From NCBI RefSeq assembly GCF_029478095.1, contig NZ_JAKOAV010000034.1, positions 1 to 36,855 on the forward strand: a stretch of 36,855 nt of DNA, in the 5' to 3' direction. The translations under genes and the position numbers were made by a program. This DNA comes from Pelotomaculum isophthalicicum JI (lineage in GTDB: Bacteria; Bacillota; Desulfotomaculia; Desulfotomaculales; Pelotomaculaceae). Below the pieces are notes generated by a model. That model was not told the origin of the DNA and did not search any database. It saw only the letters and a program-made list of their open reading frames with translations. Below are positions 1 through 36,855 of the stretch, one piece after another (positions within the stretch are counted from its first letter, which is position 1; every line of letters begins with the position of its first letter).

Positions 1-116
1 GGGCCATGTATATATATTTTAATGATAATACAAAAGCAACAACATATTTAAATAAAGCAAATTACTATTTTGAAAGAGCTGATTCTATGATTAACGCATT
101 TCAAAGATATAGATAA
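1..116 (+). CDS. 3' end of a hypothetical protein (partial)
   Basis: An open frame enters from the left edge, using codons from position 3, and stops with TAA at 114-116. It gives 37 residues ending NAFQRYR, rich in Tyr, Asn and Ala. No family is recognisable from so little. The ribosome binding site of the next gene (AAAGGAGGT) begins only a few bases after the stop. The two genes are therefore probably in one transcript. Confidence 0.5.
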   Translation, partial: AMYIYFNDNTKATTYLNKANYYFERADSMINAFQRYR

Positions 117-133
117 TTAAAGGAGGTCTCATT

Positions 134-1060
134 ATGCGAATGCAAAAACAAAAACTACGTAACCTTGTCGCTTTGCTCGTCGTTGCGTTGGTGCTGGGGT
201 GCTGGAGCGGTGTGGCGAGCGCTTATTGGACTGATTTAATTGACCAAATGACACCTTTTAACACTTCAGGCCCTGAAAGCACTGCCGAGGTCAACCAGAC
301 ATATATTGATTTGACCAATGTTTCAAGTGGTTCCGTGACTTCTGCGACATATATTGGCGCAAGCCAAACAAGGACCGATAATTCTTATACTGTTGCATCA
401 CAGACATACATAGATGCAATGGATAGAATTACAAGTTATGTTTTTGCTTTAACCAACCAATATAGACCTGATACAGACATGGGTTTAAGCGGCGTGGACT
501 ATTTACCAACTGTTCATGTTTATACTTATGGAACCCAAAAAGATCAGGCTATGTATTCGGTTGTTTCTGGCCTGGTAGATTGTCTCGGCAATCCTCCTAT
601 TAGGGGCGATGGTGGCGGATCTTCTTCGTCATGGATAAATAATTATTCGCCCACGGCCATGGCCTCAACAACTATTACTTCCTTCAAAATCGGTGAAAAA
701 TCGATCACAACTGCCAGTGGTACAACAATAACCATGGATGTCGCACCATACGTAAAAGACGGGCGAACCTATACTCCAGTCCGATATCTCGCATATGCGC
801 TCGGTGTTCCTGAAAGCGGGGTCCAATGGGATGAAGCAACACAAACCGTTACCATTGTCAAGGGCGATACGGTTCTCAAAATGAGCATCGGGAACACTAC
901 CATGACTAAAAACGGTGAAATTATTGTCATGGATGTCGCCCCGGAACTTGTTGATCCGGGCAGGACAATGCTTCCCGCCCGGTGGGTAAGTGAGGCACTT
1001 GGCGCAACGGTTACATGGGATGAAGTTACTCAGCAGGTAGTAATAAAGCAGGGGACTTAA
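134..1060 (+). CDS. Secreted protein with copper amine oxidase N-terminal-like domain
   Basis: 308 residues. The ATG follows AAAGGAGGTCTC at good spacing. Residues 1-30 form a signal peptide: a basic start, a hydrophobic core and a cleavage region ending GVASA. Residues about 30-170 are Ser/Thr/Tyr-rich with no known fold. Residues about 182-308 are a tandem of the beta-strand unit called copper amine oxidase N-terminal domain (PF07833), with the repeated pattern VAPYVKDGRTYTPVRYLA / VAPELVDPGRTMLPARWV and W-D-E-x-T-Q-x-V. In Gram-positive anaerobes this domain is a common extracellular module and does not imply amine oxidase activity. A hairpin terminator overlaps the stop codon. The product is probably exported to the cell surface; its partner is unknown. 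Confidence 0.85.
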   Translation: MRMQKQKLRNLVALLVVALVLGCWSGVASAYWTDLIDQMTPFNTSGPESTAEVNQTYIDLTNVSSGSVTSATYIGASQTRTDNSYTVASQTYIDAMDRITSYVFALTNQYRPDTDMGLSGVDYLPTVHVYTYGTQKDQAMYSVVSGLVDCLGNPPIRGDGGGSSSSWINNYSPTAMASTTITSFKIGEKSITTASGTTITMDVAPYVKDGRTYTPVRYLAYALGVPESGVQWDEATQTVTIVKGDTVLKMSIGNTTMTKNGEIIVMDVAPELVDPGRTMLPARWVSEALGATVTWDEVTQQVVIKQGT

Positions 1061-1072
1061 CCCCTGCTTTTT
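1045..1072. terminator. Terminator between convergent genes
   Basis: A 10-bp stem (AAAGCAGGGG, 1045-1054; CCCCTGCTTT, 1061-1070) has a 6-base loop that contains the stop codon of the preceding gene. It is followed by TT on the plus strand. It sits 15 bp from the end of the convergent minus-strand gene and may serve both directions. Confidence 0.75.
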
Positions 1073-1087
1073 GTTCCTCTGCATCCG

Positions 1088-2104
1088 TTATCGCACCGGC
1101 GCGTCTGCCGTGTCCACCGGCTCCGCTTTCGCCGGCGCGTTTAGCTCAACCGTGATCTTTTTCATTACCGGCTTCTTCCGCCTTACCGTCACAAGTTCCA
1201 TGGCCTCCTCTTTTGTGACCACCTTTTTTGGAGAGAATTCTACCGCTTCTTGAATACCCGGCACCTCTGCCCGTGCCATAACTTCTTTCTTTTTAAACTG
1301 GCCGGTGTATTTGTCCAGTTTATACCCTTCCTTAATTTGGTAAATCTGTTCCTCGACTTCTTCAAATTTAGGTTCCCTGTACGTCTCGACCGTACCATCT
1401 TCTTTGAAGCGGTATAGTTCTTCGGTTTCCTGGATCTCGCGCGTCAAGACTTTGTGAATACCCTGGCAGCCGGCGTGAATCGGGATACACATACTACCAA
1501 GAAAATCCTCGTCTATGTGTCGAACGAGAAGAACAATGGTATCACCGGGCGCAAAGGCTTTTTCACAAAGAGGACATGCGGTTTCTTCAAAACAAGTATC
1601 GCCTTGTGACAAGTTTGTAGCCCGGAGAATATTAAAGTAGCCGGAATTCCAACGCTGATCGGAATATCCCACATAACCAGTGTTATGAGTGTATGGAACT
1701 AAATTATCAACTATTTTACCCCTTACATTTATCTGCGCGCCGCTGCTTCCGGAAAGATTTATATAATCAGAGTCAAGCTCAATTCCCGGCCCCTGCAGCC
1801 GTATACTCCCGTCACTTTTGCCCCATATAACAAGCTTTTTGGTTGTGCCACCTAGAACAGGATCATAATCATTTATAGTATATAATTGACCAACTTGCGT
1901 ACCATCATAAAAGAAGATTATATTACCCCAGTTTTGACCGCTCCACATTCCCAAGTTTTGCTTGCCGTCGTAATAAGATTCGAGGGTTCCTTCCGGCGTC
2001 AACTTAATATAAGTGCTGCTGCCTTCGGTGCCAGTCTGTATTACACTCGAATATATCTCACCATCACCTGAAATCTTTAATCCATATTTTCCTTCACGAA
2101 TCAA
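1088..2104 (-). CDS. Phage tail-fibre/baseplate-like protein with Cys motif
   Basis: 338 residues from a TTG start at 2104-2102, chosen because AGGGGGTG lies 7 bases upstream. The longer reading frame would overlap the preceding gene by about 100 bases. The N-terminal half is Gly/Ser/Thr/Asn-rich with repeated short beta-strand-like segments (SGDGEIYS, TPEGTLESY, GSIRLQGPG). It ends near residue 165 in DQRWNSGYFNILRATN, a form seen at the ends of phage tail fibres before a chaperone or attachment domain. A following Cys cluster (CPLCEKAFAPGD and later C, H, C) looks like a small metal site. The C-terminal third is charged (Glu/Lys) and probably helical. It lies directly downstream of the Ntn-hydrolase-like gene, so the two are co-transcribed. 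The function as a virion or surface protein is inferred from composition only. Confidence 0.55.
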   Translation of the reverse strand: MIREGKYGLKISGDGEIYSSVIQTGTEGSSTYIKLTPEGTLESYYDGKQNLGMWSGQNWGNIIFFYDGTQVGQLYTINDYDPVLGGTTKKLVIWGKSDGSIRLQGPGIELDSDYINLSGSSGAQINVRGKIVDNLVPYTHNTGYVGYSDQRWNSGYFNILRATNLSQGDTCFEETACPLCEKAFAPGDTIVLLVRHIDEDFLGSMCIPIHAGCQGIHKVLTREIQETEELYRFKEDGTVETYREPKFEEVEEQIYQIKEGYKLDKYTGQFKKKEVMARAEVPGIQEAVEFSPKKVVTKEEAMELVTVRRKKPVMKKITVELNAPAKAEPVDTADAPVR

Positions 2105-2105
2105 A

Positions 2106-2792
2106 TTATTGCACCCCCTGTAATACCGGATTTCTCGTTGCCTTGAAATCGACAATCCGATCCGGCAAAATAATCTGAATCTGAACAGGGGCGCCGCAAC
2201 AATCAACATTATCTATTACCCGGAAAACCATATCCACAGCGAAGCCAAGGACCTCTACGGGACCGATCCGCTCAAAGAGTGGTGCCCGTATATCTTTTAA
2301 AGCATCCTGGATTTCCTCGTCCGACGCCCCGTCAATACGCAGTGTATATGGTTGTGTGGGCGCGTATAGCTGCGGTATTAAATCGGCGGGAGGGTGTGGG
2401 TTAAACCTTATAAGATTATAAGGGAATCCTCTGTAATACCTGCTTAAATGAAAGCAAAATGTACCATTTGGTGATCCCGCCCAATAATCTGCCAGGTGGT
2501 CACGTAGTATATCCGCAAGCTGGGCGGGAGGTAAATTGAAATTGGCTGTCTTTTCGAAGTTATCGAGAGCATTTTCTATGGTCATACTGCCGAATTTCTG
2601 GACACCGCACCAAGCAAGCCCGAGGTTATTTTTTAACTGATACAGTTTTTTTACGCTGTCGTTCTCGAAAACAGGTTCGCATTTCAAGACAGTTTTTGTT
2701 AAGCTCGCAACAAGGCTGGTTTCGTTCATGACGCGGCTGTCGGAGAGTTGTAAAATTCTGTCTCCTAGGATGATTGAAGCGATGATTGACAC
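2106..2792 (-). CDS. Proteasome/HslV-like Ntn-hydrolase candidate
   Basis: 228 residues from a GTG start preceded by AAAGGAAG. The first 20 residues read MSIIASIILGDRILQLSDSR, which resembles the start of proteasome beta subunits and HslV. In those proteins the residue after processing is the nucleophile and an Asp sits at position 17. If Met1 is removed, Ser becomes residue 1 and the DSR Asp becomes residue 17. Further on, SVKKLYQLKNNLGLAWCG matches the HslV segment around the catalytic Lys33 (VKKVRRL then a GFAG-like turn), with about 15 extra residues between. The C-terminal half (about 100-228) is not recognised. HslV is about 175 residues, so this is longer. No unfoldase partner gene is nearby. 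It could be a self-processing or virion-associated peptidase, or a fold relative without activity. Confidence 0.5.
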   Translation of the reverse strand: MSIIASIILGDRILQLSDSRVMNETSLVASLTKTVLKCEPVFENDSVKKLYQLKNNLGLAWCGVQKFGSMTIENALDNFEKTANFNLPPAQLADILRDHLADYWAGSPNGTFCFHLSRYYRGFPYNLIRFNPHPPADLIPQLYAPTQPYTLRIDGASDEEIQDALKDIRAPLFERIGPVEVLGFAVDMVFRVIDNVDCCGAPVQIQIILPDRIVDFKATRNPVLQGVQ

Positions 2793-2904
2793 GTTAACAC
2801 TTCCTTTTCATGTAATTTTAATTTTGTTTTTTTGGAGCGGGACCGGGTAGCCCCGCCCCCGGGTGAATCTGGCCACCGCATGAGGGAGCGGCGCCGATAA
2901 TTAT

Positions 2905-3321
2905 TTACTTTTTAGCTTGGGATTCGCGCCAGCCCATAACAACATCGTTGTGATAACGGGTCAAAATACTTTTGATATCATCAATGTAACTGCTTAAAAT
3001 AAACCCTGAAGTACTCATAGTAAGCATGGCTGCCTTCCGATGAGCGGCAATTAGTTGGTCAATTAGGGGGAGAATTTCCTTATTAAGCTTTGAATTAATT
3101 TTCTCCCTGATCTCATTAGCCTGGTGTATCAGCCTGGCGGCTTCCTCTTTGGCTTCCTGGGTAGGTTCTGGACGCTTTTGTAGTTCATTAAGTTCCGAGT
3201 CAATTTCTTCGTTTTTAGGCAATCTCGCGGCTATGTCGGCGGCGATTGTTGCGGTCTCGGCTTCAATTTCTTGAATAAGACGATCTTTTATCTTCTTTGT
3301 TGATTCTGTTAAAATTCCCAT
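2905..3321 (-). CDS. Small coiled-coil protein, unknown function
   Basis: 138 residues. ATG is preceded by AAAAAGGAGC. The protein is almost wholly helical in character: Glu/Lys/Ile/Leu-rich with long heptad-like stretches at residues 10-110 and no Cys. The C-terminus is basic. I do not recognise a family. It lies in the leftward element operon between the HTH genes and the Ntn-hydrolase-like gene, a position used in phages for scaffold or minor structural proteins, but that is only context. The start codon abuts an inverted repeat that places the ribosome binding site in a hairpin loop. Confidence 0.55.
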   Translation of the reverse strand: MGILTESTKKIKDRLIQEIEAETATIAADIAARLPKNEEIDSELNELQKRPEPTQEAKEEAARLIHQANEIREKINSKLNKEILPLIDQLIAAHRKAAMLTMSTSGFILSSYIDDIKSILTRYHNDVVMGWRESQAKK

Positions 3322-3445
3322 AATTTAACAGCTCCTTTTTATTGTTAAATTTTAGTTCATCATCAATGAGCTTTCGCCTGTGCCGGCGGCGTTGCTCTGC
3401 TGAAAATAAGCGGATCATGGTGCTTGTGGTTAAGTGTTTTGGCAT
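3263..3445 (-). CDS. Possible small basic protein (60 residues)
   Basis: The ATG at 3445 follows the stop of the upstream HTH gene by 4 bases and has AGGGGGAT upstream, which supports translation. The product is very basic in its first 30 residues (a run of RRRHRRK) and then Asn/Lys-rich. Its last 59 bases overlap the start of the 138-residue gene, which argues for caution. No family is recognised. The real product may be a short basic peptide coupled to its neighbours, or nothing at all. Confidence 0.3.
   Translation of the reverse strand: MPKHLTTSTMIRLFSAEQRRRHRRKLIDDELKFNNKKELLNYGNFNRINKEDKRSSYSRN
3322..3351 (-). promoter_or_regulatory. Hairpin with the ribosome binding site in its loop
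   Basis: A perfect 9-bp inverted repeat (AATTTAACA at 3322-3330, TGTTAAATT at 3343-3351) encloses 12 bases that contain the AAAAAGGAGC ribosome binding site of the gene starting at 3321. In the leftward mRNA the stem would touch the start codon. It could tune translation of the coiled-coil protein. Confidence 0.45.
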
Positions 3446-3449
3446 AGTG

Positions 3450-3923
3450 CTAATCCCCCTGCCCGGTCCCGGTCGTTAATTCAACGGCGCCGGCGCCATC
3501 TTTCCAGGCTACTTTCAAGTTTAAGGTTTGGTTGCCACCTGTTACTTTGCCTTTTAATAGCCCCTCTCGCTTGTCCAACAGGATGCCGGTGGCGACTACC
3601 AATTGTGAAGGCGGTATACTACTGACTTCGTTTTTTAACCTCGTTAACATTTTCCGGGTTATTTCATCAATGTCACTGATGAATTCAAAGTCAATTAGTT
3701 CTCGGTTCTCACCAAGATATTCCCGCAGTATTACGCTCACGGTTTGCCGGGAGATAGAAAACTTCTCGGCTATTTGGCTTATGTTTCGGGTTACAAGGGT
3801 CTCCTGGACTACCTGCTGGCGTAGCTCCTCAGGGAATTTATTGTGTGGGGAGCGGCCTTCATGGCCGTTGGGGAGCGGGGCCAGGATTTCAATAGTGGTA
3901 TCGTTTGTATTATTGGTTTCCAA
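3450..3923 (-). CDS. HTH protein, small terminase-like (copy 1)
   Basis: 157 residues. TTG start with AAAGGAGGAT upstream. After a flexible N-terminus, residues about 28-70 form a helix-turn-helix of the Hin/transposase type (LRQQVVQETLVTRNISQIAE then SISRQTVSVILREY). Residues 80-125 form two or three helices, including VATGILLDKREGLL. The tail is Gly/Thr-rich. The layout of an N-terminal HTH followed by a helical oligomerisation region is typical of phage small terminase subunits, and of some regulators. It shares its plan and the A-T-G-I-x-x-D-K motif with the protein encoded at 4069-4566, so the two appear to be paralogues. No large terminase gene is seen nearby. Confidence 0.5.
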   Translation of the reverse strand: METNNTNDTTIEILAPLPNGHEGRSPHNKFPEELRQQVVQETLVTRNISQIAEKFSISRQTVSVILREYLGENRELIDFEFISDIDEITRKMLTRLKNEVSSIPPSQLVVATGILLDKREGLLKGKVTGGNQTLNLKVAWKDGAGAVELTTGTGQGD

Positions 3924-4068
3924 GGGTGTATCCTCCTTTCTCTTGGTGCTGGTGTCAAGGTGATTGACTTGACAGTGGTTAATTCGTATAATATAAGTTT
4001 AGGAAATTATTGGTTATTTTGCTTTAATAACATGAGTTAGTGCCGACAAACACTAAATAAGAAAAAGG

Positions 4069-4566
4069 TTACTTTGCTTCATGCTGTCGGGGTAGCCGCT
4101 TCACCTTCCCGGCCTGGGCCTGGACTGCCTGCGCCGCCTCAACAAGGGCTTCCCTGCTCACCGGTGCGGAGGATAAATGTTCGCTGCGGCTTGTGGCTTC
4201 GCCGGAAATTAATAGAAGTTTGTCCATAATTATCCCGGTTGCCGTTGATACACTTCTTAAATCGCTGGACTCGGGGATTAACTCAGCCATCTTGGTTACG
4301 CCGGTCAAAACCAGATCCCACGCCTGAGCAATAAACTCCTGGCGCTTTTTGTCCCCATAGGATTGTAATTCGGTGCCACCAGAACACTTTTCAGAGACCA
4401 TATTCATAAGATCACCTTCCTTTTCTAGTTTTTTCCAGGTGTGTATACTGGTCCAGGGGATATTGGTTAATTTGCCGGCCGCACGTATGCCAATGATGTT
4501 GGCAAGCTCTATACAGGTAAAAATTTTCTCGGCGGTATATTTACTTTTTGCGCCTCTCCGGGCCAA
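4069..4566 (-). CDS. HTH protein, small terminase-like (copy 2)
   Basis: 165 residues. TTG start with AAGGGGGT upstream. The N-terminus is basic (MARRGAKSKYTAEK), followed by a helix-turn-helix-like segment at about 15-50 ending IPWTSIHTWKKLE. A helical middle contains TATGIIMDKLLLI, the counterpart of VATGILLDKREGLL in the 3450-3923 gene. The C-terminus is Ala/Gln/Lys-rich. It is probably an ancient duplicate or functional partner of that gene. DNA recognition is likely, but whether it acts in packaging, replication or regulation cannot be told from the sequence. The 145 bp between the two genes hold no obvious gene. Confidence 0.5.
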   Translation of the reverse strand: MARRGAKSKYTAEKIFTCIELANIIGIRAAGKLTNIPWTSIHTWKKLEKEGDLMNMVSEKCSGGTELQSYGDKKRQEFIAQAWDLVLTGVTKMAELIPESSDLRSVSTATGIIMDKLLLISGEATSRSEHLSSAPVSREALVEAAQAVQAQAGKVKRLPRQHEAK

Positions 4567-4607
4567 CGTGATACCCCCTTACCTAAACAAAAGTCGTACA
4601 CAAAAAA

Positions 4608-4645
4608 GGATTTTGCCGGGCCGGGAGCGGGGTTTAACCGCTCCC
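4608..4645 (-). terminator. GC-rich hairpin downstream of the zinc-finger gene
   Basis: An 8-bp stem (GGGAGCGG at 4623-4630, CCGCTCCC at 4638-4645) lies between the end of the gene at 4680 and the start of the gene at 4566. On the minus strand it is followed, some 15-25 bases later, by a T-rich run. The gap before the T run makes it a weak intrinsic terminator or an attenuator inside the leftward operon. Confidence 0.4.
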
Positions 4646-4679
4646 CTTGTCCTTAATGCCCTGTTCTGATAAAATGGTA

Positions 4680-5090
4680 TTAACTCGCTACGCTATAAAT
4701 TTTCTGAAGTTCGGCACAAATCTCTGCTGGATATAGCCGCGGCGAGCTTCTTAAGAGTTTTATCACGTATTTTCCAAACGATTCGAATTTCCGATTATAG
4801 CCTGACTCTGCTAACGACCTGGCATACCAACCAGTAATTTCCATTAATGCACCATCAACCCGTTCACCTAAAGGTAAACTTTCATTCTGCCAAATGGACC
4901 GGCCAAGCTTTTTAAGTTCCTCTCTTTGATGGTAGGTCAATACAAGATCATCTCCGAAAAACTGCCGTGCGCGTTGTAATTTACGGCAATAAGCCGCATG
5001 TTCTTTGCGGTCCTGCGGGAAGATATAATTGTATCCACAGACATTGCAATGAGTCGCAAACGCTTTCATCGTCTTTGTTTTCATCTTCAC
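4680..5090 (-). CDS. Small zinc-finger protein, unknown function
   Basis: 136 residues. GTG start with AAAGGAG 5 bases upstream; an ATG two codons later is also possible. The N-terminus holds a CxxC...HxxxC site (CNVCGYNYIFPQDRKEHAAYC region, Cys15, Cys18, His31, Cys35), which probably binds one zinc. The rest is helical and charged, with several aromatic residues (GWYARSL, YVIKLLRSSPRLYP). I do not recognise the family. Its place just downstream of the replication genes suggests a nucleic-acid-binding accessory of the element, but that is inference. Confidence 0.5.
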   Translation of the reverse strand: MKMKTKTMKAFATHCNVCGYNYIFPQDRKEHAAYCRKLQRARQFFGDDLVLTYHQREELKKLGRSIWQNESLPLGERVDGALMEITGWYARSLAESGYNRKFESFGKYVIKLLRSSPRLYPAEICAELQKIYSVAS

Positions 5091-5157
5091 ATAATCTCCT
5101 TTTCTGTCTGCCGCACATTCGCCTCAATGTAGCGGCTTTTTTGTTGTTTTTTATCAT

Positions 5158-5192
5158 TTTTTATATTAACCCCCTATTTTTATATTAACCCC
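5158..5192. repeat. Two-copy direct repeat in an intergenic region
   Basis: The 16-base unit TTTTTATATTAACCCC occurs at 5158-5173 and 5177-5192, a 19-bp period. It lies upstream of the zinc-finger gene on the minus strand, about 70-100 bp before its start codon. It may be a binding site pair for an element regulator. Confidence 0.5.
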
Positions 5193-5203
5193 TTGATCCG
5201 CAC

Positions 5204-5291
5204 ATTGCGGTGACTGTGTTCACCTCCTTGAATGATTATATCTATGTTAATTGCGGTGCTCTCTGCGCCGGGCAGACCCGGCCACCGCAAT
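5204..5291. repeat. Repeated ATTGCGGTG with an inverted copy and nested hairpin
   Basis: ATTGCGGTG occurs at 5204-5212 and 5250-5258 and inverted (CACCGCAAT) at 5283-5291. Between the last two arms lies a second stem, GCCGGG (5267-5272) with CCCGGC (5277-5282) around a CAGA loop. Together 5250-5291 can fold into one long hairpin with an 8-base bulge. The 260-bp gap 5091-5350 holds this structure and the direct repeat but no convincing gene. It could be a processing, termination or protein-binding site. Confidence 0.5.
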
Positions 5292-5350
5292 ATTTATGTG
5301 ATGCCACCTTGACATATGCGCGCCTATGACAAGGCGAACTGGTTTTACGG

Positions 5351-5533
5351 TTAGAAACTCGTATCTTCATACTTCTTAATGAATTTCTTCATTATTTCAA
5401 CCGCTTCATCAATACAGTGTTCATTATCAAAGTATAATTTTCCATTTGCAACCATAACATCGGGATTTGCGTTAGCTTCAATAAACGCTTCCTCCATGTT
5501 AAATTTATCGACTCCAACGAAAACTTTTTCCAT
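5351..5533 (-). CDS. Small acidic protein, unknown function (60 residues)
   Basis: 60 residues. I chose the ATG at 5533 because AAGGAGGTG sits 7 bases upstream; a longer reading frame has no such site and would overlap the primase end. The protein is mixed alpha/beta and acidic, with the segments MEKVFVGVDKFNMEEAF and VMVANGKLYFDNEHC. No family is recognised. It follows the primase-helicase gene closely and is probably in the same leftward transcript. Confidence 0.55.
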   Translation of the reverse strand: MEKVFVGVDKFNMEEAFIEANANPDVMVANGKLYFDNEHCIDEAVEIMKKFIKKYEDTSF

Positions 5534-5573
5534 GTTTTTCACCTCCTTTTTTATGATGGCGATACCAATTGTT

Positions 5574-5734
5574 TTACTCCCATCTATCCCCAAAATCTTG
5601 CTCTTCTACTTCTTTCCCAACTCCCCTTTCTTCCTCAAGCCCAAATTCAATCTTCAGCCTCAGAACCTCTTCTTCATGGTAGACATATGCATTTCCGCTT
5701 GCAGTATGTTGTGTTTTTAACCCCATTGCACTTA
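5574..5734 (-). pseudogene. Out-of-frame C-terminal end of the primase-helicase
   Basis: In the -1 frame relative to the 5732-8134 gene, the sequence reads on directly as LSAMGLKTQHTASGNAY, then VYHEEEVLRLKIEFGLEEE, and stops at 5574. This looks like the winged-helix-type tail at the end of such replication proteins, where a helix is followed by a beta hairpin (S-G-N-A-Y-V-Y) and a last helix. The join falls at ATTGTTTAA in the coding strand, where ATTGTTTTAAGT would keep one frame. It could be a real mutation, a sequencing error or a programmed frameshift; no classic slippery heptamer is seen. Confidence 0.7.
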
Positions 5735-8134
5735 AACAATTCCCGTTCGGGTATTTGACCACTTCTTTTCATCGTTTAATATGTTGTTTATTTGCTTAGT
5801 AATGGTATCAACATAAACATATGATCCCTCGATTTTGTTAGATATTTCATCAATTACCTTTAATATTGTAGCGTCAACACTTTCTGATTTCTTGCTCTTA
5901 CGCTCTTTATTGATTTCATTAATTAAATCCCTGAAAATTTTCTCACGTTCTGGCTTGATTGCTTTAATAATCTGAAACAACGGTCGTGTAATGTCCCCAA
6001 GTCTACCTCGCATTGGCTTATCTACTTCCGGCAATTTTTTATTTAACCACCTTGCCCTAAATGCTGTTAAACGTTCTTTCAACGACAAAGCTGCTTCCGG
6101 TGTTACTTCGTTTGTGAAGTTCTTAATTGCTGGCTGCATATTTAACTGAAGTGCTCGACTCTCCATTGGACCATAAATTGTTCGATTCGTTGCTATTATT
6201 GAAGGCCCAAAAACTTCATAGTATACAGTATCTCGCAAAGCTCCACGATCGGGGAAATTGACTCTCGGTACTTTTGCGCCCCGTTCATACCTCATTAGAA
6301 AAACGTCATCGGTACCGGTTTTTTCCATTTTTTTCATTAAATCTAAAACATCGAAAAATAACGTAACCTTTAAATCATTTGATGCCCTTATTATATAGGA
6401 GTCTCTTAAACTTTCCACATGAACACCACGTCTAGCAACATACAATGCACCCTTACCAGTTCTACTTTTTCCTCTCTCGGGACGTGCAAACAACCAAATA
6501 TAAGGGGAATAGTTGAGTTTTTCAATAATATAAGTATGAAAATCCCAAGCTACAAACAGATCATAAAATTTTTCATCAGGTAATTCAGATATATTCTTAT
6601 GATATTTAATTAAATCATCATATAATATACTATCGTTGTCACTTTTAAAATATCTAATTACTTCTTGCGCTCTCGGTAACAGCCACGGAATAGCCTCCTT
6701 ATCGGGAGGGATCTTAATTATTCCGTCAACCTCACGACTCGTACATAATGTTAGTGTATTATCGTCCTCCAGGACCAAAAAAGCAGGATTTCCGTTATCA
6801 TCTTCAACTATATCAACTAAACCGGGAAAATCCGCGCAAGGTTGAAAATCTTCTTTTTCTTCCTCGTCGTTGTTAGTGTTTTTGTTTTTAGCCATCATTT
6901 CCTTGATAAAAATATCAAGTGATGACTTTTTAATTCCATAGGGTTTTAATAGTTTGCTAACTTTATTAACAGCAATATCTTGTTTGATAATGTCGAGTTT
7001 GGTTATTAGCGGGATTACTTTTTTCTCAAATAAAGTTAGTGCCTCGTTACCGTTGTTTGTTTTTGCAATATCATTAAATATTATGTCGAGTGCGTCTTTG
7101 GCGTTGTCTTTTGCTTCATCTATCAGGGTTTTAAATTCGCCTGGTTGAGTTTTGAGTAAATCATTAATATCTTTTACATTGCCTGGAATTTCAATTAACT
7201 TTGCTCTCGGAAAAAGACTTTCAGTAAGTCTAAACCCTTCGCGCCTGCCTGCTTCATCTGCATCGTAAGCAACATATATCGTTTCAAGGTTGTTCAGGTT
7301 ATTATAATAATCTTCTTTAAGATTCACACCCAAAGTACAAATACTATTGAATCCTTCTTTAATTAAAGTGAAATGATCAAAAACACCTTCAACGAGAAAT
7401 ATTTCTTTTGCTCGCTTTATCCCGTCTATCCCTACCAGGGGTTTAACCACACCCGAAGGATACAAATATTTTGGTTCTTTGCCATTGAAATCCCAAAAGG
7501 CCAGGTAAATAGGCTTGCCGTGATGAAAAAACGGGATAACAATACGACCGCTAGGGAGAAAGCCACCTTTGTCGCCAATCAACCCCAAAGCCTGCGCTTC
7601 TTCTGGATTGTCCGGCTTGTTCCGGGGATCAAACCCGAATCTGAACTCTTTTATGTCTTTGTCTGTAAATCCGCGCTTGTGTAAAGCTTCTCTAGCAGCT
7701 TCCGGTCCCGGCCTATTGGTCATCAAAGTAATGTGAGCCTTATTAATATATTTGTCTAGAAGGTTGGTGACTTTCTCTTTTTGCTTGCGCTTTTCCTCAG
7801 TTTCCGGCGTCCACACGGGCAACTCATAACCAAAGTCATCGGCAAGCCGCTTGACAGCTTCACTAAAATCCAAATTCAGGATCAACATCACTAAATCGAC
7901 AACACTTCCACCACAACTACAACCGAAGCAATAAAAAGAATTCGTGTTTTCGTATATAAACAAACTTGCATCTTTTTCATTGCCACCGCCATGCTGAAAA
8001 CATCTTGTACGATGTTTTCCATTACCGGCTCTCTTAAAAGAGGTACCCGGTAAATAACGCGAAAAGACAGTTTCGATGGGGATTTCCTTTATTTGTTCGA
8101 TTATGGTAGAATATTCTTGTGACAACTCTATCAC
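5732..8134 (-). CDS. Primase-helicase replication protein (C-terminus shifted out of frame)
   Basis: 800 residues from a GTG at 8134 (a TTG at 8125 is an alternative; GAAGTGAGGTGA lies upstream). Domains in order: a CHC2-type zinc site (Cys45, His48, Cys69, Cys72) for primer template recognition; a DnaG-like region and TOPRIM core with FLVEG (Glu249) and AYDADEAGR (Asp291, Asp293) at about 243-297; a linker; then a helicase/ATPase-like domain with a Walker A-like RPERGKS at 551-557 and a Walker B-like LFFDVLD near 592-598. Such primase-helicase fusions start replication of phages and integrative elements. The frame stops at TAA after ...TRTGIV, but a further 53 well-formed codons continue in the -1 frame to 5574. 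Restoring one T in the T-run at about 5733-5735 would give an 853-residue protein. Confidence 0.8.
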   Translation of the reverse strand: MIELSQEYSTIIEQIKEIPIETVFSRYLPGTSFKRAGNGKHRTRCFQHGGGNEKDASLFIYENTNSFYCFGCSCGGSVVDLVMLILNLDFSEAVKRLADDFGYELPVWTPETEEKRKQKEKVTNLLDKYINKAHITLMTNRPGPEAAREALHKRGFTDKDIKEFRFGFDPRNKPDNPEEAQALGLIGDKGGFLPSGRIVIPFFHHGKPIYLAFWDFNGKEPKYLYPSGVVKPLVGIDGIKRAKEIFLVEGVFDHFTLIKEGFNSICTLGVNLKEDYYNNLNNLETIYVAYDADEAGRREGFRLTESLFPRAKLIEIPGNVKDINDLLKTQPGEFKTLIDEAKDNAKDALDIIFNDIAKTNNGNEALTLFEKKVIPLITKLDIIKQDIAVNKVSKLLKPYGIKKSSLDIFIKEMMAKNKNTNNDEEEKEDFQPCADFPGLVDIVEDDNGNPAFLVLEDDNTLTLCTSREVDGIIKIPPDKEAIPWLLPRAQEVIRYFKSDNDSILYDDLIKYHKNISELPDEKFYDLFVAWDFHTYIIEKLNYSPYIWLFARPERGKSRTGKGALYVARRGVHVESLRDSYIIRASNDLKVTLFFDVLDLMKKMEKTGTDDVFLMRYERGAKVPRVNFPDRGALRDTVYYEVFGPSIIATNRTIYGPMESRALQLNMQPAIKNFTNEVTPEAALSLKERLTAFRARWLNKKLPEVDKPMRGRLGDITRPLFQIIKAIKPEREKIFRDLINEINKERKSKKSESVDATILKVIDEISNKIEGSYVYVDTITKQINNILNDEKKWSNTRTGIV

Positions 8135-8178
8135 CTCACTTCCTCACCCGCCCGGCATTCCTGCTGGGCACTTGCTTT

Positions 8179-8364
8179 TTATTCCCCCTTTTTACCAAGT
8201 TTTCCAAGCGCCTCGACCGGCACCAGCACACGGCGTCCGATTTTTACCGAATCGATATAACCATCTCGAATGGCTTTGTATGCGCCGGATCTTGAAAGTC
8301 CCGTTATCACCGCTACTTCTTCCACTGGAAGAAACTTTCTCTCGATCTGTGCAGTTTGTCTCAT
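8179..8364 (-). CDS. Excisionase/AlpA-type small HTH protein
   Basis: 61 residues. ATG preceded by AAGGGGGTG. The sequence LPVEEVAVITGLSRSGAYKAI, then DSVKIGRRVLVPVEAL, is a winged HTH of the MerR-like excisionase family (helix_turn_helix_17), nearly full length for the family. It is encoded just upstream of the primase gene and divergent from the Cys-rich protein gene. It may switch on or repress these promoters, or act as a recombination directionality factor. The element carries a second such protein at 9930-10127. Confidence 0.75.
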   Translation of the reverse strand: MRQTAQIERKFLPVEEVAVITGLSRSGAYKAIRDGYIDSVKIGRRVLVPVEALGKLGKKGE

Positions 8365-8388
8365 TGTTTCACCCCCTTCAAAAAAACC

Positions 8389-8418
8389 TTGTGTTTCACC
8401 CGGTCCTAGTATATACTA
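8389..8418 (+). promoter_or_regulatory. Promoter with palindromic operator over the -10
   Basis: TTGTGT (8389-8394), a 17-base spacer, then TATACT (8412-8417), 38 bp upstream of the ATG at 8455. A perfect 12-bp palindrome TAGTATATACTA (8407-8418) covers the -10, as expected for a repressor operator. A direct repeat CGAAC (8426-8430, 8435-8439) follows near the transcription start. The divergent HTH gene at 8179-8364 is the natural candidate regulator. Confidence 0.5.
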
Positions 8419-8454
8419 TATACATCGAACGTCTCGAACAGGAGGGGAAATATC

Positions 8455-9528
8455 ATGTTTCCGTTACACGTAGCACTGAAAGCGCCCGGAGGTTGTAAAG
8501 CCTGGATAGAGGAAAGGCCAATTTGGGAAATTCCGGAGGTTGACGATAGTATAAAATATCGAAACAAGGCCATGGTTGAACAAGGGCTTGAATCACCCAT
8601 AATGGAGCGCTGCCTTTGCTGGGATAAACCGCAAAAAAGAGGCAAAAATATTCCCTTGACGTTTTACGAGGATGTTTTGGACCTTGCTAAAAACGCAGAC
8701 AACACGCGGGCCATTATTGATTTTTGGGGAGAATATGGACCGTTAATACGGGGAAATATGGCTAGTGTTAAAAAGGTAAAAGGTATTCTTTGGTTTTTTA
8801 ATATGATAGTGGAATTATGGCAGGCTTGCGTGAACAAGCATGATGATGTTATTCGGAAGTACCTGGGAGCTAAACCCCTTCTACCGGAACTCGAAGACTT
8901 TTGCGCCGGTTTCAACGACACACCCAAGGAGCAATATCTTTTTGACGTGAATGGCAAAATATACATGTCAGCGTTCTCACAGGGATATTTTGAGCATGAA
9001 TATTGCCTGGTTCTCAAACAGTCTATCCCGGATATAAATTCAGAAGGTGTTTATAAATACATTACACAAGTATTATCGAGAAACATTAATAAAAGGCTTT
9101 CAAACGCTCGTTCAGTCTCGCTCCACTTAAATATTGACGGCTCATACACCAGGTTGACTCCACGAACATTATTAGACGCCGCCCTCATTTCCCTATTCCT
9201 CGCTACCCCGCAGGCTCGCCCCTGCGCTTGTGGGTGTGGTAATCCTGCCGCACCTGGCAGTAAATACTACAAAGATTCTTGCCGGAAAAAAACGTCCCGC
9301 TGGAACAATGAAGCGGGAGTGGTTAAAGATAGATGCTTGTCTTTTTACCGAAAGAAGAAAGGCCAGGGAATAATTAATGAAGAAGAATTTCAAAAAATTA
9401 AGTCTCGTGTGGACAGGCTTATAAAAAATGCTGATGAGGGTATGGTGAAAAAATTATCGGATTTCTGTAAAAGGAATGGTTTCCCGGTATGGACGCCAAG
9501 GGAGAACTATAAAGCTCCGTGGAAGTAA
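8455..9528 (+). CDS. Cys-rich zinc-site protein, unknown function
   Basis: 357 residues. ATG preceded by AGGAGGGG. The N-terminal 230 residues are mixed helical, with many Trp and Tyr and no recognised motif. Near residues 258-276 there is a compact CACGCGNPAAPGSKYYKDSC motif, a zinc site of the treble-clef kind seen at the ends of CGNR-like and DUF6076-like proteins. A basic helix follows (RKKTSRWNN), then a Lys-rich C-terminus. The gene faces away from the other element genes, under its own operator-like promoter, and is followed at once by the iteron-like repeats. A DNA-binding regulator or replication-associated protein fits this context, but the sequence alone does not prove it. Confidence 0.55.
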   Translation: MFPLHVALKAPGGCKAWIEERPIWEIPEVDDSIKYRNKAMVEQGLESPIMERCLCWDKPQKRGKNIPLTFYEDVLDLAKNADNTRAIIDFWGEYGPLIRGNMASVKKVKGILWFFNMIVELWQACVNKHDDVIRKYLGAKPLLPELEDFCAGFNDTPKEQYLFDVNGKIYMSAFSQGYFEHEYCLVLKQSIPDINSEGVYKYITQVLSRNINKRLSNARSVSLHLNIDGSYTRLTPRTLLDAALISLFLATPQARPCACGCGNPAAPGSKYYKDSCRKKTSRWNNEAGVVKDRCLSFYRKKKGQGIINEEEFQKIKSRVDRLIKNADEGMVKKLSDFCKRNGFPVWTPRENYKAPWK

Positions 9529-9560
9529 ACGTATATTTGTTTTTGTTTTTATCTTTTAAA

Positions 9561-9671
9561 TGAACCCTTAGTTGAACCCTTATGAAGCCTTGTGAACCCT
9601 TCAAAACAAGGGTTCAGCCTTGTAAGCTTTGATATTACTGAATTCCTGAACCCTGAACCCTTTGAACCTTA
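9561..9671. repeat. Iteron-like TGAACCCTT repeat cluster
   Basis: Exact TGAACCCTT at 9561-9569, 9573-9581, 9593-9601 and 9654-9662. Near-copies are TGAAGCCTT at 9583-9591, TGAACCCTG at 9647-9655 and TGAACCTTA at 9663-9671. One inverted copy, AAGGGTTCA, lies at 9608-9616. The first four are spaced 10-12 bp start to start, about one helical turn, as in replication iterons. The inverted copy forms a perfect 9-bp hairpin with the 9593 copy around a 6-base loop. Confidence 0.7.
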
Positions 9672-9855
9672 TTTCTGAGGGTGTACTTACGCGAAACATT
9701 TTTTATTCTTATATGTCCTACTAATTGGTAGCTAATACCAGATATGGGAGCGGTAATATATATTAAAAAAATTCCTATACACTCCCTTAACTGCTTTATC
9801 TTTCAACATTCAAGCCTGAAAAATAAATAAATATATCAATACTTATTAATATATA

Positions 9856-9885
9856 TTGACAAATATCATTAAATATTAGTATAAT
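9856..9885 (+). promoter_or_regulatory. Consensus promoter for the HTH-integrase pair
   Basis: TTGACA (9856-9861), an 18-base AT-rich spacer, and TATAAT (9880-9885), both perfect consensus hexamers. The start codon of the HTH gene is 44 bp downstream, preceded by a G8AGA ribosome binding site. Confidence 0.75.
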
Positions 9886-9929
9886 ATAAGAAACAGTTAA
9901 TTAATCTCGGTTAGGGGGGGGAGATATTC

Positions 9930-10127
9930 TTGAAGGTTTACACACTGGATGAGGTGGCCGAAGTGCTTAAATTAAAGAAAGTCACCCTATATAATTACAT
10001 AAGATCCGGTAAGCTGCCGGCTGCAAAGTTCGGGAGGGACTACCGGGTTACTGAAGAGGATTTAAGAGTTTTTATTGAAGGCGCCAAAACAAGAACTAAG
10101 AAAAATAAAGATTCTAAGGAGGTATAA
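9930..10127 (+). CDS. Excisionase-like HTH protein
   Basis: 65 residues. TTG start preceded by GGGGGGGGAGA. The sequence VYTLDEVAEVLKLKKVTLYN, then YIRSGKLPAAKFGRDYRVTE, is a textbook helix_turn_helix_17 excisionase domain, complete, with a Lys-rich tail. It ends 3 bp before the integrase start and shares its promoter and transcript. Such proteins bend DNA at attachment sites to direct excision, and some regulate transcription. The family is clear; the exact role is inferred from position. Confidence 0.8.
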   Translation: MKVYTLDEVAEVLKLKKVTLYNYIRSGKLPAAKFGRDYRVTEEDLRVFIEGAKTRTKKNKDSKEV

Positions 10128-10130
10128 ACG

Positions 10131-11306
10131 ATGAGAGGAACTATTATTAAGAATGAAGGCAAGCGCGGAGTAAGTTATACGGTTCTTGTTGATGTCGGAA
10201 CTGATATGGACGGCAACCGGAAACAAAAGAAAAAAACGTTTAAAGCTAAAAAAGATGCGGAAAATTGGCTCAGCGAAACCATTAACGCAGTTAATAAAGG
10301 AACCTATATAGAACCCATTAAAACCACCCTGGGCGAATATCTTAAAAAGTGGCTGGATACGTACGGCAAACAAAACCTTGCTATTTCTACCCTCGAATCT
10401 TATGAGAATATCATAAAGAAACATATTGTCCCGGAATTAGGAACCATACCTTTACAAAAACTCTTGCCCGCACATCTCCAGGATTATTACTCAAAGGCAT
10501 TAGGAGAAGGCCGTATTGACAATAAGAAAGCTATGGGCCGGGCATTATCCCCTACCACAGTTTTATATCATCACAGGGTTCTCCGGGAAGCTCTAAACCA
10601 TGCTCTAAGGTCGGGGCTCGTAAGCCGCAACGTTGCCGATGCAGTAGAACCTCCCCGCAAAGTAAAGCATGATCTGAGAGTGCTACCCGAAGAAGACATA
10701 CCGACACTGCTTGACCTTTTCAAAGATAGTTACCTTTATATGCCTGTCTATTTAGCTGTTATGACCGTGATGAGAGCCGGGGAAATACTTGCCCTTAAAT
10801 GGGAGAATATCGATCTTAAAGAGGGAATCATTAATATTAGTCAATCCCTTAGACAGCGCAAGGCAGGCCAGCCGGAATTTCAGCAACCCAAGACGGCAGG
10901 CAGCCGGCGTACCGTGGAACTATCTCCTATAGTAACTAAAGCCTTAAAAGATTATAAAACGGCTCAGGCTAAAGAAAAATTAGCTCAGGGAGAGAATTAC
11001 GCAAAGTATAACCTGGTCTGCTGTTTAAGCAACGGACAGCCAATCCACCCCGGCACCCTGGCAAGCCGGTTCTATAAGATAACCAGGGCTGCCAATATGA
11101 CAATAAACTTTCATGGCCTTCGGCACTGTCATGCAACCTTCTTGTTAAAGGCTGGTGTGAGTCCTAAGATAGTGGCTGAACGTTTAGGACATTCCACCAC
11201 CAGGCTAACCCTTGATACTTATTCGCACGTTGTGCCAGGGATGCAGAAAGAAGCTGCTCTCAAACTCGAACAAAGGTTATTTAATAGTCAACAAAGCGGT
11301 CAATAA
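10131..11306 (+). CDS. Tyrosine recombinase (integrase)
   Basis: 391 residues. ATG preceded by AAGGAGGT. Residues 1-60 are an AP2-like arm-binding domain (SYTVLVDVGTDMDGNRKQKK). About 64-165 are the SAM-like core-binding domain. About 180-385 are the catalytic domain, with Arg215 (MRAGEILALKW), Lys254, His328-x-x-Arg331 (HGLRHCHATFLL), His354 (LGHSTT) and Tyr364 (LDTYSHV), so all active-site residues are present. It resembles the Tn916/phage integrases of Firmicutes. It lies next to the 3' end of a tRNA-Cys gene, the probable integration site. It is co-transcribed with the excisionase-like gene and ended by a strong terminator. Confidence 0.92.
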   Translation: MRGTIIKNEGKRGVSYTVLVDVGTDMDGNRKQKKKTFKAKKDAENWLSETINAVNKGTYIEPIKTTLGEYLKKWLDTYGKQNLAISTLESYENIIKKHIVPELGTIPLQKLLPAHLQDYYSKALGEGRIDNKKAMGRALSPTTVLYHHRVLREALNHALRSGLVSRNVADAVEPPRKVKHDLRVLPEEDIPTLLDLFKDSYLYMPVYLAVMTVMRAGEILALKWENIDLKEGIINISQSLRQRKAGQPEFQQPKTAGSRRTVELSPIVTKALKDYKTAQAKEKLAQGENYAKYNLVCCLSNGQPIHPGTLASRFYKITRAANMTINFHGLRHCHATFLLKAGVSPKIVAERLGHSTTRLTLDTYSHVVPGMQKEAALKLEQRLFNSQQSGQ

Positions 11307-11352
11307 AATCGAATGTTACTATTTCGTTACTAAAATAGGCCGAACATAATAA

Positions 11353-11400
11353 AACGGCAAGGCTCTTAATCTTGGAAGCCTTGCCGTTACTGTGTTTTTT
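11353..11400. terminator. Bidirectional terminator between integrase and tRNA genes
   Basis: A perfect 12-bp stem (AACGGCAAGGCT 11353-11364; AGCCTTGCCGTT 11377-11388) with a 12-base loop is followed on the plus strand by ACTGTGTTTTTT. On the minus strand it is followed by TTATTATG. It can stop the integrase transcript and the tRNA transcript. Confidence 0.8.
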
Positions 11401-11475
11401 GGAGGCGACACCCGGATTTGAACCGGGGAATGGAGGATTTGCAGTCCTCTGCCTTAGCCACTTGGCTATGTCGCC
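11400..11475 (-). tRNA. tRNA-Cys (GCA)
   Basis: The cloverleaf reads from GGCGACA at 11475. The D arm is GCCA/GGCTAAGGC-like, the anticodon loop CTGCAAA gives anticodon GCA, the T arm is CCGGG-TTCAAAT-CCGGG and the acceptor end is TGTCGCC. The discriminator is T at 11403 and CCA is encoded (11402-11400). It is last in the tRNA operon, and its 3' end faces the integrase gene, making it the likely attachment site. Confidence 0.92.
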
Positions 11476-11483
11476 ACATAAAA

Positions 11484-11558
11484 TGGAGCGGAAGACGAGA
11501 TTCGAACTCGCGACCCTCGCCTTGGCAAGGCGATGCTCTACCACTGAGCCACTTCCGC
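11484..11558 (-). tRNA. tRNA-Gly (GCC)
   Basis: Acceptor GCGGAAG / CTTCCGC, D arm GCTC...GAGC, anticodon loop TTGCCAA (GCC), T arm GCGAG-TTCGAAT-CTCGT, discriminator T, encoded CCA. Third in the four-tRNA operon, 8 bp from the tRNA-Cys gene. Confidence 0.95.
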
Positions 11559-11598
11559 ACACTTGATATTATAAACAACTATTAATTATTTGTCAATA

Positions 11599-11674
<76 letters not shown>

Positions 11675-11682
11675 ATGATTAA

Positions 11683-11759
11683 TGGCGGAGCTGACGAGAG
11701 TCGAACTCGCGATCTCCTGCGTGACAGGCAGGCATGTTAGGCCACTACACCACAGCTCC
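11683..11759 (-). tRNA. tRNA-Asp (GTC)
   Basis: Acceptor GGAGCTG / CAGCTCC, anticodon loop CTGTCAC (GTC), T loop TTCGACT, discriminator G as usual for Asp, encoded CCA. First in the operon; the promoter is about 50 bp upstream. Confidence 0.93.
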
Positions 11760-11809
11760 ATTTTCAATTATTATGATAATTTACTGCACCCTTATCTTTG
11801 ACATTGTTA

Positions 11810-11838
11810 AGTATAGCGAAATTGTTGATTGAAGTCAA
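11810..11838 (-). promoter_or_regulatory. Promoter of the tRNA operon
   Basis: On the minus strand: TTGACT (11838-11833), a 17-base spacer, TATACT (11815-11810). Transcription would start near 11803, about 44 bp before tRNA-Asp. Confidence 0.65.
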
Positions 11839-11887
11839 ATATTTTTTTGTCAAACGTAATCATTTTATTGAGCATATAACCCGGTTC

Positions 11888-12760
11888 TTAGAGATTTTGC
11901 GGCCGGGCAAACGAAATTATTGCTTCCCTGACCAGCTTTGCCGCTAAAAGAACAGTTTGTTCCGATAGATCATAAACAGGGCTTACCTCGACTAAATCAA
12001 AGCCTACTATATTTAATCCACTCAACATATGGATAGCCTTTAATATTTCGCCGGATGTACAACCACCAGGTTCGGCAGTCCCGGTACCGGGAGCATACGC
12101 CGGATCTACAACGTCGATATCCAGGGATACATAAACCGGCCTACCACTAAGCTGTGGAAGAACCTCCTGCAAAGGAGCAGTAATTTCATTAATAAACATA
12201 TGCGTATTATTTTGGGCAAAAGTGAATTCTTCCCTGATACCGGAGCGAATACCAAACTGATAGAGATTTTCACCACCGATAACTTCTAAAATCCGACGCA
12301 TTACCGTGGCATGAGAATACTCTTCACCAAGATATTCATCTCTAAGATCGGCGTGGGCGTCAAAAACAACTACGGCTATATCAGGGTAAAACTTTGCTAA
12401 TTCCTGAAGCACAGCCAGGCTGATCAGATGTTCACCGCCGAGCACAAGCGGAAACTTGCCGTCTGACAATATTTTAGAAACAACCCTGCCAATTCGGGAC
12501 AAACTCTCCTGAATGTTACCAAATGGCAAGGATACATCCCCCGCGTCGTAATAACGGTAATCACCCAGGTCCTTGTCCAAATAGATACTGTACTCCTCCA
12601 GCCCATGCGATACCCGGCGAATTTGCTGCGGGCCAAGGCGGGTACCCGGCCTAAAGCTCACTGTAAAATCCATGGGAGCCCCGATAATTATTAATCCAGC
12701 CTGCTCGTAACTGTCCGCACATCCGATGAATCCAGTGTTCTTTTCAACCAGATCCAGCAA
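11888..12760 (-). CDS. speB: Agmatinase (ureohydrolase)
   Basis: 290 residues. TTG start with GGAGGTG 5 bases upstream. Agmatinase hydrolyses agmatine to putrescine and urea with two Mn ions. The arginase-family metal motifs are all present: GGEHLIS (about 107-113), FDAHADLRDEY (about 132-142, DAHAD) and SLDIDVVDPAYAPGTGTAEPGG (the SxDxDxxDPxxxPG signature), with an Asp/Glu-rich C-terminus. The length is typical for bacterial SpeB. It is last in the operon, 15 bp behind speE. Upstream pdaD supplies agmatine, which argues for agmatinase over arginase or formiminoglutamase. Confidence 0.92.
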   Translation of the reverse strand: MLDLVEKNTGFIGCADSYEQAGLIIIGAPMDFTVSFRPGTRLGPQQIRRVSHGLEEYSIYLDKDLGDYRYYDAGDVSLPFGNIQESLSRIGRVVSKILSDGKFPLVLGGEHLISLAVLQELAKFYPDIAVVVFDAHADLRDEYLGEEYSHATVMRRILEVIGGENLYQFGIRSGIREEFTFAQNNTHMFINEITAPLQEVLPQLSGRPVYVSLDIDVVDPAYAPGTGTAEPGGCTSGEILKAIHMLSGLNIVGFDLVEVSPVYDLSEQTVLLAAKLVREAIISFARPQNL

Positions 12761-12775
12761 TCTTTCACCTCCTGA

Positions 12776-13603
12776 CTATCCAAGCAATTTTTTTACAAAA
12801 GGAGGCAGGATAAAGCAACTACGATGAATAGCCGGGCTATAATACTTTGTGTTCATACTTTCAATTTTCTCAATATCCACATCAAGCGGATCATATTTCT
12901 TTGAGCCCATGGTAAAGGTCCACAACCCGCCGGGGTAACTTGGCACATTAGCCAGGAAAAGGCGAGTTAAGGGAAATATGCCTGAAACATCTTTGAAAAT
13001 TCTTTGAACCAAACTATCGTTAAAAAACGGCGATTCAGTTTGAGCGACAAAAATACCTTCCTCATTCAATGAATCAAAGATGTCTTTATAAAAAGCGGCG
13101 CTGAATAGCCCTTCCGCCGGTCCGACGGGATCTGTGGAATCAATAATGATAATATCATAAGTATTCTTGTTATTCCTGACATGCTTGATCCCGTCATCAA
13201 TCACAATTTCTGCTTTATTGTTTTCCAGAGCGCAACTGATTTCAGGCAGATATTTTTTTGAGGCTTCAACCACAGCTCCGTCAATCTCACAGAGGACAAC
13301 TTTCTCTACCGACTGATGTTTGACAACTTCTCTTACCGCTCCCCCGTCGCCACCGCCGATAATAAGAACTTTTACCGGTTTGGCATGGGTGTTCAGGGCT
13401 ACGTGAGTGATCATTTCATGGTAGACAAATTCATCTTTTATTGTGGTCTGAATGACGTCATCCAATACAAGCATCCTGCCAAATTCAACTGTATCAAGCA
13501 CCGCTAATTCCTGAAACGGTGTTTTTTCCTGATGGAGGGTGCGCAACACCCGGCAGGAGATAACCATGTCTTTCGTCTGATACTCTTCAAACCATAGGTC
13601 CAA
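12776..13603 (-). CDS. speE: Spermidine synthase (polyamine aminopropyltransferase)
   Basis: 275 residues. TTG start with GGAGGTG upstream. It transfers an aminopropyl group from decarboxylated S-adenosylmethionine to putrescine. The N-terminal beta domain ([14 protein letters not shown]) is followed by a Rossmann methyltransferase-like core with the family signature [18 protein letters not shown], the acidic [19 protein letters not shown] and [17 protein letters not shown], the active-site Asp region. The length is typical. It lies between pdaD and speB. No AdoMet decarboxylase (speD) gene is in the window, so the cosubstrate must come from a gene elsewhere. Confidence 0.93.
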
Positions 13604-13632
13604 GCTACGGCACCTCCATAAACAAATAAGAT

Positions 13633-14091
13633 TTAATACCAGAGTGGAACAGCGGCCAAGGCGCAGCCGATTTTTTCCACACGGTGTTCCGTAGCTGCTA
13701 TTTTGGTGCCGACCAATTCCATTCCTCTGGTTTCAAATGCTTCTATCAGCATGTTTTCTATTTTCGCTTCCGCGTCTGCCTTGCTGCACTTGCCGGAGAA
13801 CTCCATTATAACTCCGAAAGTATCCTTTGAAAAGCCCACGCCTACTGCGGCTGCGATCAACTCACCGGGAACGTCGCTGATGATAAACCCGTATGCCGTC
13901 GGCACAAGCGAACCCGGAGGTATTTCCATGTCCGGACAATATTGCACTCCAGGAGGTAAGATACTAGACACCCGCATTAAGTTTAGGTTGCCAATCCTTC
14001 CTTTTAACAGTGCATTATCAAATGCAGTTAAATTACTTTTCCCTTCCGAACTGCCGGCAGTCACAAAAAATTTCTTAGGGGTTGGCAGCAT
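13633..14091 (-). CDS. pdaD: Pyruvoyl-dependent arginine decarboxylase
   Basis: 152 residues, the usual size. ATG preceded by ACGGAGGTT. The enzyme converts arginine to agmatine using a pyruvoyl group made by self-cleavage, not PLP. The cleavage site is the Ser-Ser pair in [13 protein letters not shown] (Ser42-Ser43), followed by the conserved [11 protein letters not shown] and the C-terminal [18 protein letters not shown]. The family (PvlArgDC) is known from archaea, Chlamydia and some Firmicutes. It is the first gene of the pdaD-speE-speB operon. A possible -10 (TATAAT, 14199-14194 on the minus strand) with a poor -35 lies about 100 bp upstream. Confidence 0.93.
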
Positions 14092-14332
14092 TTCTCAAAC
14101 CTCCGTAATAAATTAATAATTTAACTATCCTGGAAATCACTGATCGCACCAATATTTTCGCCTGTTTTTAAGTCATAGCCACAAACATACAATATTATAT
14201 CAAAACTGAAAAAAAAATGAACCATCTGTTTTGTTATTTCAAAAAATTTATTCCTCATCACAAACAAAGTATAATATCCATTTAACGTGGCAGTATAAGT
14301 ATGTTGGAACAATAGTTGCAGGAGGGATCAAA

Positions 14333-14812
14333 TTGTTAAAAACTGTTGTTGGATTATTTGACTCAAGGGATCAAGCGGAAAAAGCAGTCTCAGCGCTGCG
14401 TGGACGTGGTTTTTACGAAGAAATATCGGTGCTGGCCGCTGATAAAAGTAAGGCTGGCGACACCGAAAGGAACAGAGGTACTGCCGGCGGGAGTGTTGCT
14501 TCCGGAGTAAGCACGGGTGGTGTGCTGGGAGGTCTGGCAGGCTTGGCTATGGGCGCTGGCGCGCTGGTCATTCCGGGGATCGGGCCGATTCTTGCCGCCG
14601 GGCCTATTGCCGGACTGCTGTCAGGCGCGGCCACAGGCGGCATAGCGGGCGGCCTGATTGACTGGGGTATTCCGTCTGAACGCGGCAGATATTACGAAGG
14701 CAAGGTTAAAGAAGGTAAAATCCTGGCTTCAGTCCGTACAGACGACACTAAAATCGAAGACGCCGCAAGAATCATGCGCGAAAACGGAGCCAAGGATGTG
14801 GAAACTCACTAG
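14333..14812 (+). CDS. YflT-like general stress protein with glycine-rich membrane-like core
   Basis: 159 residues from a TTG at 14333 chosen for GGAGGG 6 bases upstream; the upstream extension has no such site. Residues 1-35 (KTVVGLFDSRDQAEKAVSALRGRGF) are the fold of the heat-induced stress protein family (YflT/DUF1269-like). Residues about 55-110 are a Gly/Ala-rich hydrophobic stretch with glycine-zipper character (GGVLGGLAGLAMGAGALVIP), possibly membrane-inserting. The C-terminal part (YYEGKVKEGKILASVRTDD) repeats the ferredoxin-like half, as in homologues. A TATAAT at 14270-14275 may be its -10. It stands alone, divergent from pdaD. Its role in stress is inferred from the family. Confidence 0.75.
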   Translation: MLKTVVGLFDSRDQAEKAVSALRGRGFYEEISVLAADKSKAGDTERNRGTAGGSVASGVSTGGVLGGLAGLAMGAGALVIPGIGPILAAGPIAGLLSGAATGGIAGGLIDWGIPSERGRYYEGKVKEGKILASVRTDDTKIEDAARIMRENGAKDVETH

Positions 14813-14833
14813 TATTAACAAAATCAACTTTTG

Positions 14834-14889
14834 TGGGACATGGAACTCAAGACGCTTCCACTTAAGCGCGTCTTGCCTTACATGTCCCA
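14834..14889. terminator. Nested hairpin between convergent genes
   Basis: An outer 9-bp stem (TGGGACATG 14834-14842; CATGTCCCA 14881-14889) encloses an inner 8-bp stem (CAAGACGC 14848-14855; GCGTCTTG 14868-14875). A T-rich run follows on the plus strand. It separates the stress gene from the convergent TIM-barrel gene, 3 bp away, and probably serves both. Confidence 0.65.
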
Positions 14890-14891
14890 TT

Positions 14892-15761
14892 TCATTTATT
14901 ATTGCTCGCGTCTAGTAACTTATAGTATATATCCCGGTAGATCATTGCGTCCTCCGCCTGTCGTTCATCCGATTCGCAAATTATGGTGGGCGTTAAATTT
15001 CTCTCTACTAATAACTCGGCAAGTGGAGTAAAATCCGGCCCGCAGTTATCGTCCAAAGTAGTGAGATGTCTCTTTTCACCGCCAGCGGTATACTCAACCG
15101 GGCTGAAATGGATATGAAGATTTTGCAAATAATACAACCCAAGTTTTTTCTCAATATAATCCAGCAACTTGGCAAAAGAAGCCTTATCTGTTAAACCACC
15201 ACCGGTAACTGCGTGAATATGCCCAAAATCAACGGCGGGTCTAAGCTGTTCACCTAATTCACATAACTCCAGCACCTCTTCCAGCGAACCAAGCTGGTTT
15301 TTTTTACCCATTGTCTCGGGAGCCAGCATAATACCGGAAAGTCCCTCTTCTTTCACCTCGGCTAAAATTTCTTTTAAAAACTTCTTTGCCCTGGCCAGGA
15401 TTTCTTTACGGTCACCGCTACTCGCCGACCCTGGGTGAAACACAACAATTTTAGCATTCATCGCCCGTGCGACTCTTAATGTTTTTAAGAAGTGATTCTT
15501 CGTTTTGACCTGCATTTCAGGATCTGTTGTACTTAGGTTGATGTAATAAGGAGCGTGAATACTCATTTGTATTTCATGCTCCGCCGCCAGTTTACCCAAG
15601 CGTGCGGCCATTTCTTCCCCGATATGCACACCACGGCTGCATTGATATTCATAAGCGTTTAAACCGCGCTTTTTCAGCCATTCCGGCATTTCCAGAGAAG
15701 ATTTATGCTTTTCCGCATAAAAAGAAGCAGAAGACCCCGCTGGCCCAAAGCGAATGTTCAT
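14892..15761 (-). CDS. Endonuclease IV-like TIM-barrel protein (AP endonuclease family 2)
   Basis: 289 residues, the size of Nfo. ATG preceded by AGGGGTTGG. The metal-ligand pattern of endonuclease IV can be followed: HAPYYINL (about residue 73), VVFHPG, LAPETMG, VDFGHIHA, LHIHFSP, an Asp-rich stretch near HLTTLDD, and a C-terminal IICESD. Nfo cuts DNA at abasic sites with three Zn ions. The N-terminus (IRFGPAGSSASFYAEKHKSS) is of the divergent type annotated as endonuclease IV-related or sugar isomerase-like in methanogens and Clostridia. DNA repair is therefore likely but not certain. Monocistronic, convergent with the stress gene. Confidence 0.75.
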   Translation of the reverse strand: MNIRFGPAGSSASFYAEKHKSSLEMPEWLKKRGLNAYEYQCSRGVHIGEEMAARLGKLAAEHEIQMSIHAPYYINLSTTDPEMQVKTKNHFLKTLRVARAMNAKIVVFHPGSASSGDRKEILARAKKFLKEILAEVKEEGLSGIMLAPETMGKKNQLGSLEEVLELCELGEQLRPAVDFGHIHAVTGGGLTDKASFAKLLDYIEKKLGLYYLQNLHIHFSPVEYTAGGEKRHLTTLDDNCGPDFTPLAELLVERNLTPTIICESDERQAEDAMIYRDIYYKLLDASNNK

Positions 15762-15907
15762 TAAACCAACCCCTGTTTAAATAATAGCTTAATTATACCT
15801 CTTTTGGCATGAGAAAATTACCATAATTTTTAAGTTAAATATGGAGGTAATTAACATTTTATACAGAAATTAATTTAATTATAACATAATCTCGGTGAGG
15901 TGGTATT

Positions 15908-17488
15908 TTGCGTAAACAAAAACTGCGCAAGCAAATATCAATATCAATTGTTCTTATTATTATGTTATCAGTTTTGCATTTGTACTTTTCAGGCGCCCTG
16001 CCGTTTTTAAAACAGGAAGGTGATACCCTTATATACGCCAGAAGCGGAGACTCCGTTACACTTGATCCGGCCATGTCACAAGACGAGGAGTCCTATAAAG
16101 TGATTTCAAATATTTTTGAAGGTCTTGTCCGTTTCAAACCAGGCACAACTGAAGTAGAACCTTGCCTGGCTGAGGCTTGGCAAGTATCCGCCGACGGCCG
16201 CGAATGGACTTTTTACCTGAGAAAAAACGTTAAGTTTCATGACGGGACACCTTTCAATGCAGAAGCTGTGCAATTCAACGTGGAAAGGCAGATGCCACCC
16301 AACCGCACGGAAAACATGGCTTACGCTTCCTTCGTTTTCGGAATGGTTGAGAGTGTAAAAACAATTAATCCTTATACGGTTAAATTTTCTTTAAAGTATC
16401 CATACGCGCCTTTTTTGAATAATCTGGCCATGCCGGCGGCGGCGCCCATAGTCAGTCCTGCCGCCGCTTCAGCTTTAGGAGATAATTTTAGTGTCAACCC
16501 CATTGGTACGGGACCATTTAAATTCGGCAGTTGGGAAAAAGGGAAAAAACTGATTTTAAACAAAAACCTTGATTACTGGGGAAAACAGCCCCAATGCAAC
16601 CGACTTGTATTTACAGTTGTTAATAATAGCAGGTTAAGGTCACTAGCTCTAAAAATGCATATGGCTGACATAATTGACGAAATCACTCCCCAAGACGCCC
16701 GGCTTCTGGAACAAAGCGGCTATTCAATAATTAAAAAACCAGGCTTGGATCTAAGTTACCTCGGTTTTTTCACGGATAAGAAACCATTTGACAACCCTGA
16801 AGTGAGGCGGGCTATAAGCATGTCTATCGACAGGGAACAAATCATAGCTACATTATTTCATTCAGAGTCACATGTCGCTGATGGTCCTTTGCCACCCGGC
16901 GTCCTGGGTTACGACCCGGGCATCCGTCTACACCCGTACGACCCTATTGGCGCCAAGGAATTACTCGCCCGCAACGGATTTGGAGGAAACCCTAAAATAA
17001 CAATAATTACTTACACTGACCCCAGAATATATAATCCCGCGGGTGGAGAAAAACTGGCCGAGGCTATCCGGGCAGATTTAGCGTTGGTAGGCGTTGACGT
17101 GGAGATAAAAGCTTATTCCTGGCAGCAGTACAAAGAGGCATTATACAAAGAAGAAGGGAATGCTTTTCTTTATGGCTGGATTAGTGATAACGGAGACCCC
17201 GATAACTTTCTATACACTTTATTATCATCATCACAAATTGGAAATGGTCTAAATTCTTCTCATTACCGCAACGATGAAATCGACATGCTTCTGGCAAAAG
17301 CTCAACAAGAAAAGGATCGCCTGTCACGGGAGGAATTATATCACAAAGCAGTAAAAATTATTGTCCAGGACGCGCCATGGGTCTTTCTTAACAATAGTGT
17401 CAACCTGACAGCAATATCACCAAAGATAGAAGGGTTATTCTTGCCTACCGGTAATAATTCATTAGCAACCGTAACAAAAATAAATTGA
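15908..17488 (+). CDS. Peptide/dipeptide-type ABC transporter solute-binding protein (orphan)
   Basis: 526 residues. TTG start after GGTGAGGTGG. Residues 13-32 form one hydrophobic segment after a basic start (KQISISIVLIIMLSVLHLYF) with no lipobox Cys. The protein seems anchored by an uncleaved helix instead of a lipid, unusual for a Gram-positive binding protein. The rest is SBP_bac_5 (PF00496): TLDPAMSQDEESY, NIFEGLVRF, CLAEAWQVSADGREWTFYLR, VKFHDGTPFNAE, NPIGTGPFKF and VRRAISMSIDRE are family landmarks. No permease or ATPase genes are adjacent, so it may work with a transporter encoded elsewhere or as a sensor. Peptide, nickel or other ligand cannot be told from sequence. Confidence 0.88.
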   Translation: MRKQKLRKQISISIVLIIMLSVLHLYFSGALPFLKQEGDTLIYARSGDSVTLDPAMSQDEESYKVISNIFEGLVRFKPGTTEVEPCLAEAWQVSADGREWTFYLRKNVKFHDGTPFNAEAVQFNVERQMPPNRTENMAYASFVFGMVESVKTINPYTVKFSLKYPYAPFLNNLAMPAAAPIVSPAAASALGDNFSVNPIGTGPFKFGSWEKGKKLILNKNLDYWGKQPQCNRLVFTVVNNSRLRSLALKMHMADIIDEITPQDARLLEQSGYSIIKKPGLDLSYLGFFTDKKPFDNPEVRRAISMSIDREQIIATLFHSESHVADGPLPPGVLGYDPGIRLHPYDPIGAKELLARNGFGGNPKITIITYTDPRIYNPAGGEKLAEAIRADLALVGVDVEIKAYSWQQYKEALYKEEGNAFLYGWISDNGDPDNFLYTLLSSSQIGNGLNSSHYRNDEIDMLLAKAQQEKDRLSREELYHKAVKIIVQDAPWVFLNNSVNLTAISPKIEGLFLPTGNNSLATVTKIN

Positions 17489-17639
17489 CTATGAAGTTAC
17501 TCAGGTTGGAGCAGCACTTGCTATTAGGACGAATTTGTCCATGTTTTTCCCCATGATCTTCCAGTAATAACTTGCTGTAAAAAGTAGAATAATATTACAA
17601 AAGGCAAACCAAGCCTAAATCAAGCAAGGAGGAAAAACA

Positions 17640-18464
17640 ATGGATCAATTTTTTCAGCTCCAAAGACAGATTCAGGATTTGAGGAACGAAGTTAACAGCA
17701 TCAGCCAAGTCGCAGGACAACTACAGCGTTCCGAAGCCAACCATGCGGCACAACTTCAGCAGATGAGCCAAAGTGAAAACGCCGTGACACAACAACTGCA
17801 GACTATTCAACAACTATGCAACCGCTTAAACCAAGATGTTAACGTAATCAGCAGTATAACTCAACAAATCCCGCAAATGGCCGGCATGCAAACCAGCGGT
17901 CAGTTCGGCGCCGGCACTTTTTCAAGCCAACTTGGGACAGGGCAATTTGGTTACTATAACCCCACTATGAGCAGTGGCCAATATGGCCCTTCTGCGTTTG
18001 GCACTTTCGGCGCCCAGTTCGGCGGCGGCAGGTCTGATGAATTCGCGCGCAATCAACAAATCAGCCAAATGGCTGCGAATCGCTATGGATTAGGCTTCGC
18101 CGGCAACGATTTCGCCACCAACCAACACATTAGCAACATGGCGAATCAGGGTATGTTGGGTTCACAAAGCAACTTGGGAATGAGCGCATACGGCGCTAAC
18201 ACTTACGGCGGGAGCACCTTCGGTACTGGACTCGCGCAAGGCGGGTACTCAAACACCAGCGCAGGCAACTATGCTATAGTGCCTTCACATCCCGTATCTA
18301 ATCAAAGCCTGTCTAGTCAGTATGGAGTGAGCGGGTTTGCTGGAAGCCAGTATACTCCCACTCTTGGTTCATTCAGCACCTCCGGGCAGATGGGCTCCGG
18401 CCTCGCGAATCAATCCTTAATGGGAATGAGTGGCCAGAATATTGGCCAGTTCAGCAATTTCTAA
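17640..18464 (+). CDS. Low-complexity Gln/Gly/Ser/Tyr-rich protein with coiled-coil N-terminus
   Basis: 274 residues. ATG after AAGGAGGAAAAACA. Residues 1-75 are a Gln/Asn-rich coiled coil (FFQLQRQIQDLRNEVNSI). Residues 80-274 lack Lys and have almost no charge, with loose repeats built from G, S, Q, F and Y, including two related segments (RNQQISQMAANRYGLGFAGN and NQHISNMANQGMLG). There is no signal peptide. The composition resembles spore coat/exosporium proteins and prion-like assembly domains. In this window a CotF-like coat gene lies 3 kb away, so a spore-coat role is plausible. No family is recognised. A strong terminator follows, so it is a single-gene unit. Confidence 0.7.
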   Translation: MDQFFQLQRQIQDLRNEVNSISQVAGQLQRSEANHAAQLQQMSQSENAVTQQLQTIQQLCNRLNQDVNVISSITQQIPQMAGMQTSGQFGAGTFSSQLGTGQFGYYNPTMSSGQYGPSAFGTFGAQFGGGRSDEFARNQQISQMAANRYGLGFAGNDFATNQHISNMANQGMLGSQSNLGMSAYGANTYGGSTFGTGLAQGGYSNTSAGNYAIVPSHPVSNQSLSSQYGVSGFAGSQYTPTLGSFSTSGQMGSGLANQSLMGMSGQNIGQFSNF

Positions 18465-18488
18465 CTTATAACACCACTAAAACAACCT

Positions 18489-18515
18489 GGGGGGGACACC
18501 CCCCCTTATTTTTTT
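18489..18515 (+). terminator. Strong intrinsic terminator
   Basis: A seven-G by seven-C stem (18489-18495, 18499-18505) with an ACA loop, followed by TTATTTTTTT. It ends the low-complexity protein transcript. Confidence 0.85.
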
Positions 18516-18546
18516 AAGAAGTACCTTAAAAAGACAAATTACCCCC

Positions 18547-18575
18547 TTAACATAAAATTCCATTTAGGCTATAAT
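18547..18575 (+). promoter_or_regulatory. Promoter of the 80-residue gene
   Basis: TTAACA (18547-18552), a 17-base spacer and TATAAT (18570-18575), 38 bp before the TTG start at 18614. Confidence 0.65.
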
Positions 18576-18613
18576 TATCTAATAATAAATGTCTATAACA
18601 GGGGGGAGTCAGC

Positions 18614-18856
18614 TTGGCTAAAGTTTTACGTGAAGGAGCCTCTTACACCCAGCGCGATATAGTCGAACTGTTGGGAGAGTTTTCAGCGTTTAAGGACAGG
18701 GTTGAAAAGAGGTTTAAGGATTTATCCCGTGAGCTTGAAGGTAAAGCTAACGAACATGATCTTTGGGTCAGCCTTTACCTCATTTCCACAGACTATGCTG
18801 AAGAGATCGCCGGGAGAAAGCATAGGCAGCAAGAGGCAGCCCCAAAAATTTCGTAG
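18614..18856 (+). CDS. Small helical protein, unknown function
   Basis: 80 residues. TTG start after GGGGGGAGTC. The protein is helical, with heptad-like order (IVELLGEFSAFKDRVEKRFKD) and a C-terminus with several charged residues. No Cys, no transmembrane segment, no family recognised. It has its own promoter and terminator, so it is a real single-gene unit. It may be a small coiled-coil partner of another protein. Confidence 0.65.
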   Translation: MAKVLREGASYTQRDIVELLGEFSAFKDRVEKRFKDLSRELEGKANEHDLWVSLYLISTDYAEEIAGRKHRQQEAAPKIS

Positions 18857-18863
18857 TCTTACA

Positions 18864-18897
18864 GCCCCGTTGGAAATCCGCGGGGCAATTATTTTTT
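18864..18897 (+). terminator. Intrinsic terminator
   Basis: Stem GCCCCG (18864-18869) with CGGGGC (18881-18886), followed by AATTATTTTTTA. The T-run overlaps the stop codon of the convergent small gene at 18896-19030. Confidence 0.75.
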
Positions 18898-19030
18898 AGG
18901 TACTTTGAGCCTTTCCCGGTTCTGATGGAGGCGCGGGCAACAACAACTGCAAAATCCTGAGAAGCTCTCTTTGCTGATCCACCGGTAAAAGGTCCACTTG
19001 TTTTAATATCGCTTCCAGTTGCTTATTCAT
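18896..19030 (-). CDS. Small helical protein (44 residues) below the AAA+ ATPase
   Basis: An open frame of 44 residues starts with ATG at 19030 and stops with TAA at 18898-18896. It begins MNKQLEAILKQVDLLPVDQQ and continues as a strongly amphipathic leucine-rich helix (RELLRILQLLL), then a Pro-rich tail. The pattern LPxDQQxELLxxL is common in small antitoxin-like or DUF2281-like proteins. The ribosome binding site is weak (AAGAGA). It lies 58 bp downstream of the AAA+ ATPase gene in the same direction, and convergent to the gene at 18614, whose terminator overlaps its end. It was not noted as a gene before. Confidence 0.5.
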   Translation of the reverse strand: MNKQLEAILKQVDLLPVDQQRELLRILQLLLPAPPSEPGKAQST

Positions 19031-19088
19031 CGGTGTCTCTTTGCTGTAAAAATACCATAAGGGCAAACCACACATTTTATTTACCTCC

Positions 19089-20438
19089 TTATTCTACGGC
19101 AATACCCTTTATCTTCGCTTCCAGCCAATCAATAAACTGCCTCGCGGTGCGGGGTGAACGGCCATTGTGTTCCATCTCCCACATAAGTGCTTCATTATGC
19201 AATGTCTTTGCATCAATTTCAATGTTTCTAATCGAAGCAAGCACTTCAACTATTTCAAGGTACTTTTTCTTGTCGGGAGATGAAAATATCACGGTAATGC
19301 CAAACCGGTCCGCCAAAGATAGCTTTTCCTGCAAGGTGTCGGCGGCACGGACCTCATCGTTGTCGCCGAATGACAGTCCCGCCCTTTCACTAAATTTCTC
19401 TTTAACTAAATGGCGCCGGTTAGAAGTGGCGTATATCACGGTATTCACCGGCCTGCTTTCCAACCCGCCTTCTAATACTGCCTTTAACGCCGTAAAGCTT
19501 TCTTCGCTGTCCTCAAAAGTGAGATCATCAACGAATAATATGAATTTTTGTGGTTTATTTCGAATCAGTCTGATAATCTTCGGGTAATCCTCAAGATATT
19601 TTTTAGGAATTTCAATTATCCTTAAGCCCTGCGCGAAAAATTCGTTTAACAGCGCTTTAACAGTGGAGGATTTGCCTGTCCCCCTGTCACCATAAAGCAA
19701 CACGTTGTTTGCCGGGTATCCTTTTAAAAAAAATTTGGTATTATCCAACACAGCTTGCCGTTCCGCGTTATAACCTACTAAATCCGATAGTCTTATCGGA
19801 TCCGTCGATTCGAGTCCTTTCAAGCCATAAAATTCTGAGTTCTTTTCCCAAACAAATCCTTTATACCGGGCGAAGTCTCCCGAACCATTCGCTCTATGGA
19901 ATTTAGCCAGCGCTGCGATACATTTCGCCCAGCACTGTTCTTGATCCAGCGAATGATAAATCTCAGATAACCCATCCCGGGTATCTGATAAACCATTATT
20001 CCATTCAGGAAGTTTTTCCGTAATGCTTTTTTCTGAACTAGATATAGCGGCATATCCACCTAAAATAATATCTTTCATTTCCCTGGATGATAACATTGCC
20101 ACTTTATGAAGATTTTCCAGGTCATTCTCCACAGTTTGCAACAGCAATGTATCAATATCCGCAAAATTTTGTTTCGCCACTATTCGTGTAAAAGCATTTT
20201 CGTCGTATAAAACACAAGTTATTACATAGTGCTTGAAATTGCGGTAGTCATCCACTTGAGACAGGTGATAAAAAAAATCATTATATTCGTTGAGCAGGGC
20301 ATCAAAGTCTTCCTCCACCATGCAAAGCCTTCCCAGTAAAGTATAAAGCTTTTTAACCAGTGGCTTATTTAAGATACCACGGTAAACCGTTAACGAATCC
20401 AAGGCTGTTTTATAATTTTTTGCTAAATCATTTTGCAC
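19089..20438 (-). CDS. AAA+ ATPase, DUF815 family
   Basis: 449 residues. GTG start after GAGGAGTGA. The N-terminal 210 residues are helical and unlike known domains. The C-terminal AAA+ domain has Walker A YGDRGTGKSS (249-258), Walker B FILFVDDLTFED (299-310, with the DD-x-x-F-E-D typical of DUF815/COG2607), a sensor-1-like ATSNRRHLV and an arginine-rich region (SERAG). DUF815 proteins are cytosolic ATPases of unknown role in Firmicutes and Proteobacteria. The neighbour below (18896-19030) may be co-transcribed. The gene stands between spore-related genes, but no link is shown. Confidence 0.88.
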   Translation of the reverse strand: MQNDLAKNYKTALDSLTVYRGILNKPLVKKLYTLLGRLCMVEEDFDALLNEYNDFFYHLSQVDDYRNFKHYVITCVLYDENAFTRIVAKQNFADIDTLLLQTVENDLENLHKVAMLSSREMKDIILGGYAAISSSEKSITEKLPEWNNGLSDTRDGLSEIYHSLDQEQCWAKCIAALAKFHRANGSGDFARYKGFVWEKNSEFYGLKGLESTDPIRLSDLVGYNAERQAVLDNTKFFLKGYPANNVLLYGDRGTGKSSTVKALLNEFFAQGLRIIEIPKKYLEDYPKIIRLIRNKPQKFILFVDDLTFEDSEESFTALKAVLEGGLESRPVNTVIYATSNRRHLVKEKFSERAGLSFGDNDEVRAADTLQEKLSLADRFGITVIFSSPDKKKYLEIVEVLASIRNIEIDAKTLHNEALMWEMEHNGRSPRTARQFIDWLEAKIKGIAVE

Positions 20439-20716
20439 TAAATCACTCCTCGCTCCCGTTCACCGGCATAAATAACAACCACTATTCGTTGATAAGTGAT
20501 TTATGCTTAATTATACCATAAAAGAATTTTAGACCGCGCGACGCAACAAAATATTTTGCCGCGCATTAAATACAGGTCATGATTATTTGGAAAAGATAGT
20601 CTAACCAAGGTATTTGTTATTGTAATTACCGCAAATTATGCATTGATCTTATTTTGATACTTAATTATATTAATTCATGTACGAATAATCATCACATAAA
20701 GGAGTTGAGTAATACT

Positions 20717-21136
20717 ATGAGAAAAATAGTCTCGCTGGTAATAGCGTTAGTCCTTTCAACCACACTATCCTCGGCAGCGTTTGCCAGTCAGTCGGGGGAT
20801 CGTGCTCACTACAGTGATTCAAAGATTAGCTTTTCGAATTATGGCGATCACTTTTACAATTGGTACCATAATAAAGCGGTACTGTATGCTCAGAAATATT
20901 CTGATTATTATGTGATAAGAATTGCCCAGCTGGAAAAAATATTGCACAAGTATAATTACGGATACTCGCGCAGCCGTTGGGATTACGACAGAGATAGTGA
21001 AAGGTATTTTTATGTGGACGCCAACGGTGTAAGCCATTACTTCTACCTTGACCCGGATAAAGATTATACAGTGCATCAGTATAAAGACAATCATGGAACT
21101 ATCCAGTATTGGTTTGAAGATGCAGGCTGGAAATAA
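20717..21136 (+). CDS. Secreted tyrosine-rich protein, unknown function
   Basis: 139 residues. I chose the ATG at 20717 because AAAGGAG sits 9-15 bases upstream and a signal peptide starts there: MRKIVSLVIALVLSTTLSSA, then AFA as cleavage motif. The mature part is rich in Tyr, His and Asp (SDYYVIRIAQLEKIL, HYFYLDPDKDY, IQYWFEDAGWK) and contains no Cys. Not a recognised family. The 278 bp between this gene and the divergent ATPase hold no gene and no promoter I can name with confidence. A terminator follows. It may be a surface or sporulation-associated protein; that is a guess. Confidence 0.7.
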   Translation: MRKIVSLVIALVLSTTLSSAAFASQSGDRAHYSDSKISFSNYGDHFYNWYHNKAVLYAQKYSDYYVIRIAQLEKILHKYNYGYSRSRWDYDRDSERYFYVDANGVSHYFYLDPDKDYTVHQYKDNHGTIQYWFEDAGWK

Positions 21137-21156
21137 CCTTAATTGATGACCTCCTG

Positions 21157-21208
21157 CCGGTCCCCCGGTTATGCTGTTAAGCAATAACGCCCGGGGGACC
21201 GGATTTTT
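21157..21208 (+). terminator. Strong terminator after the secreted protein
   Basis: A perfect 12-bp GC-rich stem (CCGGTCCCCCGG 21157-21168; CCGGGGGACCGG 21191-21202) around a 22-base loop that can itself pair (GTTATGC with GCAATAAC-like). It is followed by ATTTTTCT. Confidence 0.85.
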
Positions 21209-21231
21209 CTGATTACCCCTTGCCGCTGTAT

Positions 21232-21281
21232 AGCAGTAAAACCCAATCTGTATCAGACGCGGGTTTTACTGCTTTTATTTG
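21232..21281 (+). terminator. Second terminator, 24 bp after the first
   Basis: A perfect 13-bp stem (AGCAGTAAAACCC 21232-21244; GGGTTTTACTGCT 21261-21273) with a 16-base loop, followed by TTTATTTG. No gene lies between this and the terminator at 21157-21202, so it is a back-up or belongs to a lost gene. Confidence 0.75.
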
Positions 21282-21344
21282 AATAATTTCCATAAAACTA
21301 AACATAATAGATTTAATCATAAGATATGGAAGGGAGAATAAAAA

Positions 21345-21896
21345 ATGGCCGCTAGTTTAGGCGCACACGAAGCAATGGAATTACACGAAGTTCTAACAGA
21401 CACTATTGACGGCATTAATCAATTTCAGCTTTACAGCCCTCACGTAAAGGACCCACAATTGCGTTCCATATTGGATAATCAAATTAGATTTATGACACAA
21501 GATTATAATAATATGGTTCAAACTATCAACCAGCGCGGAAAAGGTGAATCGATTCCATACCGGTCCGTAAAAAATGTGTCACCTTCGTATGGTTTACAAA
21601 ATCCCCAGCCACAAGCACCTAATGTTTCTATGAATGAAATGGATGACCGGGACGTTTCCAGTGGAATGCTTGGTTGTCACAAAGCATCTGCGCTTGTTAA
21701 GATGATTGCTTCCCTGGAGTGCGCCGACTCACATCTGAGGCGGATGCTACAACAGGGTGCTGTCAATTGTTCCGAGCAGGCATATGAAGTTTGGAATTAC
21801 ATGAATCAGAAACAATATTACCAGGTGCCGACAATGAAGGATATGACCACCCAAACCATGGTAAATAGTTTTGCTAACATGGGACAAATCAGCTAA
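21345..21896 (+). CDS. CotF-like spore coat protein
   Basis: 183 residues. ATG after AAGGGAG. The sequence follows the Coat F family (PF07875): an N-terminal helix pair (GAHEAMELHEVLTDTIDGIN, then FQLYSPHVKDPQLRSIL), an internal Pro/Gln-rich linker, then the second conserved half MLGCHKASALVKMIASLECADSHLRRM. The helices resemble ferritin-like folds. CotF proteins are made in the mother cell and build the spore coat, so the organism probably forms endospores. The gene has its own terminator. No sigma-E/K promoter could be named safely. Confidence 0.85.
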   Translation: MAASLGAHEAMELHEVLTDTIDGINQFQLYSPHVKDPQLRSILDNQIRFMTQDYNNMVQTINQRGKGESIPYRSVKNVSPSYGLQNPQPQAPNVSMNEMDDRDVSSGMLGCHKASALVKMIASLECADSHLRRMLQQGAVNCSEQAYEVWNYMNQKQYYQVPTMKDMTTQTMVNSFANMGQIS

Positions 21897-21903
21897 AATA
21901 CTC

Positions 21904-21935
21904 AACACCCCTGGTGAGTAATCAGGGGTGTTTCA
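21904..21935. terminator. Terminator between cotF-like and DUF3243 genes
   Basis: A 10-bp stem (AACACCCCTG 21904-21913; CAGGGGTGTT 21923-21932) with a 9-base loop and a short T-rich tail (TTTCATACTT) on the plus strand. Confidence 0.75.
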
Positions 21936-21940
21936 TACTT

Positions 21941-22189
21941 TTATGTATTGTCCACGAGCTTGGTAATCATTTTGGCCAAAGCCTTCTTTTCCCCTTCCTC
22001 GCCTACTTCCCATAATTCTTTCAGCAATCGCTGTTCTCTGTTGGCGGGGTCCAAATTATTCGCTAAGAAATCCCCAATCCGGTAAGCGAATTTATCTACA
22101 GTCTCATCAGACATGCCTACTAAATCCGCGGTTTTTACCGCTGTGCCCAAGGCCTTTTTCCAGGTATTCCAAGACATATCCGCTTCCAT
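21941..22189 (-). CDS. DUF3243 protein (YmfJ-like)
   Basis: 82 residues from the ATG at 22189, which has GGAGG 7 bases upstream; a GTG two codons earlier is closer than usual. The segments SWNTWKKALGTAVKTAD, FAYRIGDFLANNLDPANREQ and RLLKELWEVGEEGEKKALAKM match the DUF3243 family, of which Bacillus subtilis YmfJ is the best-known member. The family is short, helical and found across endospore formers; its function is unknown. It lies just downstream of addA, about 50 bp from its end, and is likely in the same leftward transcript. Confidence 0.8.
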   Translation of the reverse strand: MEADMSWNTWKKALGTAVKTADLVGMSDETVDKFAYRIGDFLANNLDPANREQRLLKELWEVGEEGEKKALAKMITKLVDNT

Positions 22190-22241
22190 ACACACACCTC
22201 CACGATTGTTTTAACGTAATTGATAAAAATATTTTATCCGG

Positions 22242-25200
22242 TCAACAACATCTTATTCCCAAACCTAAATTAAACAGGTACAAATACTTTTCCTTTACCT
22301 TCCTCCCATAGATATTCTCTATGGCTCTGGCATAGAGGTTCAACTGGCCGCGATAGCGCGCCGTTACCTGCTCAAGCTGGTCTTTGTTGATCCGGTCGGT
22401 CTTGTAATCTAATAACAACATACCGTCACCTTCATCAACCAGGCAGTCAATGATACCCTGTACCAACACTACCTTACTGGAATCTCCGGCAAGTCCGGGA
22501 TAGATTTCACTGACCGGCAGCGCCAAGGTAAAAGGAAGTTCCCTGAATACTTTTTTTCCGGAAATCACACGTTTGCCCAGAGGTGACTCAAAGAAAGACG
22601 TGATTCCCTCTACCGGCACAGAATCCGCCTGCTCAAATGTCAACAGTTCCATTTCGGTCATCAACGCTACCTGCTTTTTGATCGCAGTGAAGTCCGCGAC
22701 ATCTGCCAAATCAAGATTTTGCATCACCAGATGTAGGGCTGAACCCGCTTCAGCGGCAGTTAAACCACGCTCCCCCTGCATGAAAACCGGTCGCTTGCCA
22801 ATAGCCGGGCGATAATCCGCGAAGGAGGCCTCATCTTCCACAATCTGCGGGTCAAACCTGCGCTTCAAGTCAGTTACTGATGACTTTGCCGCGCAGCCGG
22901 TCAGCCCCAGATCGGGATATTTCCATTCCAACCGGCTTTTTACAACCCCGACAAACTCGCTGTCCGTATCTACCGGCTCCATCCGGCGGACTTTATTTAA
23001 TAATTCGCTTTCGGGTTGCTTTCGCAATCCTGAAGCGGCGCCTCCATCTTCGAAGAACACCGCCCAGCGTGAGAAGTCGCCCGCCACCGCTGCCGGCGGC
23101 TGCTCGTCACACAGCGCCAATTCTCTGATTTTCACGCCGTCCCGGTGGCGGGCAAGAGCCGGAACCAGCCAGTCCAGACAAGTATTCGCACCGGCCAACT
23201 CCCCGTCCGGCAAAGCCCACCCCTCCACTGCCACGGGACCGCACCACCGGCGAACATTAACGGGGAGATTGCGGACAGAGCCCACCAGAATCAACTTCTC
23301 CCGCGCCCTGGTCATGGCCACGTAAAGAATTCTTAACTCCTCAGCCAAAGCTTCCATTTTTAACTCCTGCTTGATTGCATGCTTGGCTATCGTAGGATAA
23401 GTAATTCTTTTTTCCACGTCAATCAACTGCGGCCCCAGTCCCAGATTTTTATGCAAAAGCATCGTTTTATTCAGGTCTTTCAGGTTGAATTTTTTGCCTA
23501 ATCCAGCCACGAAGACCACCGGAAACTCCAGGCCCTTGCTTTTATGTATACTCATCAGCCGCACAACATTATCCTTTTCATTCAAGGCCCGCGCCGCCCC
23601 CAAGTCGCGGCCGCCGTCCCGCACGCGCTCAATAAACCGGAGGAAGAGAAACAGCCCTCGAAACCCTGTAGTCTCATACTGCTGCGCCCGCTGGTGCAGC
23701 GCCCGCAAATTAGCCTGCCGCTGCCCGCCGCCGGGCAGCCCGCCGACAAAATCGTAGTATCCTGTCTCCCGGTAGAGTGTCCAGATCAACCCGGCCAGTG
23801 TTCCCTGCCTGGCGGCTGTGCGCCACCTGTCCAAATTTTCCAGAAAACCTGTCAAACGTTCCGAAATTGCCCCCTTCTTCAACGCCGCGGCGGATACCAC
23901 CGCGTCAAAAAAATCACCCTGGCGGCGGCAAAGCCTGACTTGCGCCAGTTCTCCGGCGTTGAACCCGACCACAGGGGACCGTAATACTCCAGCCAACGGC
24001 ACATCCTGACGCGGGTTGTCGATCACTTTTAATAGAGAGAGAACGGTTTCAACCTCAGTCGCCTCAAAATAGCCGGTGGCCAGTTCGGCGTAGGCCGGCA
24101 CCCCCTTCCGCCGGAATTCTTCCAGGAAGGTGTTGGCGTAACCGGTGGTGGCGCGTAAAAGCACTACTACGTCACGGTAAGTTGCCGGGCGGTATTTTTT
24201 CTGATCGTTGTCGTAGATTAGCATTCCCGCCCCTTTCACCGGCTTATTCCCAACAATTTCCTCAACCCTGGACGCCACCAGGCGGGCTTCCATTTGTACC
24301 GCGTCCAGGTCCGCTTCGGGGTCTCCATAGTCATCCAGCTTTTCATTTCCGGAGCCTTCCGGCGGGATAACATCTGCTTCGGGGTATTCGGCCTGTTTAC
24401 CGCGTTCAATCAAATATAATTCCACCACCTCGTCCCCTGCCGCCACATCAGCGGCAATCACAGGATAATCAGCGCCGTAAACCAGCTCGGCCCTGTGATC
24501 ATATGTCAACTCGCTGACCACGGGAGACATCAACTGGCGAAAAACAAAGTTCACGGCGTCAACCACTCCACGGCGGCTGCGAAAATTTCTGGCCAAATCA
24601 ATTCTGTGCTCCGGTCCGCCCGGCTGCGACGGATAATTAGAGTATTTATCCAGGAAGAGGCCGGGATCAGCCAGCCGGAAGCGGTATATGCTTTGTTTGA
24701 CATCCCCCACCATAAACAAATTCGGGTTCGCTTCACCCTGCCGTGACACAAGCTGTAGTATTGCCTCTTGAACTGCGTTTGTATCCTGGTATTCGTCAAC
24801 GAGCACTTCCACAAACCGCTGCCGCAGTTCCAGCGCCACTTCCGACGGCGCTGGCCCATCCGGCCCGGCGGTTGACAAAATCTGCAGGCAGTAGTGTTCC
24901 AAATCGTTGAAATCAACCAGCCCGTTAATCGTTTTAGCTTTTCTATAAGCCTCGTCAAAATCCCGCGCCAGATCCGTCAATTCCGCTATTAACGGTGCGA
25001 CAGCGCGCAAATCGGCGCAATACTCTTCCGGAAGGCGGGAGAAATAATCATCTTTAAGATTCTTAATTTGTTTTTTCACATTATCACGTAAAGCAGTCAC
25101 TTGCTTCTTTAAACCATCATCAACGCCTGGATCTCTTACTCCCTTCAATCTGCCGAAACTAATCGTGTTTATGAGCGAATAAAGGCCGGCCCAGCTCACG

Positions 25201-26081
25201 TCCGCTGAACAAGCCCGGGCCAGGCTGAGCGCCGCGTCACGGTCAGACTCAAGGGTGTCTATGTATGCATGCGGGCCGCCTGCCTTGCCGGCCAGCCGGA
25301 CAGCCAGGTCAAGCGCTGAGACAATCCCGGCCAGCTCAAGCGCTATCGCCTTCTTTAAGGATGCGCTCCAGGGGAGTTGGTCAAATGCGATGTCCTCCGG
25401 CACGTCGAAACCCGCCGCCAGTTTTTCCAGCCATTCTGCCGGTTGAGGCGTGCTGCGGGCAAACCGGTATATCTCCAGGACAAGTTCTTGTAAATCCGCG
25501 TCGTCCCTCTTCCCTCCATAACAGTCAACCAGTGTGTTAAAGGGGAGGTTATCCCCCGCGCTGTAACGGCGCTCAAAAAGCTCTTCCAAAACCTCCACCT
25601 GGATTAAAGCAGCTTCGGTTTCATCAGCCACCCGGAAGGCCGGGTCCAGGTCAATCCGGTAAAAATGCTGGCGAATAACATCCAGGCAAAAAGAGTGGAT
25701 GGTGCCGATGCAGGCGTGGTTGATTAGTGACATCTGCCGGCTTAAATGTTTTGACCCCGGGTATTCGTCTATTTTCGCGGCAAGCGCGCGGCCAATGCGC
25801 TCTCTCATTTCAGCCGCCGCGGCGTTGGTAAAAGTCAACACCAGCAAGCGGTCTACATCGGCCTGCGCCGTCAGGTCGGTAATCCGGCGAATGATCCGCT
25901 CCACCAGCACCGCTGTTTTGCCGGCGCCGGCGGCGGCCGCCACCAGCAAATTGCCGGTGCGGCTGTTCACGGCTTCAAGTTGCTCTGCCGTCCATTCCTT
26001 CTTGCTTGTTCGTTCAACTTTCGCATCCGTCAAATGGCGCTCCCTGCCCTCAGATTGCTCTTGCGGTCCGCTGTCATTCAC
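22242..26081 (-). CDS. addA: ATP-dependent helicase/nuclease subunit A
   Basis: 1279 residues from a GTG at 26081, chosen for GGGAGGTGA just upstream inside the addB tail; it overlaps the end of addB by 8 bases. The UvrD/RecB-type helicase motifs are present: Q-motif TAEQLEAVNS, Walker A AAAAGAGKTAVLV, Walker B VLVDEYQDTNAVQ, GDVKQSIYRFRLADP (motif III), motif V/VI regions around VVFVAGL and LRILYVAMTRAREKL. The C-terminal RecB-like nuclease carries GMLLLDYKTDR (DYKTD). AddA with AddB resects double-strand breaks to Chi in Firmicutes. The length is normal for AddA. Confidence 0.95.
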   Translation of the reverse strand: MNDSGPQEQSEGRERHLTDAKVERTSKKEWTAEQLEAVNSRTGNLLVAAAAGAGKTAVLVERIIRRITDLTAQADVDRLLVLTFTNAAAAEMRERIGRALAAKIDEYPGSKHLSRQMSLINHACIGTIHSFCLDVIRQHFYRIDLDPAFRVADETEAALIQVEVLEELFERRYSAGDNLPFNTLVDCYGGKRDDADLQELVLEIYRFARSTPQPAEWLEKLAAGFDVPEDIAFDQLPWSASLKKAIALELAGIVSALDLAVRLAGKAGGPHAYIDTLESDRDAALSLARACSADVSWAGLYSLINTISFGRLKGVRDPGVDDGLKKQVTALRDNVKKQIKNLKDDYFSRLPEEYCADLRAVAPLIAELTDLARDFDEAYRKAKTINGLVDFNDLEHYCLQILSTAGPDGPAPSEVALELRQRFVEVLVDEYQDTNAVQEAILQLVSRQGEANPNLFMVGDVKQSIYRFRLADPGLFLDKYSNYPSQPGGPEHRIDLARNFRSRRGVVDAVNFVFRQLMSPVVSELTYDHRAELVYGADYPVIAADVAAGDEVVELYLIERGKQAEYPEADVIPPEGSGNEKLDDYGDPEADLDAVQMEARLVASRVEEIVGNKPVKGAGMLIYDNDQKKYRPATYRDVVVLLRATTGYANTFLEEFRRKGVPAYAELATGYFEATEVETVLSLLKVIDNPRQDVPLAGVLRSPVVGFNAGELAQVRLCRRQGDFFDAVVSAAALKKGAISERLTGFLENLDRWRTAARQGTLAGLIWTLYRETGYYDFVGGLPGGGQRQANLRALHQRAQQYETTGFRGLFLFLRFIERVRDGGRDLGAARALNEKDNVVRLMSIHKSKGLEFPVVFVAGLGKKFNLKDLNKTMLLHKNLGLGPQLIDVEKRITYPTIAKHAIKQELKMEALAEELRILYVAMTRAREKLILVGSVRNLPVNVRRWCGPVAVEGWALPDGELAGANTCLDWLVPALARHRDGVKIRELALCDEQPPAAVAGDFSRWAVFFEDGGAASGLRKQPESELLNKVRRMEPVDTDSEFVGVVKSRLEWKYPDLGLTGCAAKSSVTDLKRRFDPQIVEDEASFADYRPAIGKRPVFMQGERGLTAAEAGSALHLVMQNLDLADVADFTAIKKQVALMTEMELLTFEQADSVPVEGITSFFESPLGKRVISGKKVFRELPFTLALPVSEIYPGLAGDSSKVVLVQGIIDCLVDEGDGMLLLDYKTDRINKDQLEQVTARYRGQLNLYARAIENIYGRKVKEKYLYLFNLGLGIRCC

Positions 26082-29000
26082 CGTGCTCACCTCCCAGGAT
26101 TTCAGCCAACTTACTCCACACGACATCTTTCTTTACCGGCGATATAAGACGGTAGGCGTTCCCTTCCACCAATTCGTCAAACTGGCAGACGGCGCGAAAG
26201 AGGCAGTGCTGACACGAACGGAAATTTCCCTGGCGATAAGGAGCGATATCCACCACACCGTTGATAATGTCGTTCCCGGCGGAAAATAATTGCAAGCGCA
26301 GGTAAGCCCGCAGCAATTCAAACTGCTGTCCGGTGAGTACTGCGGACCGGGCGGCAAAACCACCGTCTCTCTTTAACCGTACCGGGATCAGGTCAGATGC
26401 GTCCGACAGTCCGCTGTCCATCATCCTGACAACAGCCGGGTCGGCTAACAGCATACCTTCCATCTTCATTTGCCTGAGAATTCTTTTTTCCAGTTCCTCG
26501 TCCGGGGGAATTTCACCGCTGGTTTTGATTAGCGGGTCGTCAAGGCTGAAATAAAAAACCGCGCCAGGCAGGCATGGACCGCCCGCCAGCTTGTCCGCCT
26601 GCCGCATCGCCACTTCCAGGTAAGTCAATAGCTGCAGTTTCAAGCCGTGAAAGATATCCGACAGGTTTATGGTCACCCGTCCTGATTTGTAATCAATCAC
26701 CCGCAGGTAGATCCCGGCATCGCTGCGGGCGGCGTCAACGCGGTCAATCCGGCCGGTTACCGCCATCTCACCGCCGTCGGGGAGAATAAAGATTACGGCA
26801 GGCAATTCACCCTCCGGCCCGAAAGACAGTTCCAGTCCAACCGGGCGAAATTTCCCCCGCCGGGCGTGCTCCGACAGCACCAGCGCCGCGCGCTGCACGG
26901 TGCGCTTGATCTTCCCTGTAAGGTAGCGCCGCCGGGCGGAACTGAGCAGTATTTCACTCTGCAGCCTGGGGGCTAGATAGTCCACCACTTCTCCGGCCAA
27001 CTTGCGGCAGTCTTTTTGGCTTAGTTCACCCCAGTCCAATCCGATTTCATGGACACGGTCCCCGTAAAGCTTTAACGCCGCATGGAAAAATTGTCCCAGG
27101 TCCGGGGCGCCCAGCCGGAAAACGGCCCGGTCCCGCAGCCGCAAGCCCTGTGAGAGGAAATGGGCAAAGGGACAGGAACGGAATTTTTCTATACCGGAAA
27201 CGCTGGTCCTCAGCGGCTGCCCGTACAGGAGTTTCGCGGCGCCGGGAGCAAGCCTGTCTTCCTGATTGTTATAAAATAGTCCGGATAGCGCGCGGACACA
27301 TTCTTCGCGCCGCTCTCCCCGCGCAAACCAGTTGTATACGTCCCACCATATGGTGTTTAAGGAGCGCCCAGCCTTGGCTTCCCTTATTTGAGCGGCCAGG
27401 TAGGACAAGCAGCGGTCAGGGTTTGAAATAAACTCCATGTCTTCAGTGCCGGCGGTGTTGGGCTCCACCGCCCAAACCCTCTCCTCAACACCAGGTAAAA
27501 GTTCTCTAACCCGCGCTATCACCGGTGAAGGCATATTCGCCCCGCCTTCATCGTCCGCTAATGGGTAACTGAGAACCAAACGCTCTGATGAGCGGGTTAG
27601 GGCAATATAAACCAGGTATTGTTCGTCAAATACTTTCCGCCGGACACCGGGAGACAAATGTAAGCCAATCGTTTGCAAGCATTCCTTTTCTGTTTCGGAC
27701 AGGACCCCCTGCCCCGTTATCCGGGCCGGCAGCACACCTTCATTAACGCCCATGATAAAAGAGGCGCGGGCTTCCGGGCTGCGGGAACGATCCAGGGAAC
27801 CGGCTACCACCTGGTCAAGTCCGGGCGGAATCAAACCCAGTCTCATACTCTCAAACCCGGAGTCCAGGACCGCGGCATAATCCAACGGCTTCAGCGCCTC
27901 CTCACCCAGTGTCTCCACTACCTGATCCAACAAGGCTGTCAGCATATCCCACACCTGGCTGTGTTCCCGGGCCACCTCCAGAAGACCCCGGGCTTCAGCC
28001 TGCCGGCTCCAGCTTTCCAGCATTTCGGAAACTTCTAGTTCAGACAAAAGATTAAATAACGCTATTGTCATTTCCCTTACATTACCGGCCTGCCGGACCG
28101 CCCGGTGGAAACCGGCCAGCGCGGCCGTCGCCGTCCTGCGGATCCGGTTGATTTCTTCTAATTCCCGGGCCTCGGTTGAGGAAACCTCAAGATCCTCTTC
28201 AAGCGTCAGCCGCCTACGGTACTCCCACGGTCTGGCATCAACCCAGCGGCTGCCCCGGATGCCGTGCGCGAGCACATAGTTTTCCAACAAATCAACTTCT
28301 TCCCTGGCAAGCGGGACGAGGTCGGTTTTAAGATAGCGAAATACCGGATCATAGGTCCAGTCTTTCACCACCACCTCAAGCGCCGAACGGACCAACTCAA
28401 CCAGGGGATGGCTCATCACGGGGCGCTTCCGGTCCACAAAAACAGGGATGCCGTGGTCGGCGAAAACGACAGATATAAGATGGTCATAAGCGTCCAGATC
28501 TCTCGTCAACACGACAATGTCACGGTAGCAGTAACCCTGGTCGCGGCACAAACGAATTATTTCCCGCGCCACCCCTTCCACTTCGGCCCGGCGGCTTGCC
28601 GCAGCCGCCAGCATCACCCCGTCGCCGGCGTTCTTGGCGGGGGTCGCCGGGTGGCGGAAAAAGTATTTTTCCAGATAAGCAATGGAGGAATTGTGGAACC
28701 GGCCTTTTTTTTGCTCAAGAGAGAGCGGGCGCTCAACAACTACTTGCTCACGGGCCGCTATTTCGCACAAAATATCGTAGGTCTCCCTTGAAGGGTAGAA
28801 TATGTCGTTTTCATTGAGGCTGCCACTCATCGCAGCCAAGTCGGCGCACAAGGTGACGTTTACCCGGCGGGATGAACGCATGAGAGCGGCCAACACCTGG
28901 TATTCCTGGGGTGTGAACCCTATGAAACCGTCCGCCCAAATTTCCGAATCCTTGATCGCCGCCGACTTTTCCAGACGGCCAGCCAACAGGCTGAGGTAGT

Positions 29001-29547
29001 CGTCCGGGTCGGTAAAACGGCCGGCCAAATGAGCTTCCAATTCACTATACAAAAGACAGAGGTCTTCAAGTTTGTCCGCCAGCAGGCTCTGGACTCCCTG
29101 AACACGCAGGGTATCCAAACCCGCAGCCAGATCTGCCGGCGAAATACAATATGTTTTCATTTCACCCAAAGTACGGGCCAGGGTGTCGGCAAAACCAGGC
29201 TGACCGGCCGCCCGTCCAAATACCTTTAAATTTTCCCGCCGCTGTTCCAGCAAGCGGCGCAGTACCATCCGCTTGCCAAGCTCACCGATATGCGCCCGGG
29301 CGGCGCCGCCCACTTCCAGCAGAACCCGGTAAGCCAAGCGCCGAAAACTAAGCACTTGGGCGCGGATAAAACCTTTCATCCCGGCAGAGGAGGCTAAAGC
29401 ATACTCTGTCTGGAACGTTGCCTGCTCCGGCACTAATAAAATCAGCGGGGGCCCGTCCGGCCTGGCCATTAGTTCTTGCCGGACGGCATCCAGGCAGGCG
29501 CGTGTTTTCCCTACCCCGGCCCTGCCGATAATAAAACGCAAAGTCAT
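26074..29547 (-). CDS. addB: ATP-dependent nuclease subunit B
   Basis: 1157 residues from the ATG at 29547, chosen for GTGAGGG 6 bases upstream; a 27-residue extension has no ribosome binding site. It begins MTLRFIIGRAGVGKTRACLD, a Walker A motif (GRAGVGKT) that closely resembles other AddB proteins. The C-terminal nuclease has IYLRVIDYKSG. Four Cys fit the [4Fe-4S] cluster of AddB: one in EKFRSCPFAHFL and three in NFRSCQHCLFRAVC (C-x2-C-x5-C). Helicase motifs are degenerate, as in the family. It is first in the addB-addA operon and is not preceded by an obvious promoter I can name. Confidence 0.95.
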   Translation of the reverse strand: MTLRFIIGRAGVGKTRACLDAVRQELMARPDGPPLILLVPEQATFQTEYALASSAGMKGFIRAQVLSFRRLAYRVLLEVGGAARAHIGELGKRMVLRRLLEQRRENLKVFGRAAGQPGFADTLARTLGEMKTYCISPADLAAGLDTLRVQGVQSLLADKLEDLCLLYSELEAHLAGRFTDPDDYLSLLAGRLEKSAAIKDSEIWADGFIGFTPQEYQVLAALMRSSRRVNVTLCADLAAMSGSLNENDIFYPSRETYDILCEIAAREQVVVERPLSLEQKKGRFHNSSIAYLEKYFFRHPATPAKNAGDGVMLAAAASRRAEVEGVAREIIRLCRDQGYCYRDIVVLTRDLDAYDHLISVVFADHGIPVFVDRKRPVMSHPLVELVRSALEVVVKDWTYDPVFRYLKTDLVPLAREEVDLLENYVLAHGIRGSRWVDARPWEYRRRLTLEEDLEVSSTEARELEEINRIRRTATAALAGFHRAVRQAGNVREMTIALFNLLSELEVSEMLESWSRQAEARGLLEVAREHSQVWDMLTALLDQVVETLGEEALKPLDYAAVLDSGFESMRLGLIPPGLDQVVAGSLDRSRSPEARASFIMGVNEGVLPARITGQGVLSETEKECLQTIGLHLSPGVRRKVFDEQYLVYIALTRSSERLVLSYPLADDEGGANMPSPVIARVRELLPGVEERVWAVEPNTAGTEDMEFISNPDRCLSYLAAQIREAKAGRSLNTIWWDVYNWFARGERREECVRALSGLFYNNQEDRLAPGAAKLLYGQPLRTSVSGIEKFRSCPFAHFLSQGLRLRDRAVFRLGAPDLGQFFHAALKLYGDRVHEIGLDWGELSQKDCRKLAGEVVDYLAPRLQSEILLSSARRRYLTGKIKRTVQRAALVLSEHARRGKFRPVGLELSFGPEGELPAVIFILPDGGEMAVTGRIDRVDAARSDAGIYLRVIDYKSGRVTINLSDIFHGLKLQLLTYLEVAMRQADKLAGGPCLPGAVFYFSLDDPLIKTSGEIPPDEELEKRILRQMKMEGMLLADPAVVRMMDSGLSDASDLIPVRLKRDGGFAARSAVLTGQQFELLRAYLRLQLFSAGNDIINGVVDIAPYRQGNFRSCQHCLFRAVCQFDELVEGNAYRLISPVKKDVVWSKLAEILGGEHGE

Positions 29548-29650
29548 GATTTTTCCCTCACTTATCCTCTGGCTCACTCGCTTTTTGAATAAGGCCGAAA
29601 ATAACCGCTTTTGTATACTCAAGGTCACTTATGGATAATTCCCTTAGCAA

Positions 29651-29675
29651 AAACAAAATCCTCCAAATGGAGGAT
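29651..29675 (-). terminator. Terminator of the thioesterase gene
   Basis: On the minus strand: a 7-bp stem ATCCTCC / GGAGGAT (arms 29658-29664 and 29669-29675) with loop ATTT, followed by TTTGTTTTT. It ends the 29746-30144 transcript before addB. Confidence 0.75.
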
Positions 29676-29745
29676 CAAATCCCACAAAAATGATACATTT
29701 ATTTTACCCTAATTGGTTAAACTGCCACAACCAAATTTTATCCGT

Positions 29746-30144
29746 CTATTGTTTTGCCGCTTTACTTTCCACACGCTTTATAAAACCAGACAACTCTATA
29801 ATGAAACGCTCATGTACACCGGTACCCACCAGGTCTACTTCATCCCGCACCTCAATATTAAACAAAAGCCGCTTACCGTTCACTTCCACCAGCCGGGAGG
29901 TGGCGGTCACATTCATGCCTATCGGGGTCGCGGCCAGGTGTTTGACATCAATTTTCGTTCCCACGGTGGTATACCCCGCGTCCAACAGCGGGTCAACCGA
30001 GGAAAGGGCGGCCTTTTCCATCAGTCCAATCAAAGCCGGAGTTGCAAACACGTTAACCGCACCGCTCCCGTAGGCCATAGCCGTGTTATCATTGTTTACT
30101 ACTATTGATGCTTTCCCTTCGATGCCAACCTGTAATCCACTCAT
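29746..30144 (-). CDS. Hot-dog fold thioesterase, FlK-like
   Basis: 132 residues from the ATG at 30144, preceded by GGGGAGG; the longer frame lacks such a site. It reads MSGLQVGIEGKASIVV, then VFATPALIGLMEKAALSSVDPLLDAGYTTVGTKIDVKHLAATPIGMNVTATS, the pattern of the fluoroacetyl-CoA thioesterase (FlK) branch: a helix with an M-E-x-A-A/C and a conserved G-T-x-x-x-x-x-H-x-x-x-x-P-x-G. The last strand region is GVHERFIIELSGF. Members split acyl-CoAs in many anaerobes. Substrate cannot be told from sequence. It is monocistronic. Confidence 0.8.
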   Translation of the reverse strand: MSGLQVGIEGKASIVVNNDNTAMAYGSGAVNVFATPALIGLMEKAALSSVDPLLDAGYTTVGTKIDVKHLAATPIGMNVTATSRLVEVNGKRLLFNIEVRDEVDLVGTGVHERFIIELSGFIKRVESKAAKQ

Positions 30145-30307
30145 ACAAATACCTCCCCGGCTCATTTTAAAATAATTAACAATTTTTAACGAATCAGAAG
30201 AATTACACATATTATATCATAATTTCATCATAGAATAACCTTGTGATATTATTTCTACTTGTTATATTTCATTTTCATTTTTGTTAAAATTTTCTACAAT
30301 TTTCATA

Positions 30308-30336
30308 TTGACACATTCTAAATATTCTGATAATAT
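30308..30336 (+). promoter_or_regulatory. Strong promoter for the 29-residue peptide
   Basis: TTGACA (30308-30313), a 17-base spacer and TAATAT (30331-30336), 47 bp before the ATG at 30383. There is no other gene within reach on this strand. Confidence 0.65.
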
Positions 30337-30382
30337 GATAATAAAAAATAATCTAAAATTTTCCGGGGAAGGGGGAACATTT

Positions 30383-30472
30383 ATGAAAGCCTTACTTGAT
30401 AAATCCAAAGAACAAAGTACGGCGGAACAAGAACAAATCGATGTTTACCTTGTACCCATTCTATTATACTAA
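30383..30472 (+). CDS. 29-residue peptide in its own transcription unit
   Basis: ATG at 30383 preceded by GGGGAAGGGGGAA, 29 codons, TAA at 30470-30472. The first part is charged (KALLDKSKEQSTAEQEQID) and the last nine residues are hydrophobic (VYLVPILLY). Not a recognised family. It has a near-consensus promoter upstream and a terminator whose stem starts 2 bases after the stop, so the RNA would hold this peptide alone. It may be a signalling peptide, a membrane-active small protein, or a leader; there is no exporter gene next to it. Confidence 0.55.
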   Translation: MKALLDKSKEQSTAEQEQIDVYLVPILLY

Positions 30473-30473
30473 G

Positions 30474-30503
30474 ACACCCGCGCGACGGCGGGTGTTCTTT
30501 CAT
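30474..30503 (+). terminator. Terminator after the small peptide gene
   Basis: An 8-bp stem (ACACCCGC 30474-30481; GCGGGTGT 30488-30495) followed by TCTTTCAT. It also lies 20 bp beyond the stop of the convergent kinase gene. Confidence 0.65.
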
Positions 30504-30515
30504 ATCGACAGATTT

Positions 30516-31913
30516 CTAAGCGTTACTTGTGTTCTGCCCTTCAACAGGCAGTTCAAAGGTAAAAGTACTGCCCTCGCCCACCTTGCTTTTAACCTGCACG
30601 CTGCCATGATGAACGTCGATAATGTGCTTTACGATAGACAAGCCGAGCCCGGTGCCTCCCTGCTCCCTCGAACGTGCTTTGTCCACGCGGTAAAAGCGCT
30701 CAAACACCCTGGGTATACTGTCCTCCGGAATACCGATGCCGTTATCCTGAACTTCAACTTTTACTTTGTTTCCATTTGACTGGGCGCTGACTTTAATCTT
30801 CCCGCCGTTTTGCGTATAACTCACCGCATTGTCGATTAAATTAATTAAAACCTGCCCGAGCATGTCGGGATCCCCGTGCACCGCCGGCAGTTTTTCAGGA
30901 AGGACAACTTCTATGTCCAAGTCCTTTTCCGCCGCGCGGGGTTTAAAGATTGCCACGGTACGCTCCATTAATTCGTGCATGGACACCGGTTGCCAGTCAG
31001 GCGCCACCTTATGGTCTTCAATTTTGGACAGGTTCAGCAATTCATCAATTAACCTGGTCAGCCGCTCCGACTCAACGTAGATGATTTCCAAAAAATGCTT
31101 GGTTGTCTGCGGGTCTTCCAGGGCGCCGTCCAGCAGTGTTTCCGTAAAACCCTTTATCGAAGTTAAAGGAGTCCGCAGCTCATGAGAGACGTTGGCCACA
31201 AACTCACTGCGCATTTCCTCTAATTTTTTCCTGCCGGTGAAATCCCTCAGCAGCGCCACCATCCCGCCTCCGTCAACACCAGTATCCCTGAGCGGGGTCA
31301 CTTGCACACGGAATAAACGAGGTTCAGGCGTCAAAAGCTGAATTTGTTTTTGTACCGGCCGCCCGGTTTCAAGAAATTGGTTCAGCAGCTTTTCAAAATC
31401 GCTGTTTCTGATCACTCTGCGAATGTTTTTACCTTTGCTGGCTTCCAGGGTAGTGCCGAAAAACTTTTCCACAATGGGGTTGACGAGTATTACGCGGCCC
31501 CAGTTGTCCATCGCGATGACCCCGTCACACATACTGGCCAGAATGGCCTGCACTTTATTTTTCTCTGAAATAACATCATCTATATTTTTTTTCAGCTCCC
31601 TGGCCAGGTAATTGATGGAGCGCGCCAAGTCACCGGTCTCATCCTGGGCAAAGATGCGTATCTCCTGCTCCAGATTTCCCCTGGCCATATCCTGGGCGAT
31701 ATAAGACATTTCCTCAATAGGGTTGATCAGACGCCTGTAGGTTATCCAGGCAAGTATTGCCGCGCTAACCAATACTAAAGCACCCATTTCCCAAAGAACG
31801 GGTTTATATAAAACATACAGCTGTGCCAAAGCTAAAAAAACCAGAAAGAGAAAAAAATAGCTGATTAATGGTCTCCATCCTATTCTAAGGAATGGTTTCG
31901 CAACGGTTAACAC
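30516..31913 (-). CDS. PhoR-like membrane sensor histidine kinase
   Basis: 465 residues. GTG start at 31913 with a poor, too close ribosome binding site (GGGTGGTAA). Two transmembrane helices at about 15-35 and 43-60 are split by only a few residues, so there is no extracellular sensor domain. Then HAMP (RRLINPIEEM), PAS (ILASMCDGVIAMDN), HisKA with phospho-acceptor His244 (FVANVSHELRTPLTSIKG), and HATPase_c with N, G1 and G2 boxes (NLIDNAVSYT, DNGIGIPE, GGTGLGLSI). It resembles PhoR kinases of Firmicutes. The likely partner is the receiver at 32341-32724, but a 427-bp gap separates them and that partner lacks a DNA-binding domain. Confidence 0.88.
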   Translation of the reverse strand: MLTVAKPFLRIGWRPLISYFFLFLVFLALAQLYVLYKPVLWEMGALVLVSAAILAWITYRRLINPIEEMSYIAQDMARGNLEQEIRIFAQDETGDLARSINYLARELKKNIDDVISEKNKVQAILASMCDGVIAMDNWGRVILVNPIVEKFFGTTLEASKGKNIRRVIRNSDFEKLLNQFLETGRPVQKQIQLLTPEPRLFRVQVTPLRDTGVDGGGMVALLRDFTGRKKLEEMRSEFVANVSHELRTPLTSIKGFTETLLDGALEDPQTTKHFLEIIYVESERLTRLIDELLNLSKIEDHKVAPDWQPVSMHELMERTVAIFKPRAAEKDLDIEVVLPEKLPAVHGDPDMLGQVLINLIDNAVSYTQNGGKIKVSAQSNGNKVKVEVQDNGIGIPEDSIPRVFERFYRVDKARSREQGGTGLGLSIVKHIIDVHHGSVQVKSKVGEGSTFTFELPVEGQNTSNA

Positions 31914-32201
31914 TTACCACCCTGGTTTCTGAAATCTAAACAAATCATTTGTTTAGATTCCTCTCCCGTCCGACTAAACGGGAGGCAGTTTCACAGGATT
32001 CAACTGCCCAGCTATGGACTCCCGTCCATATTCCGGGTGGCAGAAATGCCGCCTGGCTTTACAGTTCTGCCCGGAAGGGGGTGTAACCCACCGCCTGGTT
32101 GATTTAACCTCCGCGCCCGACTTTCACCGCGAGGCTAAAGCGACGCATCATCGGATTTAACTGCTTAGAAACCTTTTCCTCTCTAAATTTTACTTAACAC
32201 T
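31907..32201. repeat. 8-bp direct repeats flanking the structured block
   Basis: TTAACACT occurs at 31907-31914 (spanning the kinase start) and 32194-32201, bracketing the hairpin-rich segment. It could be a target-site duplication, though an 8-base match can arise by chance. Confidence 0.35.
31933..32160 (-). ncRNA. Hairpin-dense structured RNA candidate of unknown class
   Basis: No gene lies in 31914-32340. Within 31933-32076 many short perfect stems follow one another: 31933-31945/31947-31959 (13-bp palindrome); CTCCCGT 31963-31969 with ACGGGAG 31978-31984; GGCAGTT 31984-31990 with AACTGCC 32002-32008; TATGGAC 32013-32019 with GTCCATA 32024-32030, whose minus-strand loop is GGGA, a GNRA tetraloop; TTCCGGG 32031-32037 with CCCGGAA 32070-32076. 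Stem after stem with no spacing is unlike spacer DNA and like a folded RNA. It is GC-richer than its flanks. The minus-strand 3' hairpin followed by AGGAATC resembles the right ends of IS200/IS605-type elements, whose RNAs guide TnpB/IscB nucleases. No protein gene for such a system is present, and no sequence match is claimed. Confidence 0.5.
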
Positions 32202-32226
32202 CATATGACACTCACCTCCTGTTTCT

Positions 32227-32256
32227 ACTATAAAATAGAACGGATGTTCGTGTCAA
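32227..32256 (-). promoter_or_regulatory. Promoter with LexA-type SOS box in its spacer
   Basis: Minus strand: TTGACA (32256-32251), an 18-base spacer, TATAGT (32232-32227). The spacer holds CGAACATCCGTTCT; the core GAAC-N4-GTTC (32238-32249) is the Firmicute LexA binding motif. LexA bound here would block RNA polymerase. AGGAGG (32220-32215) lies at the expected 5' end, followed by ATG AGT GTT AAG TAA, a 4-codon frame. The downstream products are the structured block and the kinase. Confidence 0.5.
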
Positions 32257-32340
32257 CGAATTATTATACTTTACATAATTTTATTTAACTATATCCTCTT
32301 TACATGTAACTTCCTAATCCGGCAGTTGCTCAATGTTTCG

Positions 32341-32724
32341 CTAAATGTGGTTTGGGCGCGCTTCATTGAGCCTGGTTTTAATTCTAGCCGACAATTCCCG
32401 TGGGCTAAATGGCTTGGTAACATAGTCGTCGGCACCCATTTCCAGCCCCAGCATCCGGTCCAGTTCCTCAGCCCTGGCGCTCAGCATAATGATCGGGATA
32501 CTTTTTGTCGCGGTATCGCGACGAAGTTCCTGGCATACTTCCAGGCCGTCCATTTCCGGCAGCATAACGTCGAGCAAGATCAAATCAGGTGCCTCATTCC
32601 GTGCGATTTCAAGACCCTTAACACCGTCCAAAGCAGTTAATACCTGATAACCATCCCGCTCAAGGTTAAAGCGGACCAGTTCAAGAATATTCTTTTCATC
32701 TTCCACCACTAATATCCGGGGCAT
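32341..32724 (-). CDS. Response regulator receiver domain, PhoB-like but without DNA-binding half
   Basis: 127 residues. ATG after AAAGGGTGAT. It is a complete receiver domain: acidic pocket Glu8-Asp9, phosphorylation site Asp52 (LILLDVMLPEMDG), Ser82, and Lys104 (VTKPFSPREL). The run of conserved residues is strongly PhoB/PhoP-like and ends in SARIKTRLNEARPNHI, exactly where the linker to the winged helix begins. A normal PhoB has about 100 more residues. No remnant of a winged helix is seen downstream. It is either a truncated gene or a working single-domain regulator. It follows pgeF by 4 bp, so it is in the same operon. Confidence 0.85.
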   Translation of the reverse strand: MPRILVVEDEKNILELVRFNLERDGYQVLTALDGVKGLEIARNEAPDLILLDVMLPEMDGLEVCQELRRDTATKSIPIIMLSARAEELDRMLGLEMGADDYVTKPFSPRELSARIKTRLNEARPNHI

Positions 32725-32728
32725 CTTA

Positions 32729-33559
32729 TCACCCTTTCACTTGCTTCAACATGATAAACGACGCCATCCTGCCGGTTATCCCCCCTTCAGCCCGGTAAGA
32801 AAAAAACAAATCACTCCGGCAAGAAGTACAAACGCTGGCTACGGCTATATTATTTTCCGGCAAGCCGGCTTCCAGGAGGGTGTGGTAATTAGCCTTCCAT
32901 AGATTCAACCGCCATTTCCCGGGATGTAAAAATTCGGCTAGTTCTTCCCCGTTGGAAAAGCTTTTTTTAAATAACCCAACAACTTGCCCGCTCACTTCAT
33001 AGCAGCAAGGTCCGATGGAAGGCCCCACACCGGCCAGACAGTCTGCCGGCTTGGTTCCGAATACTTTAACCATTTTTTTAACGGTTTTCAAGCCTATTTT
33101 GGCAACCGTTCCCTTCCATCCGGCATGGGCCAGCGCCACCACTTTCTTTACCGGATCAAGAAGGAAAATCGGCACGCAGTCCGCGTAATAACTGGAAAGG
33201 GGCACCCCCCGTTCAGCAGTGACCAAGGCGTCGACGTCCGTCAGCGCATCCTCAAATAATCTGGCGCCTCTCCCCTTATCGCTCAAAGATACCACTTCAA
33301 CCCTGTCGCCGTGCACTTGCTTGCCGGCCACAACATCGTCCGGGTTTATGCCCAGAGCGCCGCAAGCCAGCGCTCTATTGGCACGCACGCTTTCAACAGC
33401 GTCACCGACGTGAAAAGCGGTGTTCAACGACCAATATGGTCCCTCACTGACACCGCCGCCGCGAGTGGTAAATCCATGTTCAACCTGGCCGGTGGCTTCG
33501 AACGAGGGGATCCGGTAAAACTGTAAATGATTTCTTACTTCAGAAATAAAACCGTTCAT
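32729..33559 (-). CDS. pgeF: Peptidoglycan editing factor / purine nucleoside phosphorylase (laccase domain)
   Basis: 276 residues. ATG, with the coding start overlapping the stop of the upstream gene by 4 bases. The laccase-domain (DUF152/YfiH) motifs are present: VEHGFTTRGGGVS, WSLNTAFHVGD, AGKQVHGDRV, SSYYADCVPIFLLDP, ALAHAGWKGT and GPSIGPCCYEV, with the zinc-binding His and Cys residues of the active site (His in KQVHG, Cys in ADCVP, His in LAHAGW). Family members act on purine nucleosides and edit peptidoglycan. The length is normal. It lies in the order beta-CASP protein, pgeF, receiver. Confidence 0.92.
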   Translation of the reverse strand: MNGFISEVRNHLQFYRIPSFEATGQVEHGFTTRGGGVSEGPYWSLNTAFHVGDAVESVRANRALACGALGINPDDVVAGKQVHGDRVEVVSLSDKGRGARLFEDALTDVDALVTAERGVPLSSYYADCVPIFLLDPVKKVVALAHAGWKGTVAKIGLKTVKKMVKVFGTKPADCLAGVGPSIGPCCYEVSGQVVGLFKKSFSNGEELAEFLHPGKWRLNLWKANYHTLLEAGLPENNIAVASVCTSCRSDLFFSYRAEGGITGRMASFIMLKQVKG

Positions 33560-35109
33560 CCTATTTTTTTCAATCCCTCGTCGAGGTAAGTTTCCAAATC
33601 AGCCATACGGCGGATAATATCCTCCCGTTGAGATTGCTCCAAATCAGAATCCAGAAGATTACGTAATTTAGATGATAGTGAGGCATAAACCGTTCTAAGC
33701 GGATCCGCCGCGCTAATTGCCATAAGATTAACGGCCTGCTGCCAGGCGGGAACCATGGTGTTATAACCCAATTCGGAGCTAATCAAACCAGCTAAAGCGC
33801 TGGATGAATCGGGTTCACCATGTACTACAAAAATCTCTTTCGGAGGTATTTGAAAGCCCCTGACCCATTCCATAAGCCCCGCCTGGTCGGCGTGCGCGGA
33901 GTAACCATCGATTGACCTTATATCAGCCCGGACAGCAATTTCATCTCCAAAAATCCGCACCGTTTTTTCCCCGTCTAAAATAAGCCGCCCAAGAGTACCG
34001 GCCGGCTGATAGCCGACAAAAAGCACAGTTGATTCGGGGCGCCAAAGGTTGTATTTCAAGTGGTGCCTGATCCGGCCGGCCTCACACATACCGCTCGCGG
34101 AGATAATTATGGCCCCGCTGACATTGTTCAAAGATTTGGAATCCTCGGCGGTTTTGGTAAATTTTATTCCCGGCAGACTGATTGGATCCCCGCCTTTTTT
34201 TATCAAATCAAGCGTTTCCTGGTCGAAATACGCCTGGCTATGCTGAAAAATTGCTGTTGTGGCGGTGCTTAAAGGGCTGTCGATATATATCGCCATCGGA
34301 GGCATCCTTTTTGCTTCCGTAAGAAGGCTAAGGTGGTAAAGCAGATCCTGAGTGCGTTCGACCGCGAAAGCGGGGATGATCAGATTACCCCCCTTTTTAT
34401 AGGTTTCCCAAATTACTTCATGTAATAATTCTATTTCATCTTTGTTTTGCTCGTGCATGCGATTGCCATAAGTGGACTCCATGACCACATAATCAGCTTG
34501 ATTGATAATAGATGGATCTTTTATCAATGGCTGATCCTTCCTGCCGATATCACCGGTAAAGACCAGCTTAATCTCATTGTTCCCTTCTTTAACCCATAAC
34601 TCGATCATCGCCGATCCAAGGATATGACCGGCGTCAACAAACCGCACCCTGATTTCAGGTGTCAGTTGGACCATTTCGTCGTATGAAACCGGGTTAAAAG
34701 AAGAAAGACTGTTATAAGCGTCCTTTACATTGTAAACAGGTTCAATTAAAGCCTTGTTGGCGCGACGGTTTTTACGGTTTTTACGCTCTACTTCCATCTC
34801 CTGGATGTGCCCGCTGTCGGGCAATAAAACCCCGCATAATTCTACTGTAGGCGCGGTAGCAATTACTTTGCCGCGAAAACCATATTTAATAAATTTGGGA
34901 ATCAAACCACTATGATCAATATGGGCGTGAGTTAATAATATATAATCAACGCTGCCTGGGGGTACAAGGAATTTGCCGTAATTACGTTCCCTGATTTCCT
35001 TTGGTCCCTGAAACATCCCACAGTCAACCATTATCCTAGTATTCGCCGTGTCCAACAGGTAGCAGGAACCAGTTACCGTGCCCGCCGCTCCTAAAAATTG
35101 CAGTTGCAT
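33556..35109 (-). CDS. MBL-fold beta-CASP RNA-processing hydrolase
   Basis: 517 residues. ATG, with GAGGAGGGG upstream. An N-terminal metallo-beta-lactamase domain has GAAGTVTGSCYLL, LLTHAHIDHSG (HxHxDH), the GHILGSAM loop and FTGDIGRKDQPL. It is followed by a beta-CASP domain with SASGMCEAGRIRHHL and FVGYQPAGTLGR, then YSAHADQAGL and VHGEP near the C-terminus. This is the arrangement of the CPSF-73-like RNA exonucleases/endonucleases (COG1236). The two zinc ligands of the active site are kept. It is the first gene of the leftward operon with pgeF, receiver and kinase. The final 40 residues are an extra helical tail. Confidence 0.9.
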   Translation of the reverse strand: MQLQFLGAAGTVTGSCYLLDTANTRIMVDCGMFQGPKEIRERNYGKFLVPPGSVDYILLTHAHIDHSGLIPKFIKYGFRGKVIATAPTVELCGVLLPDSGHIQEMEVERKNRKNRRANKALIEPVYNVKDAYNSLSSFNPVSYDEMVQLTPEIRVRFVDAGHILGSAMIELWVKEGNNEIKLVFTGDIGRKDQPLIKDPSIINQADYVVMESTYGNRMHEQNKDEIELLHEVIWETYKKGGNLIIPAFAVERTQDLLYHLSLLTEAKRMPPMAIYIDSPLSTATTAIFQHSQAYFDQETLDLIKKGGDPISLPGIKFTKTAEDSKSLNNVSGAIIISASGMCEAGRIRHHLKYNLWRPESTVLFVGYQPAGTLGRLILDGEKTVRIFGDEIAVRADIRSIDGYSAHADQAGLMEWVRGFQIPPKEIFVVHGEPDSSSALAGLISSELGYNTMVPAWQQAVNLMAISAADPLRTVYASLSSKLRNLLDSDLEQSQREDIIRRMADLETYLDEGLKKIG

Positions 35110-35191
35110 TAGAGTCCCCTCCTCTTTTATAATAATAATTCCTCTCCACCACCCCTGATCCTTCTTTTAAAGATAAAAAAGTAACGTGCGC

Positions 35192-35219
35192 TTGACATAA
35201 TAACATCAAATGGCATACT
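35192..35219 (+). promoter_or_regulatory. Promoter of the FmdB-type gene
   Basis: TTGACA (35192-35197) with CATACT (35214-35219) after 16 bases. The ATG is about 40 bp further on. Confidence 0.5.
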
Positions 35220-35259
35220 CTAGAAAAGTAATATTACTGAATAAAGTGAGGTATTTCAT

Positions 35260-35478
35260 ATGCCGATTTACGAGTTCCGGTGCGCCGGGTGTGATAGTCG
35301 TTTCGAAAAACTATGTCAATTAGGTGAAAGCGGCGAAAACCTGAAGTGCCCAAGATGTGGCGCCGCATCCCCAAAACGTGTGATGTCATCTTTTCGCGCC
35401 GCCGGAAGGGGTGTAAACAACAGCGGCGCCGGCTGCAGCACCTGCGGATCTTCAGATTGCAGCAACTGCGGACATTAG
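35260..35478 (+). CDS. FmdB-type zinc-ribbon protein
   Basis: 72 residues. ATG after AAAGTGAGG. It begins MPIYEFRCAGCDSRFEKLCQ, the FmdB/CxxC_CxxC_SSSS regulatory zinc ribbon, with pairs CAGC and CPRC binding one zinc. The tail after residue 45 is Gly/Ser/Cys-rich (CSTCGSSDCSNCGH) with a second CxxC set. The family is small and widespread; its role as a regulator in formamidase operons is named but rarely shown. It is a single-gene unit with its own promoter. Confidence 0.88.
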   Translation: MPIYEFRCAGCDSRFEKLCQLGESGENLKCPRCGAASPKRVMSSFRAAGRGVNNSGAGCSTCGSSDCSNCGH

Positions 35479-35493
35479 CTTCATGCATAAACA

Positions 35494-35520
35494 AGGAGGC
35501 AGGTAAAAAAACCGCCTCCT
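35494..35520. terminator. Hairpin between convergent genes
   Basis: Stem AGGAGGC (35494-35500) with GCCTCCT (35514-35520), extended by GGT/ACC inside, with one bulged A and an A-rich loop. No clear T run follows on the plus strand; the structure may be a weak terminator for one or both flanking genes. Confidence 0.45.
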
Positions 35521-35545
35521 CGTTGCTTCCGAAGTAACTAGACAG

Positions 35546-36658
35546 TTAAAACAGACAGCGCAATTCAACGTCATCAATCTTTACCGTATTATTATTGCTT
35601 CCCGACGGCTCGAAAGTAAACCTTACTTCAGCGATTCTAGCTCCCGCAGGCACGCGTCCGGTAGAAAGACTATATCTTTGGTAAGCATTATCCGGTATAT
35701 TCTCCTGAGAGTATCTTGGTTCTGTTCTACCGACAAAATCCCCGGCCCGGCTGGTATAAATAATTTCAGCGAATAAAACGAATCTTCCCACACCGCCCGG
35801 CTGAATATTTTCCCTGGCCCACCAGCTTAGTTCATATATTCTCCCCGGCTCTATATTTACCTTCTGAGACAATATAGCGCTTTCATTATGGACGGCGCCT
35901 AGCTCGGCTGCATAACTACCGGTATGAGAGAGAGTGCTGCGGTAAATATTACTTCCTGCCCAGCCCGGAGGGGAAGAAGCCGCCCGGGGCCAGTTCTCAA
36001 AATTAGGATTAACCAAGACGTTCTCTTCCGAGCAAGAGATGGGAGCAACTGTGGGTGTAGGTGTTGGTTCAACAGCTGAACGGATTTGGATATTAACGGA
36101 CACAGCCTCGTTTTCATAACCTTCGGCAACGTTAAATCCTTCAATAGTTACGGTACCTGTCGCCACTTGCTGGCCACGGTTATTTTTTTGGTTCCAAATT
36201 ACTTGAAAAGTCTGGCTGCTGCCTGGTCTGAGGATAACACTTGAAGCTACCGAGGCAAAAGAACGCCCACGGGACCAGCGCCAGATTTCGGTCTGTTCCG
36301 GACTGCGCCTCACCACGAAATCATAGCGCTGGGCATTCCGGTAACGCAGCGTAATATTTCTGCCGGCTACGTTAGTTTTAACCAGAGTGATAACTATGTC
36401 TTCTCCCTGCCTGTACGTCGGCTTATTAGTATAGAGAACATAACGAATGCCCTTTATCTGACGTGTAACCCGATTCCCTGCCGTTACGCCGGCTTCCGCG
36501 CCCACTCCTTCCTCCGGAATAATCAATGTTTGCCCTACAAATATGGTATTTGGGTCAGCAATATTATTTGCCTGAATCAATCTTTCCACGGTGGTGCCAA
36601 AGCGCCGGGCAATAAGAAATAAAGTGTCTCCTGTCTGAACTGTATATGTTACTGCCAT
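35546..36658 (-). CDS. LysM-BsuPI protein with C-terminal beta-rich domain
   Basis: 370 residues from the ATG at 36658, preceded by AAGGAAGGTG; a longer frame lacks a site. Residues 1-50 are one LysM domain (MAVTYTVQTGDTLFLIARRF, then VGQTLIIPEE) that binds glycan. There is no signal peptide, so it may be carried to the spore or cell wall in another way, as SafA-type proteins are. Residues about 65-195 (VLYTNKPTYRQGEDIVITL, FQVIWNQKNNRGQQV) fit the BsuPI intracellular proteinase inhibitor fold. After a PTPTPT linker comes a beta-rich domain like carbohydrate-binding modules (LVNPNFENWP, IDDVELRC). A spore/wall-associated role is inferred. Confidence 0.8.
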   Translation of the reverse strand: MAVTYTVQTGDTLFLIARRFGTTVERLIQANNIADPNTIFVGQTLIIPEEGVGAEAGVTAGNRVTRQIKGIRYVLYTNKPTYRQGEDIVITLVKTNVAGRNITLRYRNAQRYDFVVRRSPEQTEIWRWSRGRSFASVASSVILRPGSSQTFQVIWNQKNNRGQQVATGTVTIEGFNVAEGYENEAVSVNIQIRSAVEPTPTPTVAPISCSEENVLVNPNFENWPRAASSPPGWAGSNIYRSTLSHTGSYAAELGAVHNESAILSQKVNIEPGRIYELSWWARENIQPGGVGRFVLFAEIIYTSRAGDFVGRTEPRYSQENIPDNAYQRYSLSTGRVPAGARIAEVRFTFEPSGSNNNTVKIDDVELRCLF

Positions 36659-36735
36659 GATATTCACCTTCCTTCCAATCAAGCAAGACATATTTTTTAC
36701 ATTTTATGTGTAAGGCCAAGAATTGCTAAACAAGA

Positions 36736-36761
36736 ACAAAAAGCCGCCCTATCGGGCGGTT
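36736..36761 (-). terminator. Terminator of the gene at the right edge
   Basis: Stem CCGCCC (36744-36749) with GGGCGG (36754-36759). On the minus strand it is followed by CTTTTTGTT, so it ends the gene coming from the right edge. Confidence 0.75.
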
Positions 36762-36770
36762 CTTCCTTTT

Positions 36771-36855
36771 CTAGAAGATATCTTCTAAGCTGTTTTGCCA
36801 TGGCTCTTTAGGACGCATTTCTCCTCCGCATTTTTCGCAGACAAACCTGGGAGGT
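36771..36855 (-). CDS. 3' end of a zinc-ribbon protein (partial)
   Basis: On the minus strand a frame entering from the right edge reads PPRFVCEKCGGEMRPKEPWQ, then NSLEDIF, and stops with TAG at 36773-36771. The CxxC pair after a short N-terminal part looks like half of a zinc ribbon. The gene start lies outside the window. A terminator follows 12 bases after the stop, which supports a real gene end. The last codons overlap the 16-bp palindrome TAGAAGATATCTTCTA (36772-36787). Confidence 0.6.
   Translation of the reverse strand, partial: PPRFVCEKCGGEMRPKEPWQNSLEDIF

What the first reader, a model, noticed from the sequence alone, without database searches (positions are those of the whole stretch)
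31914..32340. Hairpin-dense structured segment between a PhoB-like receiver gene and its PhoR-like kinase
In 31933-32076 at least five perfect stems of 7-13 bp follow each other almost without gaps, one with a GNRA loop (GGGA) on the minus strand, and the block is GC-richer than its flanks. PhoB and PhoR genes normally abut. The segment is flanked by an 8-bp direct repeat (TTAACACT at 31907 and 32194). It looks like an inserted, folded RNA. The 3' hairpin plus AGGAATC end resembles the ends of IS200/IS605-type elements, so a guide-RNA relic (TnpB- or IscB/HEARO-type) is one hypothesis and a new structured RNA is another.
Basis: partly seen in the sequence, partly recalled or inferred. Interest (0 to 1): 0.75.

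Follow-up and report, generated by a model that had tools for sequence, protein, structure and literature searches.

The report
Mobile guide-RNA element before phoR
The folded segment is a small jumping DNA element without protein genes that keeps a guide-RNA-like structure behind a promoter of the DNA-damage type, and it has landed in the ribosome-binding site of a sensor-kinase gene, as many of its relatives have done in front of other genes, several of them essential.

Summary
On the minus strand, 31921-32309 is one of five copies (80-94% identical) in this Pelotomaculum genome. It is an internally deleted IS607-type element: longer relatives carry an IS607 TnpA and/or a ~484-aa TnpB-like protein before the same right-end RNA. 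The window copy lacks both genes but keeps the transposon ends, the RNA (11 of 31 pairs with two-sided changes; no Rfam match) and, fused to it, the tnpA promoter with a LexA-type box (CGAACATCCGTTC), of the recA type of this genome. Copies sit mostly in Shine-Dalgarno sequences: 57 of 71 have a start codon 4-12 nt beyond the end, against 13% of GG and 25% of AGGAGG sites; empty sites at phoR and pyrG in a related genome show the split AAGGAGG. The RNA occurs in 40 of 113 genomes of the class and is rare outside it. Best explanation: a non-autonomous IS607 derivative whose reRNA would serve a TnpB from another copy or strain; transcription, SOS control and guide function are inferred. No cognate TnpB was found in this genome; same-species PtaB.Bin013 has one. 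Novelty: new variant of a known kind.

The parts
31921..32309 (-). whole non-autonomous element (right GG included), inserted in the Shine-Dalgarno of phoR
   Evidence: five copies in the genome; left end aligned with other copies; G016 empty site; CM hit ends at 31921
32251..32256 (-). -35-like TTGACA
32238..32250 (-). LexA-type box CGAACATCCGTTC between -35 and -10
   Evidence: same type before recA and before tnpA of longer copies
32227..32232 (-). -10-like TATAGT, spacer 18
   Evidence: 11 of 12 consensus bases
32190..32220 (-). AGGAGG (aligned with the tnpA ribosome-binding site of longer copies) and a four-codon mini-ORF ATGAGTGTTAAGTAA
   Evidence: sequence; alignment; an ATG ORF of 3-6 codons after an AGG-type site in 14 of 17 type-A copies
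32167..32173 (-). 5' strand of closing stem P1 (GGTTTCT)
   Evidence: I19; GGTTTC plus GAAACC end in 46 of 69 copies
31924..31930 (-). 3' strand of P1 (AGAAACC), just before the end
32070..32076 (-). 5' strand of a stem whose other strand is 32031-32037
32013..32030 (-). covarying hairpin with GNRA-like loop (six of seven pairs with two-sided changes)
31984..32008 (-). hairpin around conserved TTGAATCC (no two-sided changes)
31963..31984 (-). hairpin CTCCCGT..ACGGGAG (four of eight pairs with two-sided changes)
31933..31959 (-). terminal 13-bp hairpin
31921..32095 (-). 3' core matched by covariance model R1 (185.9 bits; the model was built from this and 21 other copies)
31901..31920 (-). inferred guide position: host sequence after the right end, over the phoR start codon
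   Evidence: inference from the reRNA layout in PMC11061315 and PMC10711439; not tested
30516..31913 (-). PhoR-like kinase, host gene (GTG start 7 nt after the element)
   Evidence: HisKA, HATPase_c, HAMP, PAS
32341..32724 (-). receiver-only response regulator (127 aa)
   Evidence: Response_reg only

Best explanation
The segment is a non-autonomous, internally deleted member of an IS607-type transposon family of Desulfotomaculum-like bacteria (shown by sequence). It lacks tnpA and tnpB but keeps both ends and the right-end RNA (reRNA/omegaRNA) that longer copies place after their TnpB gene, and it joins to this RNA the promoter region that precedes tnpA in longer copies, with a LexA-type operator between -35 and -10 (sequence shown, regulation inferred). 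It inserted at GG in the AAGGAGG Shine-Dalgarno sequence of phoR; its own end CCAGG stands in for part of it (shown with an empty site in a relative). Inferred mechanism: the promoter makes an RNA that runs through the scaffold into the host gene start, so that about 20 nt of the insertion site become the guide. A cognate TnpB from another copy or strain would bind it and act at the vacated site, where AGGAG is the TAM; repair from a sister that still carries the element would restore it. Damage-type control would raise transposase in full copies and guide RNA in solo copies when breaks occur. Where no TnpB is present, as apparently in this genome, the element would be a passive leader of the host gene.
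For: Four more copies in the genome. TnpB-like ORF or piece before the same RNA in 36 of 71 copies, match ending 261-369 nt before the right end. IS607 TnpA 172.7 bits, cut-off 110, in L065; TnpB TIGR01766 35.1 bits (cut-off 32), guided_TnpB E 1e-16 but under its cut-off; Cas12f/TnpB-like model. Covariation: 52 two-sided cells, at most 12 when slid. Target: 57 of 71 copies with a start codon (ORF >=40 aa) 4-12 nt on; controls 5012 of 38914 GG and 44 of 173 AGGAGG. Empty phoR and pyrG sites in G016. GGAGG before the left-end core in 18 of 32 rows, 269 of 14200 control windows. LexA-type box exact in 11, within one mismatch in 14 of 17 type-A copies; box within one mismatch 29-35 nt before tnpA in 3 of 7 longer copies, shuffles as good 0, 1 and 0 of 300, in the same promoter layout; RecA gene with CGAACATGTGTTC ~39 nt upstream. 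Five of 12 such sites of the genome lie in the five elements. Published IS607 TnpBs: TAM AGGAG in 18 of 22 strains (PMC11061315, passages).
Against: No cognate TnpB in this genome (0 matches) and no IS607 TnpA over cut-off (14 weaker serine-recombinase matches), though rated 99.95% complete; two other TnpB-like ORFs exist. His stands where I read the third RuvC aspartate in 14 of 14 TnpBs, and none has a CxxC motif, so cutting is uncertain. The box pattern is not enriched genome-wide (15 rows, 34 for the reversed pattern), and 4 of 7 tnpA promoters lack a near-exact box. 14 of 71 copies have no start codon in reach, one of them inside a coding gene. In one search one measure (further pair types, 27) is not above shuffles (mean 29.0). 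Promoter and operator lie in the left end, so their conservation may reflect transposase binding. No transcript, guide or TAM was measured; type-A copies were picked by eye.
Confidence: 0.62

Rival explanations
1. Plain IS607 MITE: TnpA in trans moves anything with the two ends; promoter and RNA are just what an internal deletion leaves, and the RNA is not used as a guide.
For: No cognate TnpB in G000. The solo layout is left end plus tnpA promoter plus right-end RNA, as a deletion would give. Several other solo copies keep tnpB's last codons.
Against: RNA helices stay paired in type-A solo copies (11 of 45 pairs with two-sided changes) and the box is near-exact in 14 of 17. But the type-A RNA cores are not one clade, so those changes may predate loss of tnpB.
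Confidence: 0.27
2. A nuclease-inactive TnpB plus solo guides act as RNA-guided repressors (TldR-like) at sites that lack the element.
For: Invariant His for the third RuvC aspartate in 14 of 14, no CxxC; guides would point at start regions of genes.
Against: RuvC D279 and E340 are invariant; His occurs in RuvC and Cas9 active sites (recalled), and the domain aligns to T. thermophilus RuvC (Z 9.6, 3.4 A, 118 residues). In the carrying cell the site is split.
Confidence: 0.08
3. A co-opted cis-regulatory leader: the host uses the element as a damage-inducible promoter or structured 5' UTR for phoR, pyrG, gltX and rpmB.
For: Same orientation just before gene starts, own promoter, hairpins beside the new ribosome-binding site.
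Against: pyrG and phoR sites are empty in G016; tnpB-bearing copies use the same kind of site, so target choice explains the position.
Confidence: 0.07
4. A self-splicing element (group I/II or IStron-like) that restores the mRNA.
For: Inserted within leaders, strongly folded.
Against: No Rfam intron match on the window stretch at E up to 10 or in seven other loci at E up to 1; IS607-type GG ends.
Confidence: 0.02

Closest known systems
RAGATH-18 reRNA with IS607 TnpB (ISFba1), PMC11061315 (passages read)
   Same: IS607; RNA downstream of and separate from tnpB; TAM AGGAG in 18 of 22 strains; 64% of 16,029 RAGATH-18 RNAs lie next to a TnpB, so RNAs without one beside them occur
   Different: no Rfam match; TnpB ~484 against 387 aa, His at the third RuvC position, no CxxC; here solo copies put the RNA behind a tnpA promoter with a LexA-type box
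IS607 element ISXfa1, PMC10711439 (passages and one section read)
   Same: crossover at GG, fixed right-flank nucleotide; reRNA runs past the right end
   Different: TAM GGG there; no solo copies in the passages I read
Non-autonomous IS200/IS605 derivatives (PATEs) and MITEs (recalled)
   Same: ends without genes, dependent on a transposase in trans
   Different: other transposase family; promoter, operator and guide scaffold kept here
TldR RNA-guided repressors (start of the abstract of PMC13418256, otherwise recalled)
   Same: TnpB-derived protein with altered active site, guides near gene starts
   Different: the element sits in its own target; many sites
HEARO / IscB omegaRNA (recalled)
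   Same: transposon guide RNA
   Different: no Rfam match; RNA lies 3' of the nuclease gene

Membership tests
IS607 transposon family | IS607-type serine-recombinase TnpA in longer copies | tested here: met
   NF033518 172.7 bits, cut-off 110, in L065; tnpA stretches upstream in further copies by tblastn
IS607 transposon family | insertion at GG with GG at both junctions | tested here: met
   pyrG and phoR against G016, G015/G000 site; all 71 right ends are GG; the window's left junction now reads AAG
IS607 transposon family | tnpA and tnpB inside the window copy | tested here: not met
   389-bp element without such ORFs: a non-autonomous derivative only
TnpB reRNA | structured RNA at the right end beside a TnpB gene | tested here: met
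   36 of 71 copies; covariation
TnpB reRNA | bound by TnpB and guides DNA recognition | not testable with these tools
   needs biochemistry
TnpB nucleases | D-E-D RuvC triad and zinc ribbon | tested here: not met
   D279 and E340 invariant, His406 in 14 of 14 at what I read as the third position; no CxxC in 14 of 14
TnpB nucleases | TnpB/Cas12 fold | tested here: met
   Cas12f first in Foldseek (E 1e-8, TM 0.28), ISFba1 TnpB rank 28, E 4.5e-4; residues 3-264 to AsCas12f Z 13.5, 3.7 A; ISDra2 TnpB Z 10.3; model pLDDT only 66
RAGATH-18 / HEARO (Rfam) | covariance-model match | tested here: not met
   window stretch, E up to 10; seven loci, E up to 1
LexA (SOS) regulon | CGAAC-N4-GTTC-type operator in the promoter | tested here: met
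   consensus recalled
LexA (SOS) regulon | LexA binding and damage induction | not testable with these tools
   no expression or binding data

The most novel reading that the evidence does not exclude
A class of solo guide-RNA transposons: gene-less IS607 derivatives that depend on the TnpA and TnpB of other copies, use the Shine-Dalgarno sequence as TAM and landing site, and have redirected the damage-controlled tnpA promoter onto the guide RNA, so that the DNA break made at a vacated site itself switches on the RNA that restores the element. Their 3' scaffold may track the TnpB of the same genome by recombination, as the insert shared by solo and longer copies in G011 suggests.
Probability: 0.3. 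Interest if true: 0.82.

Novelty: new variant of a known kind. Interest (0 to 1): 0.62.

Why it matters
TnpB is the ancestor of Cas12. In the TnpB systems I know of, nuclease and guide travel together; here the guide scaffold travels alone, behind an apparently damage-responsive promoter. If true, guide and nuclease separated naturally outside CRISPR, the TAM AGGAG makes sense as the Shine-Dalgarno sequence (a tolerable landing place before needed genes), and transposon retention is linked to the SOS response in a testable way. It also adds an RNA family that Rfam does not hold and a TnpB group with an altered active site.

Tried and rejected
Rfam at permissive thresholds: only chance lncRNA/snoRNA hits. 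Phage and plasmid collections: no match; viral contigs: none by DNA pattern, none by the TnpB alignment. Solved structures by sequence: two designed peptides at E 0.06-0.08 for one TnpB (39), none for the profile; Pfam: nothing for TnpB (32, 95). IscB/HEARO, IS200/IS605 and intron readings dropped: no match and IS607-type ends. Rejected: that the insertion cut off the PhoB DNA-binding domain (G016 has the receiver-only protein without the element); that G015 contig 272 shows an empty pyrG site (the contig starts there); that type-A solos are one lineage in their RNA core (p-AU 0.005; quick tree, 36 of 65 forks open, long branches), so two-sided changes among them cannot be credited to solo copies alone; and, on checking, that the LexA-type promoter is peculiar to solo copies: it is the tnpA promoter, for which I lowered the main reading a little and raised the plain-MITE rival. 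The left-end scan found no core in 39 of 71 rows, and some of its 32 rows are chance matches inside genes. Literature searches (open-licence PMC full texts; I looked at the listings, and opened only the two papers named) showed no paper on solo IS607 reRNAs, LexA-controlled TnpB elements or Shine-Dalgarno targeting; most subscription papers are not held. No TnpB ranks first in the Foldseek list and the model is weak. Two small proteins behind the C1 copy have no Pfam match.

Full report
Check. It is repeated: four further copies in the genome, at 94, 92, 92 and 80% identity, each in the direction of a gene that starts just after it.

What it is. A DNA search of the 25 family genomes gave matches in 20 and showed elements with a common right end; AGAAACCAGG is exact in 59 of 71 copies and all 71 end in GG. 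In longer copies the RNA follows an ORF of ~484 aa. It scores as TnpB-related (TIGR01766 above cut-off; guided_TnpB E 1e-16, below cut-off); Pfam has no hit. One copy keeps an IS607 TnpA fused to a deleted TnpB (L065), and further copies have tnpA stretches. A model from 14 sequences, some of them near-copies (pLDDT 66, pTM 0.47), finds Cas12f first and ISFba1 TnpB at rank 28 in Foldseek; by VIA-align residues 3-264 match AsCas12f (Z 13.5, 3.7 A) and 272-406 match RuvC (Z 9.6, 3.4 A).

Copies used. One search lists 79 hits of at least 110 bits. 71 were tested. Left out: four copies of same-species genome G015 (the three I looked at are the G000 sites), two of G005 (one with, one without a start codon in reach) and two of G097. 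Of the 71, 36 have tnpB or a piece of it upstream and 35 do not; two of these 35 lie at contig ends and cannot be judged. The window copy is of the second sort.

RNA. On 22 copies (copies with a ~100-bp insert left out) and 31 pairs: 96.4% of cells paired, 11 pairs and 52 cells with two-sided changes; sliding the partner by 1-3 columns gives at most 6 pairs and 12 cells; of the shuffle measures, four exceed all 500 shuffles and one (further pair types) does not. Model R1 finds the RNA in 22 of 25 family genomes, 40 of 113 class genomes and 14 of 398 genomes drawn from the phylum, 11 of these outside the class. An exact 30-base pattern in the named genome collection gave 20 stretches, from Pelotomaculum, Desulfoscipio, Desulforamulus, Desulfotruncus and 'Clostridiales PH28'. 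A closing stem GGTTTC/GAAACC is present in 46 of 69 copies (GGTTTC in 27 of 706 control windows); in tnpB copies its 5' strand lies in the last codons of tnpB.

Target. 57 of 71 copies have ATG/GTG/TTG of an ORF of at least 40 aa 4-12 nt after the end, 35 of them at 7 or 8 nt; the same test gives 5012 of 38914 for GG and 44 of 173 for AGGAGG (the control DNA includes the elements, copies of one genome are related, and a few insertions are shared between genomes). Eleven downstream proteins have Pfam matches: histidine kinase, Glu-tRNA synthetase, CTP synthase, L28, L32, L2, L9, S18, Fe/Mn superoxide dismutase, NifU/IscU-like, Phe-tRNA synthetase; one more tested has none. In G016 the sites read ATAAGGAGG then AGTTT-ATG for pyrG and TTAAGGAGG then ATTGGGAA-GTG for phoR. 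A tnpB copy of G015 sits in a coding gene at GTGGAGG, and G000 is empty there (flank 96% identical over 1494 bases). So GGAGG, not the ribosome-binding site as such, seems to be the target, and its place before genes follows from that plus selection. GGAGG precedes the left-end core in 18 of 32 rows, and in 14 of the 18 rows with at most two mismatches; control 269 of 14200. Published IS607 TnpBs need TAM AGGAG (PMC11061315, passages) and IS607 crosses over at GG (PMC10711439, section read), which fits.

Promoter. Window minus strand 32256-32227: TTGACA, 18 bp, TATAGT, 11 of 12 consensus bases, with CGAACATCCGTTC in between. Of 17 solo copies picked by eye as sharing this 5' part ('type A'; genomes G000, G006, G009, G011, G012, G014 and, in another family, G046), 11 have an exact CGAAC-N4-GTTC and 14 are within one mismatch of CGAACANCTGTTC. 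RecA of this genome (Pfam) has CGAACATGTGTTC about 39 nt upstream. The pattern is not enriched in the genome (15 rows, 34 for the reversed pattern), but five of its 12 distinct sites are in the five elements. The same promoter layout precedes tnpA in longer copies: three of seven have a box within one mismatch 29-35 nt before the tnpA match (shuffles as good: 0, 1 and 0 of 300), a fourth has a three-mismatch box in the same place, and three show none; left end, -35, box and AGGAGGTG align with the solo copies. So the solo element puts the tnpA promoter in front of the RNA; the mini-ORF of 3-6 codons (14 of 17) stands where tnpA would start. A second solo sort (three copies in three families) has another 5' part with a TGCTAAAAT-like -10 and no exact box.

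Evolution. In a quick tree of 68 distinct RNA cores the type-A copies are not one clade (p-AU 0.005); those of G011 group with a tnpB copy of their own genome and share its ~100-bp insert, one of G012 lies near tnpB copies of G012 and G015, others do not. Repeated origin or exchange of the RNA core would both fit; that the RNA is kept fitted to the local TnpB is inference.

Partner. No cognate TnpB in this genome, no IS607 TnpA over cut-off, two other TnpB-like genes. Matches to the cognate TnpB are in 7 of 25 family genomes, near full length in four (G011, G012, G013, G015; the G015 match has one TGA, its open frame is 481 aa). All 14 aligned TnpBs keep Asp279 and Glu340 and have His406 where I read the third aspartate; none has CxxC.

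Mechanism and limits. Shown: family, ends, target, RNA pairing, promoter sequence and its origin. Inferred: transcription, SOS control, guide use of the host flank, action in trans, retention by break repair. The weakest points are the missing TnpB in this genome and the unusual active site; the plain-MITE rival stands at about one in four.

Noticed in passing
window 32341-32724: The PhoB-like regulator is receiver-only (127 aa); G016 of the same genus is the same without the insert, while G009 and G007 read on into a DNA-binding domain. A PhoR beside a regulator without DNA-binding domain is odd.
   Followed up: partly
L053:71-1519, L055:54-1505 and relatives: TnpB group with invariant D279, E340 and His406 (H[EQ]-A-A motif), no CxxC; 14 of 14 sequences.
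   Followed up: partly
L164, L165, L065 before tnpA: LexA-type box in the tnpA promoter of longer copies: the whole IS607 family here may be damage-controlled.
   Followed up: partly
L161, L166, L176 (G046, G080, G102): A second gene-less subtype with its own -10-like TGCTAAAAT and no exact LexA-type box, in three families.
   Followed up: partly
L044, L045, L046, L055, L065 (G011), L067, L070 (G020): About 100-bp insert in the same RNA loop of solo and longer copies.
   Followed up: no
G058 (L179-L191): 13 copies with tnpB or pieces in a one-contig genome, nearly identical RNAs: a recent burst.
   Followed up: no
L010:2627-2938 and 2320-2613: The C1 copy stands before a small two-gene pair that looks by eye like antitoxin and toxin; neither has a Pfam match.
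   Followed up: partly
window 11403-11759: Four tRNA genes on the minus strand.
   Followed up: no
L096 (G000 C42:17209): A LexA-type box near integrase- and resolvase-like ORFs (by eye).
   Followed up: no
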